Positions 1 to 46,468 of a DNA stretch of 46,468 bases are shown here, piece by piece (within the stretch, counting starts at the first letter, position 1; every line of letters starts with the position of its first letter). Position numbers and translations under genes: made by a program. A model generated the notes under the pieces. It worked only from the letters and a program-made list of their open reading frames with translations. It was not told the DNA's origin and ran no database searches. The DNA comes from Chloroflexota bacterium (GTDB lineage Bacteria > Chloroflexota > Anaerolineae > UBA1429): the NCBI GenBank assembly GCA_019873625.1, contig JAIOAW010000020.1, positions 1-46,468 on the forward strand, in the 5' to 3' direction.

Positions 1-251
1 AGGGAGGCCGGCAGGCCTCCCTGTGGCCGGGCGGGGGGATTCGCTGACGTGCAGGTAAGGCGCCTTTCGGCGCCTGCGGGCCGGGAGGCCCGCGCTCCAT
101 ATGGCCCTCACCCTAACCCTCTCCCACGCCAGTGGGAGAGGGAATCGGAGCGCGAGGCTCCCGCCTCGCGAGGGAGGCCTGCCGGCCTCCCTGTGACCGG
201 GCGGGGGATTCGCTGACGTGCAGGTAAGGCGCCTTTCGGCGCCTGCGGGCC
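1..251. repeat. Mosaic of short hairpin modules, with an 82-bp unit present twice
   Basis: No gene is seen here. An approximately 82-bp unit occurs at 1-82 and again at 171-251, differing by one G in a G-run and a few substitutions. The block is built of perfect inverted repeats, nearly all with a 4-base loop: 1-22 (9-bp arms, loop GGCA), 58-75 (7-bp arms, loop TTTC), 76-93 (7-bp arms, loop GGGA), 117-142 (11-bp arms, loop GCCA), 151-170 (8-bp arms, loop TCCC) and 171-192 (9-bp arms, loop TGCC). Related modules recur at 15743-15927 and 42513-42655. This looks like a REP-like intergenic repeat family. The function is unknown. Confidence 0.85.
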
Positions 252-316
252 GTGCATAACCCCTGCTTTGATAGCCCTCTGCGACCTTCTGATAGGTTTT
301 GAGAGTTCGCCAGGCC

Positions 317-354
317 TATAATGGGCGTTGTTCCTTTAGAACGCACGCAGGAGG
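317..354 (+). promoter_or_regulatory. Probable -10 box and ribosome site of the mevalonate operon
   Basis: TATAAT lies at 317-322 and AGGAGG at 349-354, followed by a GTG at 360. No good -35 sits 16-18 bp upstream of the -10 box, so the promoter call is moderate. The -10 box runs into the ATG at 321, so that ATG would lie upstream of, or at, the transcription start. This supports the GTG at 360 as the true start. Confidence 0.5.
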
Positions 355-359
355 TTGCC

Positions 360-1645
360 GTGCCGAGTTCGCGGCTGCAAGGGTTCTACCAACTTTCACC
401 GGCCGAACGGGCGCGCCGCGTGGCCGAGTTTGCCAACTTGAGCGAAGAAGAGGCGGCCTTGCTCGCCTCCGAATCGCCCCTCACGCTCCAGCAGGCCGAT
501 CGTATGATTGAGAATGTGGTCGGCGTATACGGCCTGCCCTTGGCCATCGCCACAAATTTCGTCATCAACGAGCGCGACTATCTCATCCCGATGGTCGTCG
601 AGGAGCCTTCGGTGGTGGCCGGGCTGAGTTACGCCGCGCGGTTGGTGCGCGCGGGGGGCGGGTTCCATGCCCTGGCCGACGCCCCTGAGATGATCGGCCA
701 GATTCAGGTGCTCGATGTGCCCAACCCCGCCGCCGCGCGCCTACGCCTCCTGGCCGCTGAGAAGGAACTCCTGGAGCGCGCCAACGCTTGTGACCCCGTG
801 CTCACCGCCCTAGGCGGGGGGGCACGCGCTTTGCAGGTGCGCCTGGCCGAAAGCCCTGTGGGCACGATGCTCATCGTCCACCTTATTATGGATGTGCGCG
901 ATGCGATGGGCGCGAATGCGGTGAACACCGCGGTGGAGGCCCTGGCCCCGCACGTCGAACGCCTCACCGGCGGGCGCGCCCTGTTGCGCATCGTGTCGAA
1001 CCTCGCCGATCGGCGGCTGGCCCGCGCTTGGGGCGTGGTGCCCAAAGAGGAACTCGCCCTCGAAGGCCTTTCGCCGGAGGAGGGCGTCCAGCGCATTTTA
1101 GAGGCGCACGCCTTCGCCGAGGCCGACCCCTACCGCGCCGCCACGCACAACAAGGGCATTATGAATGGGGTTGACGCCGTGGCCCTCGCCACGGGGAACG
1201 ATTGGCGCGCCATCGAGGCCGGGGCGCATGCCTACGCCGCGCGCAGCGGCCGCTATAAGCCGCTCACGGCGTGGGAGCGGGATGCGCAAGGCAACCTGGT
1301 GGGGAGCATCGAACTGCCGATGGCGGCGGGCATCTTCGGGGGGGCCACCCGGGCGCACCCCCAGGCAAGGCTAGCCATCAAGATTTTGGGCGTGCGCACG
1401 GCCCAGCAGTTCGCCGAGGTGATGGCCGCCGTGGGCCTGGCTCAGAACCTGGCCGCCCTGCGCGCTCTGGCGATGGAGGGCATCCAGCGAGGGCATATGA
1501 AATTGCATGCCCGCCAAGTGGCGATGGCCGCCGGCGCCATTGGCGAGGAGGTTGAGGCGGTGGTCGAGCGGATGCTCGCCGAAGGCGCAGTGCGCTCCGA
1601 CCGCGCGGCGGAGATCCTTGCCGCCCTGCGGCGGGAGGGGCACCG

Positions 1646-1649
<4 letters not shown>
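360..1649 (+). CDS. mvaA: Hydroxymethylglutaryl-CoA reductase, class II
   Basis: Converts HMG-CoA to mevalonate, the committed step of the mevalonate route to isoprenoids. The 429-residue length fits class II (Pseudomonas mevalonii-like) enzymes. Visible signatures are [17 protein letters not shown] near residues 51-67, the EEPSVVA motif at 81-87 with the catalytic Glu, DAMGAN, the NKGIMNG segment with the catalytic Lys, GNDWRA with the catalytic Asp, and GHMKLHARQ near the C-terminus with the catalytic His. The GTG start at 360 is chosen over ATG 321 because AGGAGG precedes it by 5 bases and the -10 box overlaps 321. The stop overlaps the next start by 4 bases (ATGA), so translation is probably coupled. 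Class II enzymes may use NADH or NADPH. The direction (synthesis) is inferred from the three genes that follow. Confidence 0.95.
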
Positions 1650-2701
<1,052 letters not shown>

Positions 2702-2713
2702 GAAGGCCCCTCT

Positions 2714-3871
2714 ATGAGAGACGTTGCTATCCTTGGCCTTGGGCAGACGCCGGTAGGGGAACACTGGGATCTCAGCCTGCGCGATTTGGGGGCGCAGGCC
2801 ATCGTCTCTGCCCTAAAAGATGCCGGCATCGAGGCGCCGCAACTCTTGGTGGTGGGGAATATGCTTTCGGGCAGCCTTTCTCACCAGGAAAACCTCGGCG
2901 CGCTCCTTGCCGATTATGCCGGCTTGCGGGGCATTGAGGCGCTCAAGGTAGAGGCCGCCTGCGCCTCTGGCGCTATGGCGGTGCGTATGGCCTATTTGGC
3001 CGTCGCCGGCGGGATGGTGGACATCGCCGTGGCCTGCGGCGTAGAAAAGATGACCGATGGCTCCAGCGAAGAGACGACCACCGCCCTCGCCGCAGCCGCC
3101 GATGATCTTTTTGAGAGCGACCAAGGCATCTCTTTCGTGGCGCTCAACGCGATGTTGATGCGCCGCTATATGCACGAGTTCGGTTACCGCCGCGAGGATT
3201 TCGCCGAGTTCGCCGTGAACGCCCACCGCAACGCGGCGCGCAACCCGAATGCGATGTTCCGGCGGCCCATCACGCCCCAGGCCTTTGCCGAGGCCAAGAT
3301 GATTGCCACACCCATCAGCCTGCTGGATTCCGCCGGCATTGGCGATGGGGCCGCGGCTCTGGTGCTGGGGCCTATGGACCTGGCGCGGCGGCTGGGGGGC
3401 GCGGTCATCCGCATCGCCGCCTCGGCCAGTGCCACCGATTCCGTGGCCTTGCACGACCGGCGCGACCCGCTCGAAGTGCGGGCCATCTATCTCTCGGCCC
3501 AGCGCGCCTATGCCCAGGCCGGCGTCGGCCCGCAGGATATTGACCTCTTTGAACTGCACGATGCTTTCACGATTATGTCCGCCCTCTCGCTCGAGGGCGC
3601 CGGCTTTGCGCCGCGCGGCGGGGGCGTGCGCCTGGCCCTGGAGGGGGAAATCGGCCTAGAGGGGCGCATCCCCATCTCGACGATGGGGGGCCTCAAGGCC
3701 CGTGGGCACCCCGTGGGGGCCACAGGCGTCTACCAAATCGTAGAGGCTGCCCTGCAATTGCGAGGGCAGGCCGGAGAAAACCAAATCCCTAACTGTCGCC
3801 TGGCGATGACGCAAAACATCGGCGGCAGCGGGGCCAACGTCGTAACGCACATTCTCGAACGCTTGGCATAG
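2714..3871 (+). CDS. Acetyl-CoA C-acetyltransferase (thiolase), archaeal/SCP2 type
   Basis: Makes acetoacetyl-CoA from two acetyl-CoA, the first step of the mevalonate route. The protein has 385 residues. The nucleophile is Cys83 in EAACASGAMAV. The canonical NEAF motif is HDAF (in LFELHDAFTIM), and GGLKARGHPVGATGV supplies the C-terminal His. The second cysteine of classical biosynthetic thiolases (CxG) is absent; QNIGGSGANVV stands in its place, as in archaeal and SCP2-type thiolases. It lies between the synthase and the DUF35 gene, which fits a channelling complex. Start ATG at 2714 has a weak AAGG site upstream. A fatty-acid thiolase role is possible but is made unlikely by the context. 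Confidence 0.93.
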   Translation: MRDVAILGLGQTPVGEHWDLSLRDLGAQAIVSALKDAGIEAPQLLVVGNMLSGSLSHQENLGALLADYAGLRGIEALKVEAACASGAMAVRMAYLAVAGGMVDIAVACGVEKMTDGSSEETTTALAAAADDLFESDQGISFVALNAMLMRRYMHEFGYRREDFAEFAVNAHRNAARNPNAMFRRPITPQAFAEAKMIATPISLLDSAGIGDGAAALVLGPMDLARRLGGAVIRIAASASATDSVALHDRRDPLEVRAIYLSAQRAYAQAGVGPQDIDLFELHDAFTIMSALSLEGAGFAPRGGGVRLALEGEIGLEGRIPISTMGGLKARGHPVGATGVYQIVEAALQLRGQAGENQIPNCRLAMTQNIGGSGANVVTHILERLA

Positions 3872-3889
3872 CGATTGGAGGTTAGCACG

Positions 3890-4297
3890 ATGACCATCCC
3901 TTCTTATTGGCGAACGCGCAGACAGCGGCTCAGCCTGGAGGGCGAGATTTGCCCCCACTGCCGGCGCCACGTGTTCCCGCCACGGGATATTTGCCCCTAC
4001 TGCGGCGGCCCTGCCAAGGCGGCGGCCTCTTTGAGCGGGCGGGGCACGGTGTACTCTTTTTCGCTTGTGCACAATGCGCCGGCCGGGTTCGAACCCTATG
4101 CGCCCTACCTGGTGGCCATCGTCAAACTCGATGAAGGCCCCTTGGTCACGGCCCAATTGACGGACGTCTCGCCGGATGAGGTATCCATCGGTATGCCCGT
4201 GGAGATGGTAACGCGCAAACTGCGCGAAGAGGGCGAAGAGGGCCTGATCGTGTACGGCTACAAGTTCCGGCCCCTTTTGCAGGCGGAAGCCTTGTAA
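3890..4297 (+). CDS. DUF35 / OB-fold acyl-CoA-binding protein with zinc ribbon
   Basis: A 135-residue protein with an N-terminal rubredoxin-like zinc ribbon (Cys21, Cys24, Cys35, Cys38, as CPHC and CPYC) followed by an OB-fold domain (DUF35). In archaea this protein bridges acetoacetyl-CoA thiolase and HMG-CoA synthase so that the intermediate passes through a shared CoA site. Its place right behind the thiolase argues for the same role here. The ATG at 3890 is chosen over an in-frame TTG at 3875 because GGAGG at 3877-3881 overlaps that TTG and sits 8 bases before the ATG. It is the last gene of the operon, and I see no clear terminator after it. Confidence 0.9.
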   Translation: MTIPSYWRTRRQRLSLEGEICPHCRRHVFPPRDICPYCGGPAKAAASLSGRGTVYSFSLVHNAPAGFEPYAPYLVAIVKLDEGPLVTAQLTDVSPDEVSIGMPVEMVTRKLREEGEEGLIVYGYKFRPLLQAEAL

Positions 4298-4338
4298 CCC
4301 CTTGGGCGCGCCGACGCGACGCTTCCGCACGCTAACCT

Positions 4339-4367
4339 TTGACGCGCCAGCCCCCCTGGCATAGAAT
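4339..4367 (+). promoter_or_regulatory. Promoter TTGACG - 17 bp - TAGAAT
   Basis: TTGACG at 4339-4344, a 17-bp spacer and TAGAAT at 4362-4367, upstream of the epimerase gene. It separates this operon from the mevalonate genes and places transcription start near 4374, which rules out the in-frame GTG at 4373 as the start. Confidence 0.75.
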
Positions 4368-4405
4368 CGCCCGTGTTCGAGCATCCGCAGCAAAGGGGAA
4401 GGCGT

Positions 4406-5404
4406 ATGAGGGCGCTCATCACAGGGGGGTGCGGTTTCATCGGCAGCCACTTGGCCGAGGCGCTTTTGGCGCGAGGCGACGAGGTTACCGTCATAGACGA
4501 CCTCTCCACGGGGCAGTTCGAGAATATCGCACACCTCGTCGGGCGGCCGGGGTTCCGCTTTGCCATCGAGACCATCCTCAACGAGACGGTGATGGATCGC
4601 CTGGTGAGCGAGTGCGATCTCATCTACCACCTGGCGGCGGCGGTTGGGGTAGAACTCATCGTCAGCGACCCCGTGCGCGTCATCGAGACGAACATCAAAG
4701 GCACCGATGCCGTCTTGCGCATCGGGGCGCGCTACCGCAAAAAAGTGCTCCTCGCCTCCTCTTCCGAGGTGTACGGCAAGAGCGAAGAAGTGCCCTTCCA
4801 CGAGGATGCCGACCGCGTCCTTGGCCCCACCACGCGCAGCCGTTGGAGTTACGCGTGTTCCAAAGCGATGGACGAGTTCCTGGCCCTGGCCTATTTTCGG
4901 CGTTATGCGCTCCCCGTGGTGATTATGCGCTTTTTCAACACCATCGGCCCGCGCCAAACGGGGCGCTATGGCATGGTGGTGCCGCGCTTTGTGCGGCAGG
5001 CCCTGCTCAATCAACCCCTTACCGTCTATGGAGACGGCCAACAGACGCGTTGCTTTACCTCCGTCAAAGATGTGGTGCGCGCCGTCATCGGCCTGGCCGA
5101 TGCGCCTCAAGCGGTGGGGCAGGTGTTCAACATCGGCAGCCAAGAGGAGGTAACCATCGAGGCGCTCGCTCGCCGCACCATCGCGCTCGCGGGCAGTCGC
5201 TCGGAGATCGTCTTCGTCCCCTACGACCAGGCCTATGAACAGGGGTTCGAGGATATGCGCCGCCGCGTGCCAGATATCTCGCGCATCAAGCGCGCCATCG
5301 GCTGGGAGCCGCAGATCAACCTCGACGGCATCCTCCTCGAAGTGATCGCCGATATGCGCCAGCGCCTGGAGCGCGAGGCCCTCCAGAAGGAGGAGAGGCT
5401 GTAG
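4406..5404 (+). CDS. NAD-dependent epimerase/dehydratase (nucleotide-sugar, extended SDR)
   Basis: An extended short-chain dehydrogenase of 332 residues acting on a nucleotide sugar, most like UDP-glucose 4-epimerases and UDP-glucuronate decarboxylases. The Rossmann motif TGGCGFIGSH is at residues 6-15. Catalytic residues are the serines of ASSSEVYG (about 117-124) and Tyr149/Lys153 in YACSK. NTIGPRQTGRYG and GDGQQTRCFTSVKD are typical substrate-side segments. The ATG at 4406 follows the GGGGAAGG site and a good promoter. The stop codon abuts the start of the lipoprotein gene, with no intergenic base. The exact sugar cannot be read from the sequence. Confidence 0.88.
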   Translation: MRALITGGCGFIGSHLAEALLARGDEVTVIDDLSTGQFENIAHLVGRPGFRFAIETILNETVMDRLVSECDLIYHLAAAVGVELIVSDPVRVIETNIKGTDAVLRIGARYRKKVLLASSSEVYGKSEEVPFHEDADRVLGPTTRSRWSYACSKAMDEFLALAYFRRYALPVVIMRFFNTIGPRQTGRYGMVVPRFVRQALLNQPLTVYGDGQQTRCFTSVKDVVRAVIGLADAPQAVGQVFNIGSQEEVTIEALARRTIALAGSRSEIVFVPYDQAYEQGFEDMRRRVPDISRIKRAIGWEPQINLDGILLEVIADMRQRLEREALQKEERL

Positions 5405-6886
5405 ATGCCCGCCTTTCGCGCCCGTTTCGTATGGGGGGCGGCCCTGGCCCTTTGGCTGAGCATCGGGGCCTTGGCTTGCTACCCGGGTTTGCCCAGGCCC
5501 CCTACGCCCACGCCAGATTACCCAGCCCTCGAAACGCGCGTGGCGGCCATTCTGGGGGCCACGATGACGGCGCGCGCCCCCATCCCCACTCAGACGCCTC
5601 TCCCCACCGAGACGCCGCGCCCGCCCGCGAGCACCGCAACGCCCGCGCCCACGGCCAGCCCTTCGCCGCCCCCTACGGTTTCCATCGCCTCTCCGCCGGT
5701 GGCCTTTGTGCGTTTAGGGCCAGACCAAGCGGCAAATATCGTCCTCCGCGAGGCCTTGGGGGGCCAAGAGGAAATCCTCACCCACTTTGCTGAACCGCTC
5801 GGCATCACGAGCCTTTCTTGGTCTCAGGATGGGGAGTGGATGGTCTTTGCTAGCGCGCACGACTTTATCCGCAGCCGAGAGGATGAATACAACGTCTTTA
5901 TGATGCGCTACGATGGCTCTGACCTGCATATGGTTACGGGAGACTATATAGACCCCGAAAAGGCCGCCGGGCCTTTTGTGCCCCTCACGGGTTGGGTGAT
6001 GGGCGCCAAGGGCACCTGCTTGGTGTATGCGCAGGGCGCCGCCAACCCCGTCGAGGCGGATGATGCCACGGGCCGTTTTGAACTCCCGGCCGTGCCGCTG
6101 GAGGCACGATGGGCGCGCGCCGTCTGCCGAGATGGAGAGGCCGTCTTCCAAGGGAGCGCCGACCTCGTGCGCATACGCGATGCGCTGGTGCCCGTCAATA
6201 TCCGCGTCGAGCCGAGGGGGCAAGGCTGGCAGCGCGTCGCCCTATCCAAAACGGGGGCACTGATCGGCGGCACCTTTTACCGCTGGGTGTTGGATGAAGA
6301 AGGCCACCCCCGTTACGCCTTTGACGGCGTCATCGTGGATTTGGAGGCCGGCACGCGCTACACGCTCACCCTTCCCGCCGAGACGACCTTCTTGGGGCTG
6401 GATTGGTCGCCCAAGGGGGGCGCGATCGTGGCCGCTCTGACGACCGAGACGGGCACATCCCTCTGGCTTTTTGCCCCCGATGGCACCGCCCTTCGCCCCT
6501 TGGTGGAAATTCCCAACCCTGAGCAAGAGATTTTGACCGCCGCGAACCCGGCCTGGTCCCCAAATGGGGAAGAGATCGCCTTCGAACTGCGCCACTGGTA
6601 TTGGTGGGGCGAAAATCAATATCGAACGGATCTTATGCTCGTCTCGGCGGAAGGGGAAAATCTGCGCCCCCTGGTCGAGACGGCCTGGGGCGAGCATGCT
6701 ACCTCGCCCTCTTGGGCACCGCACGGCAAGGCCATCTACTTCCAACTTGCCAAGGCGGAGCCCGGCACCGCGTTCCACGAAGTAACCGGCGGGGATATCT
6801 ACTTCAAATGGCTGGAAGGGGAAGAGATCATCCCCTGGACGGACGACGGCGTGAGTTTGTTCCCGGCCGTGCGCCCTGCGCCGTAA
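5405..6886 (+). CDS. Lipoprotein with Thr/Pro linker and WD40-like (PD40) beta-propeller
   Basis: A 493-residue exported protein. A hydrophobic signal ends in a lipobox-like ALAC at about residues 22-25. A Thr/Pro-rich linker runs from about 30 to 95 with many PTP/TPxP steps. A beta-propeller domain follows, marked by repeats of the TolB/PD40 type: LSWSQDGEWMVFAS, LDWSPKGGAIVAAL, PAWSPNGEEIAFEL and PSWAPHGKAIYFQL. Such proteins are usually anchored on the cell surface and bind protein or glycan. Its neighbours are a nucleotide-sugar epimerase and an enolase-superfamily enzyme, so a link to sugar sensing or binding is possible but unproven. Confidence 0.8.
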   Translation: MPAFRARFVWGAALALWLSIGALACYPGLPRPPTPTPDYPALETRVAAILGATMTARAPIPTQTPLPTETPRPPASTATPAPTASPSPPPTVSIASPPVAFVRLGPDQAANIVLREALGGQEEILTHFAEPLGITSLSWSQDGEWMVFASAHDFIRSREDEYNVFMMRYDGSDLHMVTGDYIDPEKAAGPFVPLTGWVMGAKGTCLVYAQGAANPVEADDATGRFELPAVPLEARWARAVCRDGEAVFQGSADLVRIRDALVPVNIRVEPRGQGWQRVALSKTGALIGGTFYRWVLDEEGHPRYAFDGVIVDLEAGTRYTLTLPAETTFLGLDWSPKGGAIVAALTTETGTSLWLFAPDGTALRPLVEIPNPEQEILTAANPAWSPNGEEIAFELRHWYWWGENQYRTDLMLVSAEGENLRPLVETAWGEHATSPSWAPHGKAIYFQLAKAEPGTAFHEVTGGDIYFKWLEGEEIIPWTDDGVSLFPAVRPAP

Positions 6887-6916
6887 AGGGCGCACGGGCG
6901 CGAAAGGAGGTGCTCT

Positions 6917-8083
6917 GTGCGCGTTACGGGCGTCAAGACGTTTCTCGTCTCCCCGGCGAGCCACCTCGCGGGGATGATCGGCGGCAAGAACCTACTCTTT
7001 GTCAAAATCGAGACGGATAGCGGCATCGTAGGCTGGGGAGAGGCCTACACGCAACTCGATCGCGACCGCAACATCGAACGGCACGTGCAGGATTTGGCGC
7101 GTTACCTCGTCGGGCGCGAGGTGTGCCACATTCGCCACTTTACCCATATGGTGATGGAGGATTTCGCCGGCCGGCGCGGCGCGATGGACCTCTACAGCGC
7201 GCTCAGCGCCCTGGAGCAGGCCCTTTGGGATGCCTGGGGCAAGCGTTTGGGCGAACCGGTCTATAACCTCTTGGGCGGGCCGTGCCGCGAACGCCTCCGT
7301 GTGTACGCCAACGGCTGGTATGGCGGGGCGCGCACGCCCGATGACTATGCCCAAAAAGCGGCCGAGACGGTGGCGCGCGGCTTCACCGCGCTCAAATTCG
7401 ACCCCTTCCCCGGCCCGTGGCGGCTGTACATCACTCCGGAGGTCGAAGATCGGGCCATCGAAAACGTCCGCGCGGTGCGGGAGGCCGTCGGCCCTCAGGT
7501 GGACCTGCTCATCGAGGGGCACCGCCGTTTGGCCCCGATGCACGCCGTGCGCATCGGCGAGCGTTTGGCGCCCTATGCCCCCTTTTGGTATGAGGAACCC
7601 GTCCCGGCCGATAACGTCGCGGCGCTCGCCGAGGTGCGCCGCCAGGTGCGCATCCCCATCGTCACCGGGGAAACGCTGTATACGAAGGCGGCCTTCGTGC
7701 CCATCCTCGAGGCGCGCGCGGCGGATATCCTCAACCCAGACGTCTGCAACTGCGGCGGCATCCTCGAACTCAAAGAGATCGCCGCGATGGCCGAGCCGCA
7801 CCTGGTGGCCCTCGCGCCGCACAATTACAACAGCGTAACCATCGGCCTGGCGGCCACCCTCCAGGCTTCAGCCTGTATGCCGAATTTCATCATCACGGAA
7901 TATTTTGTGAACTTTGAAGAGACGGGGCACGATATTGCCGTCAACCCCCTCCGCGTGGAAGAGGGGGGCTATATTGCCCTGCCCAAGGCCCCCGGCCTGG
8001 GGATGGAACTCGACGAGGCGCGCCTGGCCGCCTGGCCCTATCGGGAGTACCCGCCGCGCAACCTGCCGCGCTTGGAGGTGTAA
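6917..8083 (+). CDS. Enolase-superfamily dehydratase (mandelate racemase / galactonate dehydratase group)
   Basis: A 388-residue protein with the two-domain mandelate racemase layout. Probable acid/base and metal residues: Lys160 in ALKFDPF, Glu200 with His202 in IEGHRRLAP, Glu226 in WYEEPVP, Glu252 in TGETLYT, Asp275 in NPDVCNCGG and His302 in APHNYNS. The EGHRR segment is placed like the DFHGR segment of galactonate dehydratase, so dehydration of a sugar acid is the best guess. The GTG start at 6917 follows a very strong AAAGGAGGTG (6904-6913). It is the last gene of the operon begun at 4406. The substrate cannot be assigned. Confidence 0.88.
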   Translation: MRVTGVKTFLVSPASHLAGMIGGKNLLFVKIETDSGIVGWGEAYTQLDRDRNIERHVQDLARYLVGREVCHIRHFTHMVMEDFAGRRGAMDLYSALSALEQALWDAWGKRLGEPVYNLLGGPCRERLRVYANGWYGGARTPDDYAQKAAETVARGFTALKFDPFPGPWRLYITPEVEDRAIENVRAVREAVGPQVDLLIEGHRRLAPMHAVRIGERLAPYAPFWYEEPVPADNVAALAEVRRQVRIPIVTGETLYTKAAFVPILEARAADILNPDVCNCGGILELKEIAAMAEPHLVALAPHNYNSVTIGLAATLQASACMPNFIITEYFVNFEETGHDIAVNPLRVEEGGYIALPKAPGLGMELDEARLAAWPYREYPPRNLPRLEV

Positions 8084-8085
8084 CT

Positions 8086-8114
8086 TTGGCGCGCGGCCGC
8101 AAGGGTTATACAAT
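8086..8114 (+). promoter_or_regulatory. Promoter TTGGCG - 17 bp - TACAAT
   Basis: TTGGCG at 8086-8091, a 17-bp spacer and TACAAT at 8109-8114. It directly follows the stop codon of the dehydratase gene and serves the gene at 8149, whose ribosome site AAAGGAG is at about 8135-8141. Confidence 0.75.
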
Positions 8115-8148
8115 GGCGGCATCATAACAGTATGAAAGGAGTGCCCAG

Positions 8149-9042
8149 GTGAACGAGGCCAATCCTCGCCCGACGATTCTCGATGTGCTCAAGCGGCACG
8201 GGTTCTCCATCCTTTTGGGGGTAAGCGTGCTCGTCCTTATCATCGCCATCGTTTTCATCGCCACGCCCACGTTGGGCCAGCCCTGGGCGCGCGCCGCCGT
8301 GCCCACGCTCGGGGTGCGGCCCACGCGCACGGCCACCCCCACGGCCACGCCGCTCCCGCCGACGCCCACGCCTATCCCGCCCACAGCCACGGCGACACCC
8401 GTGCCCCCCACGGCCACGCCCATCCCGCCGACGCCGACCCCGCTCCCCCCTACGGAGACGCCGCTCCCCCCCACGGCCACGCCCGCGCCCCCCACGCCCA
8501 CGCGTGTGCCGCCTACGCCCACCCGTCGGCCCCCCACGGCCACGCCCGTGCCTGTAACGATCCTCTTCCAGGTGCCCATTGATAACGGCGAGTGGGGCAA
8601 GGAGTTCATCTACGTCAAGAACGAGGAGCCAATCTACGTGGTGGGGAGCGATGGCCACCGCTACCGCGCCGAGTTGGGGTTCCTCTCCTCGCCGAGCGCC
8701 CTGCAAAAGACGCAAGAGTTCTGGAGTTATGCGCGCCTGGGAGGCGCCAATTGGAAGATGATCCTCGAGACGCGCGCCTCGGTGCAGTGGGTTTCTTGCA
8801 CCGACAAGATGAACGTCTGCTCAGAAGCAGCCTGGTCTAACCCGCAGGCGAGCGTCACGATCAAGGTCTATCTCAAGCCGCACGTTTGGCAGGCCCTGCT
8901 CAACGATTATCTCGCCGGGGGTTGGCAGGCCACCACGCGCAACGCCTATTATGGGGAGGTGCAGAACGCCATCTTTTACCCCCTCGTCAAGGCGGCGCCG
9001 GATGCGCCCTGCGTAGGGTTCCAATTCACGCGGGTAGATTAG
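8149..9042 (+). CDS. Membrane-anchored protein with Thr-Pro linker and unknown outer domain
   Basis: A 297-residue protein that I do not recognise by family. A short cytoplasmic head is followed by one membrane segment at about residues 21-42 ([18 protein letters not shown]). A long linker of Thr-Pro repeats covers about residues 58-138, with units such as [14 protein letters not shown] compact C-terminal domain of about 155 residues follows, rich in Trp and Tyr, with cysteines ([19 protein letters not shown]) that could form disulfides outside the membrane. It is transcribed alone from its own promoter and ends at a strong hairpin facing pckG. The linker is typical of Chloroflexota cell-surface proteins. 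Confidence 0.8.
8317..8556 (+). repeat. Degenerate repeats coding the Thr-Pro linker
   Basis: About 240 bases of imperfect repeats of CCSACGCC-type units inside the membrane-protein gene, encoding (P)TPxPPTxTP steps. Unit length varies and the period follows codons, so this is a coding low-complexity linker and not a CRISPR or satellite array. Confidence 0.85.
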
Positions 9043-9071
9043 CAGCCAGCCGGTACGTTGAACAAAAGAAC

Positions 9072-9102
9072 TGCGGGGCGCTCAATGGATGAGCGCCCCG
9101 CA
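9072..9102. terminator. Bidirectional hairpin between convergent genes
   Basis: A perfect 13-bp inverted repeat (arms 9072-9084 and 9090-9102, 5-base loop) between the stop codons of the membrane-protein gene and pckG. The T-runs around it are weak, but its position fits a shared terminator. Confidence 0.75.
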
Positions 9103-9121
9103 TGGTGTGTACGGTATCCGT

Positions 9122-10906
9122 TCAGCCAAGCCGCTCTTTGAGTGCCTCCAATTGATGCATCACCCGAGCGGGCAGCCGCTTGCCGAACTTGGCAAAAAAG
9201 TCGGCGATATCGGGCACTTCGGCGCGCCACACGGCGTTATCCACCTTGAGGAGTTCGGCCAGGTCCTCATTGGGGATGTCCAGGCCGCGAAGGTCGAGTT
9301 CCCCCTCGGCCGGCAGGATGCCGATGGCCGTCTTGCGGCCGGGCACCTTGCCCTCCAGGCGCTCAATCATCCATTTGAGGGCGCGGATGTTCTCGCCGAA
9401 GCCGGGCCACAGCCAGTGGCCGTCTGGCCCCTTGCGGAACCAGTTCACGTAAAAGATGCGCGGGGCCTTGTTGCCCAGGCGGTCTCCCATATTCAGCCAG
9501 TGCTGGAAGTAGTCGCCCATATTGTAACCGCAGAAGGGCGTCATCGCGAAGGGGTCTCGCCGCAGTTTACCCACCGCGCCGATGTTCGCCGCGGTCGTCT
9601 CCGACGAGGCGGTGGCCCCTAAAAAGACGCCGTGATCCCAGTCATACGCCTCGAAGACGAGCGGTACCACGCTCGAGCGCCGCCCCCCGAAGATAAAGAT
9701 GTCAATGGGCACGCCCTCGGGCTTTTCCCAATCGGGGCTGATGATGGGGCACTGAGCGGCCGGCGCGGTGAAACGCGCGTTCGGGTGGGCCGCCGGCTCT
9801 TTGGAGGCAGGCGTCCAATCTCGGCCCTTCCAGTCAATGGCATGGGCGGGCGGCTCGCCGTCCATGCCCTCCCACCAGACATCGCCATCATCCGTCAGGG
9901 CGCAGTTCGTAAAGATGCAGTTGGCATAGAGCGTATCCATCGCCATCGGGTTCGATTTGTACGAGGTGCCCGGGGCCACGCCAAAGAAACCGGATTCGGG
10001 GTTGATGGCATACAATCGCCCATCGGGGCCGATCTTCATCCAGGCGATGTCGTCGCCCAGGCATTCCGCCTTCCAGCCGGGGATGGTGGGCTGGATCATC
10101 GCCAGGTTCGTCTTCCCGCAGGCGGAAGGGAAGGCGGCGGCAATGTGATACTGCTTGCCCTCTGGGCTGATGAGCCGCAGGATGAGCATATGCTCGGCCA
10201 TCCAGCCCTCGCGGTGCGCCATAGCCGAGGCGATGCGCAACGCAAAGCACTTTTTCCCCAGCAGGGCGTTCCCGCCGTAGCCCGACCCGTACGACCAGAT
10301 GAGGTTCTCATCGGGGAAGTGGCTGATGTACTTTTGCTCCATCGGGGCGCAGGGCCAGGGCACGTCCTTCTGGCCGGGGGCGAGGGGCGCCCCCACCGAG
10401 TGCAGGCAGGGGACGAACTCGCCATCTTTGCCCAGCGCTTCGATGACCTTGGCGCCGACGCGCGTCATAATGTGCATATTGCAGACGACGTAGGGGCTAT
10501 CGGTGATCTCGACGCCGATCTTGGCAATCGGGGAATCGAGAGGCCCCATAGAGAAGGGGATGACGTACATCGTGCGGCCCCTCATACAGCCGGTGTAGAG
10601 TTCGGTCATCGTCCGCTTGAGTTCGTCCGGGGCGATCCAGTTATTCGTGGGGCCGGCATCCTCTTGGTTCGGGTAACTGATGTACGTGCGGTCTTCAACG
10701 CGGGCGACATCGCTGGGGTCCGAGCGGAAGAGGAAACTATTGGGCCGCTTGAGAGGCGTGGCCGCACCGCTGGCGACCATTTGGGCCATCAAGCGGTCGT
10801 ATTCCTCCTTGCTGCCATCGCACCAGTAGATGGAATCGGGCTGGCAGAGGGCGGCGCACTCTTGGACCCATTCCAACAAACCCTTGTGTTCGACGTGGTA
10901 AGCCAT
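9122..10906 (-). CDS. pckG: Phosphoenolpyruvate carboxykinase (GTP)
   Basis: Catalyses oxaloacetate + GTP to PEP + GDP + CO2, linking the TCA cycle with gluconeogenesis in the cytoplasm. The 594-residue length is normal for the GTP-dependent family. The nucleotide-binding loop is [12 protein letters not shown] with the reactive Cys263 and Lys265/Thr266. Other family segments are [27 protein letters not shown] and [16 protein letters not shown] (substrate and metal site), and [14 protein letters not shown] near the C-terminus. The start is backed by AGAAGGAGC just upstream. It is transcribed alone from a promoter about 220 bases upstream, with a hairpin in the leader. Confidence 0.97.
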
Positions 10907-10989
10907 CTCTTGCTCCTTCTATGAGATAAACGATTCCCAACCCTTTCACGGGCCAACGCCCGAAAACGCCGCGATATAGCAAAAGCGCC

Positions 10990-11017
10990 CACCTTTTGCC
11001 GCCTTAGGCAAAAGGTG
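10990..11017 (-). promoter_or_regulatory. Perfect hairpin in the pckG leader
   Basis: An 11-bp perfect inverted repeat (arms 10990-11000 and 11007-11017, 6-base loop) sits in the untranslated leader, about 85 bases before the pckG start. On the RNA strand it is followed by GGGCGC and a short TTTT, which is a poor terminator tail. It may be a regulatory or stabilising structure. I cannot match it to a named riboswitch. The rest of 10907-11273 holds the promoter and a second hairpin and no gene. Confidence 0.55.
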
Positions 11018-11123
11018 AACGCCATTGTTGGCCGGTGGTAAGACGAACGCCGCTCTCTCGCGCCGAAACGTGTCTAGAAAGGGCGAGCACGCCGTGCGAA
11101 GATGCCATTTTACCACATTTAAA

Positions 11124-11152
11124 ATTATACCAAGTTTGGGGCATAAAATCAA
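11124..11152 (-). promoter_or_regulatory. pckG promoter TTGATT - 17 bp - TATAAT
   Basis: On the minus strand, TTGATT (11147-11152), a 17-bp spacer and a perfect TATAAT (11124-11129), in an AT-rich island that stands out from the GC-rich surroundings. It predicts an untranslated leader of about 210 bases before pckG. Confidence 0.8.
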
Positions 11153-11203
11153 ATAGCGCCTTTGGCCCCTCGTTCGACGCCCCACCGCCGATAGAGGATA
11201 TGT

Positions 11204-11239
11204 AAAGGCCCTAAAGGCTTGGGGGCCTTTAGGGCCTTT
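11204..11239. terminator. Perfect 15-bp hairpin after the DUF5320 operon
   Basis: Arms 11204-11218 and 11225-11239 with a 6-base loop, just downstream of the DUF5320 stop on the minus strand. No long T-run follows, so it may end transcripts weakly or protect the 3' end. It also insulates the upstream promoter of pckG. Confidence 0.65.
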
Positions 11240-11273
11240 GCTCCCCCGAAGAGGGCTTGCGACTTGCGGGCCG

Positions 11274-11600
11274 TCATCCCTCTTCGGGAGGCTCGGGCTT
11301 CTGACGGAGCGCCTTCAATTGGCTCTCGAGCGCTTGCAGCCTTTCGCGAAGGAAGGCCGCCTGTTCCTCCAAAAAGGCGGCTTGCTCCTCGGGCGTCGGC
11401 GCGCAGGGCGCGCCAAGCCGCGCCCAGCCAGGGAGGCCCGTCGCGCGGTACCAGTAGCGGAACCCTCGACCGTAGCCCCCTAGGCAAAACCCCCAGGCCG
11501 GGTTCATATAGCCCGGCACGGTGTAGCCGGCGCAGTAACCAGCCCCGCGCCCCGTCATCGGCCCCCAATTCCGAGGCCCCATCCTATTCCCAAATGGCAT
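11274..11600 (-). CDS. DUF5320 domain protein
   Basis: A 108-residue small protein. The N-terminal half is rich in Gly, Met, Pro and aromatic residues (MPFGNRMGPRNWGPMTGRG, then GYC and GFC segments). The C-terminal third is a predicted coiled coil with heptad-like EEQAAFLEEQAAFLRER. This matches the DUF5320 pattern, whose genes commonly sit beside NifX/NifB-like iron-molybdenum cofactor proteins, as here. The function is unknown. The ATG at 11600 has AGGAGGT at 11609-11615, so a longer upstream reading is not needed. It is the last gene of the PadR operon. Confidence 0.8.
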   Translation of the reverse strand: MPFGNRMGPRNWGPMTGRGAGYCAGYTVPGYMNPAWGFCLGGYGRGFRYWYRATGLPGWARLGAPCAPTPEEQAAFLEEQAAFLRERLQALESQLKALRQKPEPPEEG

Positions 11601-11626
11601 ACGTCTTACCTCCTGTGTTTGTGGCC

Positions 11627-11740
11627 TTACCAGCGGCCACGGCCGCCCCAGCGGCGCCCGCGCCACCTCCATAGGGAGCGCGGCCAGCAGAAGAGCCGTG
11701 GTCGCAAGAGACGCCGAAAAATCCTTCTCCCAAGGAACAT
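11627..11740 (-). CDS. 37-residue Arg/Trp-rich peptide
   Basis: A short open frame between the NifX-like gene and the DUF5320 gene, with a strong AAGGAGGG site 5 bases before the ATG at 11740 and a TAA stop at 11627, just ahead of the ribosome site of the next gene. The peptide begins MFLGRRIFRRLLRPRLF and ends in RWRGRRWGGRGRW. By my count it has 15 Arg and 6 Trp, and no acidic residue. It is no close match to a family I know. The spacing and ribosome site suggest real translation in the operon. The arginine richness could also come by chance from GC-rich DNA, so this is a candidate. Confidence 0.5.
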   Translation of the reverse strand: MFLGRRIFRRLLRPRLFCWPRSLWRWRGRRWGGRGRW

Positions 11741-11776
11741 ACTTCCCTCCTTATCGCGGGGCACCCCGCGAGACCG

Positions 11777-12172
11777 CTAATGTAGATATTCCGGGTGATC
11801 CTCCAGGCGGCCATCGAGATAGGCCTGCAAGGCGGCCTCTATCTCGGCCTCCTCCGTGATGATGGGCGTAATCCCAAACTCGCGCATCCCTCGATAGGCG
11901 CCATACCCCATTCCTCGGCAAACCAGCACTTGGCAATCTTGGATGGCGGCGGCCATGGCGGCATGGCGGGTTTGGCTAGCGGCGTCCATCCCATGGGGGG
12001 CATTGGGCGAGGCGGGCGCCTCTTGGGCGGCAAACTGGGCATGCCCCAGTTTGGGCCGCAGTTCGCGCGAAACGATTCGGCCCTCCTCCACGGTGAACAC
12101 GGCATAGTAGCGCGCCCGGCCGAAATGCGCGCTGATGGTGCGGTCGTCATCGGTGATAAAGGCGATTTTCAT
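11777..12172 (-). CDS. Dinitrogenase iron-molybdenum cofactor (NifX/NifB-like) family protein
   Basis: A 131-residue protein of the NifX/NafY fold family. It opens MKIAFITDDDRTISAHFG, with the typical HFG motif at residues 16-18, and later has QDCQVLVCRGMGYGAYRGM and GITPIITEEAEIEAAL. Family members bind iron-sulfur or iron-molybdenum precursors. Many copies outside nitrogen fixers have unknown roles in metal-cluster handling. No nif gene is in the window, so nitrogen fixation is not implied. The start overlaps the PadR stop by 4 bases (ATGA), so the two are translationally coupled. Confidence 0.88.
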   Translation of the reverse strand: MKIAFITDDDRTISAHFGRARYYAVFTVEEGRIVSRELRPKLGHAQFAAQEAPASPNAPHGMDAASQTRHAAMAAAIQDCQVLVCRGMGYGAYRGMREFGITPIITEEAEIEAALQAYLDGRLEDHPEYLH

Positions 12173-12609
12173 CGTGCATCTCCTTCCGAAAAGCGTGTAG
12201 GCGAGCCATCCGGCTCGTTGTGAGACCGCGTATGGGCGTCATAGGCCTCCAAGAACTGCCGCAGGAGGCGTTCCGTAGCGCGCAGGTCTTCGATCCAGGC
12301 GCGCAAGTAGGCATCGCCTGCCTCAGTCAATGCGTAGATGCGGCGGGGCGGCCCCGCGCTGCCCTCCGCCTCCACCCGAGAGGTAACCATCCCCAGGGCC
12401 TCGAGGTGGTATAGGGCGCGATAGATCGCGCTTACATCCACGGGATAATCTCCCAGGCCCAGGGCCTGAAGCCCCTCCGCCAGCCCATAGCCGTGGGCCG
12501 GCCCTTGATGGAGGAGCAAGAGCACCGCCGGCTCGATAAAGCGCCGAATGCGCCCCGGCCGGCCGCCGGCCCATCCATCCCCCCGATATCTCGCCCGGCA
12601 AGGCGGCAT
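12169..12609 (-). CDS. PadR-family transcriptional regulator
   Basis: A 146-residue winged-helix regulator. The DNA-binding domain covers about residues 22-100: FIEPAVLLLLHQGPAHGYGL (helix 1), DVSAIYRALYHLEALGMV (recognition helix region) and RRIYALTEAG (wing). A C-terminal dimer helix pair follows (AWIEDLRATERLLRQFLEAY). ATG 12609 is preceded by AGGAGG. A promoter with a 21-bp palindrome over the transcription start lies directly upstream, which suggests that it represses its own operon (PadR, NifX-like, peptide, DUF5320). The signal it senses is unknown. Confidence 0.9.
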   Translation of the reverse strand: MPPCRARYRGDGWAGGRPGRIRRFIEPAVLLLLHQGPAHGYGLAEGLQALGLGDYPVDVSAIYRALYHLEALGMVTSRVEAEGSAGPPRRIYALTEAGDAYLRAWIEDLRATERLLRQFLEAYDAHTRSHNEPDGSPTRFSEGDAR

Positions 12610-12618
12610 CCCTTCCTC

Positions 12619-12653
12619 CTATTTGCGATAGACTATTTGTTAACTGCAAATAG
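12619..12653 (-). promoter_or_regulatory. Probable PadR operator: CTATTTG palindrome plus third half-site
   Basis: CTATTTG (12633-12639) and CAAATAG (12647-12653) are perfect 7-bp arms around a 7-base TTAACTG centre. A third CTATTTG lies at 12619-12625, spaced 14 bp in direct orientation. The palindrome touches the -10 box and covers the expected transcription start. The third half-site abuts the ribosome site. Confidence 0.7.
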
Positions 12654-12682
12654 ATAATAGCACATAGCGGCGAGCCTGTCAA
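12654..12682 (-). promoter_or_regulatory. PadR operon promoter TTGACA - 17 bp - TATTAT
   Basis: On the minus strand, TTGACA (12677-12682), a 17-bp spacer and TATTAT (12654-12659), immediately next to the palindromic operator. Confidence 0.85.
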
Positions 12683-12754
12683 ATCGAGGGGATGAGCCAT
12701 TTCGTGGGGCCTGAGGATGGGCGCGTGGGCGTGACCTTGGCGAGAGGCGATGCT

Positions 12755-12783
12755 TTGACACCAGGCGCCCCGCCGCATACAAT
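12755..12783 (+). promoter_or_regulatory. valS promoter TTGACA - 17 bp - TACAAT
   Basis: TTGACA at 12755-12760, a 17-bp spacer and TACAAT at 12778-12783, about 280 bases upstream of valS and just before the T-box leader. It is divergent from the PadR promoter, with about 70 bases between the two. Confidence 0.88.
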
Positions 12784-12789
12784 AGGCAT

Positions 12790-13040
12790 AACGACTGCGA
12801 ACAGGAGGAGTAAGCGGAGCGCTTGCCGATAGAGAAGAGGGGCCATAGGCTGGAAGCCCCTCGCGGTGGGCCCCGCCGAAGGTCGCCTGGGAGTCGGCCG
12901 GCTGAACGGCAAGTAAGCCGGCTCGGGTGCGCCCGTTATCGCGCCCAGAGCGCGCCAAGGCTCGCAAGGCCTTGGCGAAGTGGAGTGGTACCGCGGAAGG
13001 TCGCCCTTTCGTCTCCAAGACGGAAGGGCGGTTTCTATTT
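12790..13040 (+). ncRNA. T-box leader of valS, specifier GTC (Val)
   Basis: A cis-acting RNA that reads uncharged tRNA-Val and controls valS transcription. The T-box core GTGGTACCGCGG lies at 12985-12996. Its TGGT (12986-12989) would pair with an ACCA tRNA end (discriminator A, as in tRNA-Val). The likely specifier is GTC at 12882-12884, in the context CGAAGGTCGCC, which matches the position of ATC in the ileS leader of this window. A terminator stem lies at 13002-13030, and the antiterminator would include the T-box core. Stem boundaries further upstream are approximate. Confidence 0.9.
13002..13040 (+). terminator. T-box terminator of valS
   Basis: 13-bp stem (arms 13002-13014 and 13018-13030, one G-T pair, 3-base loop) followed by the T-rich stretch GTTTCTATTT at 13031-13040. 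It overlaps the 3' side of the T-box fold, as expected for transcription attenuation. Confidence 0.85.
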
Positions 13041-13060
13041 CGCCTTGCGAGGAGGGAACG

Positions 13061-15733
<2,673 letters not shown>

Positions 15734-15742
15734 AGAGGGGGG

Positions 15743-15927
15743 GCGCGAGGCTCCTGCCTCGCGCGCGGGCCGGGAGGCCCGCGCTCCATATATGTGGTCT
15801 CACCTTAGCCCTCTCCCGCGCTGGTGCGGAAGGGGGGACTCGGAGCGCGAGGCCCCTGCTATACAGGGTTCCCTCTCCCACCTAGGGTGGGAGAGGGCCA
15901 GGGTGAGGGGAGCGCGAGGCGCCCCCT
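15743..15927. repeat. Hairpin-module repeat, second copy group
   Basis: Intergenic block after valS that shares modules with 1-251: GCGCGAGGC/GCCTCGCGC around a 4-base loop (15743-15764), the GCGGGCC/GGCCCGC module, and the CCCTCTCCC...GGGAGAGGG module, once decayed and once perfect (near 15870-15896). The module order differs from that at 1-251. No gene is seen here. Confidence 0.8.
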
Positions 15928-15934
15928 TGGCGGA

Positions 15935-15964
15935 TTGGACAGCATCTCCCCCTTGCCTTATACT
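15935..15964 (+). promoter_or_regulatory. Promoter TTGGAC - 18 bp - TATACT
   Basis: TTGGAC at 15935-15940, an 18-bp spacer and TATACT at 15959-15964, right behind the repeat block and ahead of the YtxH-type gene. It probably drives the three + strand genes to 18326. Confidence 0.7.
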
Positions 15965-16016
15965 TATCCTGCGTTTTAGGTGGCCCAACGCCTCAGCAGA
16001 TGAAAGGGGAAAGACT

Positions 16017-16244
16017 ATGGGCAAGCGGTTAGCCTTTTTGGGCGGTTTGATCGTCGGGGGATTCGCAGGTTGGGTGCTCGGCCTCCTTTCAGCACCACAA
16101 TCTGGCCGCGAGACGCTCGATGCCTGGGGCGAAAAGGCCATCGAACTACGCGAGCGCGCCGGCGAGGCGGCCGGCCAGGTGCGCGATCGCCTTACCCAGG
16201 CACGCGAAAGTGCGCGTAACCTCACGGCGCGCGATGAGGGATAA
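16017..16244 (+). CDS. YtxH-type small membrane protein
   Basis: A 75-residue protein with a Gly-rich membrane segment at about 6-25 (AFLGGLIVGGFAGWVLGLLSA) and a charged amphipathic helix from about 30 to 70 (GEKAIELRERAGEAAGQVRDR). This is the layout of YtxH-domain stress or envelope proteins of Firmicutes and Chloroflexota, whose function is not settled. The SAPQSGRETL turn after the membrane segment is also typical of the family. The ribosome site is AAAGGGGAAAG before ATG 16017. A gap of only 24 bases leads to the next gene. Confidence 0.75.
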   Translation: MGKRLAFLGGLIVGGFAGWVLGLLSAPQSGRETLDAWGEKAIELRERAGEAAGQVRDRLTQARESARNLTARDEG

Positions 16245-16268
16245 CAAAACTCTAGTGAGGTGTGTGCC

Positions 16269-17615
16269 ATGCGGTTAGGTGCTTCTCAGGAGATCATCAC
16301 CCCCTTCGATACCGTCGAACTTGCTGGTTATGTCCTGCGGGAGCAGCCTTCCGAGGGCGTGCTCGATGACCTCTATGCGCGGGCGCTCTTTTTCCAAGAG
16401 GGCGACGCGCGGCTCTTGTGGATCCACGCAGACCTCATCGGGTTTTCAAGGCCGTGGGCCTTGGCCTTGCGCCAATCGCTCGCTGAGGAATTGGGCCTGG
16501 GCGTGCATGAGGTCATTCTGACGGCCACGCACACCCATTCCGGGCCGGCCACCCTGCCCCTGCGCGGCTGTGGCCAGATGGACGAGACCTATATGGCCTT
16601 CTTGGAAGATGCGCTCAAGGGCGTGGCGCGCCGCGCCGCCGCGAACCCCGAAGAGGTCAACCTCTTTTTCGCCGAGGGGTTCTCTCCCCTGGCCAAAGAT
16701 CGCCGAGGCGACAAGCCCTCGGCGCACGTCAACCATCAGTTGCCCGTGCTCTCCTTCCGCCGGGCAGATGGTTCCTACGTCGCCGTGTGGGCCAACTATG
16801 GGATGCATAACGTGGCCCTCTCTTGGGAAAACCGTCTCGTCTCCGGCGATATGGCCGGCCATGCCGCCCGAATGCTCCAACAACGCCTGCAAGGCGAGCC
16901 GGTGGTAATGTGGACGAACGGCGCCTGCGGCAACGTGAACCCGGCCGCTTCCTCTGCCCTGCCGAAATTGATGCAGGGCTATGGAGATAGCCTCGTCATC
17001 GCCGCGATGGATGCCATCCGCCGCAGCCAACCCGTGGGCGAGACGACCCTCGCTGTGGCCGAAAAGGCCGTGGCGCTCGACCTCGAAATCCCTACGGCCG
17101 AGGAGATCGAGCAGGCCTATGCCGCCACCCTCCAACGCGCCGAGGGGCACCCGCGCGTCCAGCGGGCGATGGACGAATGGCGCGAGCAAGCCCTTGCGGC
17201 CCTCGCGGAGGGCGCCCCCGCGCAGGTGGAGATCGGCGTCCAGGCCATCCGCCTGGGGCCTTTGCGCCTGGCAGCCATCGGGGCGGAGGTCTTTTCTCAT
17301 ATGATGGAAGCGCTCCGCGCCATCCTAGGGTTCCGCACCTACGTGGTGGGCTATGCCAACGGCGTGGTGGGTTACCTGGCCCCGCGCGCGGTGTATGACG
17401 AGGGCGGATATGAGGTCGAGGATGCCTACAAGTATTATGGCCTGTTCCGCCTGGCGCCCGATAGTTACGACCGGGTGTATGACGAGGCCCTCGCCCTGAT
17501 CCAATCTCTCGAGATGCCCCCCGAGCAGGCGGAAGCGGCTACCCCGAGCGAAGGTGAGCCGAGCGAGGCGGCGCCCAGCGAGAGCGAGCCGCCCCAAGAG
17601 GCGCCGGCCGAATAA
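16269..17615 (+). CDS. Neutral/alkaline ceramidase-like hydrolase
   Basis: A 448-residue protein with the N-terminal domain of neutral ceramidases. GASQEIITP opens the fold, THTHSGPA (His88, His90) forms part of the zinc site, and YGMHNVALSWENRLVSGDMAG carries a further His and the typical turn. Known ceramidases are longer and secreted, but no signal peptide is visible here, so this is probably a cytoplasmic amidase-like relative of unknown substrate. The last 30 residues are an acidic Pro/Ser/Glu tail (repeats of PSEGEPSEA type). The start at ATG 16269 follows GAGGTG. The next gene begins 33 bases downstream. Confidence 0.78.
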   Translation: MRLGASQEIITPFDTVELAGYVLREQPSEGVLDDLYARALFFQEGDARLLWIHADLIGFSRPWALALRQSLAEELGLGVHEVILTATHTHSGPATLPLRGCGQMDETYMAFLEDALKGVARRAAANPEEVNLFFAEGFSPLAKDRRGDKPSAHVNHQLPVLSFRRADGSYVAVWANYGMHNVALSWENRLVSGDMAGHAARMLQQRLQGEPVVMWTNGACGNVNPAASSALPKLMQGYGDSLVIAAMDAIRRSQPVGETTLAVAEKAVALDLEIPTAEEIEQAYAATLQRAEGHPRVQRAMDEWREQALAALAEGAPAQVEIGVQAIRLGPLRLAAIGAEVFSHMMEALRAILGFRTYVVGYANGVVGYLAPRAVYDEGGYEVEDAYKYYGLFRLAPDSYDRVYDEALALIQSLEMPPEQAEAATPSEGEPSEAAPSESEPPQEAPAE

Positions 17616-17648
17616 GGGCGCTGCGAAACCCTGTCCCCTGAGGAGCGC

Positions 17649-18326
17649 ATGAAACTCTTGCTCATTCGCCATGGCGACCCCGATTACGCCCGAGACGCGC
17701 TGACGCCCAAGGGCCATGCCGAGGCGCGCCTTTTGGCCGAGGCGCTGGCCCGCGTGCCTATGGATGAAATCTATATCTCGCCGATGGGGCGCGCCCAACT
17801 CACGGCACAGTATACCCTGCAAAAGATTGGGCGCGAGGGGACGACGCTCGATTGGCTGGCCGAGTTGAACGGCAATTACGGGGGTAATGCTTGGTGCTGG
17901 AGCCTGCCCCCCGCCGAGGTGTTGGCGCGCCCCGAGCCGTACTCGGCCACCGACTGGCCACGCCAAACCGCCTATGGCGAGCATATGGCGGAGGTCGTGC
18001 GCCCCTTTTATGCCCAATTTGACGCGTTGATGCGCTGGCACGGCTATGCCCGAGAGGGGTTCCGTTACCGCGTGCTGCGCTCCAGCGCGGCGACGTTGGC
18101 CTTTTTCTGCCACGGCGGGGTCATCCTGACGCTCCTAGGCTATCTCTTGCAGGTGCCCATCCCCGTGGCCTACGCCCAGTTTTGGGTGGATACGGCGAGC
18201 ATCACCGCCATCGGGTTCGACGAGCACGAGGGCTATGCGGCCTGCCGCCTGCTCGTTTGGAACGACACGAGCCATCTAGCCCCGCTGAGGGGGCCGATCC
18301 ACGCCCAGCCTTACCCCCTCCGATAA
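17649..18326 (+). CDS. Histidine phosphatase family protein
   Basis: A 225-residue member of the phosphoglycerate mutase-like superfamily. The RHG motif is at residues 7-9 (LLLIRHGDPDY) with catalytic His8. The second His lies in FFCHGGV, and the first-half Arg is in SPMGRAQLTAQ. Its substrate is open; such proteins dephosphorylate sugars, nucleotides or cofactors. GAGGAG lies just before ATG 17649. It is probably the last gene of the operon from 16017 and ends at a strong hairpin. Confidence 0.88.
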   Translation: MKLLLIRHGDPDYARDALTPKGHAEARLLAEALARVPMDEIYISPMGRAQLTAQYTLQKIGREGTTLDWLAELNGNYGGNAWCWSLPPAEVLARPEPYSATDWPRQTAYGEHMAEVVRPFYAQFDALMRWHGYAREGFRYRVLRSSAATLAFFCHGGVILTLLGYLLQVPIPVAYAQFWVDTASITAIGFDEHEGYAACRLLVWNDTSHLAPLRGPIHAQPYPLR

Positions 18327-18331
18327 ACGCT

Positions 18332-18358
18332 TAGGGGCGCACCCAAGGTGCGCCCCTA
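18332..18358. terminator. Bidirectional terminator hairpin
   Basis: A perfect 12-bp inverted repeat (arms 18332-18343 and 18347-18358) with a 3-base loop, between the convergent phosphatase and galK genes. Confidence 0.82.
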
Positions 18359-18385
18359 TCTCATCCTGATCTCGCGATGGGCAAG

Positions 18386-19555
18386 TTAGCCCTCGATGGC
18401 CGAGACGCCGTCTTCCGCTTGGCAGATATAGATTTCGGGCGCGATGCCGATGACCCGCTGATACTCCTCGCCAATGGCCTCGGCCACATCGAGCGCCGCC
18501 TCTTCAGCCACCAGGTTGATGGTGCACCCGCCGAAACCGGCCCCCGTCATCCGCGCGCCCCACACGCCGCCCTGCTTCCAGGCGGCCTCCACCATCACAT
18601 CCAACTCGCGGCAACTTACCTCGTAATCATCTCGCAGGCTGCGATGCGAGGCGTTCATCAACTCGCCCACGCGGCCCAGGTTTCCCTCTTTGAGGGCCGA
18701 GACGGCCTCTAGGGTGCGCGCATTCTCGGTAATGACGTGCCGGCAGCGTTTGAGCGTGATGGGGTCAAGCGAAGCGGCGCGCTCTTCCAAGAGGGAAGGC
18801 GTCGCATCGCGCAGGGCGCGCACGCCGAGGAGCGCCGCACCGCGCTCGCACTCCTGGCGGCGAGCGTTGTATTCCGAATCCACCAGGCCGCGTTTCTTGC
18901 GCGTATTGCAGATGACCAGGCTGCACCCCGAGGGGATGGGCACGAGGTCATACTCGAGGCTGCGGCAGTCAATGAGCAGGGCATGGCCCCGTTTGCCCAA
19001 CGAGATGATGTATTGATCCATAATGCCGCAGTTCATCCCCACGAACTGATTTTCGGCCTTTTGGCAGAGGAGCGCCCGCTGGACGCCATCCAAATCCAGG
19101 CCGCTTAACACCTGAAAGGCGTAGGCCGTAGCCACTTCTACCGCCGCCGAAGAACTCAGCCCGGAGGCGATGGGCACATCGCTCGTCAAAACGGCGTCCA
19201 TCCCCCGCAGGCGGTAGCCTGCCTCCTGCAAGGCCCAGGCCACGCCCCGGATATAGTTGCTCCAGCGGCTCTCTTGGCTGTAGATGATGTCATCGAGGCT
19301 GAAGGCGACGCCTTCGTCGAAATCGAGCGCATAGAGGCGCACCAGGCGATCGGCGCGCGGCGTGGCCCCGATGACCACATGGCGGTCAATGGCCACGGGG
19401 AGCACGAATCCCTCGTTGTAATCGGTATGTTCGCCGATGAGGTTCACGCGGCCGGGCGCGGCGGCCCAGAAGGAGGGCGCCCGGCCAAAGTGGCGCAGGG
19501 CCGCGCGTGCGGCGTTCTCTCGATGTTCGGCGAGGCTGACGGGCCTAGAGATCAT
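18386..19555 (-). CDS. galK: Galactokinase
   Basis: Phosphorylates galactose to galactose-1-phosphate (Leloir pathway), a GHMP kinase of 389 residues. The galactokinase signature GRVNLIGEHTDYNEG is at 35-49. The GHMP ATP motif is in DVPIASGLSSSAAVEVA, and the third motif is GAGFGGCTINLV near the C-terminus. ATG 19555 is preceded by GGGGAGGG; an in-frame TTG at 19576 lacks a ribosome site. It overlaps the end of the HAD gene by 11 bases, so it is the third gene of a SEC-C / HAD / galK operon. Confidence 0.96.
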   Translation of the reverse strand: MISRPVSLAEHRENAARAALRHFGRAPSFWAAAPGRVNLIGEHTDYNEGFVLPVAIDRHVVIGATPRADRLVRLYALDFDEGVAFSLDDIIYSQESRWSNYIRGVAWALQEAGYRLRGMDAVLTSDVPIASGLSSSAAVEVATAYAFQVLSGLDLDGVQRALLCQKAENQFVGMNCGIMDQYIISLGKRGHALLIDCRSLEYDLVPIPSGCSLVICNTRKKRGLVDSEYNARRQECERGAALLGVRALRDATPSLLEERAASLDPITLKRCRHVITENARTLEAVSALKEGNLGRVGELMNASHRSLRDDYEVSCRELDVMVEAAWKQGGVWGARMTGAGFGGCTINLVAEEAALDVAEAIGEEYQRVIGIAPEIYICQAEDGVSAIEG

Positions 19556-20270
19556 CCAACCCTCCCCTTTCGACAAGCGTCAGGAGATCTTGCAGGGTGC
19601 CCTGGGCATCGGGCGGGTCTTCTGTGGGGGAATCCCCGCGCCCACGGTTCACCCAAAAGGTTTTGATGCCCAGCCGTTTGGCCGCCAGGTCGGTGGGGCT
19701 ATCTCCCACCATCAGGCACTCGGCCGGCTCGCGGCCCAGGCGTTCGAGGATTTGCTGGAAGAAGGCGGGGTGCGGCTTGCTGCCCCGCATCTCCTCATAG
19801 CAGGCGATGAGGTCGAAATCGGCCGGGTCCACGCCCGCCCAATGGAGGCGTTCCACGATAGCGATTTTGGGCAGCAAAGGCTGGGTGGCCAGGGCAAGTT
19901 GCCTCCCTTGCCTTTTGAGGAAGCGCACCAGACGGCCAGCGACCGGGTCGGCCTGCGAGTAGCGCGCCAAACGCGGAAAATCCTCGCGGTAGAAGGCATC
20001 GAACGCGGCGCGCAAGGGCGCCGGGTCGCGCTTGACGAGGGAGAAAAAGACGCGCTCAAAGGCCGCAGCGTTCGTGGGGTCGGGGCCATCGGGAGACATC
20101 ATCGCTTGGGTGCCCGCCTGGAGCGCCGGCACGAATTCCTCCGGCGGGCAAAGGGGCGCCATCCGCGCCGCGAGGCCCTGGAAGTAGGCCGCCGAAAAGG
20201 CCTCCATATCGAGGAGGACCAGCGTGTCGTCGAGATCGAACCATACCGCCTTGATTTGTTCGCCCGTCAA
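19545..20270 (-). CDS. HAD-superfamily hydrolase
   Basis: A phosphatase-type HAD protein of about 241 residues. Motif I is WFDLDDTLV (nucleophile and acid Asp), motif II is around LALATQP, and motif IV is CLMVGDSPTDLAAKRLG. The insert between motif I and II is a helical cap. A TTG at 20270 is chosen because GGAGG lies 8 bases before it. The upstream ATG at 20285 contains that site and has no ribosome site of its own, but it cannot be excluded (246 residues). With galK directly behind it, a sugar phosphate substrate is plausible. Confidence 0.85.
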   Translation of the reverse strand: MTGEQIKAVWFDLDDTLVLLDMEAFSAAYFQGLAARMAPLCPPEEFVPALQAGTQAMMSPDGPDPTNAAAFERVFFSLVKRDPAPLRAAFDAFYREDFPRLARYSQADPVAGRLVRFLKRQGRQLALATQPLLPKIAIVERLHWAGVDPADFDLIACYEEMRGSKPHPAFFQQILERLGREPAECLMVGDSPTDLAAKRLGIKTFWVNRGRGDSPTEDPPDAQGTLQDLLTLVERGGLDDL

Positions 20271-20309
20271 GGCCCAAACCTCCATCGTAAAGGTATCCGG
20301 CTGCTTCGG

Positions 20310-21290
20310 CTAGACGTCTCGGCCAGGGATGAGGATACGGGGCTTGGCTGGCTCGGCAGGGGCGGGCGATCTTTCCTCCGGCGTGGCCGTGCCGGGCAAA
20401 ATGAGGCCCGAGGCCGTGCGCGGCAAGTCGCGCGGCGCCTCCCTCGTGGCCAATTCCCGCCGCTGGGCCTCTTCGGCCTGGCGGGTCGCCTCGCGCAGGC
20501 GATCTCGAAAGCGCGCCGGGTCATGATACGGCGTGCCCGGGCCGATATAGACGCGCAAGGGTTCGGCGCGCGGCGAGAGGAGAAAGGCGTTCACGAGGTG
20601 GCCATTTTCCCGCAGGAACTCGTCGAGCGTCGCGCCAGGGTGTTCATCTCGGTAAAAGGCGTAGGCGTTGCGCACATAGGCCACCAGGGGTTCTTCAAAG
20701 GGGCGCGGCAGGAGCATGGTCATCCGCGAGAGGCGATATTCGCCCTGGAAGGTGAACAGGCGCCCCACCAACAAATCCCCCTCGCGGGCATTGCGCGCAA
20801 GCATAGCATCCACCACCGTAAGCGGCTGATCGCGCAAGAGATCATAGGCCTCCAACCGCCCCGCCGAGCGCCGTTCCACCCGCAAGATGGCCAAGGCCGA
20901 ATTCGCCCAGGCCCGCAGCACCTCAAGGACTTCGGGCGCATAGTCGCGCGTCTCGTTCTCGATAAAGAGATCTATCACATGGCGGCGGCCTTCTCCCACG
21001 TGGGCGTCGTGGAGGAACCATTCGATGGTACGCCGCATATCTTCGGCGTCCTCATCGGTTACTGCCCGAAAGTCATACCGCCCGCCCCAATACACCTCAA
21101 AGGCCTGAACCAGATCATTTTGGAATTGCGGCCCTTGGGCATAGCGGTACAGCGCGGTGAGGAGCGCCGCTTCGGCCACCGTCAGGTTGGCCTCCCGCGA
21201 GGCGGCGATTTGATCTTGGCGCATACAACAATTCTTGTATTTCTTGCCGCTCCCGCAGGGGCAAGGATCATTGCGATTGGCTCTGAGCAT
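20310..21290 (-). CDS. SEC-C zinc-motif protein
   Basis: A 326-residue protein with an N-terminal SEC-C motif, NDPCPCGSGKKYKNCC (Cys10, Cys12, Cys21, Cys22), the zinc hook also found at the SecA C-terminus. The rest (about 30-270) is a helical domain without a clear family match, and the last 60 residues are Arg/Glu- and Pro-rich. The role is unknown; the motif suggests binding to protein or nucleic acid. GGAGG precedes the ATG by 10 bases, and a promoter lies upstream. It is the first gene of the operon with the HAD hydrolase and galK. Confidence 0.82.
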   Translation of the reverse strand: MLRANRNDPCPCGSGKKYKNCCMRQDQIAASREANLTVAEAALLTALYRYAQGPQFQNDLVQAFEVYWGGRYDFRAVTDEDAEDMRRTIEWFLHDAHVGEGRRHVIDLFIENETRDYAPEVLEVLRAWANSALAILRVERRSAGRLEAYDLLRDQPLTVVDAMLARNAREGDLLVGRLFTFQGEYRLSRMTMLLPRPFEEPLVAYVRNAYAFYRDEHPGATLDEFLRENGHLVNAFLLSPRAEPLRVYIGPGTPYHDPARFRDRLREATRQAEEAQRRELATREAPRDLPRTASGLILPGTATPEERSPAPAEPAKPRILIPGRDV

Positions 21291-21328
21291 AAAAAGAACG
21301 CCTCCAAACGTGGCTTACAGGCGGGCCA

Positions 21329-21358
21329 AGTCTAGCACGAGGGGGGACGAGCCGTCAA
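21329..21358 (-). promoter_or_regulatory. Promoter TTGACG - 18 bp - TAGACT for the SEC-C operon
   Basis: On the minus strand, TTGACG (21353-21358), an 18-bp spacer and TAGACT (21329-21334), between the end of ileS and the SEC-C gene. Confidence 0.65.
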
Positions 21359-21383
21359 ACGGCCCATCCCCCCTTGGGGCATC

Positions 21384-24300
21384 TCATCGCCTCACGGCGA
21401 GCCGCGCCTTGGCGCCGCCGAGGTTGGCCTCGGTCTCGGCATCCCAAGGGGCGCCGTCATCCTCGGTGAGGAGGGTGGAGCAGAGCGTCTCTTGGCGGAA
21501 GTAATCACCAAACCGTTCGAGCGCCGCGCGGACCTTTTCATCCAACCCAAAGGCCCCCACGGTGATGCGGTCATCGAGGGCGTAATCGGCCTCTTTGCGC
21601 AGGGTCTGCACGTGGCGCACCAGGTCTCGCACCAGGCCCTCGGCGATCAACTCCTTGGTAAGGGTCGCGTCAATCGCCACGGTGATGCCGCGATCCGAGG
21701 CGAGCGCCAGCCCGCTGGCCGGCTCGGCGTGGATGATGACCTCTTCCGGGGCGAGTTCCACCGTCTCCCCGGCCACGTGGAGCGTCAAACTCTGGCCCGC
21801 ACGCAGGGTGCGCACGGCGGGGCCGGGGTCCAGCGCGGCTAGCGCCGCCCGCACCTGCGGGTAGAGCCGCCCCAAACGCGGCCCAAGGAGGCGCCCCTCG
21901 CCCGCCAACCGATAGGTTACGAGCCGTCCCTCCTCCTCGACGAACTCGATGGCCTTGACGTTCAGTTCGTCGCGCACGATCTCCAAGAGTTCGGGCGAAA
22001 GGTCCCCGCGCGCATTTTCGACATAGACTAGGGCCTTGGCGAGCGGCTGGCGCACCTTGATGTTCACGCTGTTGCGCGCCCCCAGGCCCAGGCTGGCGAT
22101 GCGCCGCGCCAAGGCCATTTGCCCCAAGATGGCCTCATCCACGCGATCCATCTCTGCCACGGGCCAATCCGTATGGTGCACGCTCTCGTAAGCCCTCGGC
22201 TGAACGGCGCGGACGAGATTCTGATACATCACCTCGGTGATGAACGGCGTGAACGGCGCGAGGAGCCGGATCATCCGCACGAGGACGTAGTAAAGCGTGG
22301 CATAGGCCGTGCGCTTATCCTCGTCGCGCTCGCTCTTCCAAAAGCGGCGGCGGTTGCGCCGCACATACCAGTCGGTGAGGTCATCGAGCAGTTCCTGGAG
22401 CGCTTGGCTCGCACCGGCCGGGTCCGATTCCTCCAAGCAGGCGGTCACGCGGCCAGTTACCGCGTTCACCCGCGCGATGATCCAGCGATCCATCAAATGG
22501 TCGCTCGCGGGCGCGGCACCCTCCGGGTTGGCCGGGTCGAACCCCTCCGCCGAGGGTTCCCAGCCATCCAACCGCGCGTAACTCACGAAAAAGTTGTACA
22601 CATTCCACAAGGGGATGAGGAACTGCCGGCGCACCTCATCGGCGCGGTTGTAACCGAAGAGGAGGTTATTCTCCGGTTTTTGGAGGGCATAGAGCCAACG
22701 CATCACATCCACGCCCATACGGTCGGCCGCCTCGTTGAACTCGATCATATTCCCCGAGGATTTGTGCATCGGCGAGCCATCTTCGGCCAGGAGCGTGGCG
22801 TAAGAAAAGTTCTCGAGGAAGGGCGGCGTCCCCTCCAAGACGGTGGCCATAGCGAGCAGGCTGTAAAACCAGTTGCGGAATTGCCCCGGAAACGATTCGC
22901 TGATCCAGTGGGCCGGGTACCACTGCCGCCAATACTCGCGGTTGGTGCGATATTGGAGCGTGCTAAAGGGGACGATCCCCGCATCGAGCCAGGGGTTGCC
23001 CACATCGGGCACGCGGCGCATACGCGCCCCGCACTGGGGGCACTCGATCTCGATGGCATCCACATAGGGCCGGTGGGGGGTGTGCCGATCGAGCACGTCC
23101 AAGCCCGCCACGGCGCGCTGGGCGAGTTCCACCTCATCGCCGATGACCTCGAAATGGTGGCACGCGGTGCATTCCCAAATGGGCAGGGCCAGGCCCCAGT
23201 AGCGCTTTTTGGAGATCATCCAATCGTGCATATTGCGCAGCCAATCTAACTCGCGCTCCAGCCCAAAAGCGGGAATCCACTTGATCTGCCGCGTTACGTC
23301 CATAATCTTGTAACGCAGTTCATCCATACGGATGAACCACTCGTCCACCAGGCGGAAGACGAGTTCCGTCTTGCAGCGCCAGCAGACGGGGTAGCGGTGG
23401 GTGTAATCGCGCACATGATACAGGAGGCCGCGCCGGCGCAGGTCCTCAAAGATTTCCGGCGCCACCTCGGAGACGTGCTTGCCCGTCAGCCAGCCAAACC
23501 CCTCGACGAAATAGCCCTCGTCATCCAGCGGGGCCACGAGCGGCAGGTGATGCTCTTTGCCCAGTTGAAAGTCCTCAGCGCCGCAGCCCGGCGCGATGTG
23601 CACGATGCCCGTGCCCTCTTCCTCGCCCACGGCCTCCCAGGCGATGATGCGATGGGCCTGCGCAGCGCTTTGGGCAACGCCCTGCACCAAGTCGCGCAGT
23701 TCCGTCAGCCCGCCTGGGGTTTGCGCTGCCTCCAAGTAGTCAAAGGGGCCGTCGTACGTCCAGCCCACCATCTGGGCGCCGGCAAGTTCCTCGAGGATGG
23801 TGTACTCGCCGCGCAGCATATGGAGCGTCCCCTTGGAGAGGTAGAGCACCTCGTTGCCGTTTTTGACCTTCACGTAGGTAAGGTCCGGCCCGACGGCGGC
23901 GGCCACGTTGGAGGTCAAGGTCCAGGGGGTGGTCGTCCACACCAAGAGCGATTCGCCCGGCCGATTGCGCAGGGGGAAGCGCAACGTCACGGCGGGGTGC
24001 GTCAACTCTTGGTAGCCATCGGTCACGATCTCATGCTGGCTGATGCCCGTGGCGCAGCGCGGGCACCAGGGCATCACATCGGCCCCACGGTAGAGCCAGC
24101 CGTTCTGCCAACACTTTTTGAGGAACGTCCAGATCATATAGTTGTTCTCGTTGGAGAACGTAAAGTAACTACCGCCCAACTCGGGCAGGCCCAATCGCCC
24201 TACGATCTGTTCGACCGTATCGGTGATCGGGCCAAACGGCCCCTGCACCGTGATGACCTGCGAGGGATCCTCCACGAGTTTATCGGCCAACCAGCGCAGG

Positions 24301-24749
24301 TGATCGGGGTCGTTCCACTCCATCCAATAGCCGAGGCGGATGGATTGCTCCGTCTGAATGGCGGCGCAGCGCAACACGCGCTCTTTGCAGCGCAGGACGA
24401 ACGGCGCAACGCCGTAGGTTTCGATATCCCGCTTGGAGCGGAACCCCAGGGCCTTTTCTACCTCCACCTCGACCCACAGGCCCTGGCAGTCAAAGCCGTT
24501 TTGGTAGCGCAATTCGCGGCCGCGCATCGTCCAAAAGCGCTGAAAGAGGTCTTTGTAGGTGCGCCCCCAGCCGTGGTGCACGCCCATCGGGTTGTTCGCC
24601 GTGATGGGGCCATCAATGAACGACCAGCGCGGCTGGCCCTTGTGCAGGGCGCGCATCTTCTCAAAGGCGTTGGATTCCTTCCAAAAGCGCAGCACCTCAT
24701 GCTCTTGGGCGATGAAATCCACTTTGGTCGGTACAGGTTGAAAGGGCAT
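21384..24749 (-). CDS. ileS: Isoleucine--tRNA ligase with altered HIGH motif (GVHH)
   Basis: A class I synthetase of 1,121 residues. By spacing to the following Lys-Asp pair, the HIGH site is Gly56-Val57-His58-His59 (NNPMGVHHGWGRTYKD). That is a GxHH order instead of HxGH. The KMSKS region is PMHKSSGN, with Met661 and Lys663, so only the second Lys is kept. Editing-domain residues (LLVWTTTPWTLTSNVA), WCPRC and CWRC zinc-type pairs and the WMISKKRYWG segment are normal for IleRS. ATG 24749 has AGGAGG upstream and follows a T-box terminator with an ATC specifier, which supports the Ile assignment. Altered HxGH motifs are known in some IleRS2 enzymes and have been linked to mupirocin resistance. 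Confidence 0.95.
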   Translation of the reverse strand: MPFQPVPTKVDFIAQEHEVLRFWKESNAFEKMRALHKGQPRWSFIDGPITANNPMGVHHGWGRTYKDLFQRFWTMRGRELRYQNGFDCQGLWVEVEVEKALGFRSKRDIETYGVAPFVLRCKERVLRCAAIQTEQSIRLGYWMEWNDPDHLRWLADKLVEDPSQVITVQGPFGPITDTVEQIVGRLGLPELGGSYFTFSNENNYMIWTFLKKCWQNGWLYRGADVMPWCPRCATGISQHEIVTDGYQELTHPAVTLRFPLRNRPGESLLVWTTTPWTLTSNVAAAVGPDLTYVKVKNGNEVLYLSKGTLHMLRGEYTILEELAGAQMVGWTYDGPFDYLEAAQTPGGLTELRDLVQGVAQSAAQAHRIIAWEAVGEEEGTGIVHIAPGCGAEDFQLGKEHHLPLVAPLDDEGYFVEGFGWLTGKHVSEVAPEIFEDLRRRGLLYHVRDYTHRYPVCWRCKTELVFRLVDEWFIRMDELRYKIMDVTRQIKWIPAFGLERELDWLRNMHDWMISKKRYWGLALPIWECTACHHFEVIGDEVELAQRAVAGLDVLDRHTPHRPYVDAIEIECPQCGARMRRVPDVGNPWLDAGIVPFSTLQYRTNREYWRQWYPAHWISESFPGQFRNWFYSLLAMATVLEGTPPFLENFSYATLLAEDGSPMHKSSGNMIEFNEAADRMGVDVMRWLYALQKPENNLLFGYNRADEVRRQFLIPLWNVYNFFVSYARLDGWEPSAEGFDPANPEGAAPASDHLMDRWIIARVNAVTGRVTACLEESDPAGASQALQELLDDLTDWYVRRNRRRFWKSERDEDKRTAYATLYYVLVRMIRLLAPFTPFITEVMYQNLVRAVQPRAYESVHHTDWPVAEMDRVDEAILGQMALARRIASLGLGARNSVNIKVRQPLAKALVYVENARGDLSPELLEIVRDELNVKAIEFVEEEGRLVTYRLAGEGRLLGPRLGRLYPQVRAALAALDPGPAVRTLRAGQSLTLHVAGETVELAPEEVIIHAEPASGLALASDRGITVAIDATLTKELIAEGLVRDLVRHVQTLRKEADYALDDRITVGAFGLDEKVRAALERFGDYFRQETLCSTLLTEDDGAPWDAETEANLGGAKARLAVRR

Positions 24750-24775
24750 CGGTTCCTCCTCACAGCAAGGCATAC

Positions 24776-24805
24776 AAAAAGCCCTCGCCCACTCGGGACG
24801 AGGGC
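24776..24805 (-). terminator. T-box terminator of ileS
   Basis: On the minus strand, a 10-bp stem with one bulge (24781-24805) is followed by five T (24776-24780). It is the attenuator at the end of the leader. Confidence 0.85.
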
Positions 24806-25070
24806 CATTGCGTTTCGGCTCCCGCGGTACCACCCCAGTTGGCGCCGGAAGGCGCCCACTCGTTCGCTGACGGGGCCATTCGGAGGCCCGATCAGCGCGC
24901 CCCGCTAACGGGGGGCGAACCCGGGCAAGCCTACTAGGCGCTTATGCCGTTGGGTTGCCGGCTCGGGAGGGATTTTCGACTGAGGGCGCGGACCTGGCTC
25001 GCACCTTGCCCAGGCTCTCTGGCCGCTGGCCCAGCAGCCTACTCGTCTCCGTCATCGCCTTTCGAGATTG
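24776..25070 (-). ncRNA. T-box leader of ileS, specifier ATC (Ile)
   Basis: On the minus strand, the T-box core GGTGGTACCGCGG lies near 24821-24833. Its TGGT (24829-24832) fits a tRNA ending ACCA. The specifier is ATC, the complement of 24971-24973, in the context GTCGAAAATCCCTCC. It aligns in position with GTC in the valS leader. Terminator at 24776-24805. A full leader of about 300 bases precedes the ileS start; no protein gene fits in 24750-25119. Confidence 0.92.
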
Positions 25071-25076
25071 TTAAAT

Positions 25077-25104
25077 ACTATACCACAAGGGCAACGGGGC
25101 ACAA
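25077..25104 (-). promoter_or_regulatory. ileS promoter TTGTGC - 16 bp - TATAGT
   Basis: On the minus strand, TTGTGC (25099-25104), a 16-bp spacer and TATAGT (25077-25082), at the 5' edge of the T-box leader in a local AT-rich stretch. Confidence 0.65.
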
Positions 25105-25119
25105 AATGGGGGCGGCGAC

Positions 25120-25959
25120 TTATCCAAACCTCCCCGTGATGTACTCTTCTGTTCGCCGGTCTTTGGGGTTGGTAAAGACTTCGTCGGTCGGCCCATACTC
25201 CACGAGATAGCCCGCCCGATCCTCATCCATCATCAAAAAGGCCGTATAGTCGGAAACGCGCGCCGCCTGCTGCATATTATGCGTGACGATGATGATGGTA
25301 TAGTTTTTCACCAACTCGTGCATCAGGTCCTCGATTTTGAGCGTGGCGATGGGGTCCAAGGCGGAGGCCGGCTCGTCCATCAAAATGATCTCCGGCCTAA
25401 TCGCAATGGCACGGGCGATGCATAGGCGCTGTTGTTGGCCGCCGGAAAGCGCCAAGGCGCTCTGGCGGAGTTTGTCTTTCACCTCGTCCCACAAGGCGGC
25501 CTGCCTTAGCGACTGTTCTACGAGGTCATCCATATTCCCTCGGAAGCCGTTGATACGCGCTGCCCAAGCGATGTTGTCATAGACGCTTTTGGGGAAGGGA
25601 TTGGGTTTTTGAAACACCATCCCGATCCGCCGCCGCACTTCCACGGGATCCACGCCCGGCGCATAGATGTTGCACCCCTCAAAAATGACCTCTCCCTCGG
25701 TTCGGCTACCGGGGATGAGATCGTTCATACGGTTCAGGGCGCGCAAAAAAGTGCTCTTGCCGCAACCCGAAGGGCCGATGAGGGCAGTGATCTTTTGGCG
25801 CTGGATTTTGAGCGATACGTCTTTTACTGCGCGAAACGCGCCATAATACACGCTGAGTTGACGCGCCTCCAGGGCGCAGTCGCTCTCACACCGCGCGGCA
25901 GCGAGCGCTTGGACAGGAGCGAGCCTCGCTGTTGCGGTGAGCACATGGATTGCGGTCAT
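25120..25959 (-). CDS. pstB: Phosphate ABC transporter ATP-binding protein
   Basis: The ATPase of the high-affinity phosphate importer. It has 279 residues, about 25 more than usual, because of an N-terminal extension (residues 1-28) before the ABC domain. Walker A is GPSGCGKST at 62-70, the signature is LSGGQQQRL, Walker B is [11 protein letters not shown], and the H-loop is [11 protein letters not shown] 25959 follows AGGAGGG and overlaps the pstA stop by 4 bases (ATGA). It is the last gene of the operon; a phoU gene, often next, is absent, and the T-box promoter of ileS follows. Confidence 0.97.
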
Positions 25960-27239
25960 CCTTCCCTCCTTTTGCTGCGATAACGGTTGCGCAGGATGAT
26001 GGCCACGGCGTTGAACGCTAAAAGCAAGACGAGTAGCACGATGATCGCGGCTGCTGCAAGGTTGCGGAAAAGGTCTTGAGGGCGTGCCGTCCATTGGTAG
26101 ATTTGTATTGGCAAACTAGTGAATTTGGAAAACGGCCCCGTGGGGTCATGGGCGATGAACGTCGAGGCCCCTACCACCACGAGAGGGGCGGTTTCGCCCA
26201 TCGCGCGAGACATAGCGAAAATCGTGCCCGTGAGGATGCCCGGCAACGCGCTGGGCAACACGTGGTGCCAGATCGTCTGCCAGTGGGTAGCCCCCACGGC
26301 ATAACTTGCCTCGCGCAGTGAGCGCGGCACAGCGCGGATGGCCTCTTGGGCATTGATGATGATGAGCGGGAGGATGAGGAGAGCCAGCGTCAACGAGGCC
26401 GAAATAACGGTGCGGCCGTTGGCGGTGGTGGGGTCACTCAACCCAAAGATCGCGCCGCTCGTGACGGGTTCCAACCCCCGCACAAAGATCGCTAACCCCA
26501 ACATACCATAGATAATCGAAGGCACCCCTGCCAGATTGTTGATGTTCGTCTGGATGAGGCGATTCAGGGGATTATCCGCCGCATATTCTTCGAGATAGAT
26601 GGCCGCCCCTACGCCCACCGGAAAGGCCACGAGGATGGTCAGCCCTACGATCCAGAGGGAACCAAGCATCGCCGTGCGCACCCCGGCCTTGGCAGGGTTG
26701 GCGGATTGGGGGGCGCGCAAGAATTGGGGGTTGATCCAGGCGCGGAATTGGAGCCTAGCGCCTGGGAATGTTTCCACGACTTCTTGATGAATAGCCGAGC
26801 GCCGCAAAAGGGAATCGGCCAGAGGCCAACTACGGAGGATTTCCGGGTTGATGACGCGCTCTTCGACGAGTTGATAGACGTCTTCACGGCTGCGCACCGA
26901 GAAGGGCTTTTCGCTTTCCAAGCGCCGCATCACCCCTTTGGAGATATAGGCCTCCAGAATGGTGATCAACTGCTCTTTAGAGAGTTCCTCGAGGGGCGTG
27001 CCCTCTATGGCAAGCGCCTCCGGCTCGACTTGGTTCCGAACCGCAACCCAACCGAAAGATTGGTTGATGATGTTATATAATAGCGCCGTCAAAGCGAGGA
27101 TGCTGACCAACGTCGCCGCCTGAAAGATCGTCAGCCAAAGCGTACCCTTCTTGTGGCGGGCGGCCATATGGCTGCGAAAGGAATCGCCTTCTGGCAGGTA
27201 ACGGACGGTGGGCGCTGAGGGTGCCGAAAGGGTGTTCAT
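25956..27239 (-). CDS. pstA: Phosphate ABC transporter permease, with long outer insert
   Basis: Membrane subunit of the Pst importer. The protein has 427 residues against about 280-300 in common PstA. The extra length is a segment of about 130 residues between the first membrane helix (about 38-60) and the second (about 190), predicted to lie outside the membrane ([19 protein letters not shown] and following). The core has the permease signature [20 protein letters not shown] and about five further membrane helices. ATG 27239 has GGGAGGTG upstream and overlaps the pstC stop (ATGA). Confidence 0.95.
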
Positions 27240-28189
27240 TCGTACACCTCCCGAAAGCGCTGTACGAACCATCGGCTGACGATGTTCAACGCGAACGTGA
27301 TGAGAAAGAGCACGAGGCCGATGGCGAAAAGGCTGTTGTAATCCATCGAATCATAACTCAGGTCCCCTCCGCTAATGCGCACGATGTGGCCGGTCATCGT
27401 TTCGGCGGCCTTGAACGGGTTGAACGTAAAAGCGGGGCCAGCGCCAGCGGCAATGGCGACGATCATCGTCTCGCCAACGGCGCGCGAAATGGCCAAGATG
27501 ATCGCCGCTGCAACGCCCGAGGTCGCCGCGGGGAGCACGATGGTCGCCGCCGTCTCAAGGCGGGTAGCCCCCAATGCGTACGAGGCCTCGCGGAGAGAGC
27601 GGGGCACGGCGTTGAGCGCATCTTCGGCCATCGAGGTAATGAGCGGGAGGATCAAAATGCCGATGACGATGCCCGCTGACGCCGTGTTATAAATCTCCAC
27701 AACGTCTCGGCCCAAAATACCGCGCAAAAGCGGCGTCACAAAGGTGAGGGCGAAATACCCGTAAACGACCGTGGGAATGCCCGCAAGCAACTCGAGCACG
27801 GGCTTGAGTGAGGAACGCACCCGTTCGGAGGCATACTCGCTAAGATAGATCGCCGTACATAGCCCTAACGGGAGGGCAACGAGGAGGGCGAAAAACGTCG
27901 TCATCATCGTGGCATTGACCAGCGGCCAGATGCCAAATTGACCAATACTTGGCTGCCATTTGGTCGTACCCAAGAATTCTCGCAGGCTGACCTCAGGGCT
28001 TCTGAAAAAGAGCCAGGATTCCCTACCCAGGATGAGCACAATCCCGGCCGTCGTCAAAATAGAAAGCGCCCCACAAAAGAAGAGGAACCCCTGGATGGCC
28101 ATCTCGTGCCATCGGGGCTTTCGTTGCAGGGCAGCCTGTGCTGAGGACGAAGGTCTTTGCCCCCTTATGAGTGCATAGCGCGTGTTCAT
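27236..28189 (-). CDS. pstC: Phosphate ABC transporter permease
   Basis: The second membrane subunit of the Pst importer, 317 residues. It has six predicted membrane helices and the permease loop [21 protein letters not shown] that docks on PstB. The ATG at 28189 is preferred over ATG 28195 because the GGAG site is 8 bases from the former and only 2 from the latter. It is separated from pstS by 73 bases that hold a strong hairpin. Confidence 0.96.
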   Translation of the reverse strand: MNTRYALIRGQRPSSSAQAALQRKPRWHEMAIQGFLFFCGALSILTTAGIVLILGRESWLFFRSPEVSLREFLGTTKWQPSIGQFGIWPLVNATMMTTFFALLVALPLGLCTAIYLSEYASERVRSSLKPVLELLAGIPTVVYGYFALTFVTPLLRGILGRDVVEIYNTASAGIVIGILILPLITSMAEDALNAVPRSLREASYALGATRLETAATIVLPAATSGVAAAIILAISRAVGETMIVAIAAGAGPAFTFNPFKAAETMTGHIVRISGGDLSYDSMDYNSLFAIGLVLFLITFALNIVSRWFVQRFREVYE

Positions 28190-28214
28190 CGCCATATCTC
28201 CTTATGGGTGGGCA

Positions 28215-28242
28215 ACAGGGAGGGCCGATTCGCCCTCCCTGT
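28215..28242 (-). terminator. Intercistronic hairpin between pstS and pstC
   Basis: A perfect 11-bp inverted repeat (arms 28215-28225 and 28232-28242, 6-base loop) with no T-run. Its place between the binding-protein gene and the permease genes suggests partial termination or 3' end protection that would make pstS more abundant than pstCAB. Confidence 0.7.
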
Positions 28243-28262
28243 CATTCCCAAGTTTGGGCAGG

Positions 28263-29321
28263 CTACTGCCCCATCGCCTCAAGCCAAGCCTTTTTGGAGG
28301 CATTGAGGGCCTCTTCGCTCGCTGGGAAGTAGCCCACCTTCCCGATGACCTCGTTCACGTGGGTCAGGTAGTAGTTGATGAACGCGGCCACCTGAGGCTT
28401 TTCCTGCATAATTTTGGCGGTGGAGTAGATGAACAGGGGCCGCGCCAAGGGATAGGTCCCGTTATCCACCGTCTCTTTGCTCGGGGCAACTCCCTCGATG
28501 GAGAGCGCACGGAGTTTGCCCGCGTTCTCGTGATAGTAGGCGTAGCCAAAGTAACCGATGGCATAGGGGCTGCCCAGCACGCCTTGCACGAGGACGTTAT
28601 CATCTTCGCTGAGCTGGAGGTTGGCCGCTTCGAGGAGCAGTTCTTGCTTTTTGCCCAAAACCTCTTCGACAAAGTAGTCGAACGTGCCGCTATCGGTGCC
28701 CGGGCTAAAGCGCAGGATATCCCGATTGGGCCACGAGGGGTCCACGTCGGACCACTTGACCGAATCCTTTGAAAAGATCTTGGCCAACTGCTCTTTGGTT
28801 ACGTTGGTGAGGAACGTATTCTCTTTGCTGATGACAACGGCTAGGGCATCGGTGCCCACGCGAAAGGCGATAGGCTCTCGGCCGATGGCCTGGCAGGATT
28901 CCACTTCGCTCTGTTTGATGGGACGGCTCGCGTTGGAAATATCCGTCTCGCCCGCTTTGCAAAAGCGTTCGAACCCTGCCCCCGAGCCGACACTGTCAAT
29001 GGTGATGTTCCCGGTGTAGCCCTCATCCTTGAACATCTCGGCGATGGCTTCCGAAAGCGGATACACCGTGGAACTCCCCGCGCTTACGATGGGGCCTTGG
29101 ACTTCGAGGGGGTTCACCTCAGGGAGCGTTACTCCCGAAGTGGCAGGCTTTGGGGCCATAGTCGGTTGCGGGGCCGCAGCCTGCGTGGGGGCAACAGTCG
29201 GCGCTGGCGCGCTGGTGGGCGCTTGAGCGGGAACCTGGGTAGGTGCCGCCGTGGGTTGGGCGGTGCTGCAGGCCGAAACGAGCAGCGCCGCTAAGACGAG
29301 AACAAACAATATTTTGCGCAT
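28263..29321 (-). CDS. pstS: Phosphate-binding lipoprotein of the Pst importer
   Basis: A 352-residue solute-binding lipoprotein. The signal ends in the lipobox VSAC (about residues 15-18, ALLVSACSTAQ). An Ala/Pro/Thr linker follows to about 60. The binding domain opens GPIVSAGSSTVYPLSEA (phosphate-binding Ser/Thr loop), and SVGSGAGFERFCKAGETDISNASRPIK matches the PstS phosphate clamp in parts. AAGGAGGG lies before the ATG. Expression should be controlled by the Pho box and -10 element upstream. Confidence 0.96.
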   Translation of the reverse strand: MRKILFVLVLAALLVSACSTAQPTAAPTQVPAQAPTSAPAPTVAPTQAAAPQPTMAPKPATSGVTLPEVNPLEVQGPIVSAGSSTVYPLSEAIAEMFKDEGYTGNITIDSVGSGAGFERFCKAGETDISNASRPIKQSEVESCQAIGREPIAFRVGTDALAVVISKENTFLTNVTKEQLAKIFSKDSVKWSDVDPSWPNRDILRFSPGTDSGTFDYFVEEVLGKKQELLLEAANLQLSEDDNVLVQGVLGSPYAIGYFGYAYYHENAGKLRALSIEGVAPSKETVDNGTYPLARPLFIYSTAKIMQEKPQVAAFINYYLTHVNEVIGKVGYFPASEEALNASKKAWLEAMGQ

Positions 29322-29351
29322 GGTGTTTCCCTCCTTTTTTATCCAGAGGCC

Positions 29352-29418
29352 ATCTTACCATGCGCCCTTTAACAGCCGTTCAACGCGAGGTTAACACCTC
29401 GTTAACATTCGGTTATCC
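29352..29418 (-). promoter_or_regulatory. Pho box of five 11-bp repeats with pstS -10 box
   Basis: On the + strand, 7-base units start every 11 bp: TTTAACA (29368), TTCAACG (29379), GTTAACA (29390), GTTAACA (29401) and GTTATCC (29412). On the coding strand they read TGTTAAC-like. The last unit before the promoter ends 10 bp upstream of TAAGAT (29352-29357), where PhoB-type activators replace the -35 box. The first unit overlaps the phoR stop codon. The 11-bp phasing is that of PhoB/PhoP binding sites. Confidence 0.9.
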
Positions 29419-31173
29419 TTTGAAAATGGGCAAGGAGAAAGAAAAGACGCTCCCTTGGCCTTCGACGCTTTCTGCCCAAATGCGCCCCCCATGGCTCTGC
29501 ACAATATGCTTGGCGATCGCCAAGCCCAACCCCGTGCCGCCCCCAGAACGCGCCCGATCGGCCCTGTAAAATCGCTCAAAGATGCGCGGCAAATCCCGAG
29601 GGGAGATGCCTACCCCCGTATCTCGCACCGAAAGGATGACCTCTTCCCCCTCGGCCCTTGCTGAAACCTCCACCTGCCCGCCGGAGGGCGTAAATTTGAT
29701 GGCGTTATGCAAAAGGTTCATCAACACCTGATGGATGCGTTCCTCATCGGCCAAGACGTTGGGCAACCCTTGGGGCAACACGACGTCTAACCGCAACCCG
29801 GCACGCAAAGCCTGGAGGCGCATCCTCTCCACGGCTTGGGTAACGAGGGCCTCGACAGACACAGGGGCGATATGGAGCGGGGCCTGGCCAGATTCGACTC
29901 GCGCCAAGTCGAGCAGTTCCTGCACCATTTGCACCATCGCCTCTACCTCGGTCTCCATACGCTGCAAGAACTGCTGGGCCGCCTGAGGGTCCTCAAAGGC
30001 CCCGTCCCGCAGGGTCTCGACCAAGGCCTTGAGCGAGGCCAGTGGCGTACGCAATTCATGAGAGATATTGCTGATAAAATCGCGCCGCACCGTCTCCAAA
30101 TGGCGGACGCGCGTTAGATCTTGAAAGATGCTCAAAGCACCTTCCATAGCCTCCTCTTGGAGCGGGGTTACGATGGCCCGCACGAAAAGGCCCTGCCGGA
30201 GAATCTCGAAAACGCCCTCGATCTCTTCCCCTTCTCGCATCGCCTGTTGCCAAAGGTCTATCAACTCATAGTGGCGCACAACTTGTGCAAACGACCTCCC
30301 TACGGCCTGAGCGGCGCTCGTATTGAACAACCTCTCCGCGGCGGGATTTATGAGTTGTATCTTCCCATCCCCATCGGTGATCATCACGCCATCCGCCATA
30401 TGCGAGAGGATCATAGCCAGCAGGCGCTTCTCTCGGTTTACGGCTTCGATCCGTTCTTGAAGGCGGTTTGCCATGCGAGAGATGGCGTGCCCCAGTTGGC
30501 CGATCTCATCGCGCACGGTGGGGATGGTGGGAGCCACGAACTCACCCTCCGCAATGCGCACCGCCTCGTGCGTCAAGCGGCGTATGGGGCGCACAGTCCG
30601 CTCGGCGATGAGGACCGCCAAAATCGCGGCCAGCACCGAGCCGATCAACGTAACCCAGATGACGTTCATACCCAAGCGGGCCGTATGGATTTCCACCTGG
30701 CGCAAGGGCCGCGCGATGCGCACGATAGCCACCGTCTGGCCTTCGATCTCCACGGGCACGGCCAGATACATCATTTCGTAACCCAAGGTCGCGCTAAAGC
30801 GCGTACTCAAACCCTGCCCTTCCGCAAGGGCCTGTTGCACTTCGGGGCGGTTCAGGTGATTTTCCATCTGGGCCCGATTCTCATGCGAATCTCCCAATAC
30901 GGTGCCATCCGAGGCGATGAGGGTAACCCGCGCCTCAAGCAAGCGCGCCCACCGATGGGCTATCTCATCGAGCGCCTCAGCCGAGGCCCCTTGGGTGAGG
31001 GGCGCCCTCAAAGCATCGCTCGCCAAGTGGGCCTCGGCCACAAGTTGCCTCTCGAGATCCATCACGTATACGCGGCGCACAAAGCGCGCTCCGAGCACGG
31101 CCAGCGCGGCCATCAATATCACGATGAGCAGGATATACGGGATGGCAATACGCCAGCGGATGGTGTGAAACAT
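29413..31173 (-). CDS. phoR: Phosphate-regulon sensor histidine kinase
   Basis: A membrane sensor kinase of 586 residues that should phosphorylate PhoB. Order of parts: TM1 about 8-30; outer sensor about 35-165; TM2 about 170-192; HAMP about 193-245; PAS about 250-355 ([16 protein letters not shown]); dimerisation/phosphoacceptor with His372 in [11 protein letters not shown]; ATPase domain with [14 protein letters not shown] (N box), DTGVGI and GGTGLGLAI. The start at 31173 is chosen because GAGGG is 8 bases upstream and the gene then begins 4 bases after phoB. A TTG at 31188 would overlap phoB. The outer sensor domain is larger than in E. coli PhoR and more like the Gram-positive type. Confidence 0.93.
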
Positions 31174-31177
31174 ATCC

Positions 31178-31891
31178 TTATCCCTCAAAACGATAGCCGA
31201 TGCCCCTCACCGTGACGATGCGCACCGGGTTTGCGGGGTCGCGTTCGACCTTTTGGCGCAACCAACGGATGTGTACGTCCACCGTGCGGGTGCCGCCGGC
31301 GAAATCCCAGCCCCAAACCCGCTCCAAAATGAGGTCGCGAGAAAGGGCGCGCCCCCTATGGCGGGCTAAGAAGACGAGCAATTCATACTCTTTGGGCTTG
31401 AGCACCAAACGCTGGCCCGCTCGTGTGACCTCGCCGCGCGAAAGGTCAATCACGAGATCGCCAAACACCAGCCGTTCGGCATCTGTCGTTTGGGCGGCTG
31501 CCTCCTCGCGGATCATACGCACGCGCCGCAAAAGGGCCTTGAGGCGCGCTAAAAGTTCGCGCATCGAAAAGGGCTTGGTCATATAGTCGTCGGCGCCCAC
31601 CTCCAGCCCCACGATCTTGTCAATCTCCTCATCGCGGGCCGTGAGCATCAAAATGGGGACGTTCATCTCTCTGCGCACCGCGCGGCACACGTCGAACCCA
31701 TCCATCTTGGGGAGCATTACATCGAGCACGATAACATCGGGCCGCTCCTGGCGTGCCCGTTCTAGGGCTGTGAGGCCATCCGAGGCCGTTATGACGCGAT
31801 ATCCTTGGCGCTTGAGGGTGTACTCGAGCGCAGCCAGGAGCGACGGCTCATCCTCTACGACGAGGATGGTCCCCTCCACATTCGGTTCCAT
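31178..31891 (-). CDS. phoB: Phosphate-regulon response regulator (OmpR family)
   Basis: A 237-residue regulator with a receiver domain (about 8-120; acidic pocket Glu13/Asp14, phosphoacceptor Asp57 in VIVLDVMLP, Lys106 in MTKPFS) and an OmpR-type winged-helix domain (about 140-235; [34 protein letters not shown]). It should bind the 11-bp repeats upstream of pstS. GGAGGAGAG precedes the start. It is transcribed from its own housekeeping-type promoter, with no Pho box seen ahead of phoB itself. Confidence 0.93.
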
Positions 31892-31924
31892 CTCTCCTCC
31901 AAAGCGCGGTTTTCAGCCAAGGCC

Positions 31925-31953
31925 ATTGTAACCCACTGGATAGAACCTGCCAA
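31925..31953 (-). promoter_or_regulatory. phoB promoter TTGGCA - 17 bp - TACAAT
   Basis: On the minus strand, TTGGCA (31948-31953), a 17-bp spacer and TACAAT (31925-31930). It stands back to back with the promoter at 31971. Confidence 0.75.
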
Positions 31954-31970
31954 CGCGAGAGGCGAGGCGT

Positions 31971-31999
31971 TTGACGCGTCGCCCCTCTCGCTTTACAAT
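31971..31999 (+). promoter_or_regulatory. Promoter TTGACG - 17 bp - TACAAT for the zinc-ribbon gene
   Basis: TTGACG at 31971-31976, a 17-bp spacer and TACAAT at 31994-31999. Its -35 box is 17 bp from that of the divergent phoB promoter. Confidence 0.8.
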
Positions 32000-32029
32000 A
32001 TCCTCGACCTCTCGAGGCGAGGTGCTGAT

Positions 32030-32272
32030 ATGCCGCTTTATGAATATTACTGCCCGCATTGCGAAATCAAGTTCACCAAACTGCGCCCTATGGCCCAGGC
32101 CGATGCGCCAGCCGAGTGCCCCACTTGCCACGGCGAAGATACGCGGCGCGTGCTTTCGACCTTTGCGAGTTTTTCCAAGGGGAGCGACGGCGAAGCGCGC
32201 TCCATCGCCGGCGGCGGTGGCTGCGCCGGCTGCGGGGCCAGTTCGTGCGCGGGTTGTGGGCATAGCCACTGA
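32030..32272 (+). CDS. FmdB-family zinc ribbon protein
   Basis: An 80-residue protein with the FmdB N-terminus MPLYEYYCPHC and the second pair CPTCHGEDTRR, giving a four-Cys zinc ribbon within the first 35 residues. The C-terminal end is Gly/Cys-rich (GCAGCGASSCAGCGHSH) and could bind more metal. The family is annotated as a putative regulatory protein and its role is not settled. GAGGTG lies before ATG 32030. A terminator separates it from tgt. Confidence 0.85.
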   Translation: MPLYEYYCPHCEIKFTKLRPMAQADAPAECPTCHGEDTRRVLSTFASFSKGSDGEARSIAGGGGCAGCGASSCAGCGHSH

Positions 32273-32289
32273 CCCAATGCCGCACCACC

Positions 32290-32327
32290 AAGGCCGGGTA
32301 GGCATTGGCCCTAGCCGGCCTTTTTCA
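32290..32327 (+). terminator. Rho-independent terminator
   Basis: AAGGCCGG (32290-32297) pairs with CCGGCCTT (32315-32322), and the T-run continues to 32325. A competing stem CCAATGCC/GGCATTGG (32275-32282 with 32301-32308) overlaps it. Confidence 0.75.
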
Positions 32328-32349
32328 ATCTCCAAAATAGGGATTGCGT

Positions 32350-33558
32350 ATGACGCCTGAGCATCTTTCCCATCCGTCGCCAGCGCCTTTTTCGTTCGAT
32401 CTCATCGCCGCCGATCGCTCCACCTGGGCGCGGGCGGGGGTCATCCATACCCCTCACGGCGAGGTGCCCACACCGGCCTTTTGCCCCGTGGGCACGCAGG
32501 CCACCGTCAAGGCGCTCTCGCCGCGCGAACTGGAGGAACTGGGCGTGCCTATGATTTTGGGCAATACCTATCACCTCTATTTGCGCCCTGGCGCGGAGGT
32601 CATTGCCCGCCTAGGGGGATTGCACCGCTTTATGGCGTGGCCGCGCCCCATCTTGACGGATAGCGGGGGCTTTCAGGTGTTCAGCCTTGAGACCCTCCGC
32701 AAGGTGGATGACGACGGCGTGACCTTCCGCTCGCATATTGATGGCTCGGAGCACCGCTTTACCCCGGAGAAGGTTATCGAAATTCAGGAACTCCTCGGCT
32801 CCGATATCGCTATGGTGCTCGACGAGTGCCCCAACCCGCTCGACTATGACTATAACCGCCAGGCCCTGCGGCGCACGCACCTGTGGGCAGAACGCTGCCT
32901 CAAGGCGCATTCCCGGCCCAGCCAGGCGCTTTTCGGCATCGTGCAGGGGGGCATCTTTGCTGATTTGCGCGCCGAAAGCGCGCGCGTCCTCACGGGGATG
33001 GGTTTTGACGGCTACGGCATCGGCGGGTTGAGCGTGGGCGAGACGAAGGAAGAGATGCTCCGCACGCTGGAAGGGTTGATGCCCCTTCTGCCGGCCCATA
33101 AACCGCGCTATCTGATGGGCGTCGGCTCGCCGGAGGATCTCATCACCTGCGTCGCGCGGGGCGTGGACCTCTTTGATTGTGTGCTCCCTACGCGGTTGGG
33201 GCGCAACGGGGCCGTGTTCACCCCGGAGGGGCGGCTCAACTTGCGTAACGCCGCCTACCGCGAGGATCCGCGCCCCATCCAAGAGGGGTGCACGTGCTAC
33301 ACCTGCCGGAACTTCTCGCGGGCCTATTTGCGGCACCTCATCATCGCCAAAGAGATGCTCGGCGCGCGCCTGAACACGCTGCACAACATCCATTTCCTCC
33401 AAGAGTTGATGCGCCAGGCCAGGAAGGCTATCTTGGAGGGGCGTTACACCGCCTTTGCCGAGGAGGTGCTTGGGCGCTATCGCCCCACCGATGAGGAGGC
33501 GCGGGCGCGCAACCGCGCCGCGTTCGCCAAGGCCGCCTCGGAGAAAAAGGCCCTTTAG
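32350..33558 (+). CDS. tgt: tRNA-guanine transglycosylase (queuine tRNA-ribosyltransferase)
   Basis: Swaps guanine 34 of GUN-anticodon tRNAs for preQ1 on the way to queuosine. The 402-residue length is normal. Asp104 lies in ILTDSGGFQVFS and the nucleophile Asp276 in VDLFDCVLPTR. The substrate loop is GGLSVGE. The zinc site is CTCYTCRNFSRAYLRHL (three Cys and a His). ATG 32350 has AGGG at 32338-32342; a TTG at 32344 is less likely. Its stop codon overlaps that of proS on the other strand. Confidence 0.97.
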   Translation: MTPEHLSHPSPAPFSFDLIAADRSTWARAGVIHTPHGEVPTPAFCPVGTQATVKALSPRELEELGVPMILGNTYHLYLRPGAEVIARLGGLHRFMAWPRPILTDSGGFQVFSLETLRKVDDDGVTFRSHIDGSEHRFTPEKVIEIQELLGSDIAMVLDECPNPLDYDYNRQALRRTHLWAERCLKAHSRPSQALFGIVQGGIFADLRAESARVLTGMGFDGYGIGGLSVGETKEEMLRTLEGLMPLLPAHKPRYLMGVGSPEDLITCVARGVDLFDCVLPTRLGRNGAVFTPEGRLNLRNAAYREDPRPIQEGCTCYTCRNFSRAYLRHLIIAKEMLGARLNTLHNIHFLQELMRQARKAILEGRYTAFAEEVLGRYRPTDEEARARNRAAFAKAASEKKAL

Positions 33559-35312
33559 CAGGGAGGGTTCTTCGCGGGGGCCTTCCACGCGGCGAGGGCT
33601 TGAGAGACGGCCTCGCTGATTTGGGCCTCGGGCACCAGGCGGCGCTCGGCCTCCCAGCGCAGTTTCATCTCCACCCCGCCCTGCGCGATGGTGCGGTCGC
33701 TCACCGTCAGCCGCACAGGGATGCCGATGAGATCGGCGTCGTTGAACTTGACGCCGGCGCGCTCGTTGCGATCGTCATACAGCACCTCAAACCCGCGTTC
33801 CTTCAGCCATTCGTACAGGCCGTCGGCGGCCGCGGCGACCTCCGTGCCCGGCTGACCCAAGAGGATGAGGTGCACATCGAAGGGGGCCACGCTGGGCGGC
33901 CAGATGATCCCTTGGGCATCGTGGTGCTGTTCGATGATGCAGGCCAGCAAACGCCCCAGCCCGATGCCGTAAGAGCCAAGGACGATGGGCCGCGCCTGAC
34001 CTTCGGCATCCAGATAGGTGGCCCCTAGGGCCTCGCTATAACGCGTGCCCAGTTTGAACACGTGCCCCACCTCGATGGCCCGTTGGAGCGCTAAGGCGCC
34101 GCCGCAGCGCGGGCAAGGGTCGCCCTCGCGGGCCAGGGCGATATCGGTGAGGAGATCCACCGCGAAATCTCGGGGATAGTTCACGTTGATATAGTGGTAC
34201 CCCTCTTCGTTTGCCCCCGCCGCGAACCCCGCCGGGCTGATGAGGGAATCATCTCCCACCACGCGGATGCGCTTGCCCTGCGCCCGCAGGGCCGGCACGT
34301 CCATCGGCGAGGCATAGCCGGCCACCAGGCCGGCGGCACGCAGGTCTTCGGCGGAGGCGGGGGCCAAATCCACACCGCCCAGGGCCGCTGAGAGTTTCGC
34401 CTCGTTCACCTCCAGGTCGCCGCGGATCACCGCAAAGATGATTTCCCCCTCGGAGGAGCGATAAAAGACGGCCTTGAACGTCTGCCGAGGGGAGATGCCC
34501 AGCATCTCGGCCAAGGCGGCGATGGTGGTGGCCCCCGGTGTGGCCACGCGCTGGATGGGGCCGGCGGGCGGGCCATCCAGCATGCCTTTATCCAAACGGG
34601 CCACCTCTTCGTTGGCCGCCAACCCACACGCCTGGCAGAACAGGAGGGAATCCTCCCCCTGAGGGTGCAGAACCATAAACTCGTGCGAGGCCGCACCGCC
34701 CATCATCCCCGTGGCGGCCTCCACGGCGAGCACCTCTAGCCCACACCGTTGAAAGATGCGCAAATAAGCGGCGTACACGCGGTCGTAGGCCGCGTCCAAG
34801 CCGGCCTGGTCGGCATCGAGCGAGTAGGCGTCTTTCATCAGGAATTCGCGCGTGCGGATGAGGCCCCCCCGTGGGCGCGGCTCATCGCGGTATTTGGTTT
34901 GGATGTGATAAACGAGTTGCGGCAGTTGCCGGTAAGAGCGAATCTCTTGGCGGGCCAGGTCGGCCAGGGCCTCTTCGTGGGTCATCGCGAGCACCATTTC
35001 GCGCTCGTTGCGATCTCGAAAGCGCAGGAGCGCCGGGCCGGGTGAGGGCGCCTGATAGCGCCCCGTGGCTTGCCACAAAGAGGCGGGCTGAACGAGCGGC
35101 ATCGAGAGTTCCTGCGCGCCGATGGCCTCCATCTCTTGGCGCATAATGCGGGCGATGCGCTGGATAACCCGCCACCCCAAAGGCAAGTAGGCGTAAATGC
35201 CCTGCGATAGGGGCCGAACGAGAGCCGCCCGCAGGGCGAGTTGATGGCTGGGCATCTCGGCATCGCTGGGCGCTTCGCGAAGGGTATGGCCAAAGAGATG
35301 GGATAGGCGCAT
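33555..35312 (-). CDS. proS: Proline--tRNA ligase
   Basis: A class II synthetase of 585 residues, bacterial type with the YbaK-like editing insert (about 225-390) between motifs 2 and 3. Opening LFGHTLREAPSDAEM and RAALVRPLSQGIYAYLPLGWR are standard; motif 2 lies in RDEPRPRGGLIRTREFLMKDAYS, and motif 3 is GSYGIGLGRLLACIIEQHHD in part. ATG 35312 follows AGGAGGAAGG; the in-frame codons upstream are rejected. Unlike valS and ileS, it has no T-box. Its stop and the tgt stop share the bases TTAG at 33555-33558. Confidence 0.97.
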   Translation of the reverse strand: MRLSHLFGHTLREAPSDAEMPSHQLALRAALVRPLSQGIYAYLPLGWRVIQRIARIMRQEMEAIGAQELSMPLVQPASLWQATGRYQAPSPGPALLRFRDRNEREMVLAMTHEEALADLARQEIRSYRQLPQLVYHIQTKYRDEPRPRGGLIRTREFLMKDAYSLDADQAGLDAAYDRVYAAYLRIFQRCGLEVLAVEAATGMMGGAASHEFMVLHPQGEDSLLFCQACGLAANEEVARLDKGMLDGPPAGPIQRVATPGATTIAALAEMLGISPRQTFKAVFYRSSEGEIIFAVIRGDLEVNEAKLSAALGGVDLAPASAEDLRAAGLVAGYASPMDVPALRAQGKRIRVVGDDSLISPAGFAAGANEEGYHYINVNYPRDFAVDLLTDIALAREGDPCPRCGGALALQRAIEVGHVFKLGTRYSEALGATYLDAEGQARPIVLGSYGIGLGRLLACIIEQHHDAQGIIWPPSVAPFDVHLILLGQPGTEVAAAADGLYEWLKERGFEVLYDDRNERAGVKFNDADLIGIPVRLTVSDRTIAQGGVEMKLRWEAERRLVPEAQISEAVSQALAAWKAPAKNPPC

Positions 35313-35347
35313 AGTCCGTCCTTCCTCCTCAGGGCATCGTGGGCACA

Positions 35348-35376
35348 AGGATGGCGCAAAGGGGGCCTCCTGTCAA
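35348..35376 (-). promoter_or_regulatory. proS promoter TTGACA - 17 bp - CATCCT
   Basis: On the minus strand, TTGACA (35371-35376), a 17-bp spacer and a weak CATCCT -10 (35348-35353). Its -35 box lies 7 bp from that of the divergent promoter at 35384. Confidence 0.55.
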
Positions 35377-35383
35377 GGCATGT

Positions 35384-35412
35384 TTGACGCGCCTTGGGCG
35401 CCCTTGTATTAT
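35384..35412 (+). promoter_or_regulatory. Promoter TTGACG - 17 bp - TATTAT
   Basis: TTGACG at 35384-35389, a 17-bp spacer and TATTAT at 35407-35412, driving the metallo-hydrolase gene at 35459. Confidence 0.82.
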
Positions 35413-35458
35413 CGGCAAAGAACGCCCGTTGATGTGAAGGGATTGTGGGAGCAAGGCG

Positions 35459-36097
35459 ATGATTTTGAAGACGCTCGTAGTGGGGCCACTCGAGACGAAC
35501 TGCTACCTCCTGGGCTGTGAGCGCACGCACCAGGCGGCCATCATAGACCCCGGCGATGACAGTGTGGATATCCTCCTGGCCGTGCGCGAACTCGGCCTAG
35601 AGGTCGTATGGATTCTCCTGACGCACTTTCATTTTGACCACGTCCTCGCGGCGCACGCCGTCCAGCGCACTACGGGCGCGCGTGTGGCCATCCACGCGGA
35701 GGATGCTCCCCTTCTGCACCACCCGCCGGCGGCCCTGCGCGCCTTTGGCCCTGCGGCCTCGTCCAGTCTGCGCGTAGATCGTCTCCTTGCCGATGGGGAT
35801 GCCCTCTCCGTGGGCGAGGTGAACATCCAGGTTTTGCACACGCCGGGGCACTCGCCGGGGAGCGCCTCCTTTTACCTGGCCCGTGAGAAGGCCGTCTTTA
35901 GCGGAGATGCCCTCTTTTGCGAGGGCGTGGGGCGCACCGACCTCCCCGGTGGGAGTTATCAGGTCCTCCTCGAGAGCATCACCCACCGCCTCCTGGCCTT
36001 GCCCGATGACACGACCGTCTACCCCGGCCATGGGCCGGCCACGACCATCGGCCACGAGCGCCTCCACAACCCCTGGCTGCGCAACCTGCCGCGCTAG
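35459..36097 (+). CDS. Metallo-beta-lactamase-fold hydrolase (glyoxalase II-like)
   Basis: A 212-residue metal hydrolase. The metal motif THFHFDH is at 55-61. Further ligands are the His in HTPGHSPGS, the Asp in FSGDALF and the His in YPGHGPATTIGHE. The order and short length match the GloB-like / YcbL group that hydrolyses thioesters such as S-lactoylglutathione or related thiols. The true substrate is not readable, and persulfide dioxygenase is a less likely alternative. It has its own strong promoter. Its stop lies 6 bases from the end of the convergent binding-protein gene. Confidence 0.9.
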   Translation: MILKTLVVGPLETNCYLLGCERTHQAAIIDPGDDSVDILLAVRELGLEVVWILLTHFHFDHVLAAHAVQRTTGARVAIHAEDAPLLHHPPAALRAFGPAASSSLRVDRLLADGDALSVGEVNIQVLHTPGHSPGSASFYLAREKAVFSGDALFCEGVGRTDLPGGSYQVLLESITHRLLALPDDTTVYPGHGPATTIGHERLHNPWLRNLPR

Positions 36098-36103
36098 GTG
36101 CGC

Positions 36104-36949
36104 CTAGCGCGCCGGCGCATACCGTTCGGCGATGAGGCGCCGAGCCTGCCCCCCGCGCACAAAGGAGGCGAACCGCACCGCCTCGGCGGGGGCCTCCGCG
36201 CGGGTGAGGAGCGCGAGGGTGAAGGTGAGGGGATAGCGCCCCTGCGCGAGGGTGCGGACGCTGGGCAAAAGGCCGCCGAGCGAGATGACCTTGACCCGCT
36301 CATCCACCAAGGCGCTCGAGACGTAGCCGATGGCCAAGGGGTGCTTGGACACATAGTCGAGCACGGCCTCGTCGTGCGGCAAGAGGAGCGCGGCGGAGGT
36401 GAGGGCGCGCCCTGGCATCACGGCCTTTTCGAAAACCTCGCGCGCCACGTCGCCCTCCGGCCGGCTGATGATTTCAGGCGCGCCCTGCGGGCCGCCGAGG
36501 GCGGCCCAATCCACCACGAACCCCTCATAGAGCGCGGCCAGGTCCTCCGGGGCGATCTGCGCAAGGGGCATCGAGGGGTGTACGACGAGGGCCAGGCCGC
36601 CGCGCGCCAGGGCCACTTCGCGCACCTCCGATTCCGAGGCGCCCGCGCGCTCCGGCATCGGGGCGGCGGGGCGGATGATAAAGGCCATCTCGGCCTCGCC
36701 GGAGGCGACCATCTCTTCGGCGCGGCGGTCTATACAGGGGATTACCTCGGCATTAGCCCAGCGCCCTTGGGCGCGATAGGCCTGCAAGAGCCTTTCCACG
36801 AGAGGCTTGGCCCCCCAGGAGGCGGCGATGCGCCAAGGGGAAGGCGAGGTCGCTTCCTCAGGGTGGGCGCTGGGGCGCACGATGATCTGGCAGCCGCTCG
36901 CCAGCCAGAGTAGGGCCGCGGCCAAGAGCGCCCGCCGCACGAGACCCAT
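36104..36949 (-). CDS. Orphan phosphate-binding-like lipoprotein (PBP domain)
   Basis: A 281-residue lipoprotein with signal LLAAALLWLASGC (lipobox LASGC) and a substrate-binding domain of the PstS-like type (EEMVASGEAEMAFIIRPAAP, HPLAIGYVSS, RYPLTFTLALLTR). No transporter permease is next to it, so it may serve a distant importer or act as a sensor. ATG 36949 directly abuts AGGGAG with no spacing; a GTG at 36940 has 9 bases to the same site and may be the true start (278 residues). It is the last gene after scpA and the dTDP-glucose dehydratase. Confidence 0.8.
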   Translation of the reverse strand: MGLVRRALLAAALLWLASGCQIIVRPSAHPEEATSPSPWRIAASWGAKPLVERLLQAYRAQGRWANAEVIPCIDRRAEEMVASGEAEMAFIIRPAAPMPERAGASESEVREVALARGGLALVVHPSMPLAQIAPEDLAALYEGFVVDWAALGGPQGAPEIISRPEGDVAREVFEKAVMPGRALTSAALLLPHDEAVLDYVSKHPLAIGYVSSALVDERVKVISLGGLLPSVRTLAQGRYPLTFTLALLTRAEAPAEAVRFASFVRGGQARRLIAERYAPAR

Positions 36950-36987
36950 CTCCCTAGGCCGCTTGCCGCGCGGCGCGCAGGAAGGCG

Positions 36988-38019
36988 TCACCCCGAAGAT
37001 GGGCGCACCTCCCGCCCGTGGTAATGCGCGCGGTAATACTCCTGAAAGCGCGCGCCCGATTTGATGGGCCGCCACCACCACTCGTTTTCCACATACCAGC
37101 GCACGGTCTTTTCCAAGGCCTCGTCAAAGGAGTGGCGCGGGCGCCAGCCAAGGGCCTTGATCTTTTCGATGTTCAGGGCATAGCGCCGATCGTGGCCAGG
37201 GCGGTCCCTCACAAATTGCAAGAGGCTTTCCGGCTTGCCGAGGAGGGCGAGGAGTTTGCGCGCCATCACGATGTTTTGCGTCTCGGTACCCGTGCCGAGG
37301 TTATAGACCTCCCCCGGCACCCCGCGATGGAGGACGATGTCAATTCCCTCGCAGTGGTCGAGCACATACTGGTAGTCGCGCATTTGCAGGCCGTCTCCAT
37401 AAATGGGCAAGGGCAGATCGTCGAGGGCGTTCGTGATAAAGAGAGGCACGACCTTTTCAGGATACTGGTACGGGCCGATGCTGTTAGACCCCCGCGTGAT
37501 GGTTACGGGCAGGCCAAAACTCGCATAGTAAGCGAGCACCATAAGGTCTCCGCCCGCCTTGCTCGCCGAGTAGGGGCTGCGCGTGTGGATGGGGTCCGTC
37601 TCCACGGCGGCGCCCTCCAACACCTGGCCATACACCTCATCGGTGCTCACCTGGTGGTACCGTTCCAACCCCAGGGTGCGCGCCGCCTCGAGGAGGACAT
37701 AAGTGCCGTACACGTCCGTCATAATGAAACTGCCGGGGTCGGTCAGCGAGCGATCGACATGCGTTTCGGCGGCAAAGTTGACGATGGTGTCAATCTCGTG
37801 CGTCTCTAACGCCTCGCGCACCTTGGCGGCATCGCAGATATCCCCCTGGACAAAGGCAAAACGGGGGTTAGGCATCAGGTCTTTGAGGTTATCCAGGTTG
37901 CCGGCGTAGGTCAGTTTGTCATAGACGAGCACGCGGTAATCGTTATACCGCTCCAAGATGTAGCGGGCAAAGTTGGAGCCGATAAACCCGGCCCCGCCGG
38001 TGATCATCAGGTTGCGCAT
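36988..38019 (-). CDS. rfbB: dTDP-glucose 4,6-dehydratase
   Basis: Converts dTDP-glucose to dTDP-4-keto-6-deoxyglucose, a branch step toward rhamnose and other surface sugars. The 343-residue extended SDR has the NAD motif GGAGFIGSNF at 8-17, STDEVYG with the Asp-Glu pair specific for dehydratases, YSASK (Tyr, Lys) and RGSNSIGPYQYPEK in the substrate pocket. AAAGGAGG precedes ATG 38019. The usual rfbA, C and D partners are not in the window. It follows scpA by 31 bases, so it is probably co-transcribed. Confidence 0.93.
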   Translation of the reverse strand: MRNLMITGGAGFIGSNFARYILERYNDYRVLVYDKLTYAGNLDNLKDLMPNPRFAFVQGDICDAAKVREALETHEIDTIVNFAAETHVDRSLTDPGSFIMTDVYGTYVLLEAARTLGLERYHQVSTDEVYGQVLEGAAVETDPIHTRSPYSASKAGGDLMVLAYYASFGLPVTITRGSNSIGPYQYPEKVVPLFITNALDDLPLPIYGDGLQMRDYQYVLDHCEGIDIVLHRGVPGEVYNLGTGTETQNIVMARKLLALLGKPESLLQFVRDRPGHDRRYALNIEKIKALGWRPRHSFDEALEKTVRWYVENEWWWRPIKSGARFQEYYRAHYHGREVRPSSG

Positions 38020-38050
38020 CGTCCTCCTTTCGGCATAAGGGGTGAGAGAC

Positions 38051-38812
38051 TTATACATCCACAGGGGCGAGTTCGGCGTTCGGGGCGGCACTCGCCGGCG
38101 GCTGGCGCAACGCGATATAGATTTCCCCAAAGAGGCGTTCCTGCATCACAGAGACGCGCTGCTGCTTGGCCAGTTCCAAAATGGCGATAAACGTTACAAT
38201 CACCTCCAGGCGCGAGCGCGCTTGGCGCATCAACGCGCTGAAACGCGTGCGCCGCACGCGCACCAGCCTTTCGAGGACGCGCTGGATGCACTCGCTCAGG
38301 CTCACGGCGATGGGCGAAACCACCCGATCCACCACCGCCACCGGCGGATGCGCCGCCAAGACCCTTTTCATCGCCTCCCAGAGGTCAGCGCTGGAGGCCT
38401 CGCCCGGTTGGAGTTTGGGTTCCGCCTTGGGCGGCGGGGCCACCCGTGGGTAGGTGCGGTGCTCGGCCTCCTCCAGGGCGCGCAGGGCCGAGGCGGCCGC
38501 CTTGTAGCGCTTGTACTCGCGCAGGCGGTCTACCAATTCCTCGCCCAGGTCGGGTTCCTTTTCCTCTTCGGGCTGTTCAGGGCGAGGCAGGAGCACGCGC
38601 GATTTGATCACGAGAAGCCGCGCGGCGATGGCGAGGAAATCCGCCAGGTTCGCGGCAGAGGCCTCCTGGAGTTGCGCGATGTAGGCCAGATATTGATCCG
38701 TTACGAGCGCAAGCGAGATGAGCGTAATATCCAGCCGCTCCTGCTCGATGAGGCGCAAGAGGAGGTCCAGCGGCCCTTCAAAGACCTCGAGCGAAACCCG
38801 ATACGTCTCCAT
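38051..38812 (-). CDS. scpA: Segregation and condensation protein A
   Basis: The kleisin of the bacterial SMC complex that helps to compact and separate chromosomes. The protein has 253 residues. The N-terminal SMC-binding helix region is VFEGPLDLLLRLIEQERLDI (about residues 8-28) with ITLISLALVTDQYLAYI after it; a charged middle and a C-terminal winged helix (FIAILELAKQQRV) follow. ATG 38812 is the natural N-terminus for the conserved EGPLDLLL segment. ScpB is not next to it, unlike in many genomes. A promoter lies 39 bases upstream. Confidence 0.92.
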   Translation of the reverse strand: METYRVSLEVFEGPLDLLLRLIEQERLDITLISLALVTDQYLAYIAQLQEASAANLADFLAIAARLLVIKSRVLLPRPEQPEEEKEPDLGEELVDRLREYKRYKAAASALRALEEAEHRTYPRVAPPPKAEPKLQPGEASSADLWEAMKRVLAAHPPVAVVDRVVSPIAVSLSECIQRVLERLVRVRRTRFSALMRQARSRLEVIVTFIAILELAKQQRVSVMQERLFGEIYIALRQPPASAAPNAELAPVDV

Positions 38813-38850
38813 CACCGCCCCCGCAAGATCTTGCCCCAAAGGGCCTTTGC

Positions 38851-38879
38851 ATTATAGGGGCAAAGGGGCGCGCCGTCCA
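38851..38879 (-). promoter_or_regulatory. scpA promoter TGGACG - 17 bp - TATAAT
   Basis: On the minus strand, TGGACG (38874-38879), a 17-bp spacer and a perfect TATAAT (38851-38856), giving a leader of about 30 bases. Confidence 0.75.
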
Positions 38880-38891
38880 TTTTCGCCCGAG

Positions 38892-40817
38892 TTATCGCGG
38901 CTTTACCGCAAAGGGCGCCAGGCATACGAACACCGGAGGGAAGGTGTTCGAGGCATTATAGACGACCATCCCCACGGCATACTCGCCCACCGGGAGGTCC
39001 TCCGGCACCCGGAGCACTGCCCGCGTGAAGATGGGCATATCGGCCGGCCATTCGTCCAAGCCATAGAGCCACCCGCCGGGGGATAGGTCCGTCTGCGTGT
39101 AAAAGCGCCCCTCCGCGTCATAGATGCGAAAACTCACCCGCAGGTCGGGGATGGTCGGCTCGGCGCGCACCCACCAGGTGTGCAGTATAATCTTGGTGCG
39201 CGGATGGATGGGGCCTCGGTTGTTGATGTAGCCCCCCAGAAAGGCCGGGCCGCCGGGGGCGATGAGGCGCGGGGTGCCCTGCCCCAGCCGAGCGCGCAGG
39301 GCCTGGGGCGAATCTCGCAGGCGATAGAGCGCGAGTTTCACATCGCCGAAGGAATCCTCGATGGATTGGGAGGAACCGAGGTATTCCAGCACGCCCAACC
39401 CCACGTCGGTGCGATCCATCACATACGCCTGCCAAGAGATGACCCATAGCCTCTCCGCCCGAGTGGCGTTGAGGAATTCCTCTAGCGTATTCAAGGTCTC
39501 TTCCACGGTGAGGACGTGGTGCACGTCAATGAGTTTCACGTTGGGCAGGCCCACCCAAGGCAGCCCCGCCTGATAGTAGCCCGCCGCGGTAAAGAGCGAG
39601 CCATCCCGCAAGATGAGCGCATCGCCCGGTTGGGCGTTGGCGCGGATGTAGGCAAAGGCCTCGCGCAGGCGGCTATCGTAACTCGGTTTCAGGTCGGCCC
39701 GCGCGGGGAGCCAAACCAGCGCCAGAGCCGCCGCCCAAAGGGGCCAACGCCCCCAGCGCAAGCGTTCCAGGGCGCTCAGCCCCAGGCCGATGAGCAAAGA
39801 GGCGCCCAACCAGGCGGGCCAACTATGCCGGCCGGAAAGTTTGCCGTGAAAGCGATGCACGAGCACGAGGAGCAGCGCGAGGGGCAAGGCGGTGATCACC
39901 AGGGCCAAGGCTATGCGCCGCCATTCGGCGCGTTTGCAGCCCCACAACGCCCAGAGGGCGGGCGCCAGGATGACCAACGCGATCATCCCCCAGCCGTAGC
40001 GGAGGGCCTCCGGCGGCACTTCGCGCTGGCCGTGCACCCAAAAGGCGATGTAAGTGCGCAGGGCATAGCCCACCGGCACCATCCCCGCAAAGGCGGTGCC
40101 GCCGCGGATATCCCGCCCGGCCAGGGCGATGAGCCAGGGCGTATAGCCGAGGAACATACCGATGGCCATATGGCCGGCCACGTGGAGCGCCGGCCGCGAG
40201 CGCCGCAGGAAGATCGTGCCCCCTGCATAGGCCCCTTGGGCGAGCGCAGCCAGCACCAGCCCCGTATAATGCGTGTAGCACATAGCCACCGTGAGCGCGA
40301 GGTACCCCCCCAAGAGCAACCCATAGCGCCGGTCGAGCGGGCGGCCGCCCAGGGCATAGCGCTCCCACGCCTCCCAAAAGAAAACGCTCGACCAGGCAAA
40401 AAGGGCCAGGGCGAGCGCATAGGGGCGCACCTCGAACGCGGCATAGAGGAAACTCTGCGAGAGGGCGAACGCGCCCCCGGCAAGGAGGCCGGCACTCCAA
40501 CGCGCTCCCACGCGGCGCCCTAGGGCGATGAGGCCCGCTGTCGCCAGAAGGGCGCAACACACCGAAAAGGCCCTCAGGGCAAATTCCGAATCTCCTACCA
40601 GGCCGCTCCACCCTTTTAGGAGCACGAACCCCAACAGGGCTTGGTTATCAATGCGGGTGCACCACTCCCAAATCTCCCCCCAGGGGCGGGAGGCGAAATA
40701 GGCGTTGACCGTCTCGTCATACCAGAAACTGCGGTCGGGCCAAACCCACACCAGCCCCGCGAGCACGAGGATCAGAAGAAGGATGGCTATCCATTGGCCG
40801 TGCCATGCCGTGCGCAT
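38892..40817 (-). CDS. GT39-like membrane glycosyltransferase
   Basis: A 641-residue integral membrane protein. About ten membrane helices fill residues 8-380. The first outer loop has SFWYDETVNAYF with Asp34/Glu35, the acidic pair of the ArnT/PMT type (lipid-linked sugar donors). The C-terminal part (about 400-641) is soluble and outside, with a beta-rich end (PEDLPVGEYAVGMVVYNAS). It is likely to transfer a sugar to a lipid or protein at the cell surface; donor and acceptor are unknown. Not joined to the genes on either side. The start is the first ATG after a TATAAT at 40860-40865. Confidence 0.82.
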   Translation of the reverse strand: MRTAWHGQWIAILLLILVLAGLVWVWPDRSFWYDETVNAYFASRPWGEIWEWCTRIDNQALLGFVLLKGWSGLVGDSEFALRAFSVCCALLATAGLIALGRRVGARWSAGLLAGGAFALSQSFLYAAFEVRPYALALALFAWSSVFFWEAWERYALGGRPLDRRYGLLLGGYLALTVAMCYTHYTGLVLAALAQGAYAGGTIFLRRSRPALHVAGHMAIGMFLGYTPWLIALAGRDIRGGTAFAGMVPVGYALRTYIAFWVHGQREVPPEALRYGWGMIALVILAPALWALWGCKRAEWRRIALALVITALPLALLLVLVHRFHGKLSGRHSWPAWLGASLLIGLGLSALERLRWGRWPLWAAALALVWLPARADLKPSYDSRLREAFAYIRANAQPGDALILRDGSLFTAAGYYQAGLPWVGLPNVKLIDVHHVLTVEETLNTLEEFLNATRAERLWVISWQAYVMDRTDVGLGVLEYLGSSQSIEDSFGDVKLALYRLRDSPQALRARLGQGTPRLIAPGGPAFLGGYINNRGPIHPRTKIILHTWWVRAEPTIPDLRVSFRIYDAEGRFYTQTDLSPGGWLYGLDEWPADMPIFTRAVLRVPEDLPVGEYAVGMVVYNASNTFPPVFVCLAPFAVKPR

Positions 40818-40859
40818 AGGGTAAAGGGTTTCTCAAGGGTAGAAGGTCGCTCGCGCCCT

Positions 40860-40865
40860 ATTATA
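40860..40865 (-). promoter_or_regulatory. -10 box TATAAT of the glycosyltransferase gene
   Basis: A perfect TATAAT on the minus strand 43 bases before the ATG at 40817. No good -35 is seen at 17 bp, so only the -10 is called. Confidence 0.5.
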
Positions 40866-40906
40866 TCCATTCGCCCTGGGGCGCCTAGCGGCGCCAGAGT
40901 GAGCGT

Positions 40907-42430
40907 TCACGCGGCAGGAGAGGTTGAGAGGCTATGGAGGTATTCGGCCAAGAGGGGGTAGAGCGCCCGATAGCGCGCCACCTGTTCGCGGTAGCGTGCG
41001 TGCTTGCGCGCGTCCGGCTCGAAGCGGTCGCGCACGTGCACCTGAGCCTCGACGGCCTCCTCGTAATGGGCGTAATCGCCGCACCCCACGCCGGCGATGA
41101 TCGCCGCGCCCAAAGGGGCTGGCTTGAGCACGCGCGTCCGCTCCACGGGCACGCCCAAGATATCCGCCGTGAGTTGCAGCCAGGCCGAAGAGCGCGCCCC
41201 GCCCCCCGTGGCGCGGTAGAGGTGCACGGGGATGCCGATGTGCTCGAGCGTCTCTTGGCCTGCGGCGAAATAGTAAGTAACCCCTTCCAAGAGCGCTCGC
41301 AAGATCTCGCCGCGCGTGGTATCGAGGCGCAGGCCGACCACGACGCCGCAAGATTGGTCATCGGAGATGGGCGGGCCGACCGGCGCAAAGTGGGGCAGCA
41401 CCATAAGGTTCGTCGGTTCCTCGGGCATCTCCCCAAGGAGCATAGAATAGACGTCTACCCCGCGCACCTGGGCCTCGCGCTTTTCGAGGGGGGCCAGATG
41501 ATCGCTGAACCAGCGTAAGACGCTCCCGCCCGAACGGTTATACATCTCGCTCAGGAAGAGGTCCGGCACCACGTGATGCGCCATACTCAGACCATGGCGC
41601 AGGAGGAGCGAACTCAAGATGATCGCGTTGAAAGCCGGCGCCATATGGATGGTGTTCCCGATGGTGTAGGTGGCCAGGCCGCTCTTGATGACGCCCGCCC
41701 CTAGGGCGCTGCAAGCCACGCGAGAGCCGCCGAGGATGATGCGCACGTTCGAACGCAGGCCGAGTTCGCGGGCTATGGGCGCAGAGACCGCCCCCAGCGC
41801 CGTGCCGGCCGGGGCCAAATCGGGCAGTTTGCTCGGGGGCAGGTCGCAAGCGGCCAGCACTTCACGAGACCAACGCTCCTGCCGCGTATCAAACAGGAGG
41901 GTGCTCGCCGCGAGGGAATAATCGCAGAGGGTGCTCCCGCCCAAAAGGTGGCTCACCACGCCGCCGAGGAACGCAAAGCGCCACGTCTGCTGAAAGCGCT
42001 GGGGTTGGTGTTCCTTGATCCAGCATAGGCGCGAGAGGGCCTGCGAGGGTGCCGGCACGCGGCCCGTGATATCGAAAAAGCGTTCGCGCCCCAGAGCGGC
42101 CTCCACGCGCTGGACGTAGGCGCCATCTTGGCCCTCGTCGCCCAAAAGGCAGGCATCCAGCACCTGGGCCGAGGTCGAAAGGGGCACGATGGCCTCGCCG
42201 ATGGAGGAGATGCTGAGCGCGTGGATGGGGTCGGCCTGCGTTTCGGAGATGACTTGGCGCAGAGCGTCGCTCAAGGCGGCCCACAGGGCACGCAGGTTGA
42301 GGTCGCACGGCGCCGTCTCATCCGCGGAGGGGCGGAACTCGCGCGCGGCGCGGGCGAGGATGCGCCCTTCGCGCGAGGTGACAATCAAACTGCAGGAGGT
42401 TTCACTCAGGTCAATGCCCAACAGGCTCAT
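40907..42430 (-). CDS. FGGY-family carbohydrate kinase (xylulokinase-like)
   Basis: A 507-residue sugar kinase. The first phosphate-binding strand is MSLLGIDLSETSCSLIV, and the second, near the C-terminus, is RATGGGARSSAWLQLTADIL, followed by GVPVERTRVLKPAPLGAAIIAG in part. This is the xylulokinase branch of FGGY, but substrates vary (xylulose, ribulose, gluconate, erythritol). AAGGAGCG precedes the ATG. A divergent sugar isomerase/epimerase gene lies across 300 bases of repeat-containing DNA, so a joint role in pentose or related sugar use is a fair guess. Confidence 0.9.
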   Translation of the reverse strand: MSLLGIDLSETSCSLIVTSREGRILARAAREFRPSADETAPCDLNLRALWAALSDALRQVISETQADPIHALSISSIGEAIVPLSTSAQVLDACLLGDEGQDGAYVQRVEAALGRERFFDITGRVPAPSQALSRLCWIKEHQPQRFQQTWRFAFLGGVVSHLLGGSTLCDYSLAASTLLFDTRQERWSREVLAACDLPPSKLPDLAPAGTALGAVSAPIARELGLRSNVRIILGGSRVACSALGAGVIKSGLATYTIGNTIHMAPAFNAIILSSLLLRHGLSMAHHVVPDLFLSEMYNRSGGSVLRWFSDHLAPLEKREAQVRGVDVYSMLLGEMPEEPTNLMVLPHFAPVGPPISDDQSCGVVVGLRLDTTRGEILRALLEGVTYYFAAGQETLEHIGIPVHLYRATGGGARSSAWLQLTADILGVPVERTRVLKPAPLGAAIIAGVGCGDYAHYEEAVEAQVHVRDRFEPDARKHARYREQVARYRALYPLLAEYLHSLSTSPAA

Positions 42431-42462
42431 CCGAGCGCTCCTTGGTGCGCATTCCTAATAAA

Positions 42463-42491
42463 AGGCTACTCCAAGGGGATAATCATGTCAA
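42463..42491 (-). promoter_or_regulatory. Sugar kinase promoter TTGACA - 17 bp - TAGCCT
   Basis: On the minus strand, TTGACA (42486-42491), a 17-bp spacer and TAGCCT (42463-42468), 33 bases before the kinase start. Confidence 0.65.
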
Positions 42492-42512
42492 GTAAGGCCC
42501 ACGCTCCCCCAA

Positions 42513-42655
42513 ACCCTCCCGCAGGAGGGTAAAAGGCCCTCACCCCAGCCCTCTCCCGCGCTGGCGCGGGAGAGGGGACCAGAGCGCGAGGCGCCCGCCG
42601 TGTGGCGTTCCCTCTCCCACCCGGGTGGGAGAGGGGCAGGGTGAGGGGTAGCGCG
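42513..42655. repeat. Hairpin-module repeat, third copy group
   Basis: Contains a 7-bp-arm hairpin with loop CGCA (42513-42530), then CCCTCTCCC...GGGAGAGGG modules twice and GAGCGCGAGGC-type pieces shared with 1-251 and 15743-15927. It fills the space between the kinase promoter and the isomerase promoter. No gene is seen in 42492-42667. Confidence 0.8.
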
Positions 42656-42667
42656 ACCTCATCGCCT

Positions 42668-42696
42668 TTGACAAGGAGGCGCCTCTATCCGACAAT
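42668..42696 (+). promoter_or_regulatory. Promoter TTGACA - 17 bp - GACAAT
   Basis: TTGACA at 42668-42673, a 17-bp spacer and GACAAT at 42691-42696, ahead of the sugar isomerase/epimerase gene. Confidence 0.75.
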
Positions 42697-42729
42697 GGCC
42701 GCGACGCTTTGAGAAGGAGGTTGGGTGCG

Positions 42730-43707
42730 ATGATCCTGCGCCATGCGGTGATGGTCTCATTGATGGGCCGCCAGGCCGACCGCTTTCACGAATATCAGCC
42801 GGCTCGCCCCCTCGCCGAGCGGCTGGAGATGGCCGCCCGCGTGCCGGGGGCCGAGGGCATCGAAATCGTATATCCACAGGATTTCACCGATGAGGAGGAG
42901 ACGATCCGCCGGGTGCAATCCAGCGGGCTGGCCGTTTCAGCGGTGAACCTCAACGTCAAGGGCGAGAGCAAGTGGCGCCCCGGTTCCTTCACGGCGCGCG
43001 ATGCCGCCCTGCGCGCCGAGGCCGTGCGCTACCTGAAGGTGGCGATGGATTTGGCCCTAGCCCTCGGCACGGATATGGTTACCTGCTGCCCGTTGATAGA
43101 CGGCCACAACTATGCCTTCCAGGCCGATTACCTGAAGCAGTGGCGCTGGCTAGAAGAGGGTATTGCCGAAGGGGCGGCCCATCGCCCGGAGGTCAAGATC
43201 AGCCTGGAATACAAACTCAACGAGGCGCGCAATTACATCGTGTTGGGAGATGTGGGGCGCTGCCTCTACCTCTGCGAGCGACTGGGGCTGCCCAACGTGG
43301 GCATCACGGTGGATATGGGGCACGCCCTCCTCGCCAAAGAGACGCCGGCCGAGGCGCTCTGCTTGGCGGCGCAGGCCGGGCGGCTATTCTACCTCCACCT
43401 GAACGATAACGGCCGCGAGTGGGATTGGGATATGATCCCCGGCTCGGTGAACTGGTGGGACCTGCTGGAGACGCTGTATTACCTAGACCGCCTCAACTGG
43501 CAGGGTTGGGCCTCGTATGACGTCCTCTCGCGAGATAGCGACCCCGTCGAGGCCATCGCCACCACCATCGAAATCGTGCAAACGGCGCAAGGGTTGCTCG
43601 ATGTCATCGGGCGCGAGGCCATCCAACGGTGGATTGACGAAGGCTCGCCCGCCGAGACCTTCCGCCATTTGGTGCGCGCGCTCTTTGGGCGGCCTAGTTC
43701 TGGATGA
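42730..43707 (+). CDS. Sugar phosphate isomerase/epimerase family protein (TIM barrel)
   Basis: A 325-residue xylose-isomerase-like TIM barrel. Metal and acid residues are visible at strand ends: GIEIVYPQDF, KISLEYKLNE (Glu), GITVDMGHAL (Asp, His), LFYLHLNDN (His, Asn, Asp) and GWASYDVLSRD. The substrate is open; relatives act on rhamnose, tagatose, erythrulose and inositols. ATG 42730 is used because AAGGAGG lies 9 bases upstream. Its 3' end overlaps the convergent gene by 14 bases. It probably works with the divergent FGGY kinase. Confidence 0.85.
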   Translation: MILRHAVMVSLMGRQADRFHEYQPARPLAERLEMAARVPGAEGIEIVYPQDFTDEEETIRRVQSSGLAVSAVNLNVKGESKWRPGSFTARDAALRAEAVRYLKVAMDLALALGTDMVTCCPLIDGHNYAFQADYLKQWRWLEEGIAEGAAHRPEVKISLEYKLNEARNYIVLGDVGRCLYLCERLGLPNVGITVDMGHALLAKETPAEALCLAAQAGRLFYLHLNDNGREWDWDMIPGSVNWWDLLETLYYLDRLNWQGWASYDVLSRDSDPVEAIATTIEIVQTAQGLLDVIGREAIQRWIDEGSPAETFRHLVRALFGRPSSG

Positions 43708-44443
43708 TGACCCGCACGGCGTAGGGCGGCGGGAAGTTGCCCGTGATATCCACCACGGTGAGTTTGAACCAAACGACGCCGTTGGGCAGGGCGGCTGTAT
43801 TGACGGGCATCAGGGGGCCGTTCACCACGGGGGTGCGCACGATCTCATTGATGGAATGCCAGGCCTCCGGAGATTCCCCGGCGCCCCACTCGATCTTGTA
43901 GAATTGGAAGCGCTCGTGGGTGGCCGTGCCCTGGATGGTGATCTGCCCGGAAAGGGTCTGGTTATTGCGCGGGAAGGTGATGCAGATATTCGGGTCTGGG
44001 CAAGAGACGGGCACCGGCGTGGGCGTGGGCGGCGTGGGCAACCGGGTGGGCATCGCCACCGTGGGGATGCGCGTGGGCGTGGGGCGCGGGGTGGCCGTGG
44101 GCGTGGGGATGAGCGGCGTCGGCGTGGGCGTGCTCGTGGCGATGAGGAGGGCCACCGTCGGCGTGGGCTGGGTGATCGCGGTGAGATCGAGCGAGGGCAC
44201 CACGTAATAGCGCAGGGCCGTGGCGATTACGGCGATGCCCAGCATAATGCCGATGTTCGAAAAGGCCCGCCCCTCTTTGTGGGCTGCGACCTCCCGTTCG
44301 ACGGGGAAGATGGTATTGACCCGGTCGCGGTGCGCCTGGATGTAGGCCCGCACGTTGATGAGGATGACGAGCAGGCACGCGGCATAAACCCAGAGGATGT
44401 GCCGCTCGATGAGATCTACTAAAAAGAGCACGACGTTCAGCAC
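43694..44443 (-). CDS. Membrane protein with Thr-Pro linker and outer beta domain
   Basis: A 249-residue protein of no family that I recognise. Two membrane helices lie at about 10-28 (LIERHILWVYAACLLVILI) and about 64-81. A Thr-Pro linker follows at about 92-148 (STPTPTPLIPTPTATP and the like), then a C-terminal domain of about 100 residues that looks like an Ig-type fold (ITIQGTATHERFQFYKIEW, WFKLTVVDITGNF). It begins 7 bases after the purine nucleoside phosphorylase stop, so it is co-transcribed with it. The two share no obvious function. Confidence 0.75.
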   Translation of the reverse strand: MLNVVLFLVDLIERHILWVYAACLLVILINVRAYIQAHRDRVNTIFPVEREVAAHKEGRAFSNIGIMLGIAVIATALRYYVVPSLDLTAITQPTPTVALLIATSTPTPTPLIPTPTATPRPTPTRIPTVAMPTRLPTPPTPTPVPVSCPDPNICITFPRNNQTLSGQITIQGTATHERFQFYKIEWGAGESPEAWHSINEIVRTPVVNGPLMPVNTAALPNGVVWFKLTVVDITGNFPPPYAVRVIIQN

Positions 44444-44450
44444 GCCCCCC

Positions 44451-45317
44451 TCACCTTTCCAAAATTCGGGCGAGCCTCCCCAGCAGGCCCTCCATCAGGC
44501 GCACGAGCACCGGCATCGCCCGCTCCCCGGCCGCTAGCACCTGCTCATGCGTCGTCTCTTCCTCCAGCCGGCGGGCCAAGGAATCGGGCGCCACATTCGT
44601 GATGAGCGAAAGGCCCAAGACGCGCATCCCGCTGTGGCGCGCCACCACCACCTCCGGCGCGGTGGACATCCCCACCGCATCCGCGCCGATGGCGCGCAAA
44701 AAGCGCACCTCGGCGGGCGTCTCAAAACTTGGGCCGCCCACCATAGCATACACCCCCTCGAGCAGCCTCACGCCTTGGGCGCGGGCCTCGGCGCGCAACA
44801 GGTCGAGCAGGGCCGGATCATAAGCCGGAGACATATCGGGGAAGCGCGGCCCCAGGCGGTCATCGTTCGGCCCGCGCAGGGGGTTGTGCCCCGCCAGGCC
44901 GATGAGGTTGATATGATCCACAATGGCCATAATATCCCCAGGGCGCATCCCCCGGCGCACGCCGCCGGCGGCGTTCGTCACGATGAGCACCTCGGCGCCC
45001 ATAGCCCGCAGGGCGCGGATGGGAAGGGTGATCTCAGCGGCGCTATGCCCCTCGTAAAAGTGCACGCGCCCCTGCATCATCGCCACCTCGAGGCCGCCAA
45101 AGCGGCCGAACACCAAACGCCCACTGTGGCCAGGCACCGTGGGTTTGACGAAATGGGGAATCTCCTCGAAGGGGAAAGCGTGCGCCTCCAGGGCGCGCTC
45201 GGCCACGCCGCTGAACCCGGAACCGAGCACCATCCCCACGCGGGGCCGATAGGGCGTGCGCGCCCGAAGGTAGTCGGCCGCTTCTTGGACGGTTTCAAGC
45301 GTGATCGCATCCACCAT
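44451..45317 (-). CDS. Purine nucleoside phosphorylase, trimeric type
   Basis: Splits inosine or guanosine (and deoxy forms) with phosphate to the base and ribose-1-phosphate for purine salvage. The 288-residue length and motifs fit the low-molecular-mass trimeric class: GSGFSG (phosphate loop), VPGHSGRLVFG, MQGRVHFYEGHS, VTNAAGGVRRGM, GGPSFETPAEVR and GADAVGMSTAPEVV. An MTAP-like role is possible but less likely. AGGAGAG lies 12 bases before the ATG, a long spacing. The gene follows a terminator-like hairpin after the xer gene. Confidence 0.93.
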   Translation of the reverse strand: MVDAITLETVQEAADYLRARTPYRPRVGMVLGSGFSGVAERALEAHAFPFEEIPHFVKPTVPGHSGRLVFGRFGGLEVAMMQGRVHFYEGHSAAEITLPIRALRAMGAEVLIVTNAAGGVRRGMRPGDIMAIVDHINLIGLAGHNPLRGPNDDRLGPRFPDMSPAYDPALLDLLRAEARAQGVRLLEGVYAMVGGPSFETPAEVRFLRAIGADAVGMSTAPEVVVARHSGMRVLGLSLITNVAPDSLARRLEEETTHEQVLAAGERAMPVLVRLMEGLLGRLARILER

Positions 45318-45336
45318 TGGGCCTGGGCACTCTCCT

Positions 45337-45373
45337 AAAAGGCCCGGCGGAGTAACGGGCGCTCAGCCGGGCC
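45337..45373 (-). terminator. Terminator-like hairpin after the recombinase gene
   Basis: On the minus strand, GGCCCGG (45367-45373) pairs with CCGGGCC (45341-45347), followed by TTTT at 45337-45340. The T-run touches the ribosome site of the phosphorylase gene. Confidence 0.7.
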
Positions 45374-45394
45374 AGGTTTTGCGAAACGAGCCTT

Positions 45395-46303
45395 TTATCG
45401 GGTGCGCGGGCGGCCTTCGCTTCGAAGCCCAGGCTCCTCTTGGCCGATCTGCGCGTAGAGTTGCGTCGTCGAGACGTTGGCATGCCCCAGCAGGCCCTGC
45501 ACCTCGCGCAAATCGGCCCCGCTGGAGAGCCGATGCGCCGCAAAGGAGTGGCGCAAGGTGTGTGGAGTTACAGGGGAGGTAATGCCCGCCTCTTCGGCAT
45601 ATTTCTTGATGATGAGCCACAGCCCTTGGCGCGTGAGGCGGCGCCCCCGATGGTTCAAAAAGAGCGCCGGCTCCTCCCGGCCGGCCCGGCGCAGGAGCCG
45701 CTCGCGGCTCTGCTCCAAGTAGGCCCGCAGGGCCTCCGCCGCCCGCCGATAGATGGGGATGAGGTGTTGGCGCGTTTTGCCCACGCGGTTGGCACAGTGA
45801 ACGCACCCCTCCGCCAGGTTGATATCCTCCACGTTGAGGGCCACCACCTCGCTCACGCGCATCCCCGTAGCATAGAGGAGTTCGAGAAGGGCGCAATCGC
45901 GCAGGCCGCGCGCCGAATGATCCTTCGCCGGCGCGTTGAGCAGGCGCTCCACCTCCTCTTGCGAGATGGCCGTGGGGAGATACTTGCGCACCTTGGGGGA
46001 ATCCAGCGTGGCGCTGGGATCATTTTGCACCAATTGCTGGTCTAACAGGTAGCGGAAGAAGGACTTGGTAGCGGCCACCTTGCGCGCCACGGTGGCCGAA
46101 GCGTATTCGTGATCGTTGCGCAGGCATTCCACATAGGCGGCGAGGTGATCGTGGTTCACCTCGCCCCAAGAGGAGACGTTCATCCTCTCCCATAGAAACT
46201 CGAGGAACTGCCCTAGGTCATTGCGGTAGGCGATGATCGTATTGTTGGAATATCCCTTACCCTCCTGCAACGAATCCAAAAACGCCTCGATCTGCTCTCG
46301 CAT
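45395..46303 (-). CDS. Tyrosine recombinase XerC/XerD type
   Basis: A site-specific recombinase of 302 residues, the usual Xer length, probably for resolving chromosome dimers at dif. The N-terminal SAM-like core-binding domain covers about 1-90. Catalytic residues are all present: Arg149 (TGMRVSEV), Lys176 (VGKTRQH), His248 and Arg251 (HTLRHSF), His274 (LGHANVSTT) and Tyr283. ATG 46303 follows GAGGAG. There is no sign of an integron or phage around it, so a housekeeping role is favoured; XerC and XerD cannot be told apart here. Confidence 0.92.
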   Translation of the reverse strand: MREQIEAFLDSLQEGKGYSNNTIIAYRNDLGQFLEFLWERMNVSSWGEVNHDHLAAYVECLRNDHEYASATVARKVAATKSFFRYLLDQQLVQNDPSATLDSPKVRKYLPTAISQEEVERLLNAPAKDHSARGLRDCALLELLYATGMRVSEVVALNVEDINLAEGCVHCANRVGKTRQHLIPIYRRAAEALRAYLEQSRERLLRRAGREEPALFLNHRGRRLTRQGLWLIIKKYAEEAGITSPVTPHTLRHSFAAHRLSSGADLREVQGLLGHANVSTTQLYAQIGQEEPGLRSEGRPRTR

Positions 46304-46346
46304 GACTGGTCTCCTCGCGTTTCTTGGCAGTGAACTTGCATCTTTT

Positions 46347-46374
46347 ATTTTAGCACCACTTTGCATAAGGGCAA
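46347..46374 (-). promoter_or_regulatory. xer promoter TTGCCC - 16 bp - TAAAAT
   Basis: On the minus strand, TTGCCC (46369-46374), a 16-bp spacer and TAAAAT (46347-46352), about 45 bases before the recombinase start. Confidence 0.6.
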
Positions 46375-46452
46375 AAGCAAGGGGTGCGACCGCGCGAAAG
46401 GGCTGCGACACACTGTATTACCCGCCTTCTCTCTCGGCACCTGCGGGTGCAT

Positions 46453-46468
46453 AGATCGGAAGAGCACA
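46453..46468 (+). other. Illumina adapter remnant at the contig end
   Basis: The last 16 bases, AGATCGGAAGAGCACA, are identical to the start of the TruSeq read adapter. They are not genomic, and the sequence should be trimmed at 46452. Confidence 0.95.

Follow-up and report, generated by a model that had tools for sequence, protein, structure and literature searches.

Organization of the operon

Four genes are arranged in tandem on the minus strand of the analyzed window, a contig of 46,468 nucleotides from the genome of an Anaerolineae bacterium of the phylum Chloroflexota. They encode a PadR-family repressor of 146 aa (12169..12609), a NifX-like protein of 131 aa (11777..12172) belonging to a subfamily here called NifX-A, a 37-aa cationic peptide, MFLGRR...GRGRW (11627..11740), and a DUF5320 protein of 108 aa (11274..11600). 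The PadR and NifX-like genes overlap by 4 nt, and a good ribosome site precedes each of the four starts, in agreement with the compact PadR - NifX-like - peptide - DUF5320 operon described in the first-pass annotation. Profile scores exceed the respective cut-offs for PadR (PF03551, 55.7 bits against 27, E 4.9e-15), for the NifX-like protein (PF02579, 63.6 bits against 26.3, E 2.1e-17) and for DUF5320 (PF17253, 87.5 bits against 27, E 1.5e-24), the last match covering model positions 1-99 of 99.

A strong hairpin located 3' of the DUF5320 gene on the same strand (11204..11239), with 15/15 paired arms and a fold z of -5.0, is the probable end of the operon; its T run is short and weak. A small hairpin between the NifX-like and peptide genes was discarded, being no stronger than shuffled sequences (z -0.25). 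On the opposite side of the operon, a T-box leader (12788-13019, plus strand; RF00230, above the gathering score) is found directly 5' of a valyl-tRNA synthetase gene, the two being transcribed away from the PadR operon. Elsewhere in the window, a plus-strand gene (8149-9042) encodes a protein of 297 aa that contains a hydrophobic segment and a long, repeat-bearing linker rich in Pro and Thr.

Promoter and operator

Upstream of PadR, a near-consensus promoter is found on the minus strand (12654..12682), composed of TTGACA (12682-12677), a 17-bp spacer and TATTAT (12659-12654). It is overlapped by a predicted PadR operator of 49 bp (12619..12667), whose four half-sites, CTATGTGC, CTATTTG, CAAATAG and GCAAATAG, are symmetric about 12643 and cover both the -10 element and the start point. 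The regulator with its own operator, reported earlier from the sequence, is thus confirmed, and the placement of the operator suggests that PadR represses the operon.

Both elements recur. A TTGACA-N17-TATAAT-like promoter is located at the equivalent place before PadR in many relatives, and in one of them (L086) the equivalent operator element is likewise a 49-bp palindrome. The pattern CTATTTG-N7-CAAATAG was searched in 0.74 Mb, corresponding to the window and 80 related loci: the 8 sites that have no more than one mismatch all fall within 120 bp upstream of a PadR or NifX gene; of those with two mismatches, five are near such genes and two elsewhere. A scan with a 6-bp spacer returned no sites, the actual spacer being 7 bp. 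Profile and pattern searches were also run on the whole genome to which the window belongs, where the window operator is the sole perfect site. In two genomes the operator, with no mismatch (G518) or two mismatches (G491), directly precedes NifX-A, the PadR relative being on another contig; this links the operator to NifX irrespective of whether PadR is adjacent.

Linkage in other genomes

Nine genomes of the same family contain NifX-A: PadR lies within 50 bp of it in seven, and the operator stands directly before it in the remaining two. Most genomes, of about 3 Mb, contain one or two such PadR genes, and we estimate that a PadR gene would fall at such a distance by chance well below 1% of the time. 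The same-family counts argue against a chance association, and both the operator and the PadR-NifX linkage are strongly supported.

Within the class, NifX-A relatives were detected in 72 of 249 genomes. Scanning of named genomes yielded 80 loci, nearly all titled Chloroflexota, many of them being the same contigs. Within 3 kb of 133 distinct genes, PadR was found in 36 cases, DUF5320 in 33, a second NifX in 37 and a profile match to MinD, Mrp or ferredoxin in 61, all of these figures being lower bounds because of contig ends. Each of the seven loci of the class in which DUF5320 scores above its cut-off has PadR in the vicinity. The linkage of PadR with the NifX-like and DUF5320 genes, on which the proposal of a common unit depended, is thus observed in other genomes.

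Two layouts are seen: either PadR is the first gene of the operon, or a DUF5320-PadR pair is divergent from NifX-A, NifX-B (the second NifX-like protein) and ATPases, as in the cultured species Ornatilinea apprima (L187). When the NifX-A tree is marked for PadR genes lying within 2.5 kb, the linkage is seen in separate branches and requires at least 12 changes, in a tree where many forks are poorly resolved. Outside the class, three of the loci read (G057, G138 and G256) contain DUF5320, NifX and ATPases and no PadR, which is present in a fourth (G089); the DUF5320-NifX-ATPase core thus looks wider than PadR control. A literature search combining PadR with the dinitrogenase-cofactor name returned one proteome paper, in which each is mentioned once. 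The conserved operator provides a handle on the signal controlling such loci in Anaerolineae, including O. apprima.

PadR regulators commonly respond to small hydrophobic compounds, and the 37-aa peptide is cationic and Trp-rich; these features would suit a stress or drug-response unit, in which the NifX-like and DUF5320 proteins would serve in damage repair or in sequestration of toxic compounds. We regard this as very improbable, since the recurring neighborhood contains no transporter, efflux or detoxification gene and the recurring partners are Fe-S proteins. The earlier suggestion of antibiotic stress found nothing pointing to it.

The larger locus of relatives

In relatives, these genes are part of a larger locus, containing PadR, Mrp, ferredoxin-MinD ATPases, two NifX-like proteins, DUF5320, ferredoxin and radical SAM genes. 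In one genome (G304, L104) PadR is followed, in this order, by Mrp (PF01883+PF10609), NifX-A, a Gly/Arg/Trp protein of 86 aa, a weak match to DUF5320, NifX-B, ferredoxin, radical SAM, a Fur-like gene and ferredoxin-ATPases. Inspection by eye revealed an FmdE-like protein near a relative's locus (L086, 910-1467, minus strand), and a FeoB-like transporter (223-2214, minus strand) and the Fur-like regulator (8499-8951, plus strand) in L104; such neighbors are in keeping with an iron theme.

In the genome of the window (2.76 Mb, 97.6% complete), the NifX-like gene is the single PF02579 gene by profile search, and neither NifX-B nor a ferredoxin-MinD pair was found. The ATPases found in it are ParA/Soj, MinD, CooC-like, tyrosine-kinase-type, ArsA-like and Ffh proteins and one Mrp, and no ferredoxin insert is present among them; a sub-threshold ATPase match on another contig (C5) yielded no candidate frame. 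The sole Mrp, encoded on contig C2, is unlinked to the operon and 64% identical to the Mrp facing PadR in another genome (G482). Lack of the ferredoxin-MinD pair, the lone PF02579 gene and the unlinked Mrp indicate that the window operon is probably a reduced descendant of the larger locus, rather than a free-standing conserved four-gene system, as had been proposed.

Reduction may have gone further, leaving a remnant with little function of its own after loss of the ATPases, Mrp and NifX-B. The gene content just described is compatible with such decay, as is an apparent Mrp N-terminal remnant (MAAEAKIRNVLTQVQDPGLRQSIVG) between NifX-A and DUF5320 in a genome of the same family (G136; L111, 2295-2430), hinting that Mrp was lost there. 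Within the window, the NifX-like protein sits on a long branch of the NifX-A tree and the N-motif of DUF5320 is altered in the alignment, so that the operon could be a decaying remnant. Nevertheless, all frames are intact, the ribosome sites are good, the promoter is near-consensus and the operator retains its four half-sites; we consider this explanation an unlikely but serious alternative.

The NifX-like protein

The NifX-A fold model has a mean pLDDT of 87 and matches 15 PDB structures with E<0.001, all of the PF02579 type, including NifX of the NifEN complex, NafY and ORP (2wfb). In an alignment of 12 sequences, down to 43% identity, no variation is seen at H16, H44, H70, D79, C80 or the C-terminal H131; the window protein stops at residue 131, without a tail.

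The window protein shares the fold and the PF02579 domain with NifX and NafY, the carriers of nitrogenase cofactors. It differs from them in scoring only 35.8 bits against the NCBIfam nifX equivalog, which requires 112, and in the lack of nif genes in the window. The absence of any nif gene, noted at first reading, holds for the whole genome, where no nitrogenase genes were found and partial NifH-family matches correspond to ParA/Soj, MinD and a CooC-like ATPase. The low score and the missing nitrogenase genes led us to discard a nif function.

The presence of ORP among the structural matches raises the alternative that the protein carries a molybdenum-sulfur heterometal cluster, like the Desulfovibrio orange protein whose fold it shares, and that PadR answers to Mo or Cu; the Mrp/MinD-type ATPases of relatives also resemble those of orp operons (PMC6345978, PMC4672049). 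We consider this unlikely: no molybdate transporter or Mo gene was seen beside the loci, the window operon contains no ATPases, and PF02579 domains bind differing clusters, so that the fold does not give the cargo.

The peptide and the DUF5320 protein

The peptide is rich in Trp, Arg and Gly, with 13 Arg, 8 aromatic residues, 5 Gly and a single Cys, and it lacks acidic residues. The 37-aa reading, starting with the ATG at 11740, is preferred to a 45-aa one because an AAGGAGG ribosome site precedes this ATG. No homologs were found by tblastn, all matches being driven by composition; one of them (L105/L230) falls within a DUF5320 protein, in its W/R/G segment. The slot just 3' of NifX-A is, however, occupied by other small basic proteins in several relatives: a group with one Cys and a NPYPYCRFYPWMPRRWW-like motif (L087, L102, L104, L108 and, following a second NifX-A, L101), DUF5320-N proteins whose ends are W/R-rich (L084) and RG-rich proteins with four Cys (L082, L095). 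Other relatives have Mrp or NifX-B immediately after NifX-A. The expected linkage of the peptide with the other genes thus holds for the slot but not for the sequence. The ribosome site and the recurring slot favor a gene over a chance ORF, for which a residual likelihood is left. Proteins of 60-68 aa, which begin with an RG-rich stretch and contain the four-Cys block CVCPxCGxxxPH...CPxCGxxMxRE, recur within or near the loci of relatives (L082, L084, L086, L089, L095, L099, L160, L222, L236); the block may be a metal or Fe-S site.

The DUF5320 protein consists of an N-terminal part rich in Gly, Arg and aromatic residues, a YRATGLPGW block and a C-terminal coiled-coil helix. Apart from a short helix preceding the ATGLPGW block and the long C-terminal one, it is predicted to be disordered, and its model (mean pLDDT 58.6) is poor outside the helix. 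The two papers found to name DUF5320 are, by their titles and abstracts, not about its function. In relatives, NifX-B proteins feature a PF02579 domain followed by a GRGMGRGMG-type sequence and a coiled coil, and in 9 of 15 of them a profile match shows PF17253 to be fused to the PF02579 domain. This fusion corresponds to the architecture described for IssA and IssX, and by this analogy DUF5320 looks like a detachable form of an IssA-like basic tail. Fusion and common neighborhood together give DUF5320 a testable role as basic tail.

The genome contains two DUF5320 matches. A second PadR and DUF5320-like pair is located on contig C23, at about 25521-26214 (L159 5521-6215; L002); its DUF5320-like protein is His/Cys-rich, and its PadR is preceded by a different operator-like palindrome, TATATATGTTTTTGTCATATATA.

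Proposed function

Our best reading, which we hold with about even confidence, is that of a PadR-autorepressed operon for an iron-sulfur or metal-cluster carrier, whose basic, IssA-like tails are made as separate polypeptides. The metal role suggested by the first-pass annotation fits well with the PF02579 domain and with the Fe-S ATPases, ferredoxin and radical SAM genes adjoining it in relatives. The fold assignment derives from a model, while genes, promoter, operator conservation, linkage and the PF02579-PF17253 fusion are read from sequence; from these we infer the repression, the cargo, its storage or transfer, the role of the tails and the inducing signal.

PadR would bind the double dyad that covers its promoter, shutting the operon off, until a signal releases it and the near-consensus promoter drives joint production of the NifX-like carrier, the peptide and DUF5320. 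The NifX-like domain would bind a metal or Fe-S unit, with the conserved His and Cys residues as candidate ligands; DUF5320 and the peptide would provide a basic Gly/Arg/aromatic chain holding anionic material, as the C-terminal tail of IssA may do, and the coiled coil of DUF5320 would provide oligomerization. In relatives, Mrp and the ferredoxin-MinD ATPases would pass clusters on, a step for which the window genome keeps only the unlinked Mrp. Against this reading stand the lack, in the window, of ATPases, NifX-B and a fused tail, and a peptide whose sequence is not conserved.

A bolder version, which we find doubtful, is a "split IssA", namely a particle for the storage or assembly of iron sulfide, formed in trans by the tail-less NifX-like scaffold, the coiled-coil DUF5320 and the cationic 37-aa peptide, and switched by a dedicated PadR that senses the Fe/S state. 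If true, this would be the first function for DUF5320, a mineral-binding tail in detachable form. The wider question touched by the operon is how iron-sulfur material is stored and moved in anaerobes.

Comparison with known systems

As in PadR-autorepressed operons, PadR is the first gene and a palindromic operator spans its own promoter; in contrast with them, the linked genes encode Fe-S or metal-cluster proteins and the operator has four half-sites.

IssA of Pyrococcus furiosus, which stores thioferrate, consists of a PF02579-type (IPR003731) domain and a cationic tail rich in Trp, Gly and Arg, which bears the one Cys of the protein and is the proposed thioferrate binder; a PF02579-type domain and a flexible basic Gly-rich tail are common to IssA and its uncharacterized relatives, IssX (PMC5524996). 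The window operon similarly combines this domain with basic, Gly-rich, disordered sequences bearing Trp and Arg, which form one protein in the NifX-B of relatives, a likeness at the level of the described architecture. It differs in that the domain is tail-less, the tail-like parts are separate genes and control would be by PadR.

With ORP and MrpORP of Desulfovibrio (PMC6345978, PMC3897727) the operon shares a PF02579 protein, a domain that carries an Fe-S cluster in MrpORP (PMC6345978). Mrp and Fe-S ATPases of the MinD type accompany it in the loci of relatives, but not in the window operon, where PadR and a sigma70-type promoter replace the sigma54 activator, and DUF5320 and the peptide are added. 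Lacking both the fused tail and the ATPases, the operon is not assigned to either system; it looks like a reduced form, under repressor control, of the ORP/IssA-type loci known from anaerobes, which build or store iron-sulfur material.
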